A DNA stretch of 42,059 bases, taken from contig JACSDG010000014.1 of the NCBI GenBank assembly GCA_015660855.1, forward strand, positions 1 to 42,059, read 5' to 3'. A program made the translations under genes and the position numbers. The notes beneath the pieces were generated by a model, which had not been told where the DNA came from, searched no databases, and saw only the letters and a program-made list of their open reading frames with translations. Below, one piece after another: positions 1 to 42,059 of the stretch. The DNA is from Magnetococcales bacterium (GTDB taxonomy: Bacteria; Pseudomonadota; Magnetococcia; Magnetococcales; UBA8363). Position 1 is the first letter of the stretch; the number at the start of each line of letters is the position of its first letter.

Positions 1-95
1 CCCCCAAACCCCCACCGGGGGGGATGATCCCCCCCGGACCCCCGCAATAGTTTCAACCTACAAAAAAAAGGGGGGGGACGGAATGGCTACATAAT
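1..95. repeat. Intergenic G/C hairpin repeat, copy 1 (cut by window edge)
   Basis: Holds the module also seen near 23.4, 30.6, 36.0 and 41.9 kb: a C-run/G-run stem around GGGATGATCCC, then GGACCCCCGCAATAGTTTCA, then a poly-A/poly-G stretch ending GGACGGAATGGCTAC. It is oriented opposite to the copy at 41850-42059, whose modules are its reverse complement. It lies just past the stop codon of the chemoreceptor gene, where it could act as a terminator-like 3' structure. No gene is seen in it. Confidence 0.8.
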
Positions 96-105
96 CAAGA
101 CCACC

Positions 106-2916
106 TCAACGAATCCCCCCCTTACGCAAGTGGGAAACGTAAGCCTTGTCGGTACCCAAAATGTGGTCAATGAGCCATTCACGCAACAATTTTATCAATT
201 TCATATCCACAACCCCCCCGCCCTCACGATACTGCTTTTGAAAAGCCAATACCTTGTCTACAAAACCATCGTGGATGGCCTTATGCGACTGCGCATCAGG
301 ATAAGCGGTTTTGGCAAAAGCCTCTTCTTCACGTTTGAAGTGTGTCGCAGTATAATCCACCAATTCCTGAAGAATTTTTCCCAAAGCGTCATACCCCATC
401 CCCCGATTCATGCCGTTGTACAGATCGTTGATCAATTTTACCAAAAGCTTGTGATCGGCATCGAACGAGGCGATACGAACCAACAGTTTGTCGGTCCACG
501 GCATGATCTGCCGATCCACGGAAGACACATCCTGGACCAGATACAACCGGTCCAAAAATTCAAACATGTTTCGACGCAAACTATTGAGCACCTCCATGTG
601 GGCACGAGCCTGATCATGCCTGCCGTCAACCACCATGGCGGTGATTTCACGAGCCGTATTATGGACTTTTTCATGGACCACCCCCAGCTCCCGATACAGA
701 TCCATGGAACCAAAAAATTTCTCGCCCTCGGAAAAATACCACAACCCAAACTTGCATTGTTTGTGACTGGAAACCTCTTCCGGCTTGAGAAGGGTACGAC
801 CGCGAATAACCTGCTCCAGTCGGCCAAGCCATTGCAGATGGGCCAGTTTGATGGCGCGAACATCAAAACGCGCTTTCTCAGTGTTAACTCCCCCTACGGC
901 CATTTTCAGGGCATCGCTGGTCTCACGGACGACCTCGGTCAACCTGCCGGAATACTCCACCGACCCGTCCAGATAATGGCTTAATTGCATGGATTGCAGC
1001 ATCATTTTCTGGACTTCTGCGGAAGCATAAAAAATTTCCTGGGCCGCCGTCTGAACCTTGATGGAGCGATCACGTGCTTGGGAACTCTCTTCGGCAACCT
1101 TGTTGCCGTTTTTGGCGACATCGGACGCAGCAGCGGCAATTTCCTGGGTACCGGTAGCCGCTTCGACAGCGGCGCGTGCGACCTCCAGAGAAGCCGCTTC
1201 CAATTCATGGGCATTGCGTGAAACTTCCATCGCTGCGGTACTGACCTGCCCCATGGCCTGGGAAATACCGTTAACCGCATGGTGTTGGGAGTCAACCGCT
1301 TCGGTAATTTCGCGATTGGTGGCATTGATTTCCCGTACCCGCTCGGTAATGCCACGGGTCGAGTTGGCGGCCTCACGCGCCTGACCGCGAATCTCAGCCG
1401 TTTTTTCCTGGATCATTTTGGTAGCTTCGGTGGTCTGCCGCGCCAAATCCTTGACCTCATTGGCAACAACCGCAAAACCCAGGCCCGCCTGACCCGCACC
1501 GGCCGCTTCGATGGCGGCGTTGAGTGCCAGCATGTTGGTCTGGTTGGCAATGGTTTTGATAAGATCGACCACTTTGCCAATTTCGGTGGCAGAAACCGCC
1601 AGTTTTTCCATGACCACCATGGATTCCTGTGCATTCCTATCCGCCTGTGCCGACATGTCATCGGCCTGCTTGCACCGATCACGCACCGACTGCAATGATC
1701 GGGTAAGATCGACAACAGAACGGGAAACATTATTGACCGACTCGTTGACCTGATCGAGACTGGCGTTGACCCCTGCTACATTGCTGGTCATCTGTTCCGC
1801 CGCCGAGGCCATGGTATTGACATTGACGCTGGCCTGTTCCGATGCGGCAGCTATAGCGGATACATTGTCGGACAGTTGGCTCGCCGTTTGTGAAACGGTC
1901 TCGATGTTGACAACCGCATCCTCGATATTGCTGTTGAGAATCTGGGTTTCCTTGCCCAGTCGATCATTCTCCTCGACCACGCGGCGCGCAAGGGAATAGC
2001 TGTCGGTGGAATCCTTTCTGAGCGACGTCCGCAAAGGTACCATCTCATCCACCACCGACATGACCGATTCCGACTGCAACAAAACCGTATGGATGACATG
2101 GGCAAGCTGGTCGGCCATGGTGTTGATGCCAAGAAAAATGCGGCCAAAAGAGTTGTTGGAATGGACATTGAGGCGAAGGGTCATTTCCCCACGACTCAGC
2201 ATCTCCACGCCATCCTCAATTTTGTCGATGGAGCTGAGGATGGATCGCAAAAACAAAATGATGACAATCAAACCCGAAAGCGTGGATAAAAATATGATAA
2301 TCGCCAGAGCAATTTGGTTGCGGTCAACCTGGTCGGAATGCTCTATGACACCTCCATGGAGTTGGCTGGTCCGTTGCCTCATGGAGGAAATCAACTCATC
2401 CATCCCCTGGGCTGTAGGTCGGTCGATACCAGAAACGGCCTTGTCGGTGCGGGGAATGGACTGGATATCGCCCACGACATAGTTTGCAGCCAAAGCGGCG
2501 TGGTAAAGCTGTCCCAGATTTCTATGGTTATCTATAAGCTTTTTGATATTTTCCGCGCCCTCGTTCAAACCTTCCAAAGCTTTCAGCGTCTCCTGCAACT
2601 CCCCCCGGACCTTTCCTTCCATCTCTTCAAATTGCTTGAAATATTTAAATTCATTCAAGGGGCCTTCGGCCTTGTGACCACGAATGAGGATATTTTTCCA
2701 TTCCTGAACCTGCCGCCCAAACAGGGTGGCCGCCTTTTCGGCATGAGAAGCCGCCTGGGAGATCAAGGCCAGATCCCTGGAAGCAACGTTCTGCTGGTGA
2801 ATCACCACGCTCTGCCAAACATTCAATCCAGTCATCAGCATGATCAGGCCGATGATAAAATAAAACCTTCTGTGCAGCGAAAGATCGTCAACCCAAAGTA
2901 AAATATTATTCAGCAT
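106..2916 (-). CDS. Methyl-accepting chemotaxis protein with CZB zinc domain and C-terminal bacteriohemerythrin
   Basis: Predicted inner-membrane chemoreceptor of 936 residues. Two membrane segments (about 18-38 and 202-223) bracket a mainly helical periplasmic region; a HAMP linker follows (about 224-276), then the long signalling coiled coil with the tip [15 protein letters not shown] near 459-473. A chemoreceptor zinc-binding (CZB) domain follows, with H693, the CKFGLWY motif (C721), H748 and H752. The last 130 residues are a bacteriohemerythrin with all seven di-iron ligands at canonical spacing: H822, H859, E863, H878, H882, H918 and D923. Such receptors are known to couple O2 or redox state to CheA; having both CZB and hemerythrin suggests that zinc or hypochlorous-type stress and oxygen feed one receptor. 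The ATG at 2916 has a GGGGGA ribosome site about 9 bases upstream. No che genes lie nearby. Ligand assignment is inferred. Confidence 0.93.
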
Positions 2917-3009
2917 CGAATTTATCCCCCGTCAATAAACAATCCATCCACAAACATAACCATTCCCCCCCATTTTCCAGAAAAAGACACCCTCAGAGTC
3001 TACGGCGCG

Positions 3010-3915
3010 TCACCCCTTGTCTGAAAAAACCTCGTCCAACGATTGGGCCTCAAAAATTCGCAGACTCCACTCTTCCAAAAAGGAGGGTTTGGCCGCAGAA
3101 ATTTTTTCGCTGGCCCATGCAGGTATGGCACCAAAGCGGCGCTGCAACTGGCGCATTAAAATTTTAGCTTCGCCTTTCTGCTCGCCTTCCTGCTTGCCTT
3201 TTCGCTCGCCTTCCCAGTACAACCGCATGATTCCTCCGTCTGGAGAAAGATCAAGATTTAACATTTGGATGACCTCCATAACGTTGATTGTGCGATGGCG
3301 CGCCAAAGCGAACAAACCCATAATTTCACGCGCCGCGTAACGCACCAGTTCAGGAAAGCTTTTATCGATTTCTTCTTGCCAGTCACGTCCTTTTCTTTTT
3401 AAATCTTCCGCATCCGTATTCATCTTCAGGGTCAACGGAGCCAGGAGCAGCAGGCGGGGATCGACTTTTTTCAACTGCTCTTCCGAAAACTCAGAGAGTA
3501 CCACCTCCACGAAGCAATCATCAAGCCGGCATCCCGACTGTTTTGCAAAAACGGCCAGGGGCAGGGCAGCTTTTTTATACGGTCTGTCCGTATAGATGAT
3601 TCCGGCCAGCACCGGCCCATGATAGCTGTCCTGCGCACAACTCATGAAAACCTTGGCGGCAAGCCGGTAACGGACAAAAGGATCCTCGTATCCCTGGAAT
3701 TCCAACAAAACTCGCGGTTGATCCTCCGCGGTCAAAGACCACCCTTCGATGTCCGGGGCCAAGCGTTTTTGTTTTAAAACTGTGGCCCGGAAATGGTACG
3801 TCGCCGCCGCTTGCGGATCCATGCCCAAAAGTTTGAGCAAGGCATCCCCGCTCAAGGTCATGAGCTTGACAAAGGCTTCATCCGTGCTTCGCTGTCCAAT
3901 TTTGTGTTCGATCAT
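3010..3915 (-). CDS. Rpn-family PD-(D/E)XK nuclease with DUF2887-like core and DUF4351-like tail
   Basis: Predicted 301-residue protein of the Rpn / putative transposase (DUF2887-like) group. The N-terminal half has the nuclease signature: D55 in APDIEGW, then E72 and Q74 in LLEFQGYEDPF, the D...ExQ variant of PD-(D/E)XK. A charged linker (about 236-252, rich in GKQEGEQKGE) joins a C-terminal helical module (RQLQRRFGAIPAWASEKI...SLDEVF) typical of DUF4351. Characterised Rpn proteins are endonucleases linked to RecA-independent recombination, and some to phage defence. The ATG lies only 6 bases after the stop of the upstream NACHT gene with no clear ribosome site of its own, so it is probably co-transcribed and perhaps translationally coupled. 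No terminal repeats or partner transposase are visible, so mobility is not supported by the sequence. Confidence 0.82.
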   Translation of the reverse strand: MIEHKIGQRSTDEAFVKLMTLSGDALLKLLGMDPQAAATYHFRATVLKQKRLAPDIEGWSLTAEDQPRVLLEFQGYEDPFVRYRLAAKVFMSCAQDSYHGPVLAGIIYTDRPYKKAALPLAVFAKQSGCRLDDCFVEVVLSEFSEEQLKKVDPRLLLLAPLTLKMNTDAEDLKRKGRDWQEEIDKSFPELVRYAAREIMGLFALARHRTINVMEVIQMLNLDLSPDGGIMRLYWEGERKGKQEGEQKGEAKILMRQLQRRFGAIPAWASEKISAAKPSFLEEWSLRIFEAQSLDEVFSDKG

Positions 3916-3921
3916 TTTTTA

Positions 3922-6900
3922 TCAAGGTGATTCTGGCATTGCCAGCATGCGCTTTTCCTTTGGATCCCAGAACAATTCGTCGGGCATGTTTTCCAGGTAG
4001 GGTGGCGAATCAATATTAAAATGTCCAAGGAAATCATCCAGGGGCATCCACTCCCCCTCGGGAGTCACGAGATCTCCCCGGATGTAGGCGCGAAGACACC
4101 AGTTCAGACGCCCCTCACGCTGTTCCGGGTTACGAGCCAAGCTTTCCAATCGTTTTTGGTCCTCCACGGTACTTTGTCGGGCAATATGTCGGGCCAAGGC
4201 CGGCCACAAGGGTTCCGTGCGCCCCAAGGTTTGGTAACGACCCAATGCAGCCTTGAATTCTCTATCATCCCCCCCCTGGTCAAACGAAAGTCGGCAGGCA
4301 TGGTGGAACAACTCAATCTCTGGCCAGAGAGGGTCATCTTGCAGGGGCTTTAATTTGTCAGTTTCGTGGGACAACAGCACTCGTGTGCCTACCCGGCCTG
4401 GTGAGAAAAACTCGACCTGTAAAAAATCAAGGAGGGTTGGCAAGTTGGGATCGATACCATGCTTGCGCGCAACGTCGCGCGCAAAGTCGCGCGCAAAGTA
4501 GCGCGCAAAGTAGCGCGCAACGTCGCGCGCAAAGTCGCGCGCAACGTCGCGCGCAAAGTCGCGCGCAACGTAGCGCGCAACGTAGCGCGCAACGTAGCGC
4601 GCAAAGTAGCGCGCAAAGTCGCGCGCAACGTCGCGCGCAAAGTCGCGCGCAACGTCGCGCGCAACGTCGCGCATAAGATCATCTTCACTTGCTGAACACA
4701 TCCCGGCGATTACAGACCGGAATGGTGCCGATTCGTCCAACCCCTGGGTAAAAAGAAAGTTCTGACCGGTGAACCCCCATTGACGACGTTTCCCTGGCCA
4801 AGTTTGCAACAGCAAACTTTCGGACCACCCGGGCCAATGGGGAGGACCGCCGTTGAAAAAACGACCCGCAGCAACTCCTTTGTCTCCCGTGGGGGCGGAT
4901 TCCATGCCGTGAAACAATAATTTGATGCCAGGAACCTTGTGATCGGTCCATACGGGTAACCCCAGGTTTTGCAGCCCATCCATCAAACGCAGACAAGCCA
5001 TCCAGTTGGAGTTTTTTTCCCCCTCGGCCTGCCAAGCGGTTCCAAGAATAGTTTTGCGATCCGTCTGACGGCTGGCCCTCCACGCATTCAGGCAATGGTC
5101 CGCGAATTCATTTCCTTCCTGTGCCAACGCCGCCCCGCTTTGAGTTGCCCAATGGTGCATATCCTTCTCTTCCAGCAAACCGTCTGCCATGAAAGTTCCA
5201 GCCAACCACACCCCCGCTTTCGGGTCATCACAAAGATTGGAAAAAACGGGCCGTAACCGTTCCGGATTGGTGCCCGCCACCACCGCGGCCCAAAGACGCA
5301 GGGTTTCCCACCAAACAAGGGTGTCTTTTTTTTGTTCGCACAGGCCGATACGCCCCGGATCCCCTTCGATGGTGGCTTGCGAATGCCAGGCGGTGAGAAA
5401 TTCCTGGAAACTCAGGTGGGTAAAAGAAAGTTTTTCATCGCTCCGATCCACCAGCACCCCGGCGGGACCGGTAAGCCAGGAAAGAAATCCATATTTTTTC
5501 GATAGTTCCCATTCAGTCGGCAATAATGCAGCCATCTCCTCCCAGGATTGCACCAGACTGCCCCGATCTGATTTTTTATATCCTTTTTGCTGTATTCCAT
5601 GGGCCAGGGCAGCCACAATGCGCATACGTGTTTCGCCGGAATCGGGACGCCAACGAAATTTTTCCATCCCGACCCCATCCGCCTCCCTCCTGTCCGGCAA
5701 TGCCGACAGCAGATTGTCCAGGGTGATTTGGTAAAGTTTGTGGCGGCTGTCGGGCAGAGGGCTGGTACGGCTGATGAGAAGCATCATGGTAAGAAGCAGG
5801 GCGGTACGGGCCAAGGCATGGGCTTCGGGAGTGTTTGTCAACCGGTCCATGAATTCCGCAACAGCCTTGGTTGCGGCGTTTTGGTCGGTGCCATGGATGT
5901 GCAAGAAAAAATTTCGGGCCAGTTGTTCGATCTCCCCATCGTTCAATGGTTGGACATCCAACTCCCTGAAACCATCGCTGCCACTGGGGCGGCCATCGCC
6001 GTAGGGGCGGCTGCTTACCACCACCCGCACTCCGGGGTGTTCCTGGAGAAAGGGCAACAGTTTGGCGCGAAAATCCTGGCCCAGTTCTCCCAATTCATCC
6101 CAACCATCCACCAGCAAGACCGGAGTGATTTCCTGGGATCCGGCGAGCTGAGAAAAAAAAGTTTCCTGCCAAAACTTAAGATCGTGTTCTGCAAGCCAAG
6201 CGGTCAGGTAACTTTTCAGGTTGTGGTCTCTATCCGGTGCTTTTTTCCAGTAGCGCACCAAGGCACGCAGTTCCACCAGGACCGGAAAGACATCTTCACA
6301 TTTTAAAAGTTGCCTGAAAGTCCAGCGCATCCAGGTAGTTTTGCCCGATCCCGCCACCCCTCGCACAGCCAAAGGTTTTTCTAGTTTGACAATGTCCCCC
6401 GGCGCAAAAATCTGTCCATCATCAAGTTTACCGGGATCGTACCCTTTCCCCAGACGCAATGGGACATACATTTGTTCCAGAGTGGCATCCACAATTTTAC
6501 TGTTGCTCGGCCCCGCCGCCGCCGGCCCTGCATGCCGCAAATCCCACCGATCAAAAAGGTTACGCAGTTTATTACGGTAGGCCGATAGAAAACCTTTGTT
6601 TGAACCAACGATTGTACTGAGAGATCCCGTAGCCGAAGGAGTCATTGCTCCGGCCAGATGGATGTCTTGCTGGTAGGGGGAGACGCCAGTTTTCTGTGAC
6701 CAACCTCCGGGTTCAAGGGTACCGTGCACCATGATCTCAGGGGAAAAGTCGAGGGTCCAGGCGGTCACCGAATTTCCGCGAATGGTTAAAAGGCGACAGG
6801 AGTTGGGCTGATCCTCTCCACGCTCGGAAAGAGCCGCCCCCATGCTGCCAGCGGCAAAAACGTGGGTCATTCCTTTTGTTTCTTTCCAGGGAATAACTCC

Positions 6901-7635
6901 AACGTTACTTTCGTGCCTATGTCCATGCAAAACAAGTGAGACACGACACTGCTCCGACAATTGTGGCAACCATGTTTCCATCTTGCCGGTGGGGTTATGG
7001 TGCAGGGCCACGATACGCAGGGGAATCTTTGTGGCATCCTGCCCTTGCCAATAGTCCATGACGAGTTTGATCTTGTCTGGATCCAGTTCGCCGTGATGAT
7101 CCTCGTCCCGGTGCGATTCGGCATGATTGGAATTGAGGGTGGCGACGGCAACTCCCAAATCTTCAAACTCCGACAACAATGCCCCGTGGACATCCGCTAA
7201 CAACGCCGTAGGGGAATTATTCATAAAAGACTTATAAAATTCATTATAATAAACAAACTTTTCCGTGCCTATTTTTACCCTGAAGGCTCCTTCAGAAAAT
7301 TCATCTTCATCTATTAGTTGATTTTTAATACTCTCGCATTTTTGTCTGTAGCAATCATGGTTACCAGGCAAAAGAAGAAACCGGCTTGTATCCAGTTTGA
7401 ACTCAGAAGCCAAACAGTCGAGAAATTCCCGGGCGGGCTTGTATTCTCTTCGGAGTGAAGAATCAGTAAAATCACCGGTGACGATCACCAAATGCGGGTC
7501 CGCGCTTTCTAGGGATTTATGCACCCCGGCAGCCAATCCTTTGGCCAGTCGCTCCGGGGTTGTGTCGGAAAACCGGCCTTTACGGCCAAAGTGCAGGTCG
7601 GCCAAATGGAGGATGTGCAGAGGGTTGGTGAGCAT
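3922..7635 (-). CDS. Metallophosphoesterase-NACHT (STAND NTPase) protein with 17 tandem [VF]AR[DY] repeats
   Basis: Large three-part protein of 1237 residues. Residues 1-300 are a calcineurin-like phosphoesterase with all metal motifs: D13-x-H15, GDFTD at 54-58, GNHD at 91-94, HH at 212-213 and HGHRH at 237-241. Residues about 395-780 are a NACHT-type STAND NTPase: Walker A GVAGSGKT (426-433), Walker B LLVDGWDE (507-514), sensor VVVSSRPYG (538-546), and the winged-helix signature FTHLSFQEFL further on. The rest is a probable sensor region interrupted by 17 perfect four-residue repeats at 988-1055. Related effector-NACHT fusions are predicted or shown to act in phage defence, where target binding drives oligomerisation and the N-terminal effector acts, here presumably on a phosphodiester or nucleotide substrate. 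The following nuclease gene starts 6 bases downstream. Domain calls are firm; the defence role and substrate are inferred. Confidence 0.88.
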   Translation of the reverse strand: MLTNPLHILHLADLHFGRKGRFSDTTPERLAKGLAAGVHKSLESADPHLVIVTGDFTDSSLRREYKPAREFLDCLASEFKLDTSRFLLLPGNHDCYRQKCESIKNQLIDEDEFSEGAFRVKIGTEKFVYYNEFYKSFMNNSPTALLADVHGALLSEFEDLGVAVATLNSNHAESHRDEDHHGELDPDKIKLVMDYWQGQDATKIPLRIVALHHNPTGKMETWLPQLSEQCRVSLVLHGHRHESNVGVIPWKETKGMTHVFAAGSMGAALSERGEDQPNSCRLLTIRGNSVTAWTLDFSPEIMVHGTLEPGGWSQKTGVSPYQQDIHLAGAMTPSATGSLSTIVGSNKGFLSAYRNKLRNLFDRWDLRHAGPAAAGPSNSKIVDATLEQMYVPLRLGKGYDPGKLDDGQIFAPGDIVKLEKPLAVRGVAGSGKTTWMRWTFRQLLKCEDVFPVLVELRALVRYWKKAPDRDHNLKSYLTAWLAEHDLKFWQETFFSQLAGSQEITPVLLVDGWDELGELGQDFRAKLLPFLQEHPGVRVVVSSRPYGDGRPSGSDGFRELDVQPLNDGEIEQLARNFFLHIHGTDQNAATKAVAEFMDRLTNTPEAHALARTALLLTMMLLISRTSPLPDSRHKLYQITLDNLLSALPDRREADGVGMEKFRWRPDSGETRMRIVAALAHGIQQKGYKKSDRGSLVQSWEEMAALLPTEWELSKKYGFLSWLTGPAGVLVDRSDEKLSFTHLSFQEFLTAWHSQATIEGDPGRIGLCEQKKDTLVWWETLRLWAAVVAGTNPERLRPVFSNLCDDPKAGVWLAGTFMADGLLEEKDMHHWATQSGAALAQEGNEFADHCLNAWRASRQTDRKTILGTAWQAEGEKNSNWMACLRLMDGLQNLGLPVWTDHKVPGIKLLFHGMESAPTGDKGVAAGRFFNGGPPHWPGWSESLLLQTWPGKRRQWGFTGQNFLFTQGLDESAPFRSVIAGMCSASEDDLMRDVARDVARDFARDVARDFARYFARYVARYVARYVARDFARDVARDFARDVARYFARYFARDFARDVARKHGIDPNLPTLLDFLQVEFFSPGRVGTRVLLSHETDKLKPLQDDPLWPEIELFHHACRLSFDQGGDDREFKAALGRYQTLGRTEPLWPALARHIARQSTVEDQKRLESLARNPEQREGRLNWCLRAYIRGDLVTPEGEWMPLDDFLGHFNIDSPPYLENMPDELFWDPKEKRMLAMPESP
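4471..4674 (-). repeat. 12-bp coding minisatellite, 17 units, within the NACHT gene
   Basis: Seventeen contiguous 12-bp units; on the coding strand each reads (G/T)AC(G/T)TTGCGCGC. Only two bases vary, both G/T at first codon positions, so each unit encodes D or Y, then V or F, then A-R. In protein order the unit types are DV DV DF DV DF YF YV YV YV DF DV DF DV YF YF DF DV. The other ten bases, including every third codon position, are identical apart from the edge of the first unit in protein order (4663-4674). Such DNA-level identity points to recent expansion or homogenisation. Copy-number change by whole units keeps the reading frame. Confidence 0.97.
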
Positions 7636-7687
7636 GGTGTTCCAACCTGGTTGAAGGTTTATTCAGGACTGTAATTCTAGCATGAAT

Positions 7688-7803
7688 AAGAACCTGATGC
7701 CCAGCGGGCAAAAACCAAAACCTGGGGTACTCTCGCCCCCAAACCCCCAAAGACATGAAGCTATAAAGTTTTTGGCCAAACTTCGTTTTTCCGAAAAAAA
7801 TGT
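7688..7803. repeat. Intergenic hairpin repeat, copy 2 (short form lacking the central palindrome)
   Basis: Fills most of the space between recQ and the NACHT gene. It runs from CTGATGCCCAGCGGGC (small hairpin end) through CCCCCAAACCCCC, AGACATGAAGCT and then TTGGCCAAACTTCGTTTTTCC. The same flanks occur in the copy at 35920-36082, but there about 80 bases with the GGGGGATGATCCCCCC palindrome lie between AGACATGAAGCT and TTGCCAAACTTTG. This copy therefore looks like an insertion-less or internally deleted version. Confidence 0.75.
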
Positions 7804-7804
7804 T

Positions 7805-9629
7805 TCATCCGACGCGAAAGGCCATGACCAACTGCAACACCTGCGCACCATAATTTTTAAGTTTTCTCGTCCCCACACCATGGATTTTTCCCAGTTCTTC
7901 TAGGGTGGTGGGCATGGTGGAGACAATTTCGCGCAGGGTCGCATCGTGAAAAATGATGTAGGGGGGGAGAGCATGTTCCTTGGCCAACTCCAAACGCATG
8001 GCCCGCAACGCCTCCCACAAACCCGGAGACTCCGTGGCTGGACTCGACACCGGTGAAGGAGTACGGATCGCCTTTGATTTTCGTTCCCTGGGAGCATCGG
8101 CATCCCGGCGAAAATAGACAACCTGCTCGCCGCGCAACACCGCCCGACTGGACTCGCACAGACGCAAGCCACCGTGCCCCTCAACATCCACCTCCAGATA
8201 CCCCCCCGCCACCAACTGCCGGAACACCGAACGCCACTGGCTCGCCGTCAACTCCTTGCCAATGCCAAACGTGCTCACCTTATGATGCCCAAACCGGGTT
8301 ATTTTTTCATTTTTTTTTCCCGTCAACACATCAACCAGATGCACCATCCCAAATATTTGCCCCGTCCGAAACACACAGGAAAGTGCCTTTTGTGCCACCA
8401 CCAACCCTTCCCAGGTCGCAACCGGATCCAAACAGGTGTCGCAATTGTTGCAGGTCGGCGGGGGATTGTCGCCAAAATAACTCAACAAGACCCGGCGGCG
8501 ACAATCGACCGTTTCACAAAACCCGATCAAAGACTCCAACTTGCGTTTCTCAATCAACTTGATCCGCTCTTCCGCCTGCGACTGTTCAATAAACTTTCGC
8601 AGTATGACCACATCCTCCAAACCATAGGTCAAAAAAGCGTTGGCCGGCAATCCATCCCGTCCCGCCCGACCCGTCTCCTGATAATAAGCCTCCAAACTTT
8701 TCGGCAGGTCCAAATGGGCCACAAAACGCACATCCGGTTTGTCAATCCCCATGCCAAAAGCAATCGTGGCCACCACAATGATCCCACTCTCAAACAAAAA
8801 CCGCTCCTGATTTTGGCGGCGAAGGGCATTGTTCAAACCGGCATGATACGGCAAAGCCTTAAAGCCATGCCCAACCAGCCATGCCGCCGTCTCTTCCACC
8901 TTGGCCCGCGACAGGCAATACACAATCCCCGCATCCCCCACATGTTCGCTTTCAAGAAATTTTTTCAATTGTTGCCTGGGATTATCCTTGACCGTAACCC
9001 GATAGCATATGTTGGGACGATCAAACCCCGCGATAAACTGCCTGGCCCCCTCCAAACGCAAACGCTTGACAATCTCCGAACGGGTGGGGGCGTCGGCGGT
9101 GGCGGTCAACGCCAAACGCGGTATACCCGGAAAACGATCCACCAATGCCGTCAACCCCAAATAATCGGGACGAAAATCATGCCCCCACTGCGAAACACAA
9201 TGCGCCTCGTCAATCGCAAACAAGGCTACCGGGATCCGGGACAAAAGGTCCAGAGAGGATTCCATGAGGATGCGTTCGGGGGCCATATAGAGTAAATCCA
9301 ACTCCCCCCCCTGCGCCTGGAGAATCACCTGCCACACCTCATTCCCCGTCATGCTGGAGTTGACAAACGCCGCACGGATGCCATTCTGGCGCAAAGCACC
9401 CACCTGATCCTGCATCAGGGCAATCAAAGGCGACACCACCACCCCCACCCCGGGGCCCACCCGTGGGCATCAGCACCACCGCGTCACCCCCTTTGAGCAC
9501 ATGGTCGATGACCTCGCGCTGAAAGCCGCGAAACTGTTCGAAGCCAAAGTATCGCCGCAATACCCCCATGACCGGGTCGAAATTATCCATTTCCTCTGGC
9601 AGTGTCCATTCCTTCAGCGGTTCGGCCAT
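7805..9629 (-). pseudogene. recQ: RecQ-family DNA helicase, frameshifted by a deletion that removes Walker A
   Basis: The N-terminal part reads normally (YFGFEQFRGFQREVIDHVLKG, then AVVLMPTGG) up to about 9456. The frame then shifts, and the protein resumes in another frame at [17 protein letters not shown]. RecQ normally has GKSLCYQ and about ten more residues between these two points; they are absent here, so roughly 40 bases, not a multiple of three, are missing at the GGTGGGCCCCGGGG junction (about 9450-9460). Everything downstream is intact: [17 protein letters not shown], the helicase C motif [12 protein letters not shown], zinc cysteines ([11 protein letters not shown]...CNNCDTC), the RQC winged helix and a C-terminal HRDC domain. 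Without the Walker A lysine the product cannot hydrolyse ATP. The gene starts 6 bases after the kinase stop, with GGAGGAGGG upstream. An assembly error in a GC-rich stretch is the main alternative. Confidence 0.85.
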
Positions 9630-9635
9630 CACGGT

Positions 9636-11795
9636 TCAACCCTCCTCCTCCGCTTTCTTCCCCTTGCGCCTTTGCTGGATCGCCAGTGCCGCCTCCCGAT
9701 TGGGAAAAATAATGAGAAATTCTGTCTCTTGCGTCCGGTTCGCTGAAGAAAATACCGTAATCTGACCCCCATGGTCCTGGATGATCCCCTGCACGATGGA
9801 CAACCCCAAACCGGTCCCCTTGGTCTTGCCTTTCGTCGTGTAGAAAGGATCAAATATTTTGCCCGCCGCCTCCTGAGGTATCCCCGGTCCCCGATCCTTG
9901 ACCCGTATCCATACATGATTTTCTAACATCTCTGCCTGGATCGTCATTCGTTTTTCCCCAGAGTCCGCCATTCCTTCCATGGCGTCCATGGCATTGTTCA
10001 ACAAATTAACAAAAACCTGCGTCATCTGTTGCCGATCACAGACGACCATGATGGCTGGCGGAACTTCAATGATCAGGGCAAACCCGTTTTTAATACGGTG
10101 TCGCAACAGATATCCCGCATCCTGCACCGGATCGAGTAACCGGCATTCCACCTTGTCCGTCTCCATCCCCCCGCGCGAATACGCCTTAAGGCTGTCAACA
10201 ATTTTGGAGATACGCTGGCTGCCATCCAACATCCCGTCCAAGGTTTCATCCACCTCGTTGAGAAAAGAGCCCACCCGGCCAGAGGGATCCTGGTGTTGGT
10301 TTTGTTCCAGGATCGGGCGTCCCAATTGCCAAAACTGTTTGAGAAAGGCCACATTCCCGGAAATGAATGAGTTGGGATTGTTGATCTCATGGGCCATGCC
10401 GGCAGAAAACGTCCCCAGGCAGGCCAATCGCTCGGCGTGGGCCAATTGTTTGGTGCGGGTGGACACCAGCTGTTCCAGATATTCCTGGTGGGTCAGCAAG
10501 GCATCTTCCGCCATCTTGCGTTCGATCAGGTTGGTGAGGGAACTGGCAATCCCGGAAAGAAAATCAATATCGCCGGAATCGTGGTCCATGCTGGTCTGAA
10601 AATAGCAGGTCAAAATCCCGATGACCCGATTTTTGCTGCTGGCACAGATGGGGATGGCATAATAAGCGGTATCGCACTCGGAACCGCGATGATACTGCGG
10701 GGTGTGGTGCGTGTGCAGGTCATGCGAATAAATCGCCTCCTTGCGGTCGAAAGCCCGTCCGCACAAACACATCCCCACATCGATAACCTGACAGCGTTCC
10801 CTGGACTCGGGGGGCATGTTGACCTGGGCTTCCATGACCAGTTGATCGCGTTCGGGATCGAACAAAAATATACAGGCCCCCTGAATTTTGGTCTTGTGAA
10901 TAGGCAGCCACCCTTTGTTGACCAACTCTGCCAAAACCTGCTGCAACAAGGTTTTGATCGGCCTGGATCCCGAGGCGATTTCCAGAATGCTCGCAACCGC
11001 GTTCATCCGGGAATACCCCTGAGTCAGTTCCTCCATGGTTTCCTGAAGTTGGGTTTTCATGAGGGTGAAAGAATATTTCAACTGTTGGATTTCGTCGGTA
11101 TCGTCTGCGGCGATGGCCAATGGTTTTCCCGTTTGATCCAAGGAAAAACGGGCCGTTTCCGCAACCAGTTCCAACAACGGTCGCCCAAGCAGTTTGCGGC
11201 CAAAGTATAAAAACACTCCCCACAAAAACAAAGTCTTCACCGCCGCAAAAAAAAGGATCGACCAGAACAGGTTGTGAACACGGGCAAAGGCGATGGTTGC
11301 GTCGGAGTAAAAAGTGACCTGACCCAGTTTTTCCGAGGTTCCCATTTCCGGGGTGGAGACCAGATCGAAACGATGCTTAAACAGGTTGGCTTTAAATTGG
11401 GACGATGCCCCCTGAAGTTTGGCGATGGCCAGTGGGGGAAGATTTTTTTCACCGATGTCGATCCGTCCTCTGCGGGCGATATAATGGTTTTGGGCATCGT
11501 GAACGCTCACCCCCACAATCTCCGGCAGCATCGACAAGCTTTCCAGGGTGACATCCAATTGGGTCAGATCCAGATGCCAGACATTATTGGCCAATGTTTT
11601 CTCAAACAAGGGTTGGTAGAGAGCGAGTGTCTGCACGATTTCATCGGCTTCCCTGGCATATTCGCGCCACATTTGCACCGCCGTCAATATCAGGGTGGCC
11701 AAACAATAGGTACCGAAAACCATCTTGAGCAGTTTCATACTGATGGAATGCCCGATGGCCACCGATCTTGATTTTTCCCGATTTAAATCATTCAC
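9636..11795 (-). CDS. Membrane sensor histidine kinase (periplasmic sensor, HAMP, GAF, HisKA, HATPase)
   Basis: Predicted hybrid-less sensor kinase of about 719 residues. A membrane segment near the N-terminus (LLKMVFGTYCLATLILTAV) and a second after about 150 residues (NLFWSILFFAAVKTLFLWG) enclose a periplasmic domain. HAMP, a GAF-like domain (with CQVIDVGMCLCGRAF) and a coiled coil follow. The kinase core shows the H box GMAHEINNPNSF (H469), N box VNLLNNAMDAM, G1 DRGPGIP, F box DPFYTT and G2 GTGLGLSIV. I chose the GTG at 11795: it overlaps the upstream stop (GTGAATGA) and has AAGGGG six bases before it. An in-frame ATG at 11840 would overlap the upstream gene by 53 bases. The preceding gene encodes a periplasmic binding protein that may deliver its signal. 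No response regulator is adjacent; the orphan regulator at 20 kb is a possible partner. Confidence 0.9.
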   Translation of the reverse strand: MNDLNREKSRSVAIGHSISMKLLKMVFGTYCLATLILTAVQMWREYAREADEIVQTLALYQPLFEKTLANNVWHLDLTQLDVTLESLSMLPEIVGVSVHDAQNHYIARRGRIDIGEKNLPPLAIAKLQGASSQFKANLFKHRFDLVSTPEMGTSEKLGQVTFYSDATIAFARVHNLFWSILFFAAVKTLFLWGVFLYFGRKLLGRPLLELVAETARFSLDQTGKPLAIAADDTDEIQQLKYSFTLMKTQLQETMEELTQGYSRMNAVASILEIASGSRPIKTLLQQVLAELVNKGWLPIHKTKIQGACIFLFDPERDQLVMEAQVNMPPESRERCQVIDVGMCLCGRAFDRKEAIYSHDLHTHHTPQYHRGSECDTAYYAIPICASSKNRVIGILTCYFQTSMDHDSGDIDFLSGIASSLTNLIERKMAEDALLTHQEYLEQLVSTRTKQLAHAERLACLGTFSAGMAHEINNPNSFISGNVAFLKQFWQLGRPILEQNQHQDPSGRVGSFLNEVDETLDGMLDGSQRISKIVDSLKAYSRGGMETDKVECRLLDPVQDAGYLLRHRIKNGFALIIEVPPAIMVVCDRQQMTQVFVNLLNNAMDAMEGMADSGEKRMTIQAEMLENHVWIRVKDRGPGIPQEAAGKIFDPFYTTKGKTKGTGLGLSIVQGIIQDHGGQITVFSSANRTQETEFLIIFPNREAALAIQQRRKGKKAEEEG

Positions 11796-12609
11796 CGCCG
11801 ACCCCTTTGGGAAAGGCTCCCGTTGCCAGCCAATCCCCATACACTTTTTCCAGGTCTTTGCGAGTGGAAGGTATCATGAAATGACGCCAGAATTGTTGAT
11901 GCCGGGTGGGAGCAACAAAAATCTGACCGGCGGCAGCGCGGATGGTTGCGTCCTGGGTCAAAAAGTAGCGGACAGTGGATGTGGGCAGCAGCAGGACATC
12001 CACACGTTTCATCAATAATTTAAGGATATTGTCGCGCTCATGGTCGCCATCAACGCGCTGAATCTTTCCTGCGGTGACCAAAGGATCAAGTCCCAGGTAT
12101 CGATGCCCACGTATGCCCCCCAAACGCAGCCCCGCCAGGGATTCCGGGGATTGGTAGTCCACTGGAGACTCCGTGCGAGAAAGAATGATATTGGAGTCTT
12201 CAAACTGTTTCAACCAGAGAAAATTTTCCCCGGCGTTTTCCCCGAATCCCCATGCAGGATTGACCCAAAGCAGGCTCCAATCATCGCCACAGCCCGGATC
12301 GCCACCAGAGTTCAGGCAGCGTCCCTGGATCCATGGAGCCAGTTCCAGATCCAGGCGATTGCGCGGAACAATCCGCACCTGGAATTTCCATGTCCCCGCC
12401 GCAAATGCGGTCAACATTCGCGCCACGTCAAATGACAATCCCTGTTCGGGACCGGTCACAAACGGGGGGTGGTTGTGATAGCTCAACAGCCGGATCGTGC
12501 CCCCTTCACTCGCCAGGACAGGCGCGCCATGCCATAAAAAACAGCACGCCAACACTACAAAAATGTGCCGAATGTTGAAGAAAAAATGGAAAGGATAAAC
12601 TAACGCCAT
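11788..12609 (-). CDS. Periplasmic solute-binding protein, amino-acid ABC type (SBP_bac_3)
   Basis: Predicted exported protein of 273 residues. It has a hydrophobic signal segment (IFVVLACCFLWHGAPVLA, about 16-33), then the start typical of family 3 binding proteins: IRLLSYHNHPPF...GLSFDVARML. The later LAGLRLGGIRGHRY and LLMKRVDVLLLPTSTVRYFL fit the second lobe. No permease or ATPase genes accompany it. Instead the next gene is a membrane histidine kinase whose start codon overlaps this stop codon, so the protein more likely acts as a sensory binding protein than in transport. ATG at 12609 with GAGGG about 6 bases upstream. Ligand unknown. Confidence 0.8.
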   Translation of the reverse strand: MALVYPFHFFFNIRHIFVVLACCFLWHGAPVLASEGGTIRLLSYHNHPPFVTGPEQGLSFDVARMLTAFAAGTWKFQVRIVPRNRLDLELAPWIQGRCLNSGGDPGCGDDWSLLWVNPAWGFGENAGENFLWLKQFEDSNIILSRTESPVDYQSPESLAGLRLGGIRGHRYLGLDPLVTAGKIQRVDGDHERDNILKLLMKRVDVLLLPTSTVRYFLTQDATIRAAAGQIFVAPTRHQQFWRHFMIPSTRKDLEKVYGDWLATGAFPKGVGGE

Positions 12610-12634
12610 GATTGACCCTCATTCGTGGGGCAAC

Positions 12635-12646
12635 GGGGGGGATGAT
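12635..12646. repeat. Remnant of the G/C hairpin repeat
   Basis: A short CGGGGGGGATGATC stretch upstream of the binding-protein operon equals one arm of the family palindrome. The rest of the 12610-12861 space, a divergent intergenic region, shows no convincing promoter or gene, although both operons must start here. Confidence 0.4.
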
Positions 12647-12861
12647 CAAAGATCGGTTCCATCCCTCAATAGTTACCATGAACCAACACATGTGTGCGAG
12701 TTTTCCCAAACTCCGTTAACGAAACATATGCAGAGGTTGTCCACCCAGATGGTATCATCCGTGCTTGTCGTCATCCAGACTGTCCATTCAAGTCAACAGA
12801 TAGTTTTTTAATGTTTTTGAAGATCCTTTTCTCCTTTTGATAATTGATGTACTTTGTCCCT

Positions 12862-14970
12862 ATGAAGACATTCACCTTCAAACCGCGTGCGCGCATTTTG
12901 CAGCTATTGGGCGAACAACTCATTGGCAGCGACCGGCTGGCCGTGTTTGAACTGGTGAAAAACGGCTATGACGCAGATGCGGAAAAAGTGACGGTAACCT
13001 TGGGTGGCATTGGTTCATCCGAACCTTCGATTATTGTCGAGGATGATGGCGAGGGAATGGATGAGCGTATCATCACCGATATCTGGCTGGAACCTGGTTC
13101 AGATCACCGACAGCGCCAGAGAGACAAAGAAATTTTCAGTAAGAAATTCAAACGTCTCCCTTTGGGGGAGAAGGGCGTCGGACGATTTGCCGTTCACAAG
13201 CTGGGCGACCGGATCTGTGTCAATACACGCCGCTCCGGTCAACCGGAATGCCGCGTTGTCATCGAATGGAGCCAACTGATCCAATGCAAATACCTCGCAG
13301 ACGCCCAGGTTCACGTTGAGATTCTTGATCATCCTCAATGGTTTCCCGGCGATAAAACCGGTACACGATTGGCCATCTCCGGGTTAAAAGAGGTGTGGAA
13401 TAGGGGCAAGGTGCGTGAACTTAAACGCGATATCACCTCCATATGTTCGCCTTTTGAAGAACAAGAGACCTTTCGCGTAATACTTCAAGTACCCGGCCAT
13501 GGCACTTGGCTGGAAGACCTGTTGGATGTGCGGGAAGTGCTGGATCTGGCGATATGGCGATTCAGCTTTAAATTCGACGAGAGCGGTTTTTCCTGGAAAT
13601 ATCGCTTCATTCCACCACCTGGAATGCGCCTTGACAAGCGTGAAGCTGATAAGGAAAACGCGCACCTTCTTTTTCCTAAGGACAGCCAGTTTGCTGATCT
13701 TGATGCGAGGTCTTTGCTGAAAGGTATCGGTCGCGTCAGAGGAAAACTGTATGCATTCGATCTGGACCGGGGTGTAGTAGGCGCAGTCAAAGAGTCGAGT
13801 TTTATCAGGAGTTACCTGAATGAACAAGGTGGAATCCGGGTCTATCGGAATGGACTTCGCGTTTACAATTATGGCACTCAGGGAGACAACTGGCTTGGCC
13901 TTGACTTGAAACGTGTCCAGAATCCCACACGTGGCATCAGCAACAATCTGGTCCTTGGGGCAGTCAACCTCGATTTAAAGTCCAGTTCTTCGCTGAAGGA
14001 AAAAACAAACCGGGAAGGATTTGTGGAAAATGAAGGGTTTAAAAAATTGCGGGATATCGTTCTTGGTTCCCTTTCCGAATTCCTGACCCTGAGAGGAAAA
14101 GACAAGGAGCGCATGCGTCTAGTTGCAAGCAGTGGCAGAAATCTTGAGACAAGGGGCATTGATGTTCCGCTTGCCGAACTGAGACGCGAATTGGTGAAGA
14201 GAGATCTTTCCGAGAAACTTGGGGGATATGTGGACCGGATCGCAGCAGCCCATAATCAAATCAAGGAGGTCATGCTAAATGCCGGGGCGGCGGGTTTGAA
14301 TCTGGCACTGGTGTTTCACGAGGTTGACAGGGGGGTGCGGTTTCTTCACGAAGCCATTAGGCGGGGGCGACCGCAGGAAGAATTGATTAACCAATCCAGC
14401 CATCTTACGGATATGCTTGGTGATATGGTGAGGCTCCTCAAGCGCGGTGCGCGGACCCGTCAAAACGTAGTCGTTGTAGTGAACCGAGCACTGAAAATTT
14501 TTGAATACAGATTCCGTAGCCATGGGATCAAAATGATATGCCCCCCGTGCGAGAGCAGTGAAAAGGATCCTTTTGTGGTGCGTTCTCCGGAAAACATGCT
14601 GCTGGCAGCCATTTCCAATCTGCTCGACAATGCCATCTATTGGACCGGTGTTCGTTGGCCGAAGCTGGGGGAGAATAGCAATGACAGGAAAATTCTCGTG
14701 ACTGTCAGTCGAGATCTTGATGCCGGCCCAGCTCTAATCATAGCCGACAATGGACCCGGTTTCTCTGATGACCCCGAAACACTGGTAAGACCCTTTTTTA
14801 CCCATAAACCGGATGGCATGGGACTTGGGCTTTATTATGCCTCGCTAGCCCTGCAACTCAGTGGGGGGGAGCTGGTATTTCCGGAGAAGGGGGATGTGGC
14901 GTTGCCTCCGGCATACGACGGGGCGATCATCGGTATGGTATTCAATAATACGGAGAAGCGCGAGCCATGA
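12862..14970 (+). CDS. Double-GHKL ATPase / histidine-kinase-like protein (Hsp90-like N-terminus)
   Basis: About 702 residues with two separate GHKL ATP-binding modules. The first, at the very N-terminus, resembles the Hsp90/MORC-like group: ELVKNGYDADA (30-40), DDGEGMD (61-67) and GEKGVGRFA (102-110). A long middle region of unknown fold follows. Residue H486 sits in LALVFHEVDRG, resembling a kinase H box, and is followed by a second GHKL module with SNLLDNAIYW (near 583), IADNGPGF and GMGLGLYYASLALQLSGG. No membrane segment or signal peptide is seen, so the protein is cytoplasmic. ATG 12862 begins the conserved-looking MKTFTFKPRARILQLLG; earlier TTG/ATG starts at 12844/12847 are possible, and none has a clear ribosome site. 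Its stop overlaps the start of the receiver-like gene (ATGA), so the two very probably work as one system. Function unknown. Confidence 0.85.
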   Translation: MKTFTFKPRARILQLLGEQLIGSDRLAVFELVKNGYDADAEKVTVTLGGIGSSEPSIIVEDDGEGMDERIITDIWLEPGSDHRQRQRDKEIFSKKFKRLPLGEKGVGRFAVHKLGDRICVNTRRSGQPECRVVIEWSQLIQCKYLADAQVHVEILDHPQWFPGDKTGTRLAISGLKEVWNRGKVRELKRDITSICSPFEEQETFRVILQVPGHGTWLEDLLDVREVLDLAIWRFSFKFDESGFSWKYRFIPPPGMRLDKREADKENAHLLFPKDSQFADLDARSLLKGIGRVRGKLYAFDLDRGVVGAVKESSFIRSYLNEQGGIRVYRNGLRVYNYGTQGDNWLGLDLKRVQNPTRGISNNLVLGAVNLDLKSSSSLKEKTNREGFVENEGFKKLRDIVLGSLSEFLTLRGKDKERMRLVASSGRNLETRGIDVPLAELRRELVKRDLSEKLGGYVDRIAAAHNQIKEVMLNAGAAGLNLALVFHEVDRGVRFLHEAIRRGRPQEELINQSSHLTDMLGDMVRLLKRGARTRQNVVVVVNRALKIFEYRFRSHGIKMICPPCESSEKDPFVVRSPENMLLAAISNLLDNAIYWTGVRWPKLGENSNDRKILVTVSRDLDAGPALIIADNGPGFSDDPETLVRPFFTHKPDGMGLGLYYASLALQLSGGELVFPEKGDVALPPAYDGAIIGMVFNNTEKREP

Positions 14971-16253
14971 ATTTTTCCATTGCCAGGGTAGTCGCCTTTG
15001 ACGACCAGGAGGAGCATTTGCTTCCCCTGGCCGCTGGTTTGTTGATGGCAGGGATGCAATGTACTCCAGTGCGGGTAGTCGATGGGGCTGTCCCTTTCCT
15101 GGGGAGAGTCAAGGTTGGCATTCGGCTTGTTTTCCTGGATCTGGAACTCTTTCCAGGTAGCATAGTCTCGGACCAGAAAATTAATTTCAGTACCTGTGTT
15201 TCTGTCCTGGACAGTATCCTGGAGGAAAAGAATGGTCCATATTTCCTTGTATTATGGACAACGAAGCCAAGTTTGTTAGACGATTTCAAAGCGTTTATCA
15301 ATGACAAAGAAATAGGATTTAGTAAGGTTCCGATCGAAACCCTTGCCCTGTCCAAAGCCAGCGTCGGTATTGGTGGTGCCGATAACGTAGGTAGTGCGTC
15401 TCCCGAGAAAATAGCTGGCAATATTTCCCAACAAGTGACTACCATGATCAAGGAATACCCTGCTTTCGCGGCACTTTTGGACTGGGAAGGCAAGGTTTCT
15501 GAAGCGGCAACAAAAACTGTCAATGGCCTTGCGGAAACATCGGGTTCTCCTCCGAATCTGGCCCAATTGCTGGCTAACCTTGGCAAGGCTTACGCTGGTA
15601 AGCAGAGTTCAAGTGCCCCGTTCCGATCCATCAACGGAGCCATGATACCTTTGCTGCTTGATGCCATGGAGAACCAGACCGATGGGAATGAGGATATCTG
15701 GGGAAATATCCTGGAAGGAGACGTTAATCCGGCATGGGACGTTGTCGCAAAGCTCAACGCTTCCTTGCTTCTGGACAGCAAAAAGTCGAGAGTAGATTGC
15801 AGGGGATGTGCAAGTTTGCTGGATATAAATTGGTTATTTAAAAAGTTCGCCATGCCTCTTCAAGAATTGGAAAAACTGTTTTCCAAAGAGCCAAGCGCAC
15901 CATGTTCCCCTCCAAAATTTTTTGCTGTGGAAATCAGTCCGGCTTGCGATTTTGCCCAGGATAAACGACGAGTTCATAGATTCATTCTTGGTATTGAAAT
16001 TCTTGTTGACAACGAGAATATTGCGAAGAGAACCAAGAAAAAATCATCCGGAGATGCTGTTTGGTTCTCCCCGGTTTTACATATTGATGGCCAAAATAGC
16101 ATGCTTGCCTGCAACTGCCTCTACCTTTTCTCTATGACCCCTGAAGAGATAGAAAATGCCACGCCTCTCTATCGTCTACGCGACAATCTTCTCGACCAGC
16201 TCATTCACAAGGTGGCCAGTCATTCCACCCGTGTTGGGCTTGTGTCTTTGTAG
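14967..16253 (+). CDS. Receiver-like protein with large uncharacterised C-terminal domain
   Basis: Predicted 428-residue cytoplasmic protein translationally coupled (ATGA overlap) to the double-GHKL gene. The first 130 residues resemble a response-regulator receiver: acidic pair D12/D13 in VVAFDDQEEH, probable phospho-acceptor D58 in LVFLDLELF, and T98/T99-K100 in LVLWTTKPS at the usual positions. The spacing and flanks are atypical and the similarity is weak. The remaining 300 residues match no output domain I recognise: no helix-turn-helix, GGDEF, HD or nuclease signature. A conspicuous motif is VEISPACDFAQDKRR followed by FILGIEI, and there are several cysteines (CRGCASLLD). The likely role is output or adaptor of the pair; an effector activity cannot be read from the sequence. 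Confidence 0.8.
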   Translation: MNFSIARVVAFDDQEEHLLPLAAGLLMAGMQCTPVRVVDGAVPFLGRVKVGIRLVFLDLELFPGSIVSDQKINFSTCVSVLDSILEEKNGPYFLVLWTTKPSLLDDFKAFINDKEIGFSKVPIETLALSKASVGIGGADNVGSASPEKIAGNISQQVTTMIKEYPAFAALLDWEGKVSEAATKTVNGLAETSGSPPNLAQLLANLGKAYAGKQSSSAPFRSINGAMIPLLLDAMENQTDGNEDIWGNILEGDVNPAWDVVAKLNASLLLDSKKSRVDCRGCASLLDINWLFKKFAMPLQELEKLFSKEPSAPCSPPKFFAVEISPACDFAQDKRRVHRFILGIEILVDNENIAKRTKKKSSGDAVWFSPVLHIDGQNSMLACNCLYLFSMTPEEIENATPLYRLRDNLLDQLIHKVASHSTRVGLVSL

Positions 16254-16363
16254 CCAGTCCTGTTCTGCCTCGATAAGGGACGACACGATAGCCTATTTTC
16301 CCCATGGCATTCTACCAAATAACCATCTGGAAAAATACATTTTTTTTGTAGGGCCAAGTTGAG

Positions 16364-18292
16364 TCAGGGAATACGATGGGTTTCCAACGCCAAGGATAAT
16401 TCCTCCCACTGCGCCATGACAGTGCTGAGACGGGTTTCCAGGCGGCCATTTTCGGTCAAATGGCGCAGCAAGGGTTCCTTGTTTTCCTTCGTATGCAAAC
16501 CGGGATCGGACAGGCGTTGGCGAACCTCGGCCAAAGCCGTCTCCAGGGATGCAATTTCTTTCTCCAGTGTGTTAATCTCTTTGCGCAAATCCCTGGTGGC
16601 CCGATCTACTGCCTGCCGGCGCTGCGCCGCCTCCCGACGCCGATCCTTGGGACTCGATTTTTCTACGATAGGAGAATCCATTGCGGAAATCTTCTGGTTG
16701 GAAATCTGTTCCAGATAATCGTTGAGATCCCCATCCCAAAGAACAATCCTCCCCTGGGCAATCAACCAAAAACGATCACACACCGTTTCCATCAAATCAC
16801 GATCATGGGTTACCAAAATCATCGACCCCGAATAATCCGATAATCCCTCTTCCAGGGCGGCGCGGGATTCCATGTCCAGATGGTTGGTCGGCTCGTCCAG
16901 CAACAACAGGTTGGGGGAAGCCAAAAACAACCGCGCCAAAGCCAAACGAGCCTTCTCCCCACCGGACAACACCGCAACCGTCTTGAACACATCCTCCCCG
17001 GAAAATAAAAATCCTCCCAAAAGAGAGCGTATTTTTTCGGTAGCCATACCTGCCTTGGCGGCGCGCGCTGCCGATGCCATCAAGGTTTCACCGGCCATGA
17101 GTGCCTCCATGGCATGCTGGGCAAAATGCCCGCTCACCACCCGATCCCCCAAAATGACCTCCCCACGATCGGGAGTAAGAGTTTGGTTGATAATCTTGAG
17201 CAAAGTCGATTTACCCGCTCCGTTGGGACCCAAAAGACCAACCTTTTGCCCCCGCTCCAGGCGCAACGTCACCTCCGAAAAAACATGCACCGGTCCAAAC
17301 GATTTTCCCACCCCATTCAAGGTCAACACTTCCCTGGCCGATGGGGGAGGTTCGGGCAGACGCACCCGTTCCAGATGTTTAGCCTGGGCCGCAAGCGTCA
17401 CTGGGTCAATCTTTTCCAAACGTTTGATCCGACTTTGCACCTGTTTGGCTTTGGTGGCCTTGGCACGAAAACGCCGGATAAATCGCTCCAAATGTTCAAT
17501 CTCCCGCCCCTGCTTGTCGGCCAGTTTTTCCAGTTGCAGCAATTTTTCCTGCCGCATCACCAGATAACGTTCAAAACCGGCTGAATAGCGATTCACCACC
17601 TTGTTTTCAATGGCAACCGTTACCTTGGTGGTGCGGTTGATAAATCCTCGGTCGTGGGAAATGATAATGTGGGTGACGGGCGATGTCTGGATGAAACGTT
17701 CCAGCCAGGCCGCCGATTCCAAATCCAGATGATTGGTGGGTTCGTCCAACAGCAACAAATCGGCCCGTGAAAACAACAGCCGGGCCAAAGCAATCCGCAT
17801 TCGCCACCCTCCGGAAAAAGTATCCAATGGACGTCCCTGGTCGTCTTTGGAAAATCCAAGGCCATGCAGTATGGTCCCGGCGCGACTTTCGGCACTGAAA
17901 GAACCCAGGGCTTCCAGTTGATGGTCAATCTCACCAACCTGCTCCACCAACCCCGGCTCAGGAGAATCCTGCTCCAACAGGGACTGGTTGAGTCGCGCCC
18001 GTTGTTGCCGCAACTGCACCAATTCCGGGTCTCCCTCCAGGGTCTCTTCCAGAATTGGCCGCCGGGAAGGAATCAACTCCTGAGCCAAAATGCCAATCTT
18101 GATCCCCCCCGCCAGACGTATTCTGCCTTCGTCACAGTCCAAGGATCCGGCAATCATGTGAAACAAACTGGTCTTGCCGGATCCATTGGGGCCAATCAGT
18201 GCAACTTTTTCTCCCCTGTTGATGGTCAGGCTGGAGGATGTAAAAAGTCGTTTGGATCCAAAGCTCTTCTGAACTTCTTCGATAAAAAGCAT
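16364..18292 (-). CDS. ABC-F family ATPase (Uup/YheS-like)
   Basis: Soluble protein of 642 residues with two ABC ATPase domains and no membrane segments. Domain 1: Walker A GPNGSGKT (34-41), signature FSGGWRMRIALARLL and Walker B LLLLDEPTNHLD. A charged linker (LERFIRRFRAKATKAKQVQSR) is the P-site tRNA interaction motif region of ABC-F proteins. Domain 2: GPNGAGKST, LSGGEKARLALARLF and LLLLDEPTNHLDME. The C-terminal 90 residues form a coiled coil (RATRDLRKEINTLEKEIASL) as in Uup. ABC-F proteins bind the ribosomal E site and relieve stalled translation, or take part in genome stability. ATG 18292 begins MLFIEEVQKSFG, right at the first ABC domain, with AGG about 11 bases upstream; a longer frame reaches 18361 but adds only unlikely sequence. 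Confidence 0.92.
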   Translation of the reverse strand: MLFIEEVQKSFGSKRLFTSSSLTINRGEKVALIGPNGSGKTSLFHMIAGSLDCDEGRIRLAGGIKIGILAQELIPSRRPILEETLEGDPELVQLRQQRARLNQSLLEQDSPEPGLVEQVGEIDHQLEALGSFSAESRAGTILHGLGFSKDDQGRPLDTFSGGWRMRIALARLLFSRADLLLLDEPTNHLDLESAAWLERFIQTSPVTHIIISHDRGFINRTTKVTVAIENKVVNRYSAGFERYLVMRQEKLLQLEKLADKQGREIEHLERFIRRFRAKATKAKQVQSRIKRLEKIDPVTLAAQAKHLERVRLPEPPPSAREVLTLNGVGKSFGPVHVFSEVTLRLERGQKVGLLGPNGAGKSTLLKIINQTLTPDRGEVILGDRVVSGHFAQHAMEALMAGETLMASAARAAKAGMATEKIRSLLGGFLFSGEDVFKTVAVLSGGEKARLALARLFLASPNLLLLDEPTNHLDMESRAALEEGLSDYSGSMILVTHDRDLMETVCDRFWLIAQGRIVLWDGDLNDYLEQISNQKISAMDSPIVEKSSPKDRRREAAQRRQAVDRATRDLRKEINTLEKEIASLETALAEVRQRLSDPGLHTKENKEPLLRHLTENGRLETRLSTVMAQWEELSLALETHRIP

Positions 18293-18557
18293 GGTGAATG
18301 CCTGTGATGAAAACGTCGATGTATCCGGTGGGTTGACTTTCGGGCCTTGATTGCACCGCAAGGAAAACGTTAAGCAAGGGGCGAGTTTAAGTCCTGGAGA
18401 AAACGATGATCAAGGCTTTCCGGGTGAAGATGTCATTCGGAGGAGTTGACAAAGGGGGGCAACAAAGATCCCTCTTCTGCATGGCACCAGAGAAAAAACA
18501 TTTTTTACAGTTGTTTTTTTAACTTTTTTTTCGGTGCCATGGTTTAATCCTTCCCTA

Positions 18558-18588
18558 CCCCCATCCCCCCCCAAGGGGGGGATGGGGG
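18558..18588. repeat. Strong C/G hairpin in divergent intergenic region
   Basis: A perfect 14-bp inverted repeat, CCCCCATCCCCCCC paired with GGGGGGGATGGGGG around a 3-base loop. The space between the ABC-F gene and the next plus-strand gene (18293-18814) also has a pyrimidine tract (CTTTCCTTTCCCTTCCTTTCC) at about 18606-18626 and a remnant of the G/C repeat at 18683-18702 (GATGATCCCCCCCC then GAACCACCGGG). No gene is supported there. Confidence 0.7.
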
Positions 18589-18814
18589 TCATATAAGTCT
18601 TATTCCTTTCCTTTCCCTTCCTTTCCGTGGCCGAGGCCTCGTCGAATTTCAATGATAAATGTTAACCACGCGAACGGAGAGGATGATCCCCCCCCGAACC
18701 ACCGGGATATTTTTGCCCGCAAGATGGACGATCCCCCATGAATCTTTCAATGCGTGTAGTATAGAATGGCGGACGATTTACGGGGCAACCGAGCTTGACT
18801 ACAAGGAACCGGGA

Positions 18815-20044
18815 ATGGATATCGGGGCGGTAGTGGAACGTTTGATTCAAGAACGGGGCCAACTGGATCCTCTGGTGTTTCTTCAGGAGATCGGAGTGGT
18901 TTCCCGGGCAGGGCTGACCTCCTGGCGTCTGGGCAAGGTTTCCTGTCTTCAGGAGGTGCTTGAGGGGGAACCCCATTGGATCGATGGTTGTTTGCGGCAG
19001 GCGGCAAGAATGGCGCGTACCATGGGGCTGGTCCCCAGAACCGTGGATGCCTGCCGCATGAACACCCACGGCCAACCCCATGCCTTGCAGATCGATGCGG
19101 CGGGAGACCCCGGTCGTGAAGCCTTGTTCACCACCCACTATCAGCGTCCCAAACCGGTCGAGGGTGGCGTACAGATGGATTTGTTTCTCGATACACCGGA
19201 AACCATGCTGATCAATGACCTCCTCCAGGCCATCGTCAAACACGATGTCCCGACTTCGACCGATCTTTTCAAACGCCTGGAAAAAGAGCATGCCAGAAAT
19301 GGCATGCTGGAAGAATTTCGCCCTTTGCTCGGAGCCATAACACGGGGAAAAACCTTGGTCGAGGATCCCATGGGGGGCCTTGAACTGTTGCAGGGAGAAA
19401 TCACTCCGTGTGCCCGCCAAAGTTTGGGCAGATTGGAAGATCTTTTTTTAAAACCATTCTATCGTATATTCGACCATGCCTTTGTGGGCAAGGCTTTCGA
19501 CCCCAAACATCCCGAGGCCCACCGTTCCTGGACTCTGGAACGGTTGGAAGACTGGAAATCCGTGGGAGAATGTGTGCTGCTGGAAGAAGACTGGATGCAA
19601 CAGCCGGTGCTGTTGTTCCGGCGGGCACACGCCTTGTTTCGCCTTCGCCGTCTGGATTCAAGCCGGCAGGTGTGGATCCTGTTCTTCTGGAAGTTTCCCC
19701 GACAGGCCGCCCAGGTTCTGGAGGCGGGAGGAGACAAGGATTTAATGCGTTGGTGGCATGGTTTTACCGATTGGACCGCCGACAAGGAGGTTGATTATGA
19801 CCTTTTTCCCGCATGGATGTTGTTGGATCAACCCAAACTGGCGGAAAACCGTGCAGAATGGTCGGAGGAGACGGACAAAACCATTCCCGGTCGCAAAGCT
19901 TTCTTTTTGCTGGCGGATTTGCTCGACGCCGAAAAGGAAACCCCGTTTTCTCCCGACTCCATGAAATTGCGCCGAAAACTCAAAAAAGCCTTTCCAGAAT
20001 TATTCACTCTGTTCATGCAAACCCGGCGTCAGGGACCGCCTTAG
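18815..20044 (+). CDS. Hypothetical protein, function unknown
   Basis: About 409 residues, soluble, with no signal peptide, membrane segment or enzyme motif that I recognise. The sequence is rich in W, F, L and acidic residues and looks all-helical (for example DLFKRLEKEHARNGMLEEF and PAWMLLDQPKLAEN). The N-terminus MDIGAVVERLIQERGQLDPLVFLQEIGVV...WRLGK suggests a small helical domain. ATG 18815 was chosen because AAGGAA lies 6 bases upstream and the sequence becomes protein-like from here; an upstream extension to 18659 runs through the repeat remnant. It stands alone, between the ABC-F gene (divergent) and the orphan response regulator (convergent, 11 bases from its stop), so context gives no role. 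Confidence 0.75.
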   Translation: MDIGAVVERLIQERGQLDPLVFLQEIGVVSRAGLTSWRLGKVSCLQEVLEGEPHWIDGCLRQAARMARTMGLVPRTVDACRMNTHGQPHALQIDAAGDPGREALFTTHYQRPKPVEGGVQMDLFLDTPETMLINDLLQAIVKHDVPTSTDLFKRLEKEHARNGMLEEFRPLLGAITRGKTLVEDPMGGLELLQGEITPCARQSLGRLEDLFLKPFYRIFDHAFVGKAFDPKHPEAHRSWTLERLEDWKSVGECVLLEEDWMQQPVLLFRRAHALFRLRRLDSSRQVWILFFWKFPRQAAQVLEAGGDKDLMRWWHGFTDWTADKEVDYDLFPAWMLLDQPKLAENRAEWSEETDKTIPGRKAFFLLADLLDAEKETPFSPDSMKLRRKLKKAFPELFTLFMQTRRQGPP

Positions 20045-20055
20045 AGCGATACGCT

Positions 20056-20757
20056 TTAAAAAACAAGCTGGAAACCGATACCACGAATGGTCTTCAGAAT
20101 GGGATGAGAAAAAGGTTTGTCCACGACCTCCCGCAAGGTGTGGATGTGGGTCCTCAAGGTATCGGACCCGCGCAGAAAATTTCCCCAGATGGCCGATTCC
20201 AAGTCTTTCCTTTGGACCATGGCCGGATAATGCCGCATGAGGATTTCCAAAATTTTCATTGGTATGGGCGATAAAGACAACGCCTTTCCCCCGCGAAACA
20301 AGGTGTGGGTGTCTGGATTGAAAATCAAATCCCCCACCCGAAGCGACTGGTTGACAGTTTTCCCATAGGCCCGCCGAACCAGGGCACGCAATCGTGTTTC
20401 CACCTCCACCAGGGCAAAAGGTTTGACCACATAATCATCCGCCCCCAAATCCAAACCGCGGATTTTGTCGTCCAGTGCCGCCAGGGCAGTCATCATCAAA
20501 ATCGGCGTGTCTTTGCCGCCCTCACCCCGCAACGCCTGGCACAGGCTGAAACCATCCATCCCAGGAAGAATCAGATCCAACAGGATGGCATCGTAGGTCT
20601 GGGTCATGGCCAGATGGAGTCCGCTGAAACCATCCCAGGCAACCTCTGCCGTGTGGCCCTTCGATTCCAAAAAATCGACCAGATTGGCAACCATGTCCTG
20701 ATTGTCATCAACAATCAGTATTCGCATGCCTGCATTGGTCGATAAAACAGCCTCCAT
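20056..20757 (-). CDS. OmpR/PhoB-family response regulator (orphan)
   Basis: Predicted 233-residue DNA-binding regulator. The receiver domain has the acidic pair D17/D18 (ILIVDDNQ), phospho-acceptor D61 (ILLDLILPGMDG), T90 and K112 (DYVVKPF). The winged-helix output domain (about 130-233) carries LSPIPMKILEILMRHYPAMV, the recognition region SDTLRTHIHTLREVV and the C-terminal hairpin ILKTIRGIGFQLVF. ATG 20757 has AGAGGGGTGG just upstream; an in-frame TTG at 20775 and ATG 20727 are less likely. No histidine kinase is adjacent, so the partner must be elsewhere; the kinase at 9.6-11.8 kb, which also lacks a partner, is a guess. Confidence 0.93.
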   Translation of the reverse strand: MEAVLSTNAGMRILIVDDNQDMVANLVDFLESKGHTAEVAWDGFSGLHLAMTQTYDAILLDLILPGMDGFSLCQALRGEGGKDTPILMMTALAALDDKIRGLDLGADDYVVKPFALVEVETRLRALVRRAYGKTVNQSLRVGDLIFNPDTHTLFRGGKALSLSPIPMKILEILMRHYPAMVQRKDLESAIWGNFLRGSDTLRTHIHTLREVVDKPFSHPILKTIRGIGFQLVF

Positions 20758-20974
20758 GAAATCCACCCCTCTCAAGACAAAAAAATATCCGCCAAGCGTT
20801 TTCTAACGAAAAACAAACATTCGGGCAACGTTAATTTAACAGACACGATTGTAAAATGCCGTGTCGGTGAAAAAAAAGTTCCCCTCCAGGAGAAAGAGAT
20901 ACCAACCTTCAAAGCCATGAACCATCCATGTTGCAACCATGGTTATAATTTTTATAAAAAAGGAGAAATGTCCA

Positions 20975-21241
20975 ATGAATATGATCAAAAGTGGCGTTGA
21001 TCGGAAAAAAAACGCGCTTGTCACCACCCTGTTGCTTGGCATGGCCAGTGCCACACTGTATCTGCTGCTTTTCCTATACTCTGAATCATTGACCCATGTG
21101 GCAACGCTGATCCGCCAGGGACATAAGATCTATGTTGTCATTCCCATCGGTGGGGCATTGATTTTTTCTTTCGTTCACGGGGCATTCACGGGTCGCTTCT
21201 GGGATCTTCTGGGTCTCAAAGCCAAAAAACAGGTGGGGTGA
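20975..21241 (+). CDS. Small two-helix membrane protein upstream of TauE-Usp gene
   Basis: Predicted 88-residue protein with two membrane segments, LVTTLLLGMASATLYLLLFL and IYVVIPIGGALIFSFVHGAF, and a basic C-terminus (LGLKAKKQ). ATG 20975 follows AAGGAG by 9 bases. Its stop overlaps the GTG that opens the long frame of the next gene, so the two are translationally coupled. It is likely a small accessory subunit or partner of the TauE/SafE transporter, judged only from that coupling. No named family recognised. Confidence 0.8.
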   Translation: MNMIKSGVDRKKNALVTTLLLGMASATLYLLLFLYSESLTHVATLIRQGHKIYVVIPIGGALIFSFVHGAFTGRFWDLLGLKAKKQVG

Positions 21242-21246
21242 TCGAT

Positions 21247-23160
21247 ATGGAAACCATTCAGTTTATCGATTTGACGGTATCATCCACCATCATCCTGTTT
21301 TTGGTGGGATTTGTCGGGGGAATGGTCAGCGGCTTCATCGGCTCGGGAGGGGCTTTTGTCCTGACGCCGGCCATGATGAGCATGGGAGTGCCAGCCATTG
21401 TGGCGGTGGCAAGCAACATGGCCCACAAATTTCCCAAAGCCCTGGTGGGTGCCTACAAACGTAACAAATATGGCCAGGTCGATATCAAACTTGGCGTGGT
21501 AATGGGCATTTTCGCCGAAATCGGTGTTCTCATCGGCAAAAATATCATGGTGGATATCCGCGCAGCCTTCGGACCGACAGGAACCAATCTGTACGTCTCG
21601 TTCGTGTTCGTCGTGGTGCTGGCCATTGTAGGTAGTATCGTCCTCAAGGATGGCCTTATGGAAAAACGTGGCTTGGGAAAATCCATGGACCCGTCACCAA
21701 AAAAACTTCCGGCATTGGCCCAATGGGTTCGCCGCTTCCAAATACCGGGAACCATGATTCATTTCAAATCCATCGATGCCAAAATTTCCTTTTTGATATT
21801 GGCACCTCTGGGAATAGCTACCGGCATGCTGGCCGCCACCATTGCGGTGGGGGGATTCATCGGCGTCCCAGCCATGATGTATTTCGTCGGCCTTCCGGCG
21901 TTGACAGCCAGTGCCACCGAATTGGTCATTGCCTTTGTCATGGGCATGGGCGGTTCGATCCTGTACGCCATGGAGGGGGCGGTAGACATTCGCCTCGCCA
22001 TGATCATCCTGGCCGGTTCCCTCTTTGGCATCCAGATCGGAGCCATAGGCACAACCTACGTCAAAGATTATGTGGTCAAGTTTGTCATGGCCGCCATCAT
22101 GCTTATGGTACTGGTTAGCCGTTTTTTCTACATCCCAGGATACCTGTCACAATTGGGCCGGATTGCCCCAATAAAAGAAAGTACCATCAACGTGTTGAAC
22201 GGCATCGGTGAGGGAACCTTGTTCTTTGCCCTGGTCTTCGGAGCGGTCATGATCCTGCGTGCCCTCTACACCGGCATACGCGAGCACCGGATCACAGAAG
22301 TCGATGCCACCCCCTTGCCGGCACTGGCGTCACGGGAAAATTTTTCCCGTTTCCTTGTGGCCAGCGACGGATCCGATTTCAGTGCTGCCGCAGTTCGTGA
22401 AGCTTTCGGATTGGCGCAAAAATGTGCCTCCAAGGTTTATGTCATGTCGCTGGTGGCTACCGGAACCGAGTATGGTGGACTGGGCCAATCGATCCTTAAA
22501 CAGGAAATAACCCAAGCTCAAACTCTCCTGGATGACATCCAAAAAGATGCGGTTTCACTTGGCCTTTCCTGCGAAACACTGGTAATCAACGGCCAAGTTG
22601 TGGATCATGAAATCATATCCCAGGCAGAACGATTGCACACCGACCTGATTGTGATGGGACGTCGTGGTCGCAGGGGGCTGGCCCGCATGATGCTCGGGCA
22701 CGCCACGGCCAACGTCATCGGAAAGTCGCATTACAACGTCCTGGTCGTTCCCCGGGCTGCCCATATCGATGGACGACACATGGTGTTGGCCACGGATGGC
22801 TCGCGACATGCCGACAGAGCGGCCATCACCGCTGGAGAGTTGGCCAAAAAATGCCGCATGCCCATCACGGTGGTCAGCGTTGTTGAAGCGGATGCCCAAG
22901 CCGATCTTCGGTCCAAAGCCGAACAAACCGTCCAACGGGTGGTGGACTATTTGAAACGAGAAAAAATCACCGTGGAAGGACACGTTATGCTCGGACGTCC
23001 GGATGCCAAAATCATTGAGGTTGCCCAGGAAAAAAATGCCGATCTGATCGTGGTGGGAAGTCACGGACTCACTGGGCTGGAACGAATCCTTGTCGGCAGC
23101 ACCACCGAACGTATTCTCAATGGCACATCCACGGCAGTTTTAGTCGTCAAGGAAGGATGA
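21247..23160 (+). CDS. TauE/SafE family transporter fused to two UspA domains
   Basis: Predicted 637-residue protein. The first 345 residues form 8 or so membrane helices, with the paired glycine-rich TauE/SafE repeats GGMVSGFIGSGGAFVLTPAM and LAATIAVGGFIGVPAMMYFV. These proteins export sulfite, sulfoacetate or related anions. Two universal-stress-protein domains follow in the cytoplasm: the first begins FLVASDGSDFSAAAV and ends with GRRGRRGLARMMLG; the second begins MVLATDGSRHADRAA and ends with GSHGLTGLERILVGS, both with the ATP-binding G-x2-G-x9-G pattern. This suggests nucleotide or stress control of export. ATG 21247 has AGGTGGGG about 8 bases upstream; GTG 21238 is the alternative. The substrate is not readable from sequence. 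Confidence 0.9.
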   Translation: METIQFIDLTVSSTIILFLVGFVGGMVSGFIGSGGAFVLTPAMMSMGVPAIVAVASNMAHKFPKALVGAYKRNKYGQVDIKLGVVMGIFAEIGVLIGKNIMVDIRAAFGPTGTNLYVSFVFVVVLAIVGSIVLKDGLMEKRGLGKSMDPSPKKLPALAQWVRRFQIPGTMIHFKSIDAKISFLILAPLGIATGMLAATIAVGGFIGVPAMMYFVGLPALTASATELVIAFVMGMGGSILYAMEGAVDIRLAMIILAGSLFGIQIGAIGTTYVKDYVVKFVMAAIMLMVLVSRFFYIPGYLSQLGRIAPIKESTINVLNGIGEGTLFFALVFGAVMILRALYTGIREHRITEVDATPLPALASRENFSRFLVASDGSDFSAAAVREAFGLAQKCASKVYVMSLVATGTEYGGLGQSILKQEITQAQTLLDDIQKDAVSLGLSCETLVINGQVVDHEIISQAERLHTDLIVMGRRGRRGLARMMLGHATANVIGKSHYNVLVVPRAAHIDGRHMVLATDGSRHADRAAITAGELAKKCRMPITVVSVVEADAQADLRSKAEQTVQRVVDYLKREKITVEGHVMLGRPDAKIIEVAQEKNADLIVVGSHGLTGLERILVGSTTERILNGTSTAVLVVKEG

Positions 23161-23319
23161 CTCCATCGTTTGCATGTACCAGGGAACCCGCCACCCGGAA
23201 TCTGGAAACCTGACAGAATCATTTTTAGTGGTTTCCTTGTCCGGGCGGCGACAATCCCTGGCCAGCGGACGGGGCATCCGTGAATAATGGACCCTGTTCA
23301 CAGTTGGGCTTGCCGACAG

Positions 23320-23443
23320 GTAACCGTTCAGTCCCCCCGCCTTTTTTTCTTTAAAAGTATTGCGGGGGTCCGGGGGGAGGTTCTCCCCCCGGACCCCCGC
23401 AATAGTTTCAACCTAAAAAAAAGGGGGGGGACTAAATGGTCAC
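23320..23443. repeat. MITE-like 124-bp near-palindrome, full-length inverted form of the G/C hairpin family
   Basis: The left end GGTAACCGTTCAGTCCCCC matches inversely the right end GGGGACTAAATGGTCAC. The centre is a perfect 22-bp inverted repeat (23358-23379 with 23383-23404, built on TATTGCGGGGGTCCGG) around the loop GTT. T-rich and A-rich arms also pair. Copies at 1-95 and 41850 onward keep only one of the two outer ends. The element lies in the 450-bp convergent gap between the TauE-Usp gene and topA; no transposase or coding capacity is seen. Confidence 0.85.
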
Positions 23444-23572
23444 ATTGCGGAGGTCTGGAGGGAGATTTTCCCCCCGTGCTGCGACGCATCGTGAATAAAA
23501 TTATTGAAAGAAAAAAGGGGTCTGGGGGATTGCCCCCAGGGTTTTGACTTTGTTTTTGAATTTGAACAAAAA
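23444..23572. repeat. Degenerate hairpin-repeat modules downstream of topA
   Basis: Next to the palindrome lies a second, decayed copy: ATTGCGGAGGTCTGGAGGG with CCCCCCGTG. A further module, GGGGTCTGGGGGATTGCCCC followed by AGGGTTTTGACTTTG (23519-23553), also occurs at 36.4 kb and 42.0 kb. The latter could serve as a terminator for topA read on the minus strand, but it lacks a clean T tract. Confidence 0.6.
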
Positions 23573-23610
23573 ACTTCCACACTTCGGTGTTGAAAAATCC
23601 AAAAAATTTC

Positions 23611-25977
23611 CTACTCACTTTCCTGTTCTGTAGTCGCAGACTCCTGCTTCTCTCGATAATCACAGCCTTCCTGAACACACAGATGCTCAACACCCCAACG
23701 CTTGGTAATTTTTTCAGTCACAAACACCGCCCCACATTTGGGACACGGTTGATGCAAAGGTTTATTCCACAGCGCGTTTTTGCAGGCAGGATAGGTGGAG
23801 CAAGAATAAAAAATTTTGCCATAACGAGATTTTTTTTCCAAAAAATGACCCTTGCCACAGACCAGACAAGTAACACCGGTGGATTTCGGTTTTTCCAAAG
23901 GCTGGTTGTTGCGACAGTCGGGATAGCCACTACAGGAAAGATATTTCCCATAACGTCCATCCTTGATCAACATGGGCTTGCCGCATTTTTCACATTTTTC
24001 CGTAGAAACCTCCGGCTCTGCCTTAACCTCATCCACCGTCCCATCTTTTTTGATATTGCGACTAAAGCGACACTCAGGATAATTGGAACAGGCCAGAAAT
24101 TTTCCAAACCGACCCAGTTTAATCAACAGTGGCTTGGAACATTCGGGACAGGTTTCACTGGTGGTTTCCGAGGTAAAATCGGAACGATTGGTGGTTTTTT
24201 CCTTGTCCTGAACCTGAATGATAAAAGGATTCCAAAAATTTTGCAGCAGCGGCACCCATTCCTTCTCGCCCCTGGAAACGGCATCCAGATCATCTTCCAA
24301 GTGTGCAGTAAAATGAAAATCTACATAACGATTAAAATGTTCCACCAGAAAACGATTGACCACCATCCCGACATCTTCCGGGAAAAACTTTTTGCTTTCC
24401 AGGCGTACATAGCCACGATCCTGGAGCGTAGACATGGTGGGTGCATAGGTGGAAGGACGACCGATGCCATAACTCTCAAGGGATTTGACCAGGGTAGCCT
24501 CGGTATAACGCGGTGGCGGCTCGGTAAAATGCTGCCGGGGTTCCAGCGTTTTCACCAACAAGGTCTCCCCCTTTTCCAAAGGTGGCAACATCCCTTTGTC
24601 TTCCTCCTCCTCAGTCCGATCCTGGACCGACACTTCATCGCGCCCTTCCAAATAAACTTTCATAAACCCGGCAAAGCGAACCGACGAACCGGTGGCACGA
24701 AAACGAAAAGGGGCGTCAGGAGAACCGGACCCCACCGAAAGAGTTGCAGCAACGTTGTCAATCTGGGCCTCGGCCATCTGACAGGCCATGGTCCGTTTCC
24801 AGATAAGTTCGTAGAGACGAAACATATCCTTTTCCAAAGTTTGACGCAGTTTTTCCGGAGTCAACGCCGCGTTGGTGGGCCGGATGGCTTCATGGGCTTC
24901 CTGGGCATTTTTGGTTGTGGATTTAAATTTTCGCTCCGCTTTCGGCAAATATTCGGGTCCAAAACGTTGTTTGACCACCTCACGAATAGCTTCGACGGCC
25001 TCTTGGGCCAGATTGACCGAATCGGTTCTCATGTAGGTGATCAAACCGTAGGTCTCGGAAACCCCGAGGATAGATTCGTCTTTTATTTCAACCCCTTCGT
25101 ATAATTTTTGGGCACAAACCATGGTCTTTTTCGCCGAAAATCCCAGTTTGCGTGAAGCCTCCTGTTGCAAGGTTGAGGTGATAAAAGGAGGTGAGGGTTT
25201 ACGTTTGGATTGTTTTTTTTCCAATTCAGAAACGATCAAATCCTGCCCTTGCAATTCCTTAAGAAGGTTTTCCGCCTGCTCCTGGTTGGCAATGTCAAAT
25301 TTATCGAGTTTATTGCCATGGGCCACCTGTAACCGGGTAATGAAAGGATGGGATTCATCCCCCTGCCCTTTGGCGACCAAAGCCTCGATGCTCCAATACT
25401 CCTGCGTTTGAAACGCCTGTATTTCGGCTTCGCGTTCGCAAACCAGGCGCAGAGCCACCGATTGCACCCGTCCCGCCGACAAACCACGCCGCACTTTTTT
25501 CCACAGCAACGGGCTTAAATTAAAACCAACCAAATAATCTAATGCCCGCCGCGCCTGTTGCGCATTAACAAGGTTCATGTTCACTTCGCGGGCGTTGGCG
25601 ATAGCCTCTTCGATGGCGCGTTTGGTGATCTCGTGAAAAACCACTCGCTTGATCGCTTTGTTTTTCAAAGAGATTTTCTTCTCCCTGAAAACTTCAAGGA
25701 CATGCCAGGAGATGGCTTCTCCTTCACGATCCGGGTCGGTAGCCAGCAAGATTTCATCGGCATCCTTGACCTCCTTAACCAAGGCTGTGACATGCTTACC
25801 CGATTGCTTGGCAACCTCATAATGCATGTAGAAATCTTTTTCGGGATCTACGGAACCATTTTTTTTTGGAAGATCACGGATATGGCCATAGGTTGCCACC
25901 ACAGCATAGTCCTGACCCAGGAACTTGTTGATGGTTTTGGCCTTGGCAGGTGATTCGACGATGACTACGGCACGCAT
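23611..25977 (-). CDS. topA: DNA topoisomerase I
   Basis: Type IA topoisomerase of 788 residues that relaxes negative supercoils. The Toprim domain has VIVESPAKAKTINKFLG (E8) and DPDREGEA (81-88). The catalytic tyrosine is Y315 in GLITYMRTDS. The QARRALDYLVGF and RRGLSAGRVQSVALRLV motifs are conserved. The C-terminal 190 residues carry four zinc-ribbon repeats, each C-x2-C ... C-x4-5-C, such as CPECSKPLL/CSNYPEC, CEKCGKPML/CSGYPDC and CLVCGKGHF/CSTYPAC. The last one (CPKCGAVF...CVQEGC) is more divergent. It starts 70 bases after the dprA stop as the last gene of a five-gene minus-strand operon; a dprA-topA order is common in proteobacteria. Confidence 0.97.
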   Translation of the reverse strand: MRAVVIVESPAKAKTINKFLGQDYAVVATYGHIRDLPKKNGSVDPEKDFYMHYEVAKQSGKHVTALVKEVKDADEILLATDPDREGEAISWHVLEVFREKKISLKNKAIKRVVFHEITKRAIEEAIANAREVNMNLVNAQQARRALDYLVGFNLSPLLWKKVRRGLSAGRVQSVALRLVCEREAEIQAFQTQEYWSIEALVAKGQGDESHPFITRLQVAHGNKLDKFDIANQEQAENLLKELQGQDLIVSELEKKQSKRKPSPPFITSTLQQEASRKLGFSAKKTMVCAQKLYEGVEIKDESILGVSETYGLITYMRTDSVNLAQEAVEAIREVVKQRFGPEYLPKAERKFKSTTKNAQEAHEAIRPTNAALTPEKLRQTLEKDMFRLYELIWKRTMACQMAEAQIDNVAATLSVGSGSPDAPFRFRATGSSVRFAGFMKVYLEGRDEVSVQDRTEEEEDKGMLPPLEKGETLLVKTLEPRQHFTEPPPRYTEATLVKSLESYGIGRPSTYAPTMSTLQDRGYVRLESKKFFPEDVGMVVNRFLVEHFNRYVDFHFTAHLEDDLDAVSRGEKEWVPLLQNFWNPFIIQVQDKEKTTNRSDFTSETTSETCPECSKPLLIKLGRFGKFLACSNYPECRFSRNIKKDGTVDEVKAEPEVSTEKCEKCGKPMLIKDGRYGKYLSCSGYPDCRNNQPLEKPKSTGVTCLVCGKGHFLEKKSRYGKIFYSCSTYPACKNALWNKPLHQPCPKCGAVFVTEKITKRWGVEHLCVQEGCDYREKQESATTEQESE

Positions 25978-26047
25978 GGTACGATTGATTTGAACCTATA
26001 GGTTATATGGTTTACAAGCCTTCGCCCAAGGGCAACGGAATTTTCGC

Positions 26048-27187
26048 TCATGACGTTGTGTCATGCGAAAGAGTTTTTTGCAAGGTGAACCAGTTTCCCG
26101 GTTGACGAATAACGATACCCGCCAATTCCAACTGTAACAAGATGCTGGATAGCGCAGCCACTGTCAAATGACTCTTTCGCGACAACTCATCCGCTTGCGC
26201 CGGGCCATTTTCCAGACATTGGATCAATCGTCCCATGGAGTTGGTTTGATTTACGGTGATGGATCCTTCCCGCCGGATTGACGTTTCGGCGTCAGGCTCC
26301 CACCAACGCATTTCCAACAGGACATCCTTGGCCTCTTCGACCAACCCCGCCCCTTCCCGCAACAGTCGGTTGCTCCCCTTGCAGTGCCAATCACCGGCGG
26401 CCCCTGGAACGACAAAAACATCTCTCCCCTGCTCCAGAGCCAAACGAGAGGTTATCAACGCCCCCGATTTTTCCCCCGCTTCCACCACAACCACGGCATG
26501 AGCGAGGCCGCTAATGATACGATTTCTGGCAGGAAAACGGAAAGCTTCCGGTCGGGTTCCCAATGGGGCTTCGGTTACCAAACAGCCCCTGGTCATTATT
26601 TTTTGTGCCAGATCATGGTTAGAAGCCGGATAACAGACATCCAGACCCACCGCCGCCACTGCCACCGTCAAACCGCCCCCATCCAACGCCCCCCGGTGGG
26701 CATAAGAATCGACTCCCAGGGCCAACCCGCTGACCACGGTCACATGATGTTGTGCCAAAGACATGGACAACTCTCGTGCCATCCCCAACGCCCTGGGGCT
26801 GGCGCGCCGGGATCCCACAAGAGCGACCATCCGCGACGATACCAGGGATGCCGCATCACCGCGAACGTACAAAACCGGCGGTGGATCGTGAATTTGAGCC
26901 AACATGGGCGGATAATGGGAATCTCCCAGCGTGATGACCACAGCCCCCATTCGACGCAGCTGTTCCAGGTGATCGACAATTGGTTCCGGGGGAATTTTTT
27001 TGCGAAAATCGAGCAGACGATCCACCATTCGTGGCCGTATTCCCGGAACGGCGCGAAATTCCGGCTCACTGGCCTGGATCACCGCCTGGGGGTGACCAAA
27101 ATGACCCAACAATCTTCTGATACCCACCGGTCCCAGACCGGGAATTTTCACCAACCGCAACCAGTCGATAAGATCAAGGGTTTTCAT
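26048..27187 (-). CDS. dprA: DNA processing protein DprA
   Basis: Predicted 379-residue protein that loads RecA on incoming single-stranded DNA during natural transformation. A helix-hairpin-helix/SAM-like N-terminus (IPGLGPVGIRRLLGHFG) is followed by the Rossmann core: VALVGSRRASPRALGMA, VVSGLALGVDSYAHRGAL, GLDVCYPASNHDLA, ARNRIISGLAHAVVVVEA and KSGALITSRLALEQGRDVF. A C-terminal winged-helix region (QADELSRKSHLTVAALSSIL) completes the family layout. ATG 27187 (MKTLDLIDWLRL) overlaps the end of the upstream gene by 14 bases, indicating translational coupling; a GTG at 27226 would add 13 unlikely residues. No other competence genes are in the window. Confidence 0.95.
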   Translation of the reverse strand: MKTLDLIDWLRLVKIPGLGPVGIRRLLGHFGHPQAVIQASEPEFRAVPGIRPRMVDRLLDFRKKIPPEPIVDHLEQLRRMGAVVITLGDSHYPPMLAQIHDPPPVLYVRGDAASLVSSRMVALVGSRRASPRALGMARELSMSLAQHHVTVVSGLALGVDSYAHRGALDGGGLTVAVAAVGLDVCYPASNHDLAQKIMTRGCLVTEAPLGTRPEAFRFPARNRIISGLAHAVVVVEAGEKSGALITSRLALEQGRDVFVVPGAAGDWHCKGSNRLLREGAGLVEEAKDVLLEMRWWEPDAETSIRREGSITVNQTNSMGRLIQCLENGPAQADELSRKSHLTVAALSSILLQLELAGIVIRQPGNWFTLQKTLSHDTTS

Positions 27188-28058
27188 GGGATTTCGGTGA
27201 CGAAACCGCGACACCAACCCGATCACCCAGTTCCAAAAAATCCTGGGACTGCGTCACCAACGCCAAAGAAGCCTTGTCAGCAATGCGAAAAAGGGCAACT
27301 TCTCCCACAGGCAGAGAGTCCAGACGGGGAGATCCCTTCGACTCATGCAGGGCCAAAGGGGGAGCCGTCCGATAGACTGGCAGGATCAACCCCGGATAAA
27401 CCCGATCCTGCATCCCCAGACCAACGACCACCACCTGACCCAACCCTGCCGTAATCAATCCATTTTCGATATAGACCACCGGAGCCGACAAGGAAAAACT
27501 GGGATCCTCTTTAAATTGAATCGATATTTTTTCATTCAGGAACGCATCGACCAGATCGCCAGCGACGATCTCCTTGTAAGTTTTAACGACAACAGCAGTC
27601 AACTCTTCCCCGTGAAATTCGACGATTTCAATGATACCCAGAGTCTCTGAAATTCGGCCCAGGATACGCTGGTCTTGCGGATGACGCAGGATCTCTCTTG
27701 GCCGATGGACCGTCAAGCGATCTCCCTTCTGAAATTTTTCCCCAGCCCGAATCATCACCCGTTGTCCAAGGTCGGCTGTTTCCCTTGCAAAAACTTGTGT
27801 AATCAAATTTTTTGCCGCGATCGGTTCATCCAAAATCCAGGAGGCACGGGAAAACAGGCCCTGGTACATTGAAACAATGGCCTCCTGTTTGGAATTTTTT
27901 CCGGTAACCGGTGGAAGGATTTGAATTTCAGGTTTCAGGACAATATTTTGCGATCTTTGTTTTCCACTCACCGACACACCCGTTTCACCCATGACGGTTC
28001 CAGACCACCCTACAACCATCAAGAAACAGAATATCAATGACCAAACCAAGTTATTCAT
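27174..28058 (-). CDS. Exported protein of unknown function upstream of dprA
   Basis: Predicted 294-residue protein with a signal peptide (LVWSLIFCFLMVVGWSGTVMG, cleaved around residue 25). The mature part looks all-beta, with SH3-like or outer-surface stretches (GEKFQKGDRLTVHRPREIL, LGIIEIVEFHGEELTAVVV, KEIVAGDLVDAF). In many proteobacteria the gene before dprA encodes a LysM cell-wall-binding protein whose C-terminal half has this kind of repeated beta pattern; no LysM domain is evident here, so this is a weak positional hint. ATG 28058 lies inside the end of plsY (8-base overlap), and its own stop overlaps dprA. Confidence 0.75.
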   Translation of the reverse strand: MNNLVWSLIFCFLMVVGWSGTVMGETGVSVSGKQRSQNIVLKPEIQILPPVTGKNSKQEAIVSMYQGLFSRASWILDEPIAAKNLITQVFARETADLGQRVMIRAGEKFQKGDRLTVHRPREILRHPQDQRILGRISETLGIIEIVEFHGEELTAVVVKTYKEIVAGDLVDAFLNEKISIQFKEDPSFSLSAPVVYIENGLITAGLGQVVVVGLGMQDRVYPGLILPVYRTAPPLALHESKGSPRLDSLPVGEVALFRIADKASLALVTQSQDFLELGDRVGVAVSSPKSHENP

Positions 28059-28662
28059 TACGGACACCCTTTTTTCCGATACGAGGTTCTGTGCCGTGCA
28101 GCAGCCGAACAATGTTGTCACGATGTCGCCAAAAGACCATGGGTACCACCATCAGGGATGCCATCAAAGCCTCGGTACCCCCAAAAACATAAACCAACCC
28201 TGGCAGAACGAAGAAGGCTGCCAACGCCGCCAGGGATGAAATTTTCATGACCACAGCCACCAGCAACCAAAGCAACAATGCGATAAAACCGGCGATGGGA
28301 GTCCAAACCAAAAAGATGCCCAATGCCGTTGCAACCCCCTTCCCTCCTGCGAATCCCAGATAAACGGGATACAGGTGCCCCAAAAAGACAGCCAAAGCCA
28401 GTGCCGGTGTCAGCCATGGCCCATGGGGAAACCCATAAATTCCCACACCGACTGCCACCCCTCCTTTGGCCATATCCAGCAACAAGGCGATCAGGGCCGC
28501 CTTTTTTCCGGCGGTCCGCAACACGTTGGTAGCACCGATATTGCCGCTTCCCTGTTTGCGTATGTCGCCAGCCCCAAACAACCGCCCCACAAGCAGGCCA
28601 AAAGGAACCGCACCCAACAGATAGGCTCCCACCACCAACAATCCGTATGACCAATAGCTCAT
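28051..28662 (-). CDS. plsY: Acyl-phosphate:glycerol-3-phosphate acyltransferase PlsY
   Basis: Predicted 203-residue integral membrane enzyme that makes lysophosphatidic acid, the first step of phospholipid synthesis. It has five or so membrane segments and the family motifs SGNIGATNVLRTAGKK (motif 1), HLYPVYLGFAGGKGVATALG (motif 2) and a C-terminal MVVPMVFWRHRDNIVRLLHGTEPRIG (shortened here to its core FWRHRDNI...GTE, motif 3). Its start codon overlaps the stop of the TRAP binding protein (ATGA) and its end overlaps the next gene, so it sits in the middle of a compact operon ending in topA. Confidence 0.96.
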   Translation of the reverse strand: MSYWSYGLLVVGAYLLGAVPFGLLVGRLFGAGDIRKQGSGNIGATNVLRTAGKKAALIALLLDMAKGGVAVGVGIYGFPHGPWLTPALALAVFLGHLYPVYLGFAGGKGVATALGIFLVWTPIAGFIALLLWLLVAVVMKISSLAALAAFFVLPGLVYVFGGTEALMASLMVVPMVFWRHRDNIVRLLHGTEPRIGKKGVRNE

Positions 28663-29879
28663 GGTTGACCCAGCCCATTGTTACCGTGATTGCTGACCAT
28701 CACGCTGGCCATCTCTCCACCTCGCGTTTTTTGGATGGTCAAGGCGGACGCAGCGTTCCGCCCCACGGACAATGCACCGACCGATGGATCAACCCTATAG
28801 TTGGCTTCCCACAATGTTCGCACCCGACTTGTCGCGCCCAATATTCCCCCCAATAAATGGATTGTTTGATTATTCAGCGAGTGCACAGACACCGCCATCC
28901 GGTCCCATGATGCTTGAACCACCTGGGGACGTTGCATTTTGTACCATTGGTCTACCAGGGCATCATGGCGGGCCAATCCCCCCTGCAAAGCTTGCTGGCA
29001 CATGGCTTGAACCTCAAGCTGTACCACCTCCCGATGTTGGTTGGGCAAAGATTCCAGCCAATCGCGATTGACCGAGAATACCGACCAACCATGCAGATGC
29101 CGCAAGTTTAAAAAATGCGACGCCTGAGCCATCCACTCCTTGTTTGCAATAAATTCCGGAGTTATCAAAAACCCGTTGACCCAACCCGAATCGATCGCTT
29201 TTTTAAGATCGACGCCGGGCACACGAACAACCTTGCCTGGCAAAAGGGTTTGTACAGTTTCAATCCATTCATCCTCCGGCACCCGAACGGTACGGCTTTT
29301 CATAAGGTCGAGGGCATCTTTTTCGGTCGGGTCCCCTGGTGTCGGCATGGCCTCAAAGAGCATTATTCCATAAAATCCGAAAGAACCATAACCCAGAATC
29401 GTCAATTTTTTTGTCGCCGAGGTCGCACGAATAGATTTATCCAAAGGCGAACCCACAAATTGGTTAAGTTGATCGGCATCATTGAACACCAACGGCAAAG
29501 TCAACGCCCTGAAAGCTTTGAGCGATTGCGCCAGGGTCATGGCAGAAATCCATCCCCCCTGCACTCTGCCACGAATCTGGTCTTTCAACGCCTCGGTTTC
29601 ACTACCTCCCGCACCATCGATCAACAAGTCCACCTGAATCTGGCCCTGGGTTTTGGTTTCAATATTTTGCTTCAATTGTTGCAGCAAACGGACATAGACC
29701 ATCCCTTCACCCTGAACGGCCGTCACTTTCATAAGGTTGACCGCACGAGCTTCGGTGTCAGAATTGTCGAAATTTTTCTGACCGTAGGCCAAAACCGGAG
29801 CCAAAACAAACAGGCAGACAAAAATCAACAAACGCAAAGACAACGACACAGACCCTGCTGAAAAGAAACGGTTTCGCAT
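28659..29879 (-). CDS. TRAP transporter solute-binding protein (DctP family) without transporter subunits
   Basis: Predicted 406-residue exported protein. A signal peptide (LRLLIFVCLFVLAPVLAYG, about 16-34) is followed by a DctP-type fold: the GGSETEALKDQIRGRVQGG segment near residue 90, LPLVFNDADQLNQF, FGFYGIMLFEAMPTPGDPTEKDALDLMKSRTVRVP, here a match to the GxR-type ligand region, and PEFIANKEWMAQASHFLNL. It is longer than usual by about 60 residues at the C-terminus. The DctQ and DctM membrane subunits are absent, and the next genes (plsY, dprA, topA) are unrelated, so it may supply a distant transporter or act in sensing. ATG 29879 is the first codon of the operon; the 106-bp divergent space to ssb must hold promoters, but none stands out. 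Confidence 0.85.
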   Translation of the reverse strand: MRNRFFSAGSVSLSLRLLIFVCLFVLAPVLAYGQKNFDNSDTEARAVNLMKVTAVQGEGMVYVRLLQQLKQNIETKTQGQIQVDLLIDGAGGSETEALKDQIRGRVQGGWISAMTLAQSLKAFRALTLPLVFNDADQLNQFVGSPLDKSIRATSATKKLTILGYGSFGFYGIMLFEAMPTPGDPTEKDALDLMKSRTVRVPEDEWIETVQTLLPGKVVRVPGVDLKKAIDSGWVNGFLITPEFIANKEWMAQASHFLNLRHLHGWSVFSVNRDWLESLPNQHREVVQLEVQAMCQQALQGGLARHDALVDQWYKMQRPQVVQASWDRMAVSVHSLNNQTIHLLGGILGATSRVRTLWEANYRVDPSVGALSVGRNAASALTIQKTRGGEMASVMVSNHGNNGLGQP

Positions 29880-29985
29880 GCAAGACTCTTTTTTTTTTCA
29901 ATAGTTTCTGCTACAAGGAGGAGGGTTGAGTGGCAGTCCCTCCCCATGACAAACAGTCAACTTTCCCTTCGACGAGGTTCAAAGC

Positions 29986-30567
29986 ATGTCTCGATCCCTG
30001 AACAGAGTGCAACTCATCGGCCACCTGGGTGCCGACCCCGAAACACGCGCCACCCAGGATGGCAAGGCCGTTACCAACTTAAGAATTGCGACCAGTGAAT
30101 CCTGGAACGATGCCCAAGGTCAAAAACAAGAAAGGACGGAGTGGCACCGTGTTGTTTTTTTCGGTCGAATGGCCGAAGTGGTTCAACAGTATCTGCGCAA
30201 AGGTTCGCAGATTTTTGTCGAGGGAAGGTTGCAAACCCGCAAGTGGACCGACAAACAGGGGGCGGAAAGATATACCACGGAGATTGTAGCCGGCGGCTTT
30301 GGGAGCCAGATGGTCATGTTAGGTGGTGGCAATCGTTCACAAGGTCAGAGTTCCTATTCTGGCGGTGGCGGTGCTCCGGCTTACGATCCCAACGATTATG
30401 GTCCTCCGGCGACAAACTTCAATCAAGCCCCGGCCTACGAACAGGCTCCCCCTTCACCCTCCTATGCGCCCTCCTACGTGCCCCCTCCCCCTGCTGCCCC
30501 TCCACGGGCTCCGGCAAGCAATCCAACCAGCGGCATGCCTGATTTTGATGACGATATTCCTTTCTGA
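29986..30567 (+). CDS. ssb: Single-stranded DNA-binding protein
   Basis: Predicted 193-residue SSB. The OB fold covers residues 1-110 with the usual signatures: [64 protein letters not shown] and [11 protein letters not shown] proline-, tyrosine- and glycine-rich disordered linker follows ([18 protein letters not shown]), and the acidic tip DFDDDIPF recruits repair and replication partners. It is monocistronic, followed by a repeat element. Confidence 0.97.
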
Positions 30568-30589
30568 GATCTACAGAATGGGATACCTG

Positions 30590-30697
30590 GACATGATGCC
30601 CTGCGGGCAAAGACCAAAACCTTGGTGGGCTGCCGCCTCCAAACCTCCGCCGGGGGGGATGATCCCCCCCGGACCCCCGCAATAATTTTTACCAAAC
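30590..30697. repeat. Intergenic hairpin repeat, copy between ssb and purN
   Basis: Contains in order the small hairpin GATGCCCTGCGGGC, AAGACCAAAACCTTGG, a decayed CCTCCAAACCTCCGCC module, the GGGGGGATGATCCCCCC palindrome, and GGACCCCCGCAATAATTTTT then CCAAACT. The orientation is the same as at 35.9 kb. It lies between convergent ends of ssb and purN, where it may end transcription from both sides. Confidence 0.8.
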
Positions 30698-30713
30698 TCA
30701 CCGCAAATTTTTT

Positions 30714-31400
30714 TCACGAAAGAGGTGGATAAATCCATGCCTTGTCGCCACCTTCGCCGGACAGGTTATCCTCAGAGCCGTCCCTGGTTTCAAGCAAAAC
30801 CTTGCCATTAACCATACGCAACCTTTTTTGGGCATACCAGCGTATCGCTTGCGAATAAATACGGTGTTCCTGAGCAAGGATTCGTGCCGACAAAGTTTGA
30901 CTGTCATCATCAGGTAACACCGCAACGACCGCCTGAATCACCACCGGCCCGGTATCCACCCCGTCATCGACAAAATGAACCGTCGCCCCAGAAAAACGAA
31001 CCCCCGCCTCGATGGCCCTTTTTTGCACGTTTAAACCTGGGAAAGCCGGCAACAGTGCCGGATGAATGTTGAGCACACGACCAGAAAAACGCCGAACAAA
31101 CCAGTGCGACAGGATGCGCATAAACCCCGCCAAGCAGATCAATTCTACAGCGTGTTGTTCTAAAACATCAGCCAATGCCATTTCAAAAGCTTCACGTCCG
31201 GCATAGCGATCATGATCCACAACCATGGTAGGAATTCCTCCCTTACGCGCCCGGTCCAAAGCCAACACCCCATGCTTGTTGCTAATGACAACGACAACTT
31301 GCCCTGGGATGGTCCCATCGGCGCAACGATCCATAATGGCCTGAAGATTGGAACCACTTCCGGAAACCAGCACCCCAATGTTCAATTTGGATTCAGTCAA
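30714..31400 (-). CDS. purN: Phosphoribosylglycinamide formyltransferase PurN
   Basis: Predicted 228-residue enzyme that transfers a formyl group from 10-formyltetrahydrofolate to GAR, step 3 of purine synthesis. The motifs are LVSGSGSNLQAIMDRC (GAR phosphate loop), LAGFMRILSHWFV, the catalytic VLNIHPALLPAFPG (asparagine and histidine) and GATVHFVDDGVDTGPVVIQ (aspartate). Its ATG overlaps the end of purM by 8 bases; the purM-purN pair is a classic operon. Confidence 0.97.
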   Translation of the reverse strand: MTESKLNIGVLVSGSGSNLQAIMDRCADGTIPGQVVVVISNKHGVLALDRARKGGIPTMVVDHDRYAGREAFEMALADVLEQHAVELICLAGFMRILSHWFVRRFSGRVLNIHPALLPAFPGLNVQKRAIEAGVRFSGATVHFVDDGVDTGPVVIQAVVAVLPDDDSQTLSARILAQEHRIYSQAIRWYAQKRLRMVNGKVLLETRDGSEDNLSGEGGDKAWIYPPLS

Positions 31401-32427
31401 GGATCACCACCCTTTCCTCTCCCTCCCCCATCCGCTCGCAAACATGTCCAATATGCCAGCAGGTTTCACCGGCAGAATGCAAAATTTTCATGGTTTGGTC
31501 GATAAATTCAGGGGCAACCACCAGCACCATCCCCAAACCACAATTAAAGGTGCGCATCATTTCAAACATGGGAACATGGCCTAAATTCTGCAGATATTGA
31601 AATATGGGTGGCCAAGTCCAGGAATTTTTGGCGACCGTGACCTTAACACCGGCGGGAAGGATACGGGGGATATTTTCTTGAAATCCGCCACCGGTAATAT
31701 GGACAATCCCTTTGACAGGAACGGATTTAAAGAGTTCAAGCATGGGTTTGACGTAGATTTTTGTAGGTTCCAGCAAAACCTCGCCCAGGGTTTTTCCTGC
31801 AAACGGGGCATCCAATCCTGGTCCATGTTCGGACAGCACCAGACGACGGATCAAGGAGTAGCCGTTGGAATGGGGTCCCGAGGAAGCCAAGCCCACGAGG
31901 CAATCTCCCGGACAGATGTTTTGACCGTTGATGATGGCATCCTTTTCCACCATACCTACAGCAAAGCCGGCCAAATCAAATTCACCGTCGGGATAAAAAT
32001 CGGGCATTTCAGCGGTTTCCCCCCCGATCAAAGCGCAGCCTGCCAAACGACAGCCGTGCGCGATCCCCTCAATCACCATAGCCGCTTTTTCAGGTTGCAA
32101 TTTTCCGGTGGCGAAATAATCTAGAAAAAACCAAGGCTCGGCCCCTTGGACGATCAGATCGTTAACCGACATGGCAACCAGATCCAAACCGATGGTATCC
32201 AGTTTACCGGTCAAAAAAGCCAATTTAAGTTTGGTACCCACACCATCGGTGGAGGAAACCAGCACAGGGTCTTTATAACGACGCCAATCGGGATGAAATA
32301 AAGCCCCAAATCCACCCAAATCGGAACAAACTTCAGGGCGATACGTCGCAGTTACCGCTTTTTTGATCAAAGACACGACACGATTGCCCGCATCGATATC
32401 CACACCGGCATCCTTGTAGGTGGTCAT
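31393..32427 (-). CDS. purM: Phosphoribosylformylglycinamidine cyclo-ligase PurM
   Basis: Predicted 344-residue AIR synthetase (step 5 of purine synthesis). Family motifs are MTTYKDAGVDIDAGNRVV, VSSTDGVGTKLKLA, MSVNDLIVQGAEPWFFLDY, GCALIGGETAEMPDFY, LASSGPHSNGYSLIR and VKGIVHITGGGFQENIPRIL. Its length is normal. It is divergent from the DUF2066 gene; the 124-base gap must contain both promoters, but no strong -35/-10 pair is evident. purN follows with an 8-base overlap. Confidence 0.97.
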   Translation of the reverse strand: MTTYKDAGVDIDAGNRVVSLIKKAVTATYRPEVCSDLGGFGALFHPDWRRYKDPVLVSSTDGVGTKLKLAFLTGKLDTIGLDLVAMSVNDLIVQGAEPWFFLDYFATGKLQPEKAAMVIEGIAHGCRLAGCALIGGETAEMPDFYPDGEFDLAGFAVGMVEKDAIINGQNICPGDCLVGLASSGPHSNGYSLIRRLVLSEHGPGLDAPFAGKTLGEVLLEPTKIYVKPMLELFKSVPVKGIVHITGGGFQENIPRILPAGVKVTVAKNSWTWPPIFQYLQNLGHVPMFEMMRTFNCGLGMVLVVAPEFIDQTMKILHSAGETCWHIGHVCERMGEGEERVVILD

Positions 32428-32551
32428 AATTGGTGGCTTTCACAGGTTTTCATCGTGATAGTCAAGAAAAAATTTGCTAGTCTTTGGCCTCTTGTTGCAA
32501 AAAAAGGTACACTGGCAGAGTTTGAATCGGAAACGAAAGGAAATCAACCCC

Positions 32552-33700
32552 ATGGCTTGGCATTGTCGCCTAAAAAGATTTTGGTTGGCCGACTTGGTAT
32601 TTTTGCTTTTTTTTGCAACGTCCCTCCTGTTTTTTTCCACCCGGGTTCAGGCTGAAGGCAGTGAAAATATTTTCATCGTCAAGCGGGTTGGCGTACGTGT
32701 TCCCCAAAGTAAAGATTCGGCAATCAACGCAAGAACATCGGGGTTAATGGAAGCACAGAAAGTTGCCTTCAAACATTTGCTACAAAGGATGCTCACCAAA
32801 CAGGAGCGGCAAACCCGCAATCCATTCATCCAGGATATAGGGAAGAACATCAAGGAATTGCTGCAACGCTCCATCATTGTTTCCGAGCGTCAGGCAGGTC
32901 GCGAGCTTGAATTGTCAGTCGATATTCATTTTGAAAAAGAGAAAGTCAGACAATCTTTTGAAATGGCAGGATTATCTTTTACTGAAACCTTTTACCCCAC
33001 CACTCTGTTTTTGCCCGATGAAAATTTGTTGGCTGCGCCGGTTCCGGCATCTATTTACAGTATTTTTTTAAAAGCCGTCAATGTTTATGGTTTTGAGCTG
33101 GTACAACCCATTCGCGATGTAGAAGATCTTTCCAACCTTTCCATGTTGGAAAATCCCAGCCAGATAGATCCGTTTAAAAACTGGGTACGCTCACGTTACC
33201 GGGCTGATAAAATTTGGAAATTATCAGGGGAGGGATACGATTCACTCAGTGCATCTGAGGATGGGATGCAAAACACCCTTCGTTGGAAATTGGTGGAATA
33301 TAGCAGCGACGGTGTGTCCTATCATTTTGCAAAAGTTTTTCAAAAAAACAAGGAAACAAAAAACAATTTAAAAAAGAAGGAATTGGAAAACGCCGCATTG
33401 GCGATGGTCGAACGTATCGTCAACCCTTGGATTGCCGGGCATGTTGTTTTACCTGGGTTGGACACTTTTCTGGACGTTTCCATCACAAACACAAGGGATA
33501 TGGAGATTTTAGATGAAATGACAAAGAAAATTGAATCTTTTACAGGAATAGATTCTGTCGCCGTCATTGAGATGAGTAGCAATCATGTAAAATTAAGGAT
33601 TCGTTACAAGGGCAATGAAATTGAGGTCAGGGATCAGCTTACCAAGATAGGGGCCGTGGACCAGGGCCAAGGTTCAGCAATGTTTATCAATTTGCCATGA
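32552..33700 (+). CDS. DUF2066-family exported protein
   Basis: Predicted 382-residue protein. The N-terminal hydrophobic stretch (LADLVFLLFFATSLLFF) ending in TRVQA is a signal peptide. The mature N-terminus (IVKRVGVRVP...ARTSGLMEAQKVAFKHLLQRML) matches the DUF2066 family, uncharacterised exported proteins found next to purM and hda in many proteobacteria. ATG 32552 has AAAGGA about 10 bases upstream; an upstream extension to 32474 lacks these features. The stop overlaps the pgsA start. The molecular role is unknown. Confidence 0.85.
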   Translation: MAWHCRLKRFWLADLVFLLFFATSLLFFSTRVQAEGSENIFIVKRVGVRVPQSKDSAINARTSGLMEAQKVAFKHLLQRMLTKQERQTRNPFIQDIGKNIKELLQRSIIVSERQAGRELELSVDIHFEKEKVRQSFEMAGLSFTETFYPTTLFLPDENLLAAPVPASIYSIFLKAVNVYGFELVQPIRDVEDLSNLSMLENPSQIDPFKNWVRSRYRADKIWKLSGEGYDSLSASEDGMQNTLRWKLVEYSSDGVSYHFAKVFQKNKETKNNLKKKELENAALAMVERIVNPWIAGHVVLPGLDTFLDVSITNTRDMEILDEMTKKIESFTGIDSVAVIEMSSNHVKLRIRYKGNEIEVRDQLTKIGAVDQGQGSAMFINLP

Positions 33701-34236
33701 ATTTACCTAATTTTCTTTCATTCGTTCGTATTTTTTCTGTTCCGGTTTTTATTTTGCTGGTCCTCAATCATCAGATGCGTTGGGGTTTGTTTTTATTCAT
33801 CATGGCGGGAGTTACAGACGCTCTGGATGGTTACATTGCCAAAAAATTTTTGCAGGTGACAGAGCTTGGAAAATATTTGGATCCTCTTGCTGACAAGGTT
33901 CTCCTCACTTCCGGATTTGTCACGTTGACGATTACCGGACACATTCCGCTCTGGATCACCCTTTTGGTAGTAACCCGGGATTTGGTCATCATTGCTGGGG
34001 CGATTGTTTTTCAAGTCATTACTGGATCATTAAAGATGGAACCTTTGGCTGTCAGTAAGGTCAACACCTTGATGCAGATCATTTTAATTTCTGTGGTCAT
34101 GTTTAAAGAAATCAGACCTTTGGATTATCCCATGGAAGATATAATGTACATAATAGTAACATTTACAACACTATTATCAGGGATCATTTATATATTTGTT
34201 TGGACAAAGCGTGCTGTTGAACAAGAACCATCTTGA
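33697..34236 (+). CDS. pgsA: CDP-alcohol phosphatidyltransferase, probably phosphatidylglycerophosphate synthase
   Basis: Predicted 179-residue membrane enzyme with about five membrane segments. It carries the CDP-alcohol phosphotransferase motif D41-A-L-D44-G45 ... G58-x3-D62-x3-D66; the position usually occupied by arginine after alanine is lysine (IAKK). The start MNLPNFLSFVRIFSVPVFI is typical of PgsA. It overlaps the DUF2066 gene by 4 bases (ATGA) and precedes hda. The product class is firm; the exact substrate (glycerol-3-phosphate or another alcohol) is inferred. Confidence 0.88.
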   Translation: MNLPNFLSFVRIFSVPVFILLVLNHQMRWGLFLFIMAGVTDALDGYIAKKFLQVTELGKYLDPLADKVLLTSGFVTLTITGHIPLWITLLVVTRDLVIIAGAIVFQVITGSLKMEPLAVSKVNTLMQIILISVVMFKEIRPLDYPMEDIMYIIVTFTTLLSGIIYIFVWTKRAVEQEPS

Positions 34237-34281
34237 ACTATAATTTGCAAGTAACTTTTTTGCCGTCATTGAGAATTACTC

Positions 34282-35019
34282 ATGTCTTTGCAGGATCAAA
34301 ATCAGCTGTTGCTTCCTTTTTTAACTATTCCTCATTTTTCGTTTGATAATTTCATTGTCAGGTCCGAAAATAGGGTTATCTTTGATACAATGTTACAGTT
34401 TAGTCGAGGAGTATCCAAAGCCGAATCCATGGTTATTGTTGGGGACAGCGGGTCTGGGAAAACGCATCTTTTGCTGGCAGCGTTGTCTGAGCGACAAAAA
34501 TGCGGTGACGCATGTATTTATTTGCATACCGAAACCATCATTAAAAAATTTGCACGCGCCAAAGATAATAACGAAGGTTTGCGGTTATTGTCGCACTATC
34601 AAAAATATACTTTTGTTGCTTTGGACGCTTTTGAAATTGTAGAAAATAATTTATCAATTCAAGAGTATATACTTTACTTTTTCAATCTACTCTTATCCAA
34701 CAATGGTAAATTATTAACTGCCTCAAGAAAAAATCCTGGGCATATGGAAGAGATAAAACCTGAATTAAGAAGTCGTCTTATGTGGGGAAAGGTTTTAGAT
34801 CTTATAGGTCCTGGAGATGAAGAATTGGCAAAAATTATTCAAAAAATTGCTTTGGATAGAAATCTCAGGCTTTCTGAGGATTTGGTACATTTTTTAGTGC
34901 TCAGGTTACCCAGATCGGTATTTGAGTATGTACGAGTGATAGAAATTTTGGATAAAGAGAGTTTAAAGACATCGCGAAACATTGCCATACCTTTAGCCAA
35001 AGAGTTGTTTAATCTTTGA
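34282..35019 (+). CDS. hda: DnaA-like regulatory inactivator Hda
   Basis: Predicted 245-residue AAA+ protein homologous to the ATPase core of DnaA but lacking its DNA-binding domain IV. The N-terminal QLLLPF (residues 8-13) resembles the sliding-clamp-binding motif of Hda. Walker A is GDSGSGKTH (54-62), and the Walker B strand reads YTFVALDAFEIV, with only one acidic residue where two are usual. The C-terminal lid (RSVFEYVRVIEILDKESL) is DnaA-like. Hda stimulates ATP hydrolysis by DnaA after initiation. It is the third gene of DUF2066-pgsA-hda; loaders related to DnaA (DnaC type) are a less likely alternative. Confidence 0.85.
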   Translation: MSLQDQNQLLLPFLTIPHFSFDNFIVRSENRVIFDTMLQFSRGVSKAESMVIVGDSGSGKTHLLLAALSERQKCGDACIYLHTETIIKKFARAKDNNEGLRLLSHYQKYTFVALDAFEIVENNLSIQEYILYFFNLLLSNNGKLLTASRKNPGHMEEIKPELRSRLMWGKVLDLIGPGDEELAKIIQKIALDRNLRLSEDLVHFLVLRLPRSVFEYVRVIEILDKESLKTSRNIAIPLAKELFNL

Positions 35020-35027
35020 TTTTAAAA

Positions 35028-35100
35028 CTTCACTGCCTGTAGGGGGTTTGGGGGCAAAAGCACCCAAGGTTTTGATTTTTGCCCGAAGGGCATCATGTTC
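35028..35100. repeat. Intergenic hairpin repeat upstream of, and entering, radC
   Basis: Consists of GTAGGGGGTTTGGGGGC paired with GCACCCAAGG, TTTTGATTTTTGCCC, and the family end GCCCGAAGGGCATCATGTTC. The ATG in that end (35095) opens the radC frame, and AAGGG lies just upstream of it. The copies at 30.6, 35.9 and 42 kb carry the same GGGCAT(C/A)ATG end without a gene attached. Confidence 0.75.
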
Positions 35101-35865
35101 GATCAAATTGCGGATAAGGTGTTTCACGTGAAACCTTCCACTCTCCCTTCACCCAGTCCTCTTTTGCCTGCGGACGTATCCATTCATGTAGGTCATCGTC
35201 GTCGTCTTCTCAATCGTCTTGTCAATGAAGGTATTGATAGTTTTCACGATCATGAAATTATTGAGTTGCTATTATTTTTTTCCATACCCAGAAGAGATAC
35301 CAACAAAATTGCTCATCATCTTATAAACCGTTACGGCAGTCTTTCTAATGTTCTCGACGCTGATTTTGCCTTATTGAAACAAGAACATGGAATTGGCGAC
35401 AACAGTGCCTATCTGCTTTCCAGCCTTCCATCCATATTTAGACGTTATTCTTTGGACAAGCTTAACAAGTCCAACAAACCTTTGAACGATCCCGATTCTT
35501 CCTTAAACTTTGTCCAGCCCATCCTTGCCACTCGAACCGAGGAGGTTTTTCTTCTTTTAAGCCTTGATAATCAGTGCCGTGTTATTTCCTCGAACATTGT
35601 TTCCGAGGGCACTGTGAACGAAGCTTTTGTCTACCCACGGCATGTTGTCAAAGAAGCTCTTAAGGTCAATGCCAGCAATGTCATTTTTGCCCACAATCAT
35701 CCTTCTGGAAAAAGTACGCCTTCCAAAGCAGATTTAAAATTGACAGATCGTTTGATTGCCATTTTCCATGCTATGGACATCAAAGTTCTCGATCATATTA
35801 TTGTAGCAAGGGATGGATGCTTTAGCTTTGCAAGGGAAGGGATTCTTAGAGCAGGTGGAGGATGA
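35095..35865 (+). CDS. radC: RadC-family JAMM/MPN+ protein
   Basis: Predicted 256-residue protein. The N-terminal part has a helix-hairpin-helix-like region (EIIELLLFFSIPRRDTNKIAHHLINRYGSL). The C-terminal JAMM metal-binding domain has H200-N-H202-P-S-G and D213 in the expected pattern, as in RadC. The molecular role of RadC is unclear despite its historical DNA-repair name. The only ATG (35095) lies in the end of a repeat element, preceded by AAGGG; GTG codons at 35119 and 35128 would be alternatives. The first 25 codons also contain a parS-like palindrome, so the N-terminus (DKVFHVKPSTLPSPSP) is constrained by DNA function. Confidence 0.9.
   Translation: MFDQIADKVFHVKPSTLPSPSPLLPADVSIHVGHRRRLLNRLVNEGIDSFHDHEIIELLLFFSIPRRDTNKIAHHLINRYGSLSNVLDADFALLKQEHGIGDNSAYLLSSLPSIFRRYSLDKLNKSNKPLNDPDSSLNFVQPILATRTEEVFLLLSLDNQCRVISSNIVSEGTVNEAFVYPRHVVKEALKVNASNVIFAHNHPSGKSTPSKADLKLTDRLIAIFHAMDIKVLDHIIVARDGCFSFAREGILRAGGG
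35120..35135. other. parS-like centromere site
   Basis: The sequence TGTTTCACGTGAAACC matches the widely conserved ParB-binding consensus TGTTTCACGTGAAACA at 15 of 16 positions; the inner 14 bases form a perfect palindrome. It lies inside the 5' coding part of radC. Bacterial parS sites cluster around the replication origin, often near mnmE-mnmG-rsmG-parAB; mnmE is 1.3 kb away here. Binding is not shown, but a 14-base perfect match is unlikely by chance in 42 kb. Confidence 0.85.
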
Positions 35866-35894
35866 ATTCTGGATATTCCTGTTTTTTGTTTTTT

Positions 35895-36142
35895 GAATTT
35901 CTGCCTTTTTAGTTTTTGAACATGATGCCCTGTGGGCTTCGCCCCCAAACCCCCATAGACATGAAGCTTTTTGTTTAAATTCAAAACCAAAACCTTGGGG
36001 CGCTGCCCCAAACCCCGCTGGGGGGGATGATCCCCCCCGGACCCCCACAATAATTTTTGCCAAACTTTGTTTTTCCGATACATTGAATTTCTGCCTTTTT
36101 TGTTTTTTTGAATTTCTGCCTTTTTTGAATTTCTGCCTTTTT
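35895..36142. repeat. Four dispersed copies of a 16-base GAATTTCTGCCTTTTT repeat
   Basis: Copies at 35895-35910, 36085-36100, about 36110-36124 and 36127-36142, the last three spaced 17-25 bases apart and separated by T-rich runs. They flank the G/C repeat element at 35920-36082, the first copy lying before it and the rest after it, which may mark an insertion or slippage event. The rest of the 595-base gap between radC and mnmE (36143-36400) is very AT-rich, without a supported gene. Confidence 0.75.
35920..36082. repeat. Intergenic hairpin repeat, long composite copy
   Basis: Modules in order: GAACATGATGCCCTGTGGGC, CTTCGCCCCCAAACCCCC, TAGACATGAAGC, AAAACCAAAACCTTGGGGCG, a GCCCCAAACCCCGC module, the GGGGGGATGATCCCCCCCGG palindrome, then ACCCCCACAATAATTTTTGC and CAAACTTTGTTTTTCCG. 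It shares both ends with the shorter copy at 7688-7803, from which the central part is missing. Confidence 0.8.
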
Positions 36143-36413
36143 TGTTCTTTAAATATATAAAATTAAAAAAACAATAATAAAGCCACTTGAAATGTGAATA
36201 TCTTTTCCATGATCTTGTTTCTACAGAATTTTATCAAATTTTGTTCTTTGAATGTTTCCTGAATGTTTTTCCAATATATCTAAAATTAAATTTTACTCCC
36301 CAGATTTCCAAACATTTTCTACATTATGTGCATATTTTTCTTAACCTGTTGATTTTTGGCTACAATGATCGTTTCGATCAAATTGCCACCCTTTTTTGTT
36401 TAAAGTCAAAACC

Positions 36414-36433
36414 CTGGGGAAAAAATTCCCCAG
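36414..36433 (-). terminator. Hairpin downstream of mnmE
   Basis: CTGGGGAA and TTCCCCAG form an 8-bp perfect stem with a 4-base loop, 28 bases past the mnmE stop. On the minus strand it is followed by GGTTTTGACTTT, an imperfect U-rich tail. The same GGTTTTGACTTTG tail follows the hairpin at 23.5 kb near topA, so it belongs to the repeat family and may double as a terminator. Confidence 0.45.
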
Positions 36434-36460
36434 ACCCCTTCTTTACTTTTTGATAATTTT

Positions 36461-37828
36461 TTATTTCCCTATGCAAAATTTTTGAAAAATGTGATCCAAT
36501 AACTGTTCCGAGACAGTTTCTCCTGTCATCTCAGCCAATTTTTCCAAGGATTCACGAATTTTAATCACCACAATTTCAGTATCAGCTCCATGAACCATCA
36601 TACTTTCAGCCATGATCAAATGAGTCAGCATCTCTTTCAAACATATTTTTTGTCTCTGATTGAAAGCGACGAACATTTCTTGATGATCGCTTTCCAATTT
36701 TAAAGCCTGCACAATTTGATTCCCTACCTGTACAACATCCGCATTTATCAAGGCACTAATCCATAATGTTTCTGTTCCCTCCCCTATTGTATCCGCACAT
36801 TTTTTTCCTACAGAATCGCATTTGTTCATTATAATAATTTTGGATTTTCCCTCTATCTCCCGCAAAAGGTCTCCATCCTCATTCAACCATCCTGTCGTCA
36901 CATCTCCCACTAAAATAACAAGGTCAGCCAATTTATAGAATTCAATGGATTTTTGAATTCCAAAATTTTCAATTTCATCCGGGTTTGATCTAATTCCGGC
37001 AGTGTCAATCAATCGTATTTGAAATTGTTGAATGATAATATCCTCTTGTATATAATCCCGTGTCGTACCCGGCTTGCTGGAAACAATGCTTCTTTGCTTG
37101 CCAAGGAGGGCGTTAAACAAGGTTGATTTACCTACATTAGGTCTCCCAATAATTGCTACGATGGGAATTCTGCAACCATCTTCAACGTTTTGACTATCTC
37201 TCAACCATCGCCCTATTTTTTCACTGACATCCACAATGTCCCGACTTATCTTCGCATAGGATAATGGATCCACATCGTCCTCAGGAAAATCAATATTGAC
37301 TTCAAGCTGTCCTAAAATGGACAGCAATCCTGCTTTTATTTCAGCAATTTTTTCCGTAACAAAACCATCCAGATTTCTAAGTTTTTCCCTGACCGAACGC
37401 ATACTGTTGGCATCGATCAATGCCTGGATAGCTTCGGCCTGAATTAAATCCATTTTTCTATTTAAAAAGGCTCTTCTGGAAAATTCACCTCCCCTGGCCA
37501 ATCGCAAGCCGGCGTCAATCAATGTCTCAAGAATTGCGTCCACAACGACAGGCGATCCATGACATTGGATCTCAATGCAATCTTCCCCCGTGAATGAGTT
37601 GGGCTTCGGAAAATTGATGAGAACGATATGATCCAATAATCCTCCTTGAGAATTGTAAACTTTGGAAAATCGAACAAATTTATTATGAAAAGTTGTTTCG
37701 TCCAATGGCGGAAATATTAAATTTTTGATTTTTGTGCCGCAGTTGTTACCACTGATGCGTATCACTGCTATAGCTGAAGAACCCCACGCTGTTGCCAAGG
37801 CACAGATGCAATCCTGATCTTGATTCAT
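36461..37828 (-). CDS. mnmE: tRNA-modification GTPase MnmE
   Basis: Predicted 455-residue protein that, with MnmG, modifies uridine 34 of certain tRNAs. The N-terminal folate-binding domain starts MNQDQDCICALATAWGSSAI. Helical segments surround a G domain with GRPNVGKSTLFNALLG (near residue 225), the TRDYIQED switch, DTAGI and MNKCDS (NKxD). The C-terminus ends in the conserved CIGK. ATG 37828 is supported by family length and start; a longer frame to 37933 would run into ubiA. It lies 28 bases after ubiA. Its partner mnmG is not in the window. Confidence 0.96.
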   Translation of the reverse strand: MNQDQDCICALATAWGSSAIAVIRISGNNCGTKIKNLIFPPLDETTFHNKFVRFSKVYNSQGGLLDHIVLINFPKPNSFTGEDCIEIQCHGSPVVVDAILETLIDAGLRLARGGEFSRRAFLNRKMDLIQAEAIQALIDANSMRSVREKLRNLDGFVTEKIAEIKAGLLSILGQLEVNIDFPEDDVDPLSYAKISRDIVDVSEKIGRWLRDSQNVEDGCRIPIVAIIGRPNVGKSTLFNALLGKQRSIVSSKPGTTRDYIQEDIIIQQFQIRLIDTAGIRSNPDEIENFGIQKSIEFYKLADLVILVGDVTTGWLNEDGDLLREIEGKSKIIIMNKCDSVGKKCADTIGEGTETLWISALINADVVQVGNQIVQALKLESDHQEMFVAFNQRQKICLKEMLTHLIMAESMMVHGADTEIVVIKIRESLEKLAEMTGETVSEQLLDHIFQKFCIGK

Positions 37829-37856
37829 GAAGGTAGACAAATTGATTTCCTCAAAA

Positions 37857-38741
37857 TTATAAATTAAATTTTTCCACAACCAAACCAACAAACACAATGC
37901 CACCGGTCCATTGATTGAGTGTAAAAACCCCAATCAATTGGTGTTCGGGAATGTTACGAACCAGGTAGACCTGCCATCCCAAATGAATCGTCGCCATCGC
38001 AATAAACAAAAAATAAATCAGCGAAAAATGTAGAAAATAACCCGCAAAAATCCAAAATAATACAGTCAACGAATAAAACCCACCTATCGCAATCCAAGCC
38101 ATCTTGCCAAAAAAAAGGGCTGTTGATCGAACACCAATTTTTGCATCATCTTTTTTGTCAACCATACCATAAATGGTATCGTAACCCGTTGCCCAAAAAA
38201 CAGTGGCAAGAAAAAAAAACCAGGCGGGCCAATCTAGGCTGTTCCTGGCAGCAGCCCAAGCGATAATGACACTCCAGCCAAATGATATTCCTAAATAAAG
38301 TTGCGGTGCATCAATGATTCTTTTAGTCAATGGATAACTCAGTGCTAAAAAAGCTCCAGGTACACAAAGAAAAATAGCGTATTTATTTAATTGTAACCCC
38401 AGCAATAAAGCCAAAAACAATAAAACAAACAATAAAAAAACCGAATGAATAATCGATATGGCTTTTCTGGCCAATGGGCGGGAGCGGGTACGTTCAACAT
38501 GGGGATCAATGTTACGATCAGCAAGATCATTGGCAACACAACCCGCCGAACGCATTAAAAAGGTTCCGATAACGATGATTATAAAAAGCTTGAAATCGGG
38601 AAAGCCAACAGAAGCTCCCATTAAAGACCACAATCCCGGCCACAACAGCAACCATATCCCGACGGGACGATCAACCCGCATGAGCAACAACGATTCTCGC
38701 ACGGTGGCATAGGGAATTTTATCAATCCATGTATGTTTCAT
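37857..38741 (-). CDS. ubiA: 4-hydroxybenzoate polyprenyltransferase UbiA
   Basis: Predicted 294-residue integral membrane enzyme that attaches the polyprenyl tail to 4-hydroxybenzoate in ubiquinone synthesis. About eight membrane helices. The first aspartate-rich motif is NDLADRNIDPHVERTRSRPL (71-90; N71, D72, D75, D79), and the second is DTIYGMVDKKDDAKIG with VRSTALFFG. Its ATG overlaps the ubiC stop (ATGA), so substrate formation and prenylation are encoded together. Confidence 0.96.
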   Translation of the reverse strand: MKHTWIDKIPYATVRESLLLMRVDRPVGIWLLLWPGLWSLMGASVGFPDFKLFIIIVIGTFLMRSAGCVANDLADRNIDPHVERTRSRPLARKAISIIHSVFLLFVLLFLALLLGLQLNKYAIFLCVPGAFLALSYPLTKRIIDAPQLYLGISFGWSVIIAWAAARNSLDWPAWFFFLATVFWATGYDTIYGMVDKKDDAKIGVRSTALFFGKMAWIAIGGFYSLTVLFWIFAGYFLHFSLIYFLFIAMATIHLGWQVYLVRNIPEHQLIGVFTLNQWTGGIVFVGLVVEKFNL

Positions 38742-39349
38742 GGAACCGGACTGGAAAAAGGCAACACAGAAGGAAATATTTCAACGATCCGTGCCCGTAA
38801 TCGTTCATTAACATGGAACATGGAACGCCGACACCAACAAGGAGCTGTCCCGCCAAATTTTAAAAAATTTGATGAATTTTGCGTAAAAATTCTTCGCAAT
38901 TGCAACCATTCTCGTTTAAGACGACCATTTTTTTCCATGAAAAAATAACCCAAAGCTTGATCTCCAGCCATGATGGCCTGACGATCACTTACAGGCAAAT
39001 CGTTTAAAACAATCTCGGAGTGGGCAAATACATAACGATTTCCATCCAAAACCAACCAGGCATCACGAATTAAAATGTCAACACCAAGTTCATTTGCATC
39101 CGGTTGGGTCCAAAATGGGGTATTTTGCGGCCATGAAGATTGGTTTTCGTGGTTTATTAATTGCAATTCAACCCTTTCCCCAATAATGTCTTCCAAACGC
39201 TGAGTCAAAGATCCACGCCAAGTCAAAAGCTCGCGTAAGGATGGACTTAAATTTTCACCCCATGCAGCAAGCAGTTGGTCAGGTTCGCTCCAGGGGTCGA
39301 TAAACTGAATACCCGAAAAAAATGATGGGGTTCTTTGTTTGGAATCCAT
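38738..39349 (-). CDS. ubiC: Chorismate lyase UbiC
   Basis: Predicted 203-residue cytosolic enzyme converting chorismate to 4-hydroxybenzoate and pyruvate, the entry to ubiquinone. Supporting motifs are IRDAWLVLDGNRYVFAHSEI (arginine contacting substrate) and LRREWLQLRR followed by CWCRRSMFHVNERLRARIVEIF, equivalent to the family's gRRS...EvF end with the conserved glutamate. Overall similarity is modest, but the operon with ubiA is decisive. Confidence 0.9.
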   Translation of the reverse strand: MDSKQRTPSFFSGIQFIDPWSEPDQLLAAWGENLSPSLRELLTWRGSLTQRLEDIIGERVELQLINHENQSSWPQNTPFWTQPDANELGVDILIRDAWLVLDGNRYVFAHSEIVLNDLPVSDRQAIMAGDQALGYFFMEKNGRLKREWLQLRRIFTQNSSNFLKFGGTAPCWCRRSMFHVNERLRARIVEIFPSVLPFSSPVP

Positions 39350-39370
39350 GTTCCCTTAGAGTAAAAGAAT

Positions 39371-39398
39371 GAACTGGCAGCCAGTTCCATGTGATAAT
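39371..39398 (+). promoter_or_regulatory. Possible operator and extended -10 promoter between ubiC and rsmE
   Basis: GAACTGGCAGCCAGTTC (39371-39387) is a perfect inverted repeat, 8 bases per arm with a 1-base centre. Directly after it TGTGATAAT (39390-39398) resembles an extended -10 element (TGnTATAAT, one mismatch) pointing to rsmE. The palindrome would cover the -35 region, so a bound protein could repress. It is speculative. Confidence 0.3.
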
Positions 39399-39469
39399 GG
39401 TGCTGGGATCAAACACGGGTTGCTGACCGAAAACCCGCTCCCAAACTTTCCGGAAATCCACCGACGTCG

Positions 39470-40213
39470 ATGAAACCACGTTTATACATCAAAGCCAATC
39501 TTGAAAATGGTGCCCAGATCATCCTTGACTCGGAATCGAGACATTACCTGATCCATACGCTTCGCCGAAAGCCAGGATCGAACGTTTTACTTTTTAACGG
39601 TTCGACACCGGAATTTGAGTGGGAAGCGACCCTTGTTGCAACTCATCCAGAGGCGCATCTGCAAGTTCAGGCTGCGATACCGGTTACCCGGGAATCCACC
39701 CTTAGGGTTACCTTGGCTGTAGGATTAATCAAGGGAGACGCCATGGAATGGATTATCCAAAAAGCGGTGGAACTTGGGGTATTTTCATTGATTCCTCTGC
39801 AAACGCAAAGGACTGTTGTACGCATATCCCAGGAACGATGGCCCGCAAAAGAACGACGCTGGAGTAAAATCATCCAGGAGGCGGCAGAACAATGCCAACG
39901 GGTACGCCTCATGCACCTTTATCCTCCAACGGAATTATCACATTTGCAACCCTTGCTCCCCACAGGCCCAAGGTATTTGTTTTGGGAGCAGAATCAGGAG
40001 GGTTTGCCACGTTTGGGATCCATGTCCCCCCCTGGACCGGAAATTACCCTGCTAACCGGTCCGGAAGGTGGGTTTTCGGCGCAAGAGGTGCAGTTGGCAA
40101 AAGACCGCTTCGATTTTAAAACATTGACTTTGGGTCCGCGAATATTACGTGCTGAAACGGCTGCTCTGGCTGCTGTGACTGCGGTACAAACCCTTTGGGG
40201 CGACCTGGGTTGA
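39470..40213 (+). CDS. rsmE: 16S rRNA m3U1498 methyltransferase RsmE
   Basis: Predicted 247-residue SPOUT methyltransferase that methylates 16S rRNA at U1498. The N-terminal PUA-like part reads DSESRHYLIHTLRRKPGSNV. The trefoil-knot region shows KGDAMEWIIQKAVELGV, IIQEAAEQCQR, LLTGPEGGFSAQEV and LGPRILRAETAALAAV, all diagnostic. First gene of a plus-strand run with apbE and a NusG-domain gene. Confidence 0.96.
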   Translation: MKPRLYIKANLENGAQIILDSESRHYLIHTLRRKPGSNVLLFNGSTPEFEWEATLVATHPEAHLQVQAAIPVTRESTLRVTLAVGLIKGDAMEWIIQKAVELGVFSLIPLQTQRTVVRISQERWPAKERRWSKIIQEAAEQCQRVRLMHLYPPTELSHLQPLLPTGPRYLFWEQNQEGLPRLGSMSPPGPEITLLTGPEGGFSAQEVQLAKDRFDFKTLTLGPRILRAETAALAAVTAVQTLWGDLG

Positions 40214-40231
40214 GGGGAAGGGAGCGTGGAA

Positions 40232-41293
40232 ATGCAGAGTTTTTCCATTAAAAAATGGGTGCCGTGGTTTTTGCCGCTGGTGTTGGTTTTTTGGTTTTTT
40301 GGGAAAAAACCATCTGAACCATCTGTGGAACAAGTCCATTCCACCACCCGTTTGGCTATGGGTACCCTGGTCACTGTTTCGACCTGGGGGGTAAAAGGTC
40401 CTTCGGAGGAAAAAGCGGTCGATCGGGTTTTTACCAGGATCAGCCAGATAGAATCATTGGCCAGTCGTCAGGATAAATCCAGTCCTGTTTACAAAATCAA
40501 TCATGCGCCCACAAAAAAGACATGGCCTGTGCCGGAAGAATTGGCAACCATCGTTCAAAAAGGATTGGAAATAAAAAAAATATCTCATGGTGCTTTCGAC
40601 CCGGGTTTGGTTTTTCTGCTGGATCTTTGGGGTTTTGCCAATGGTGTACCCGATGTTGGCAAAATCCCCGAATCCCAGGCGATTTCTTCTTGGCTTGAAA
40701 ACAGAAAAAACCATCTTGAGGAGGGGATACGCGTGGAAAAATCTCCGGATGGAACCTATACCCTGCAATTGGACGATGTCAGTTTTGCTTTGGATCTCGG
40801 GGCCATTGCCAAGGGCTATGCCCTGGACAAGGCCATGGAAACCATGAAACAGGCGGGAGTGGCCAATGCTTTAATCATCGGTGGCGGTGATATGGTCATT
40901 GCCGGCTCCAAAGGGGGTAAACCTTGGCGCATTGGCATTCAGCATCCCAGAGACCATGATAAAATCATGGCTTTTTCCGAAATTGTCGGAGATATGTCCA
41001 TGGCGACTTCGGGAGACTATGAACGATTTTTCATGGTTGATGGGGAACGCCAACACCACATACTCGATCCCGAAACAGGCAGGCCATCGCGCTCAGGATT
41101 GATTTCTGTCTCCATTCAGGCCAAAGAAGGGATGTTGGCCGATGCACTGAGTACCGCAGTGTTTGTAATGGGTATGGAGAAGGGAAAGGCGTTCATTGAA
41201 AAATGGGAGGGTATCGAAGGCATGTTGGTTGCGGAAAATGGAGAGCGATGGAAAAGTGTCGGATTTAAAGGCCAATGGTTGGACGGACCATGA
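40232..41293 (+). CDS. apbE: FAD:protein FMN transferase ApbE
   Basis: Predicted 353-residue membrane-anchored, periplasmic flavin transferase that attaches FMN to threonines in proteins such as NqrB/NqrC and RnfG/RnfD. A single N-terminal membrane anchor (WVPWFLPLVLVFWFFG). Family motifs: RLAMGTLVTV, DLGAIAKGYALDKA, IIGGGDMVIAG and HHILDPETGRPSRSGL with the magnesium-binding aspartate. No lipobox cysteine is visible. ATG 40232 has GGAG seven bases upstream; GTG 40226 is the alternative. The target flavoproteins (Nqr or Rnf) are not in the window. Confidence 0.95.
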   Translation: MQSFSIKKWVPWFLPLVLVFWFFGKKPSEPSVEQVHSTTRLAMGTLVTVSTWGVKGPSEEKAVDRVFTRISQIESLASRQDKSSPVYKINHAPTKKTWPVPEELATIVQKGLEIKKISHGAFDPGLVFLLDLWGFANGVPDVGKIPESQAISSWLENRKNHLEEGIRVEKSPDGTYTLQLDDVSFALDLGAIAKGYALDKAMETMKQAGVANALIIGGGDMVIAGSKGGKPWRIGIQHPRDHDKIMAFSEIVGDMSMATSGDYERFFMVDGERQHHILDPETGRPSRSGLISVSIQAKEGMLADALSTAVFVMGMEKGKAFIEKWEGIEGMLVAENGERWKSVGFKGQWLDGP

Positions 41294-41700
41294 ATTGGCT
41301 TGATGGTTGGCGTCGGTGTACCCATGCCAGCGATCGTTGGCTTATCCTGATTTCAGCGTTGGGGGTCTTGGGTCCATGTCTTTGGACCCTTCGCGATCAA
41401 CCGGAAAGAATGGTAATCATCCGCGATGCCGACGCCAAGGAGATCCAATGGCCTTTGGACCGGAACACCGTCATTGAGGTTCGCGGACGTTTGGGACCGG
41501 TTCAAGTGGAAATTCGTGATCGGCGGGTGCGATTATTGGAATACCAAAGCCCGCGACTGTTGGGAACCATGACCGGATGGATTGAAAAATCGGGACAATT
41601 GACCGCTTGTGTCCCCTGTGCCGTTATCGTTCAGGTCAAGGCACTGACGTCGGATGGGGAATCTTCATCTCCAACCGGTTATGATGGAATTGCCCGATGA
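41290..41700 (+). CDS. NusG domain II (PF07009-like) membrane-anchored protein
   Basis: Predicted 136-residue protein whose start codon overlaps the apbE stop (ATGA). One membrane segment (RWLILISALGVLGPCLWTL) is followed by a small beta domain: IEVRGRLGPVQVEIRDRRVRLLEYQSP, split here by typical turns, then GTMTGWIEKSGQLTACVPCAVIVQV. This matches the NusG domain II family often found next to apbE-type or rnf genes. The first cysteines seen in many members are missing, while ACVPC is retained. The role is likely periplasmic, linked to flavin or redox maturation; this is inferred from position. Confidence 0.8.
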   Translation: MNWLDGWRRCTHASDRWLILISALGVLGPCLWTLRDQPERMVIIRDADAKEIQWPLDRNTVIEVRGRLGPVQVEIRDRRVRLLEYQSPRLLGTMTGWIEKSGQLTACVPCAVIVQVKALTSDGESSSPTGYDGIAR

Positions 41701-41737
41701 AACTATTGGAAAAAATTATTGCGGGGGTCCGGGGAGG
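41698..41737. repeat. Truncated hairpin-repeat copy after the NusG-domain gene
   Basis: AAAAAATTATTGCGGGGGTCC then GGGGAGGATCATCTC is one arm of the family palindrome whose opposite arm is missing; it decays into unrelated sequence (41738-41845, no gene seen). Confidence 0.65.
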
Positions 41738-41849
41738 ATCATCTCAATGCCATTAATTTAAGCTTCTACCGACCCCGTTTATACGCTGGACGAACCCGGG
41801 TTCCAATGCCAGGATGCAATCTTCGAGCAAATTTTTTACCTGGTCAAAC

Positions 41850-42059
41850 GTAACCATTCAGTCCCCCCCCTCTTTTTCTAAGATTGAAACTATTGTGGGG
41901 GTCCGGGGGGGATCATCCCCCCCGGTGGGGGTTTGGGGGCAAAGCCCCCAAGGTTCTTCTTTTGACTTTGATTTTGATTTTACTGCCCCCCAAGGGGGGT
42001 CTAGGGGCGCAGCCCCAGGGTTTTGATTTTGATTCTTTTGCCTGAAGGGCATAATGTCC
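41850..42059. repeat. Intergenic hairpin repeat, most complete composite copy (plus orientation)
   Basis: Modules in order: the outer end GTAACCATTCAGTCCCCCCC, GATTGAAACTATTGTGGGGG, the GGGGGGGATCATCCCCCCC palindrome, GGGGGTTTGGGGGCAAAGCC then CCCAAGG, a second CCCCCCAAGGGGGGTCTAGG / GCCCCAGGG hairpin, TTTTGATTTTGATTC, and the end GCCTGAAGGGCATAATGTCC. It shows the full module order of the family, running to the window edge. Apparent short reading frames in it are not credible genes. Confidence 0.85.

Follow-up and report, generated by a model that had tools for sequence, protein, structure and literature searches.

A near-perfect palindrome of a probably magnetotactic bacterium as a likely short IS66-type MITE

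Between two convergent genes of a Magnetococcales bacterium lies a palindrome of 124 bp, and its shape raises the question of what it is: a non-autonomous mobile element, the founder of a family of repeats, or a structured RNA end. The window analysed here, 42,059 nucleotides long, is one whole contig (C112) of a 4.52-Mb genome assembled in 238 contigs. The magnetochrome domain PF18509 has 8 matches in this genome, 6 of them on one contig and 7 over the cut-off, and none in 14 control genomes; these matches mark the genome as that of a probable magnetotactic bacterium. We consider, with a probability of roughly 0.88, that the palindrome is a short non-autonomous MITE mobilised in trans by a single-ORF transposase of the IS66 family, similar to the ISBst12 group. 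This reading is based on terminal repeats, a high copy number and 8-bp target duplications, on sites that are empty in relatives, and on transposase-carrying elements that share these ends. Most of the features of an IS66 MITE were found, and the one that failed is a target duplication at the window copy itself.

The palindrome and its surroundings

The initial annotation described a nearly complete palindrome with matching inverted outer ends and a perfect central inverted repeat of 22 bp with a 3-base loop, and this description was correct in each part. The inverted repeat consists of two 47-nt arms (23333-23379 and 23383-23429) that are 83% complementary and separated by 3 nt. Its inner 22 bp (23358-23379 against 23383-23404) pair without a mismatch (22/22) around the loop GTT, and the outer ends are terminal repeats in opposite orientation (Table 1). 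The predicted RNA fold of the 124 bp has an energy of -88.6 kcal/mol, compared with -43.3 +/- 4.1 kcal/mol in 200 shuffled sequences (z = -11), none of which equalled it. The palindrome also has 88 BLAST matches within its own genome, with both strands counted at palindromic places, and is therefore no chance structure. The suggestion of a dedicated structured RNA end gained no support, since a covariance-model search of the window against Rfam gave no match at the gathering score.

Table 1. Features of the window that bear on the palindrome
Feature	Position	Strand	Remarks
Family member entering at 90	1-90	-	Cut by the contig start
TauE/SafE + Usp gene	21238-23160	+	3' end toward the element
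Probable complete short (124-bp) IS66-type MITE, near-perfect palindrome	23320-23443		Without target duplication
Left terminal repeat, GTAACCGTTCAGTCCCCCC	23320-23338	+	Arm type A
Central hairpin, 22-bp stem and 3-base loop	23358-23404		Terminator-like on the minus strand, with only a weak T tract
Right terminal repeat, GTGACCATTTAGTCCCCCC	23425-23443	-	Arm type B
Leftover from the interior of a further family member, ATTGCGGAGGTCTGGAGGGAGATTTTCCCCCCGTGCTGCG	23444-23483	+	36/40 bases as in the insides at L026 and L036, counted by eye
DNA topoisomerase I gene (topA)	23611-25977	-	3' end toward the element, convergent
Long-form family member	41850-42059	+	Cut by the contig end; 93% identical to the 286-bp element of C131, which is complete

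The element occupies the convergent gap between the TauE/Usp gene and topA. At its edges an 8-bp target duplication is absent, as only 1/8 bases agree. The remnant of another family member that abuts the right end may account for the missing duplication on that side.

Two other repeats were observed in the window. A hairpin repeat containing AGAAAAAAGGGGTCTGGGGGATTGCCCCCAGGG lies behind topA (window 23505-23560; also L072 and L075); its orientation here is opposite to that in G004, both orientations occur in G002, and it may itself flip or move. An array of 12-base units (GCGCGCAAAGTC and variants; 4465-4672) gives 18 overlapping register matches and lies within an ORF of 1237 aa (3922-7635, minus strand) that carries metallophosphatase and NACHT domains.

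Copy number, insertion sites and the probable mover

At up to 3 mismatches, 278 matches to the outer end GTAACCATTCAGTCCCCCC were counted in 4.52 Mb, compared with a single match of the reversed pattern used as control. At up to 2 mismatches it was found 198 times here and 0-9 times in each of 60 other genomes, an excess of about 20-fold or more over the congeners. The palindrome belongs to a family with well over a hundred relatives in this genome. The outer boundary is sharp, with unrelated flanks ending at GTAACC. Complete copies are mostly 117-438 bp long and contain no transposase gene. A pattern scan of genome contigs, which may leave out near genomes, returned 6 stretches, all from other lineages. 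The counts of duplications, forms and placements given below rest on 158 of the 278 ends (142 after a stricter filter) in the retrieved stretches.

The proposal of a MITE-like, non-autonomous mobile element was supported by target duplications, by insertion polymorphism between species and by a matching IS66 transposon. Pairing of inverted ends among the 158 gave 25 pairs, and the 23 of 100-900 bp were used in the duplication test (a 50-bp pair on C32 and a 1440-bp pair on C155 were left out). An exact 8-bp direct repeat stood at the edges of 4 of these 23 elements but in only 1 of 506 cross pairings (Fisher p = 1.3e-5). The four elements are those of C236 (125 bp), C208 (127 bp), C68 (229 bp) and C131 (286 bp), and the duplications read CTTCCATC, ATGCCGAT, GGATGACC and TCGCGACT. 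Near-exact duplications were seen at C116 (388 bp; 7/8) and C200 (122 bp; 8/9), and no end pair matched over 6, 7, 9 or 10 abutting bases. In the other 17 of the 23, an exact 8-bp duplication was absent and so was a near one (7/8 or 8/9), which suggests that many copies are old, recombined or mis-paired.

All comparisons of insertion sites were made between species. Both flanks of the C208 element were found in 6 of 7 congeners around gaps of 134-280 bp, compared with 455-501 bp here, and no element was seen in the six gaps on inspection. These gaps are shorter than loss of the element and its duplication explains, so other indels must have occurred as well. For the C131 element the sizes agree closely: in 5 of 7 congeners its flanks surround gaps of 64, 94, 89, 90 and 101 bp, where 69, 91, 107, 108 and 89 bp, respectively, were expected from the gap here minus the element and 8 bp, and no end motif was found in these five gaps. 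Of the remaining two congeners, G003 has the site split over two contigs and G004 gave repeat matches only. All 11 informative comparisons (6 for C208, 5 for C131) thus show an orthologous site that lacks the element. The window locus itself was uninformative as an empty-site test because the gene order beyond topA differs in relatives, and in none of the relatives could the flanks of the C236 element be matched beyond the repeat.

A probable cognate transposase with similar ends was also found. The IS66 DDE transposase domain (PF03050) has 3 matches at two places in the genome, and no intact copy was seen in the assembly. On contig C223, a transposase of 310 aa (PF03050, E 1.8e-30; 179.1 bits against NF033517, whose cut-off is 180) is truncated by the contig end and adjoins the end GTAACCGTTCACCCCCCCC, which is identical to the end of the C236 MITE over 19/19 bases; on C90, a broken IS66 copy lies between GTAACC ends. 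Close relatives of this IS66 enzyme (E <= 1e-40) occur in 7 of 48 genomes of the order, this one included, with 12 matches in G018. When 13 of the relative loci were scanned for ends, six held a complete element, 1.70-1.97 kb long, that ends in GTAACCGTTCAGAGACCCC and is flanked by an exact 8-bp duplication (5 in G018, 1 in G022). One further locus (L176) had an end pair without duplication, and the six others had no such pair. The transposase frames of the complete elements are 537-549 aa long, and a single gene thus takes up most of the length. The sequence GTAACCGTTCAG is common to the MITE ends and the intact IS66 elements of the order, and the ends of the latter agree with most MITE ends over only about the first 12 bases. 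Judged from the ends and the duplication, the cognate mover is very probably a single-ORF IS66-family (ISBst12-like) element. The transposase would recognise the terminal repeat GTAACCRTTCAGTCCCCCC and insert the element in trans, creating the 8-bp target duplication.

A short GC-rich palindrome present in many copies, mostly outside genes, also recalls the REP/BIME-type palindromes spread by a RAYT (Y1 tyrosine) transposase. Single-strand transposition by Y1 enzymes is not expected to create 8-bp duplications, and the terminal repeats match those of DDE IS66 elements. We regard this origin as highly improbable.

Two observations were made beside these loci. A fragment in G044, from another family of the order (L178), carries the end GTAACCGTTCACCCCCCCC and is 89% identical to the IS66 transposase of this genome over 123 residues, while the other relatives listed are 52-59% identical; judged by this identity, a recent transfer is possible. 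Contig C223 also contains an ORF of 389 aa (L060 402-1571, minus strand) with an N-terminal zinc motif, from which we presume it to be an IS91/ISCR-type (Y2) transposase.

ISDge4, a member of the ISBst12 group of IS66 that is reported to transpose, has the ends GTGACTACTCAGCA and GTAACTGCTCAGCA and an 8-bp repeat (PMC12898284). Like the MITE, elements of this group have a terminal repeat starting GTAAC..nTCAG and an 8-bp target duplication. The autonomous relatives have a single transposase ORF, whereas the MITE lacks a transposase gene and is made up internally of GC hairpins that also occur at other places in the genus. A parallel among IS-derived MITEs is MITECca01 of Cardinium, derived from IS982 and present in 169 copies (PMC9769881). 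It is likewise short and non-autonomous, lies mostly outside genes, exceeds 100 copies within a single lineage and is presumed to be moved by its parental IS, but it derives from another IS family and retains parental sequence beside its ends. ERIC and SPRITE/RUP/BOX are intergenic repeat elements of other hosts that resemble the present family by description only; SPRITE is described as similar to rho-independent terminators, and BOX, RUP and SPRITE as inserting into one another (PMC10969869). The MITE of PMC12888890 belongs to another family and has a 4-bp repeat, and the works PMC3189936, PMC9769881 and PMC3281130 concern families other than IS66. No report of a MITE family assigned to IS66 was found among the open-licence PubMed Central papers searched.

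Half copies, long forms and the founder question

It had been noticed that the other copies carry only half of the palindrome. This is how they appear to a reader of the window, but both other GTAACC-ended copies stop at contig ends: the window is a whole contig, and the copies run off it. The same holds more widely, because 61 unpaired ends have no more than 450 bases of contig inward (at 59 distinct contig ends), and many copies therefore look like halves. Three further window copies (30639-30698, 36007-36066 and 41713-41743) have the inner hairpin without a GTAACC end and belong to a hairpin repeat found across the genus. At several places this genus-wide repeat starts with (T)TTGG.AAAAATTATTGCGGGGG.

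When 142 ends were classified, 61 were of a long form, with a further terminator-like hairpin beyond the hairpin, and 11 were of the closed 124-bp type; the remainder lacked such a hairpin (38), were of other structure (26) or ran off the contig (6). A pattern specific to the short form matched just three loci, which leaves the strict 124-bp form as a small fraction of the family. Complete long forms (286-438 bp) are largely nested palindromes. Two arm types were distinguished, A (CTTTAAAAG) and B (GGTTGAAA), and the combination A+B occurs in the short copies of C112, C236 and C208 and also in the long copies of C18, C229 and C202.

These findings speak against the proposal that the 124-bp palindrome founded the family. 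If it were ancestral, long forms would have arisen by insertion of the terminator repeat into its centre. The short copies of C236 and C208 lie at unrelated sites with exact target duplications, so that the short unit may transpose as such. However, most of the hairpin-bearing ends are long, the A and B arms are common to short and some long copies, and a single central deletion in a nested palindrome with A+B arms would yield the 124-bp form in one step. We therefore reject the founder role, without certainty, and hold it to be improbable. It is more likely that the 124-bp form is an internal-deletion derivative of a longer element, which would arise when the inside of a nested palindrome of 286-438 bp is lost.

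Placement behind genes and the meaning of the family

The position of the copies relative to genes was assessed with plain longest-ORF calls. After 6 ends with short flanks were left out, 136 had enough flank, and 6 of these lay far from any frame. The ends avoid genes: an open frame was touched by 41 of the 130 classified ends (41/136 if the distant ones are counted), compared with 1091 of 1500 random positions in windows. A gene points at 56 of the 89 intergenic ends, compared with 47% at window positions drawn at random (p = 0.02 against one half). Open frames of at least 120 codons, the one limit used throughout, enter the element at 26 ends, and in 17 of these the GTAA end gives an immediate TAA stop, the other two frames being used 7 and 2 times (p = 0.0008). 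Frames entering from the reverse direction were distributed evenly (10, 9 and 8), as were random positions (943, 879 and 902; TAA frame 902/2724). The 388-bp long form contains 6 terminator-like sites on both strands, compared with 1.5 expected.

It might be argued from such data that the copies are a fixed, immobile class of strong bidirectional terminators multiplied by duplication or conversion. The excess of ends behind genes, the terminator-like stems of the 388-bp form and the fact that the inner hairpin stands behind genes throughout the genus where GTAACC ends are missing would all agree with this. Yet exact 8-bp duplications, empty orthologous sites for two GTAACC-ended copies and a copy number far above that of the congeners are at odds with immobility, and we judge this explanation very unlikely. 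Restriction to conserved orthologous terminators was not found for the GTAACC-ended copies; it is partly true of the inner hairpin, which is present genus-wide without these ends.

With a mobile IS66-type MITE as the preferred reading, the placement suggests selection for harmless sites, and serving as a 3' end may be of benefit. Inserted elements would be tolerated for the most part behind genes. There, the GTAA of the end could provide a stop codon, and the GC hairpins, with their T runs, could end transcription from both sides. The same outer end GTAACCATTCAGTCCCCCC also surrounds a GC hairpin in Competibacteraceae (L053, L057 and L058), but the inner hairpin there is a different one, CCCCCCTTTGGCAAAGGGGGG. 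In one of these metagenome-assembled elements (L053, 417 onwards), the flanks show a 9-bp direct repeat, CTCTGCTTG. A bolder and rather doubtful proposal is that the family is a spreading gene-ender, in which the IS66-type end donates an in-frame TAA together with bidirectional terminator hairpins captured from the genus-wide repeat, copies that fall at the end of a gene turn into functional 3' ends, and a like capture took place independently in Competibacteraceae.

The element family explains part of the fragmentation of this assembly, as at least 59 contig ends lie within or near such elements among those examined. For a bacterium that is probably magnetotactic, the results presented here name the likely mover of an extensive family of repeats. 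With this family one can also test whether a mobile element brings its own stop codon and terminators to the genes behind which it inserts.
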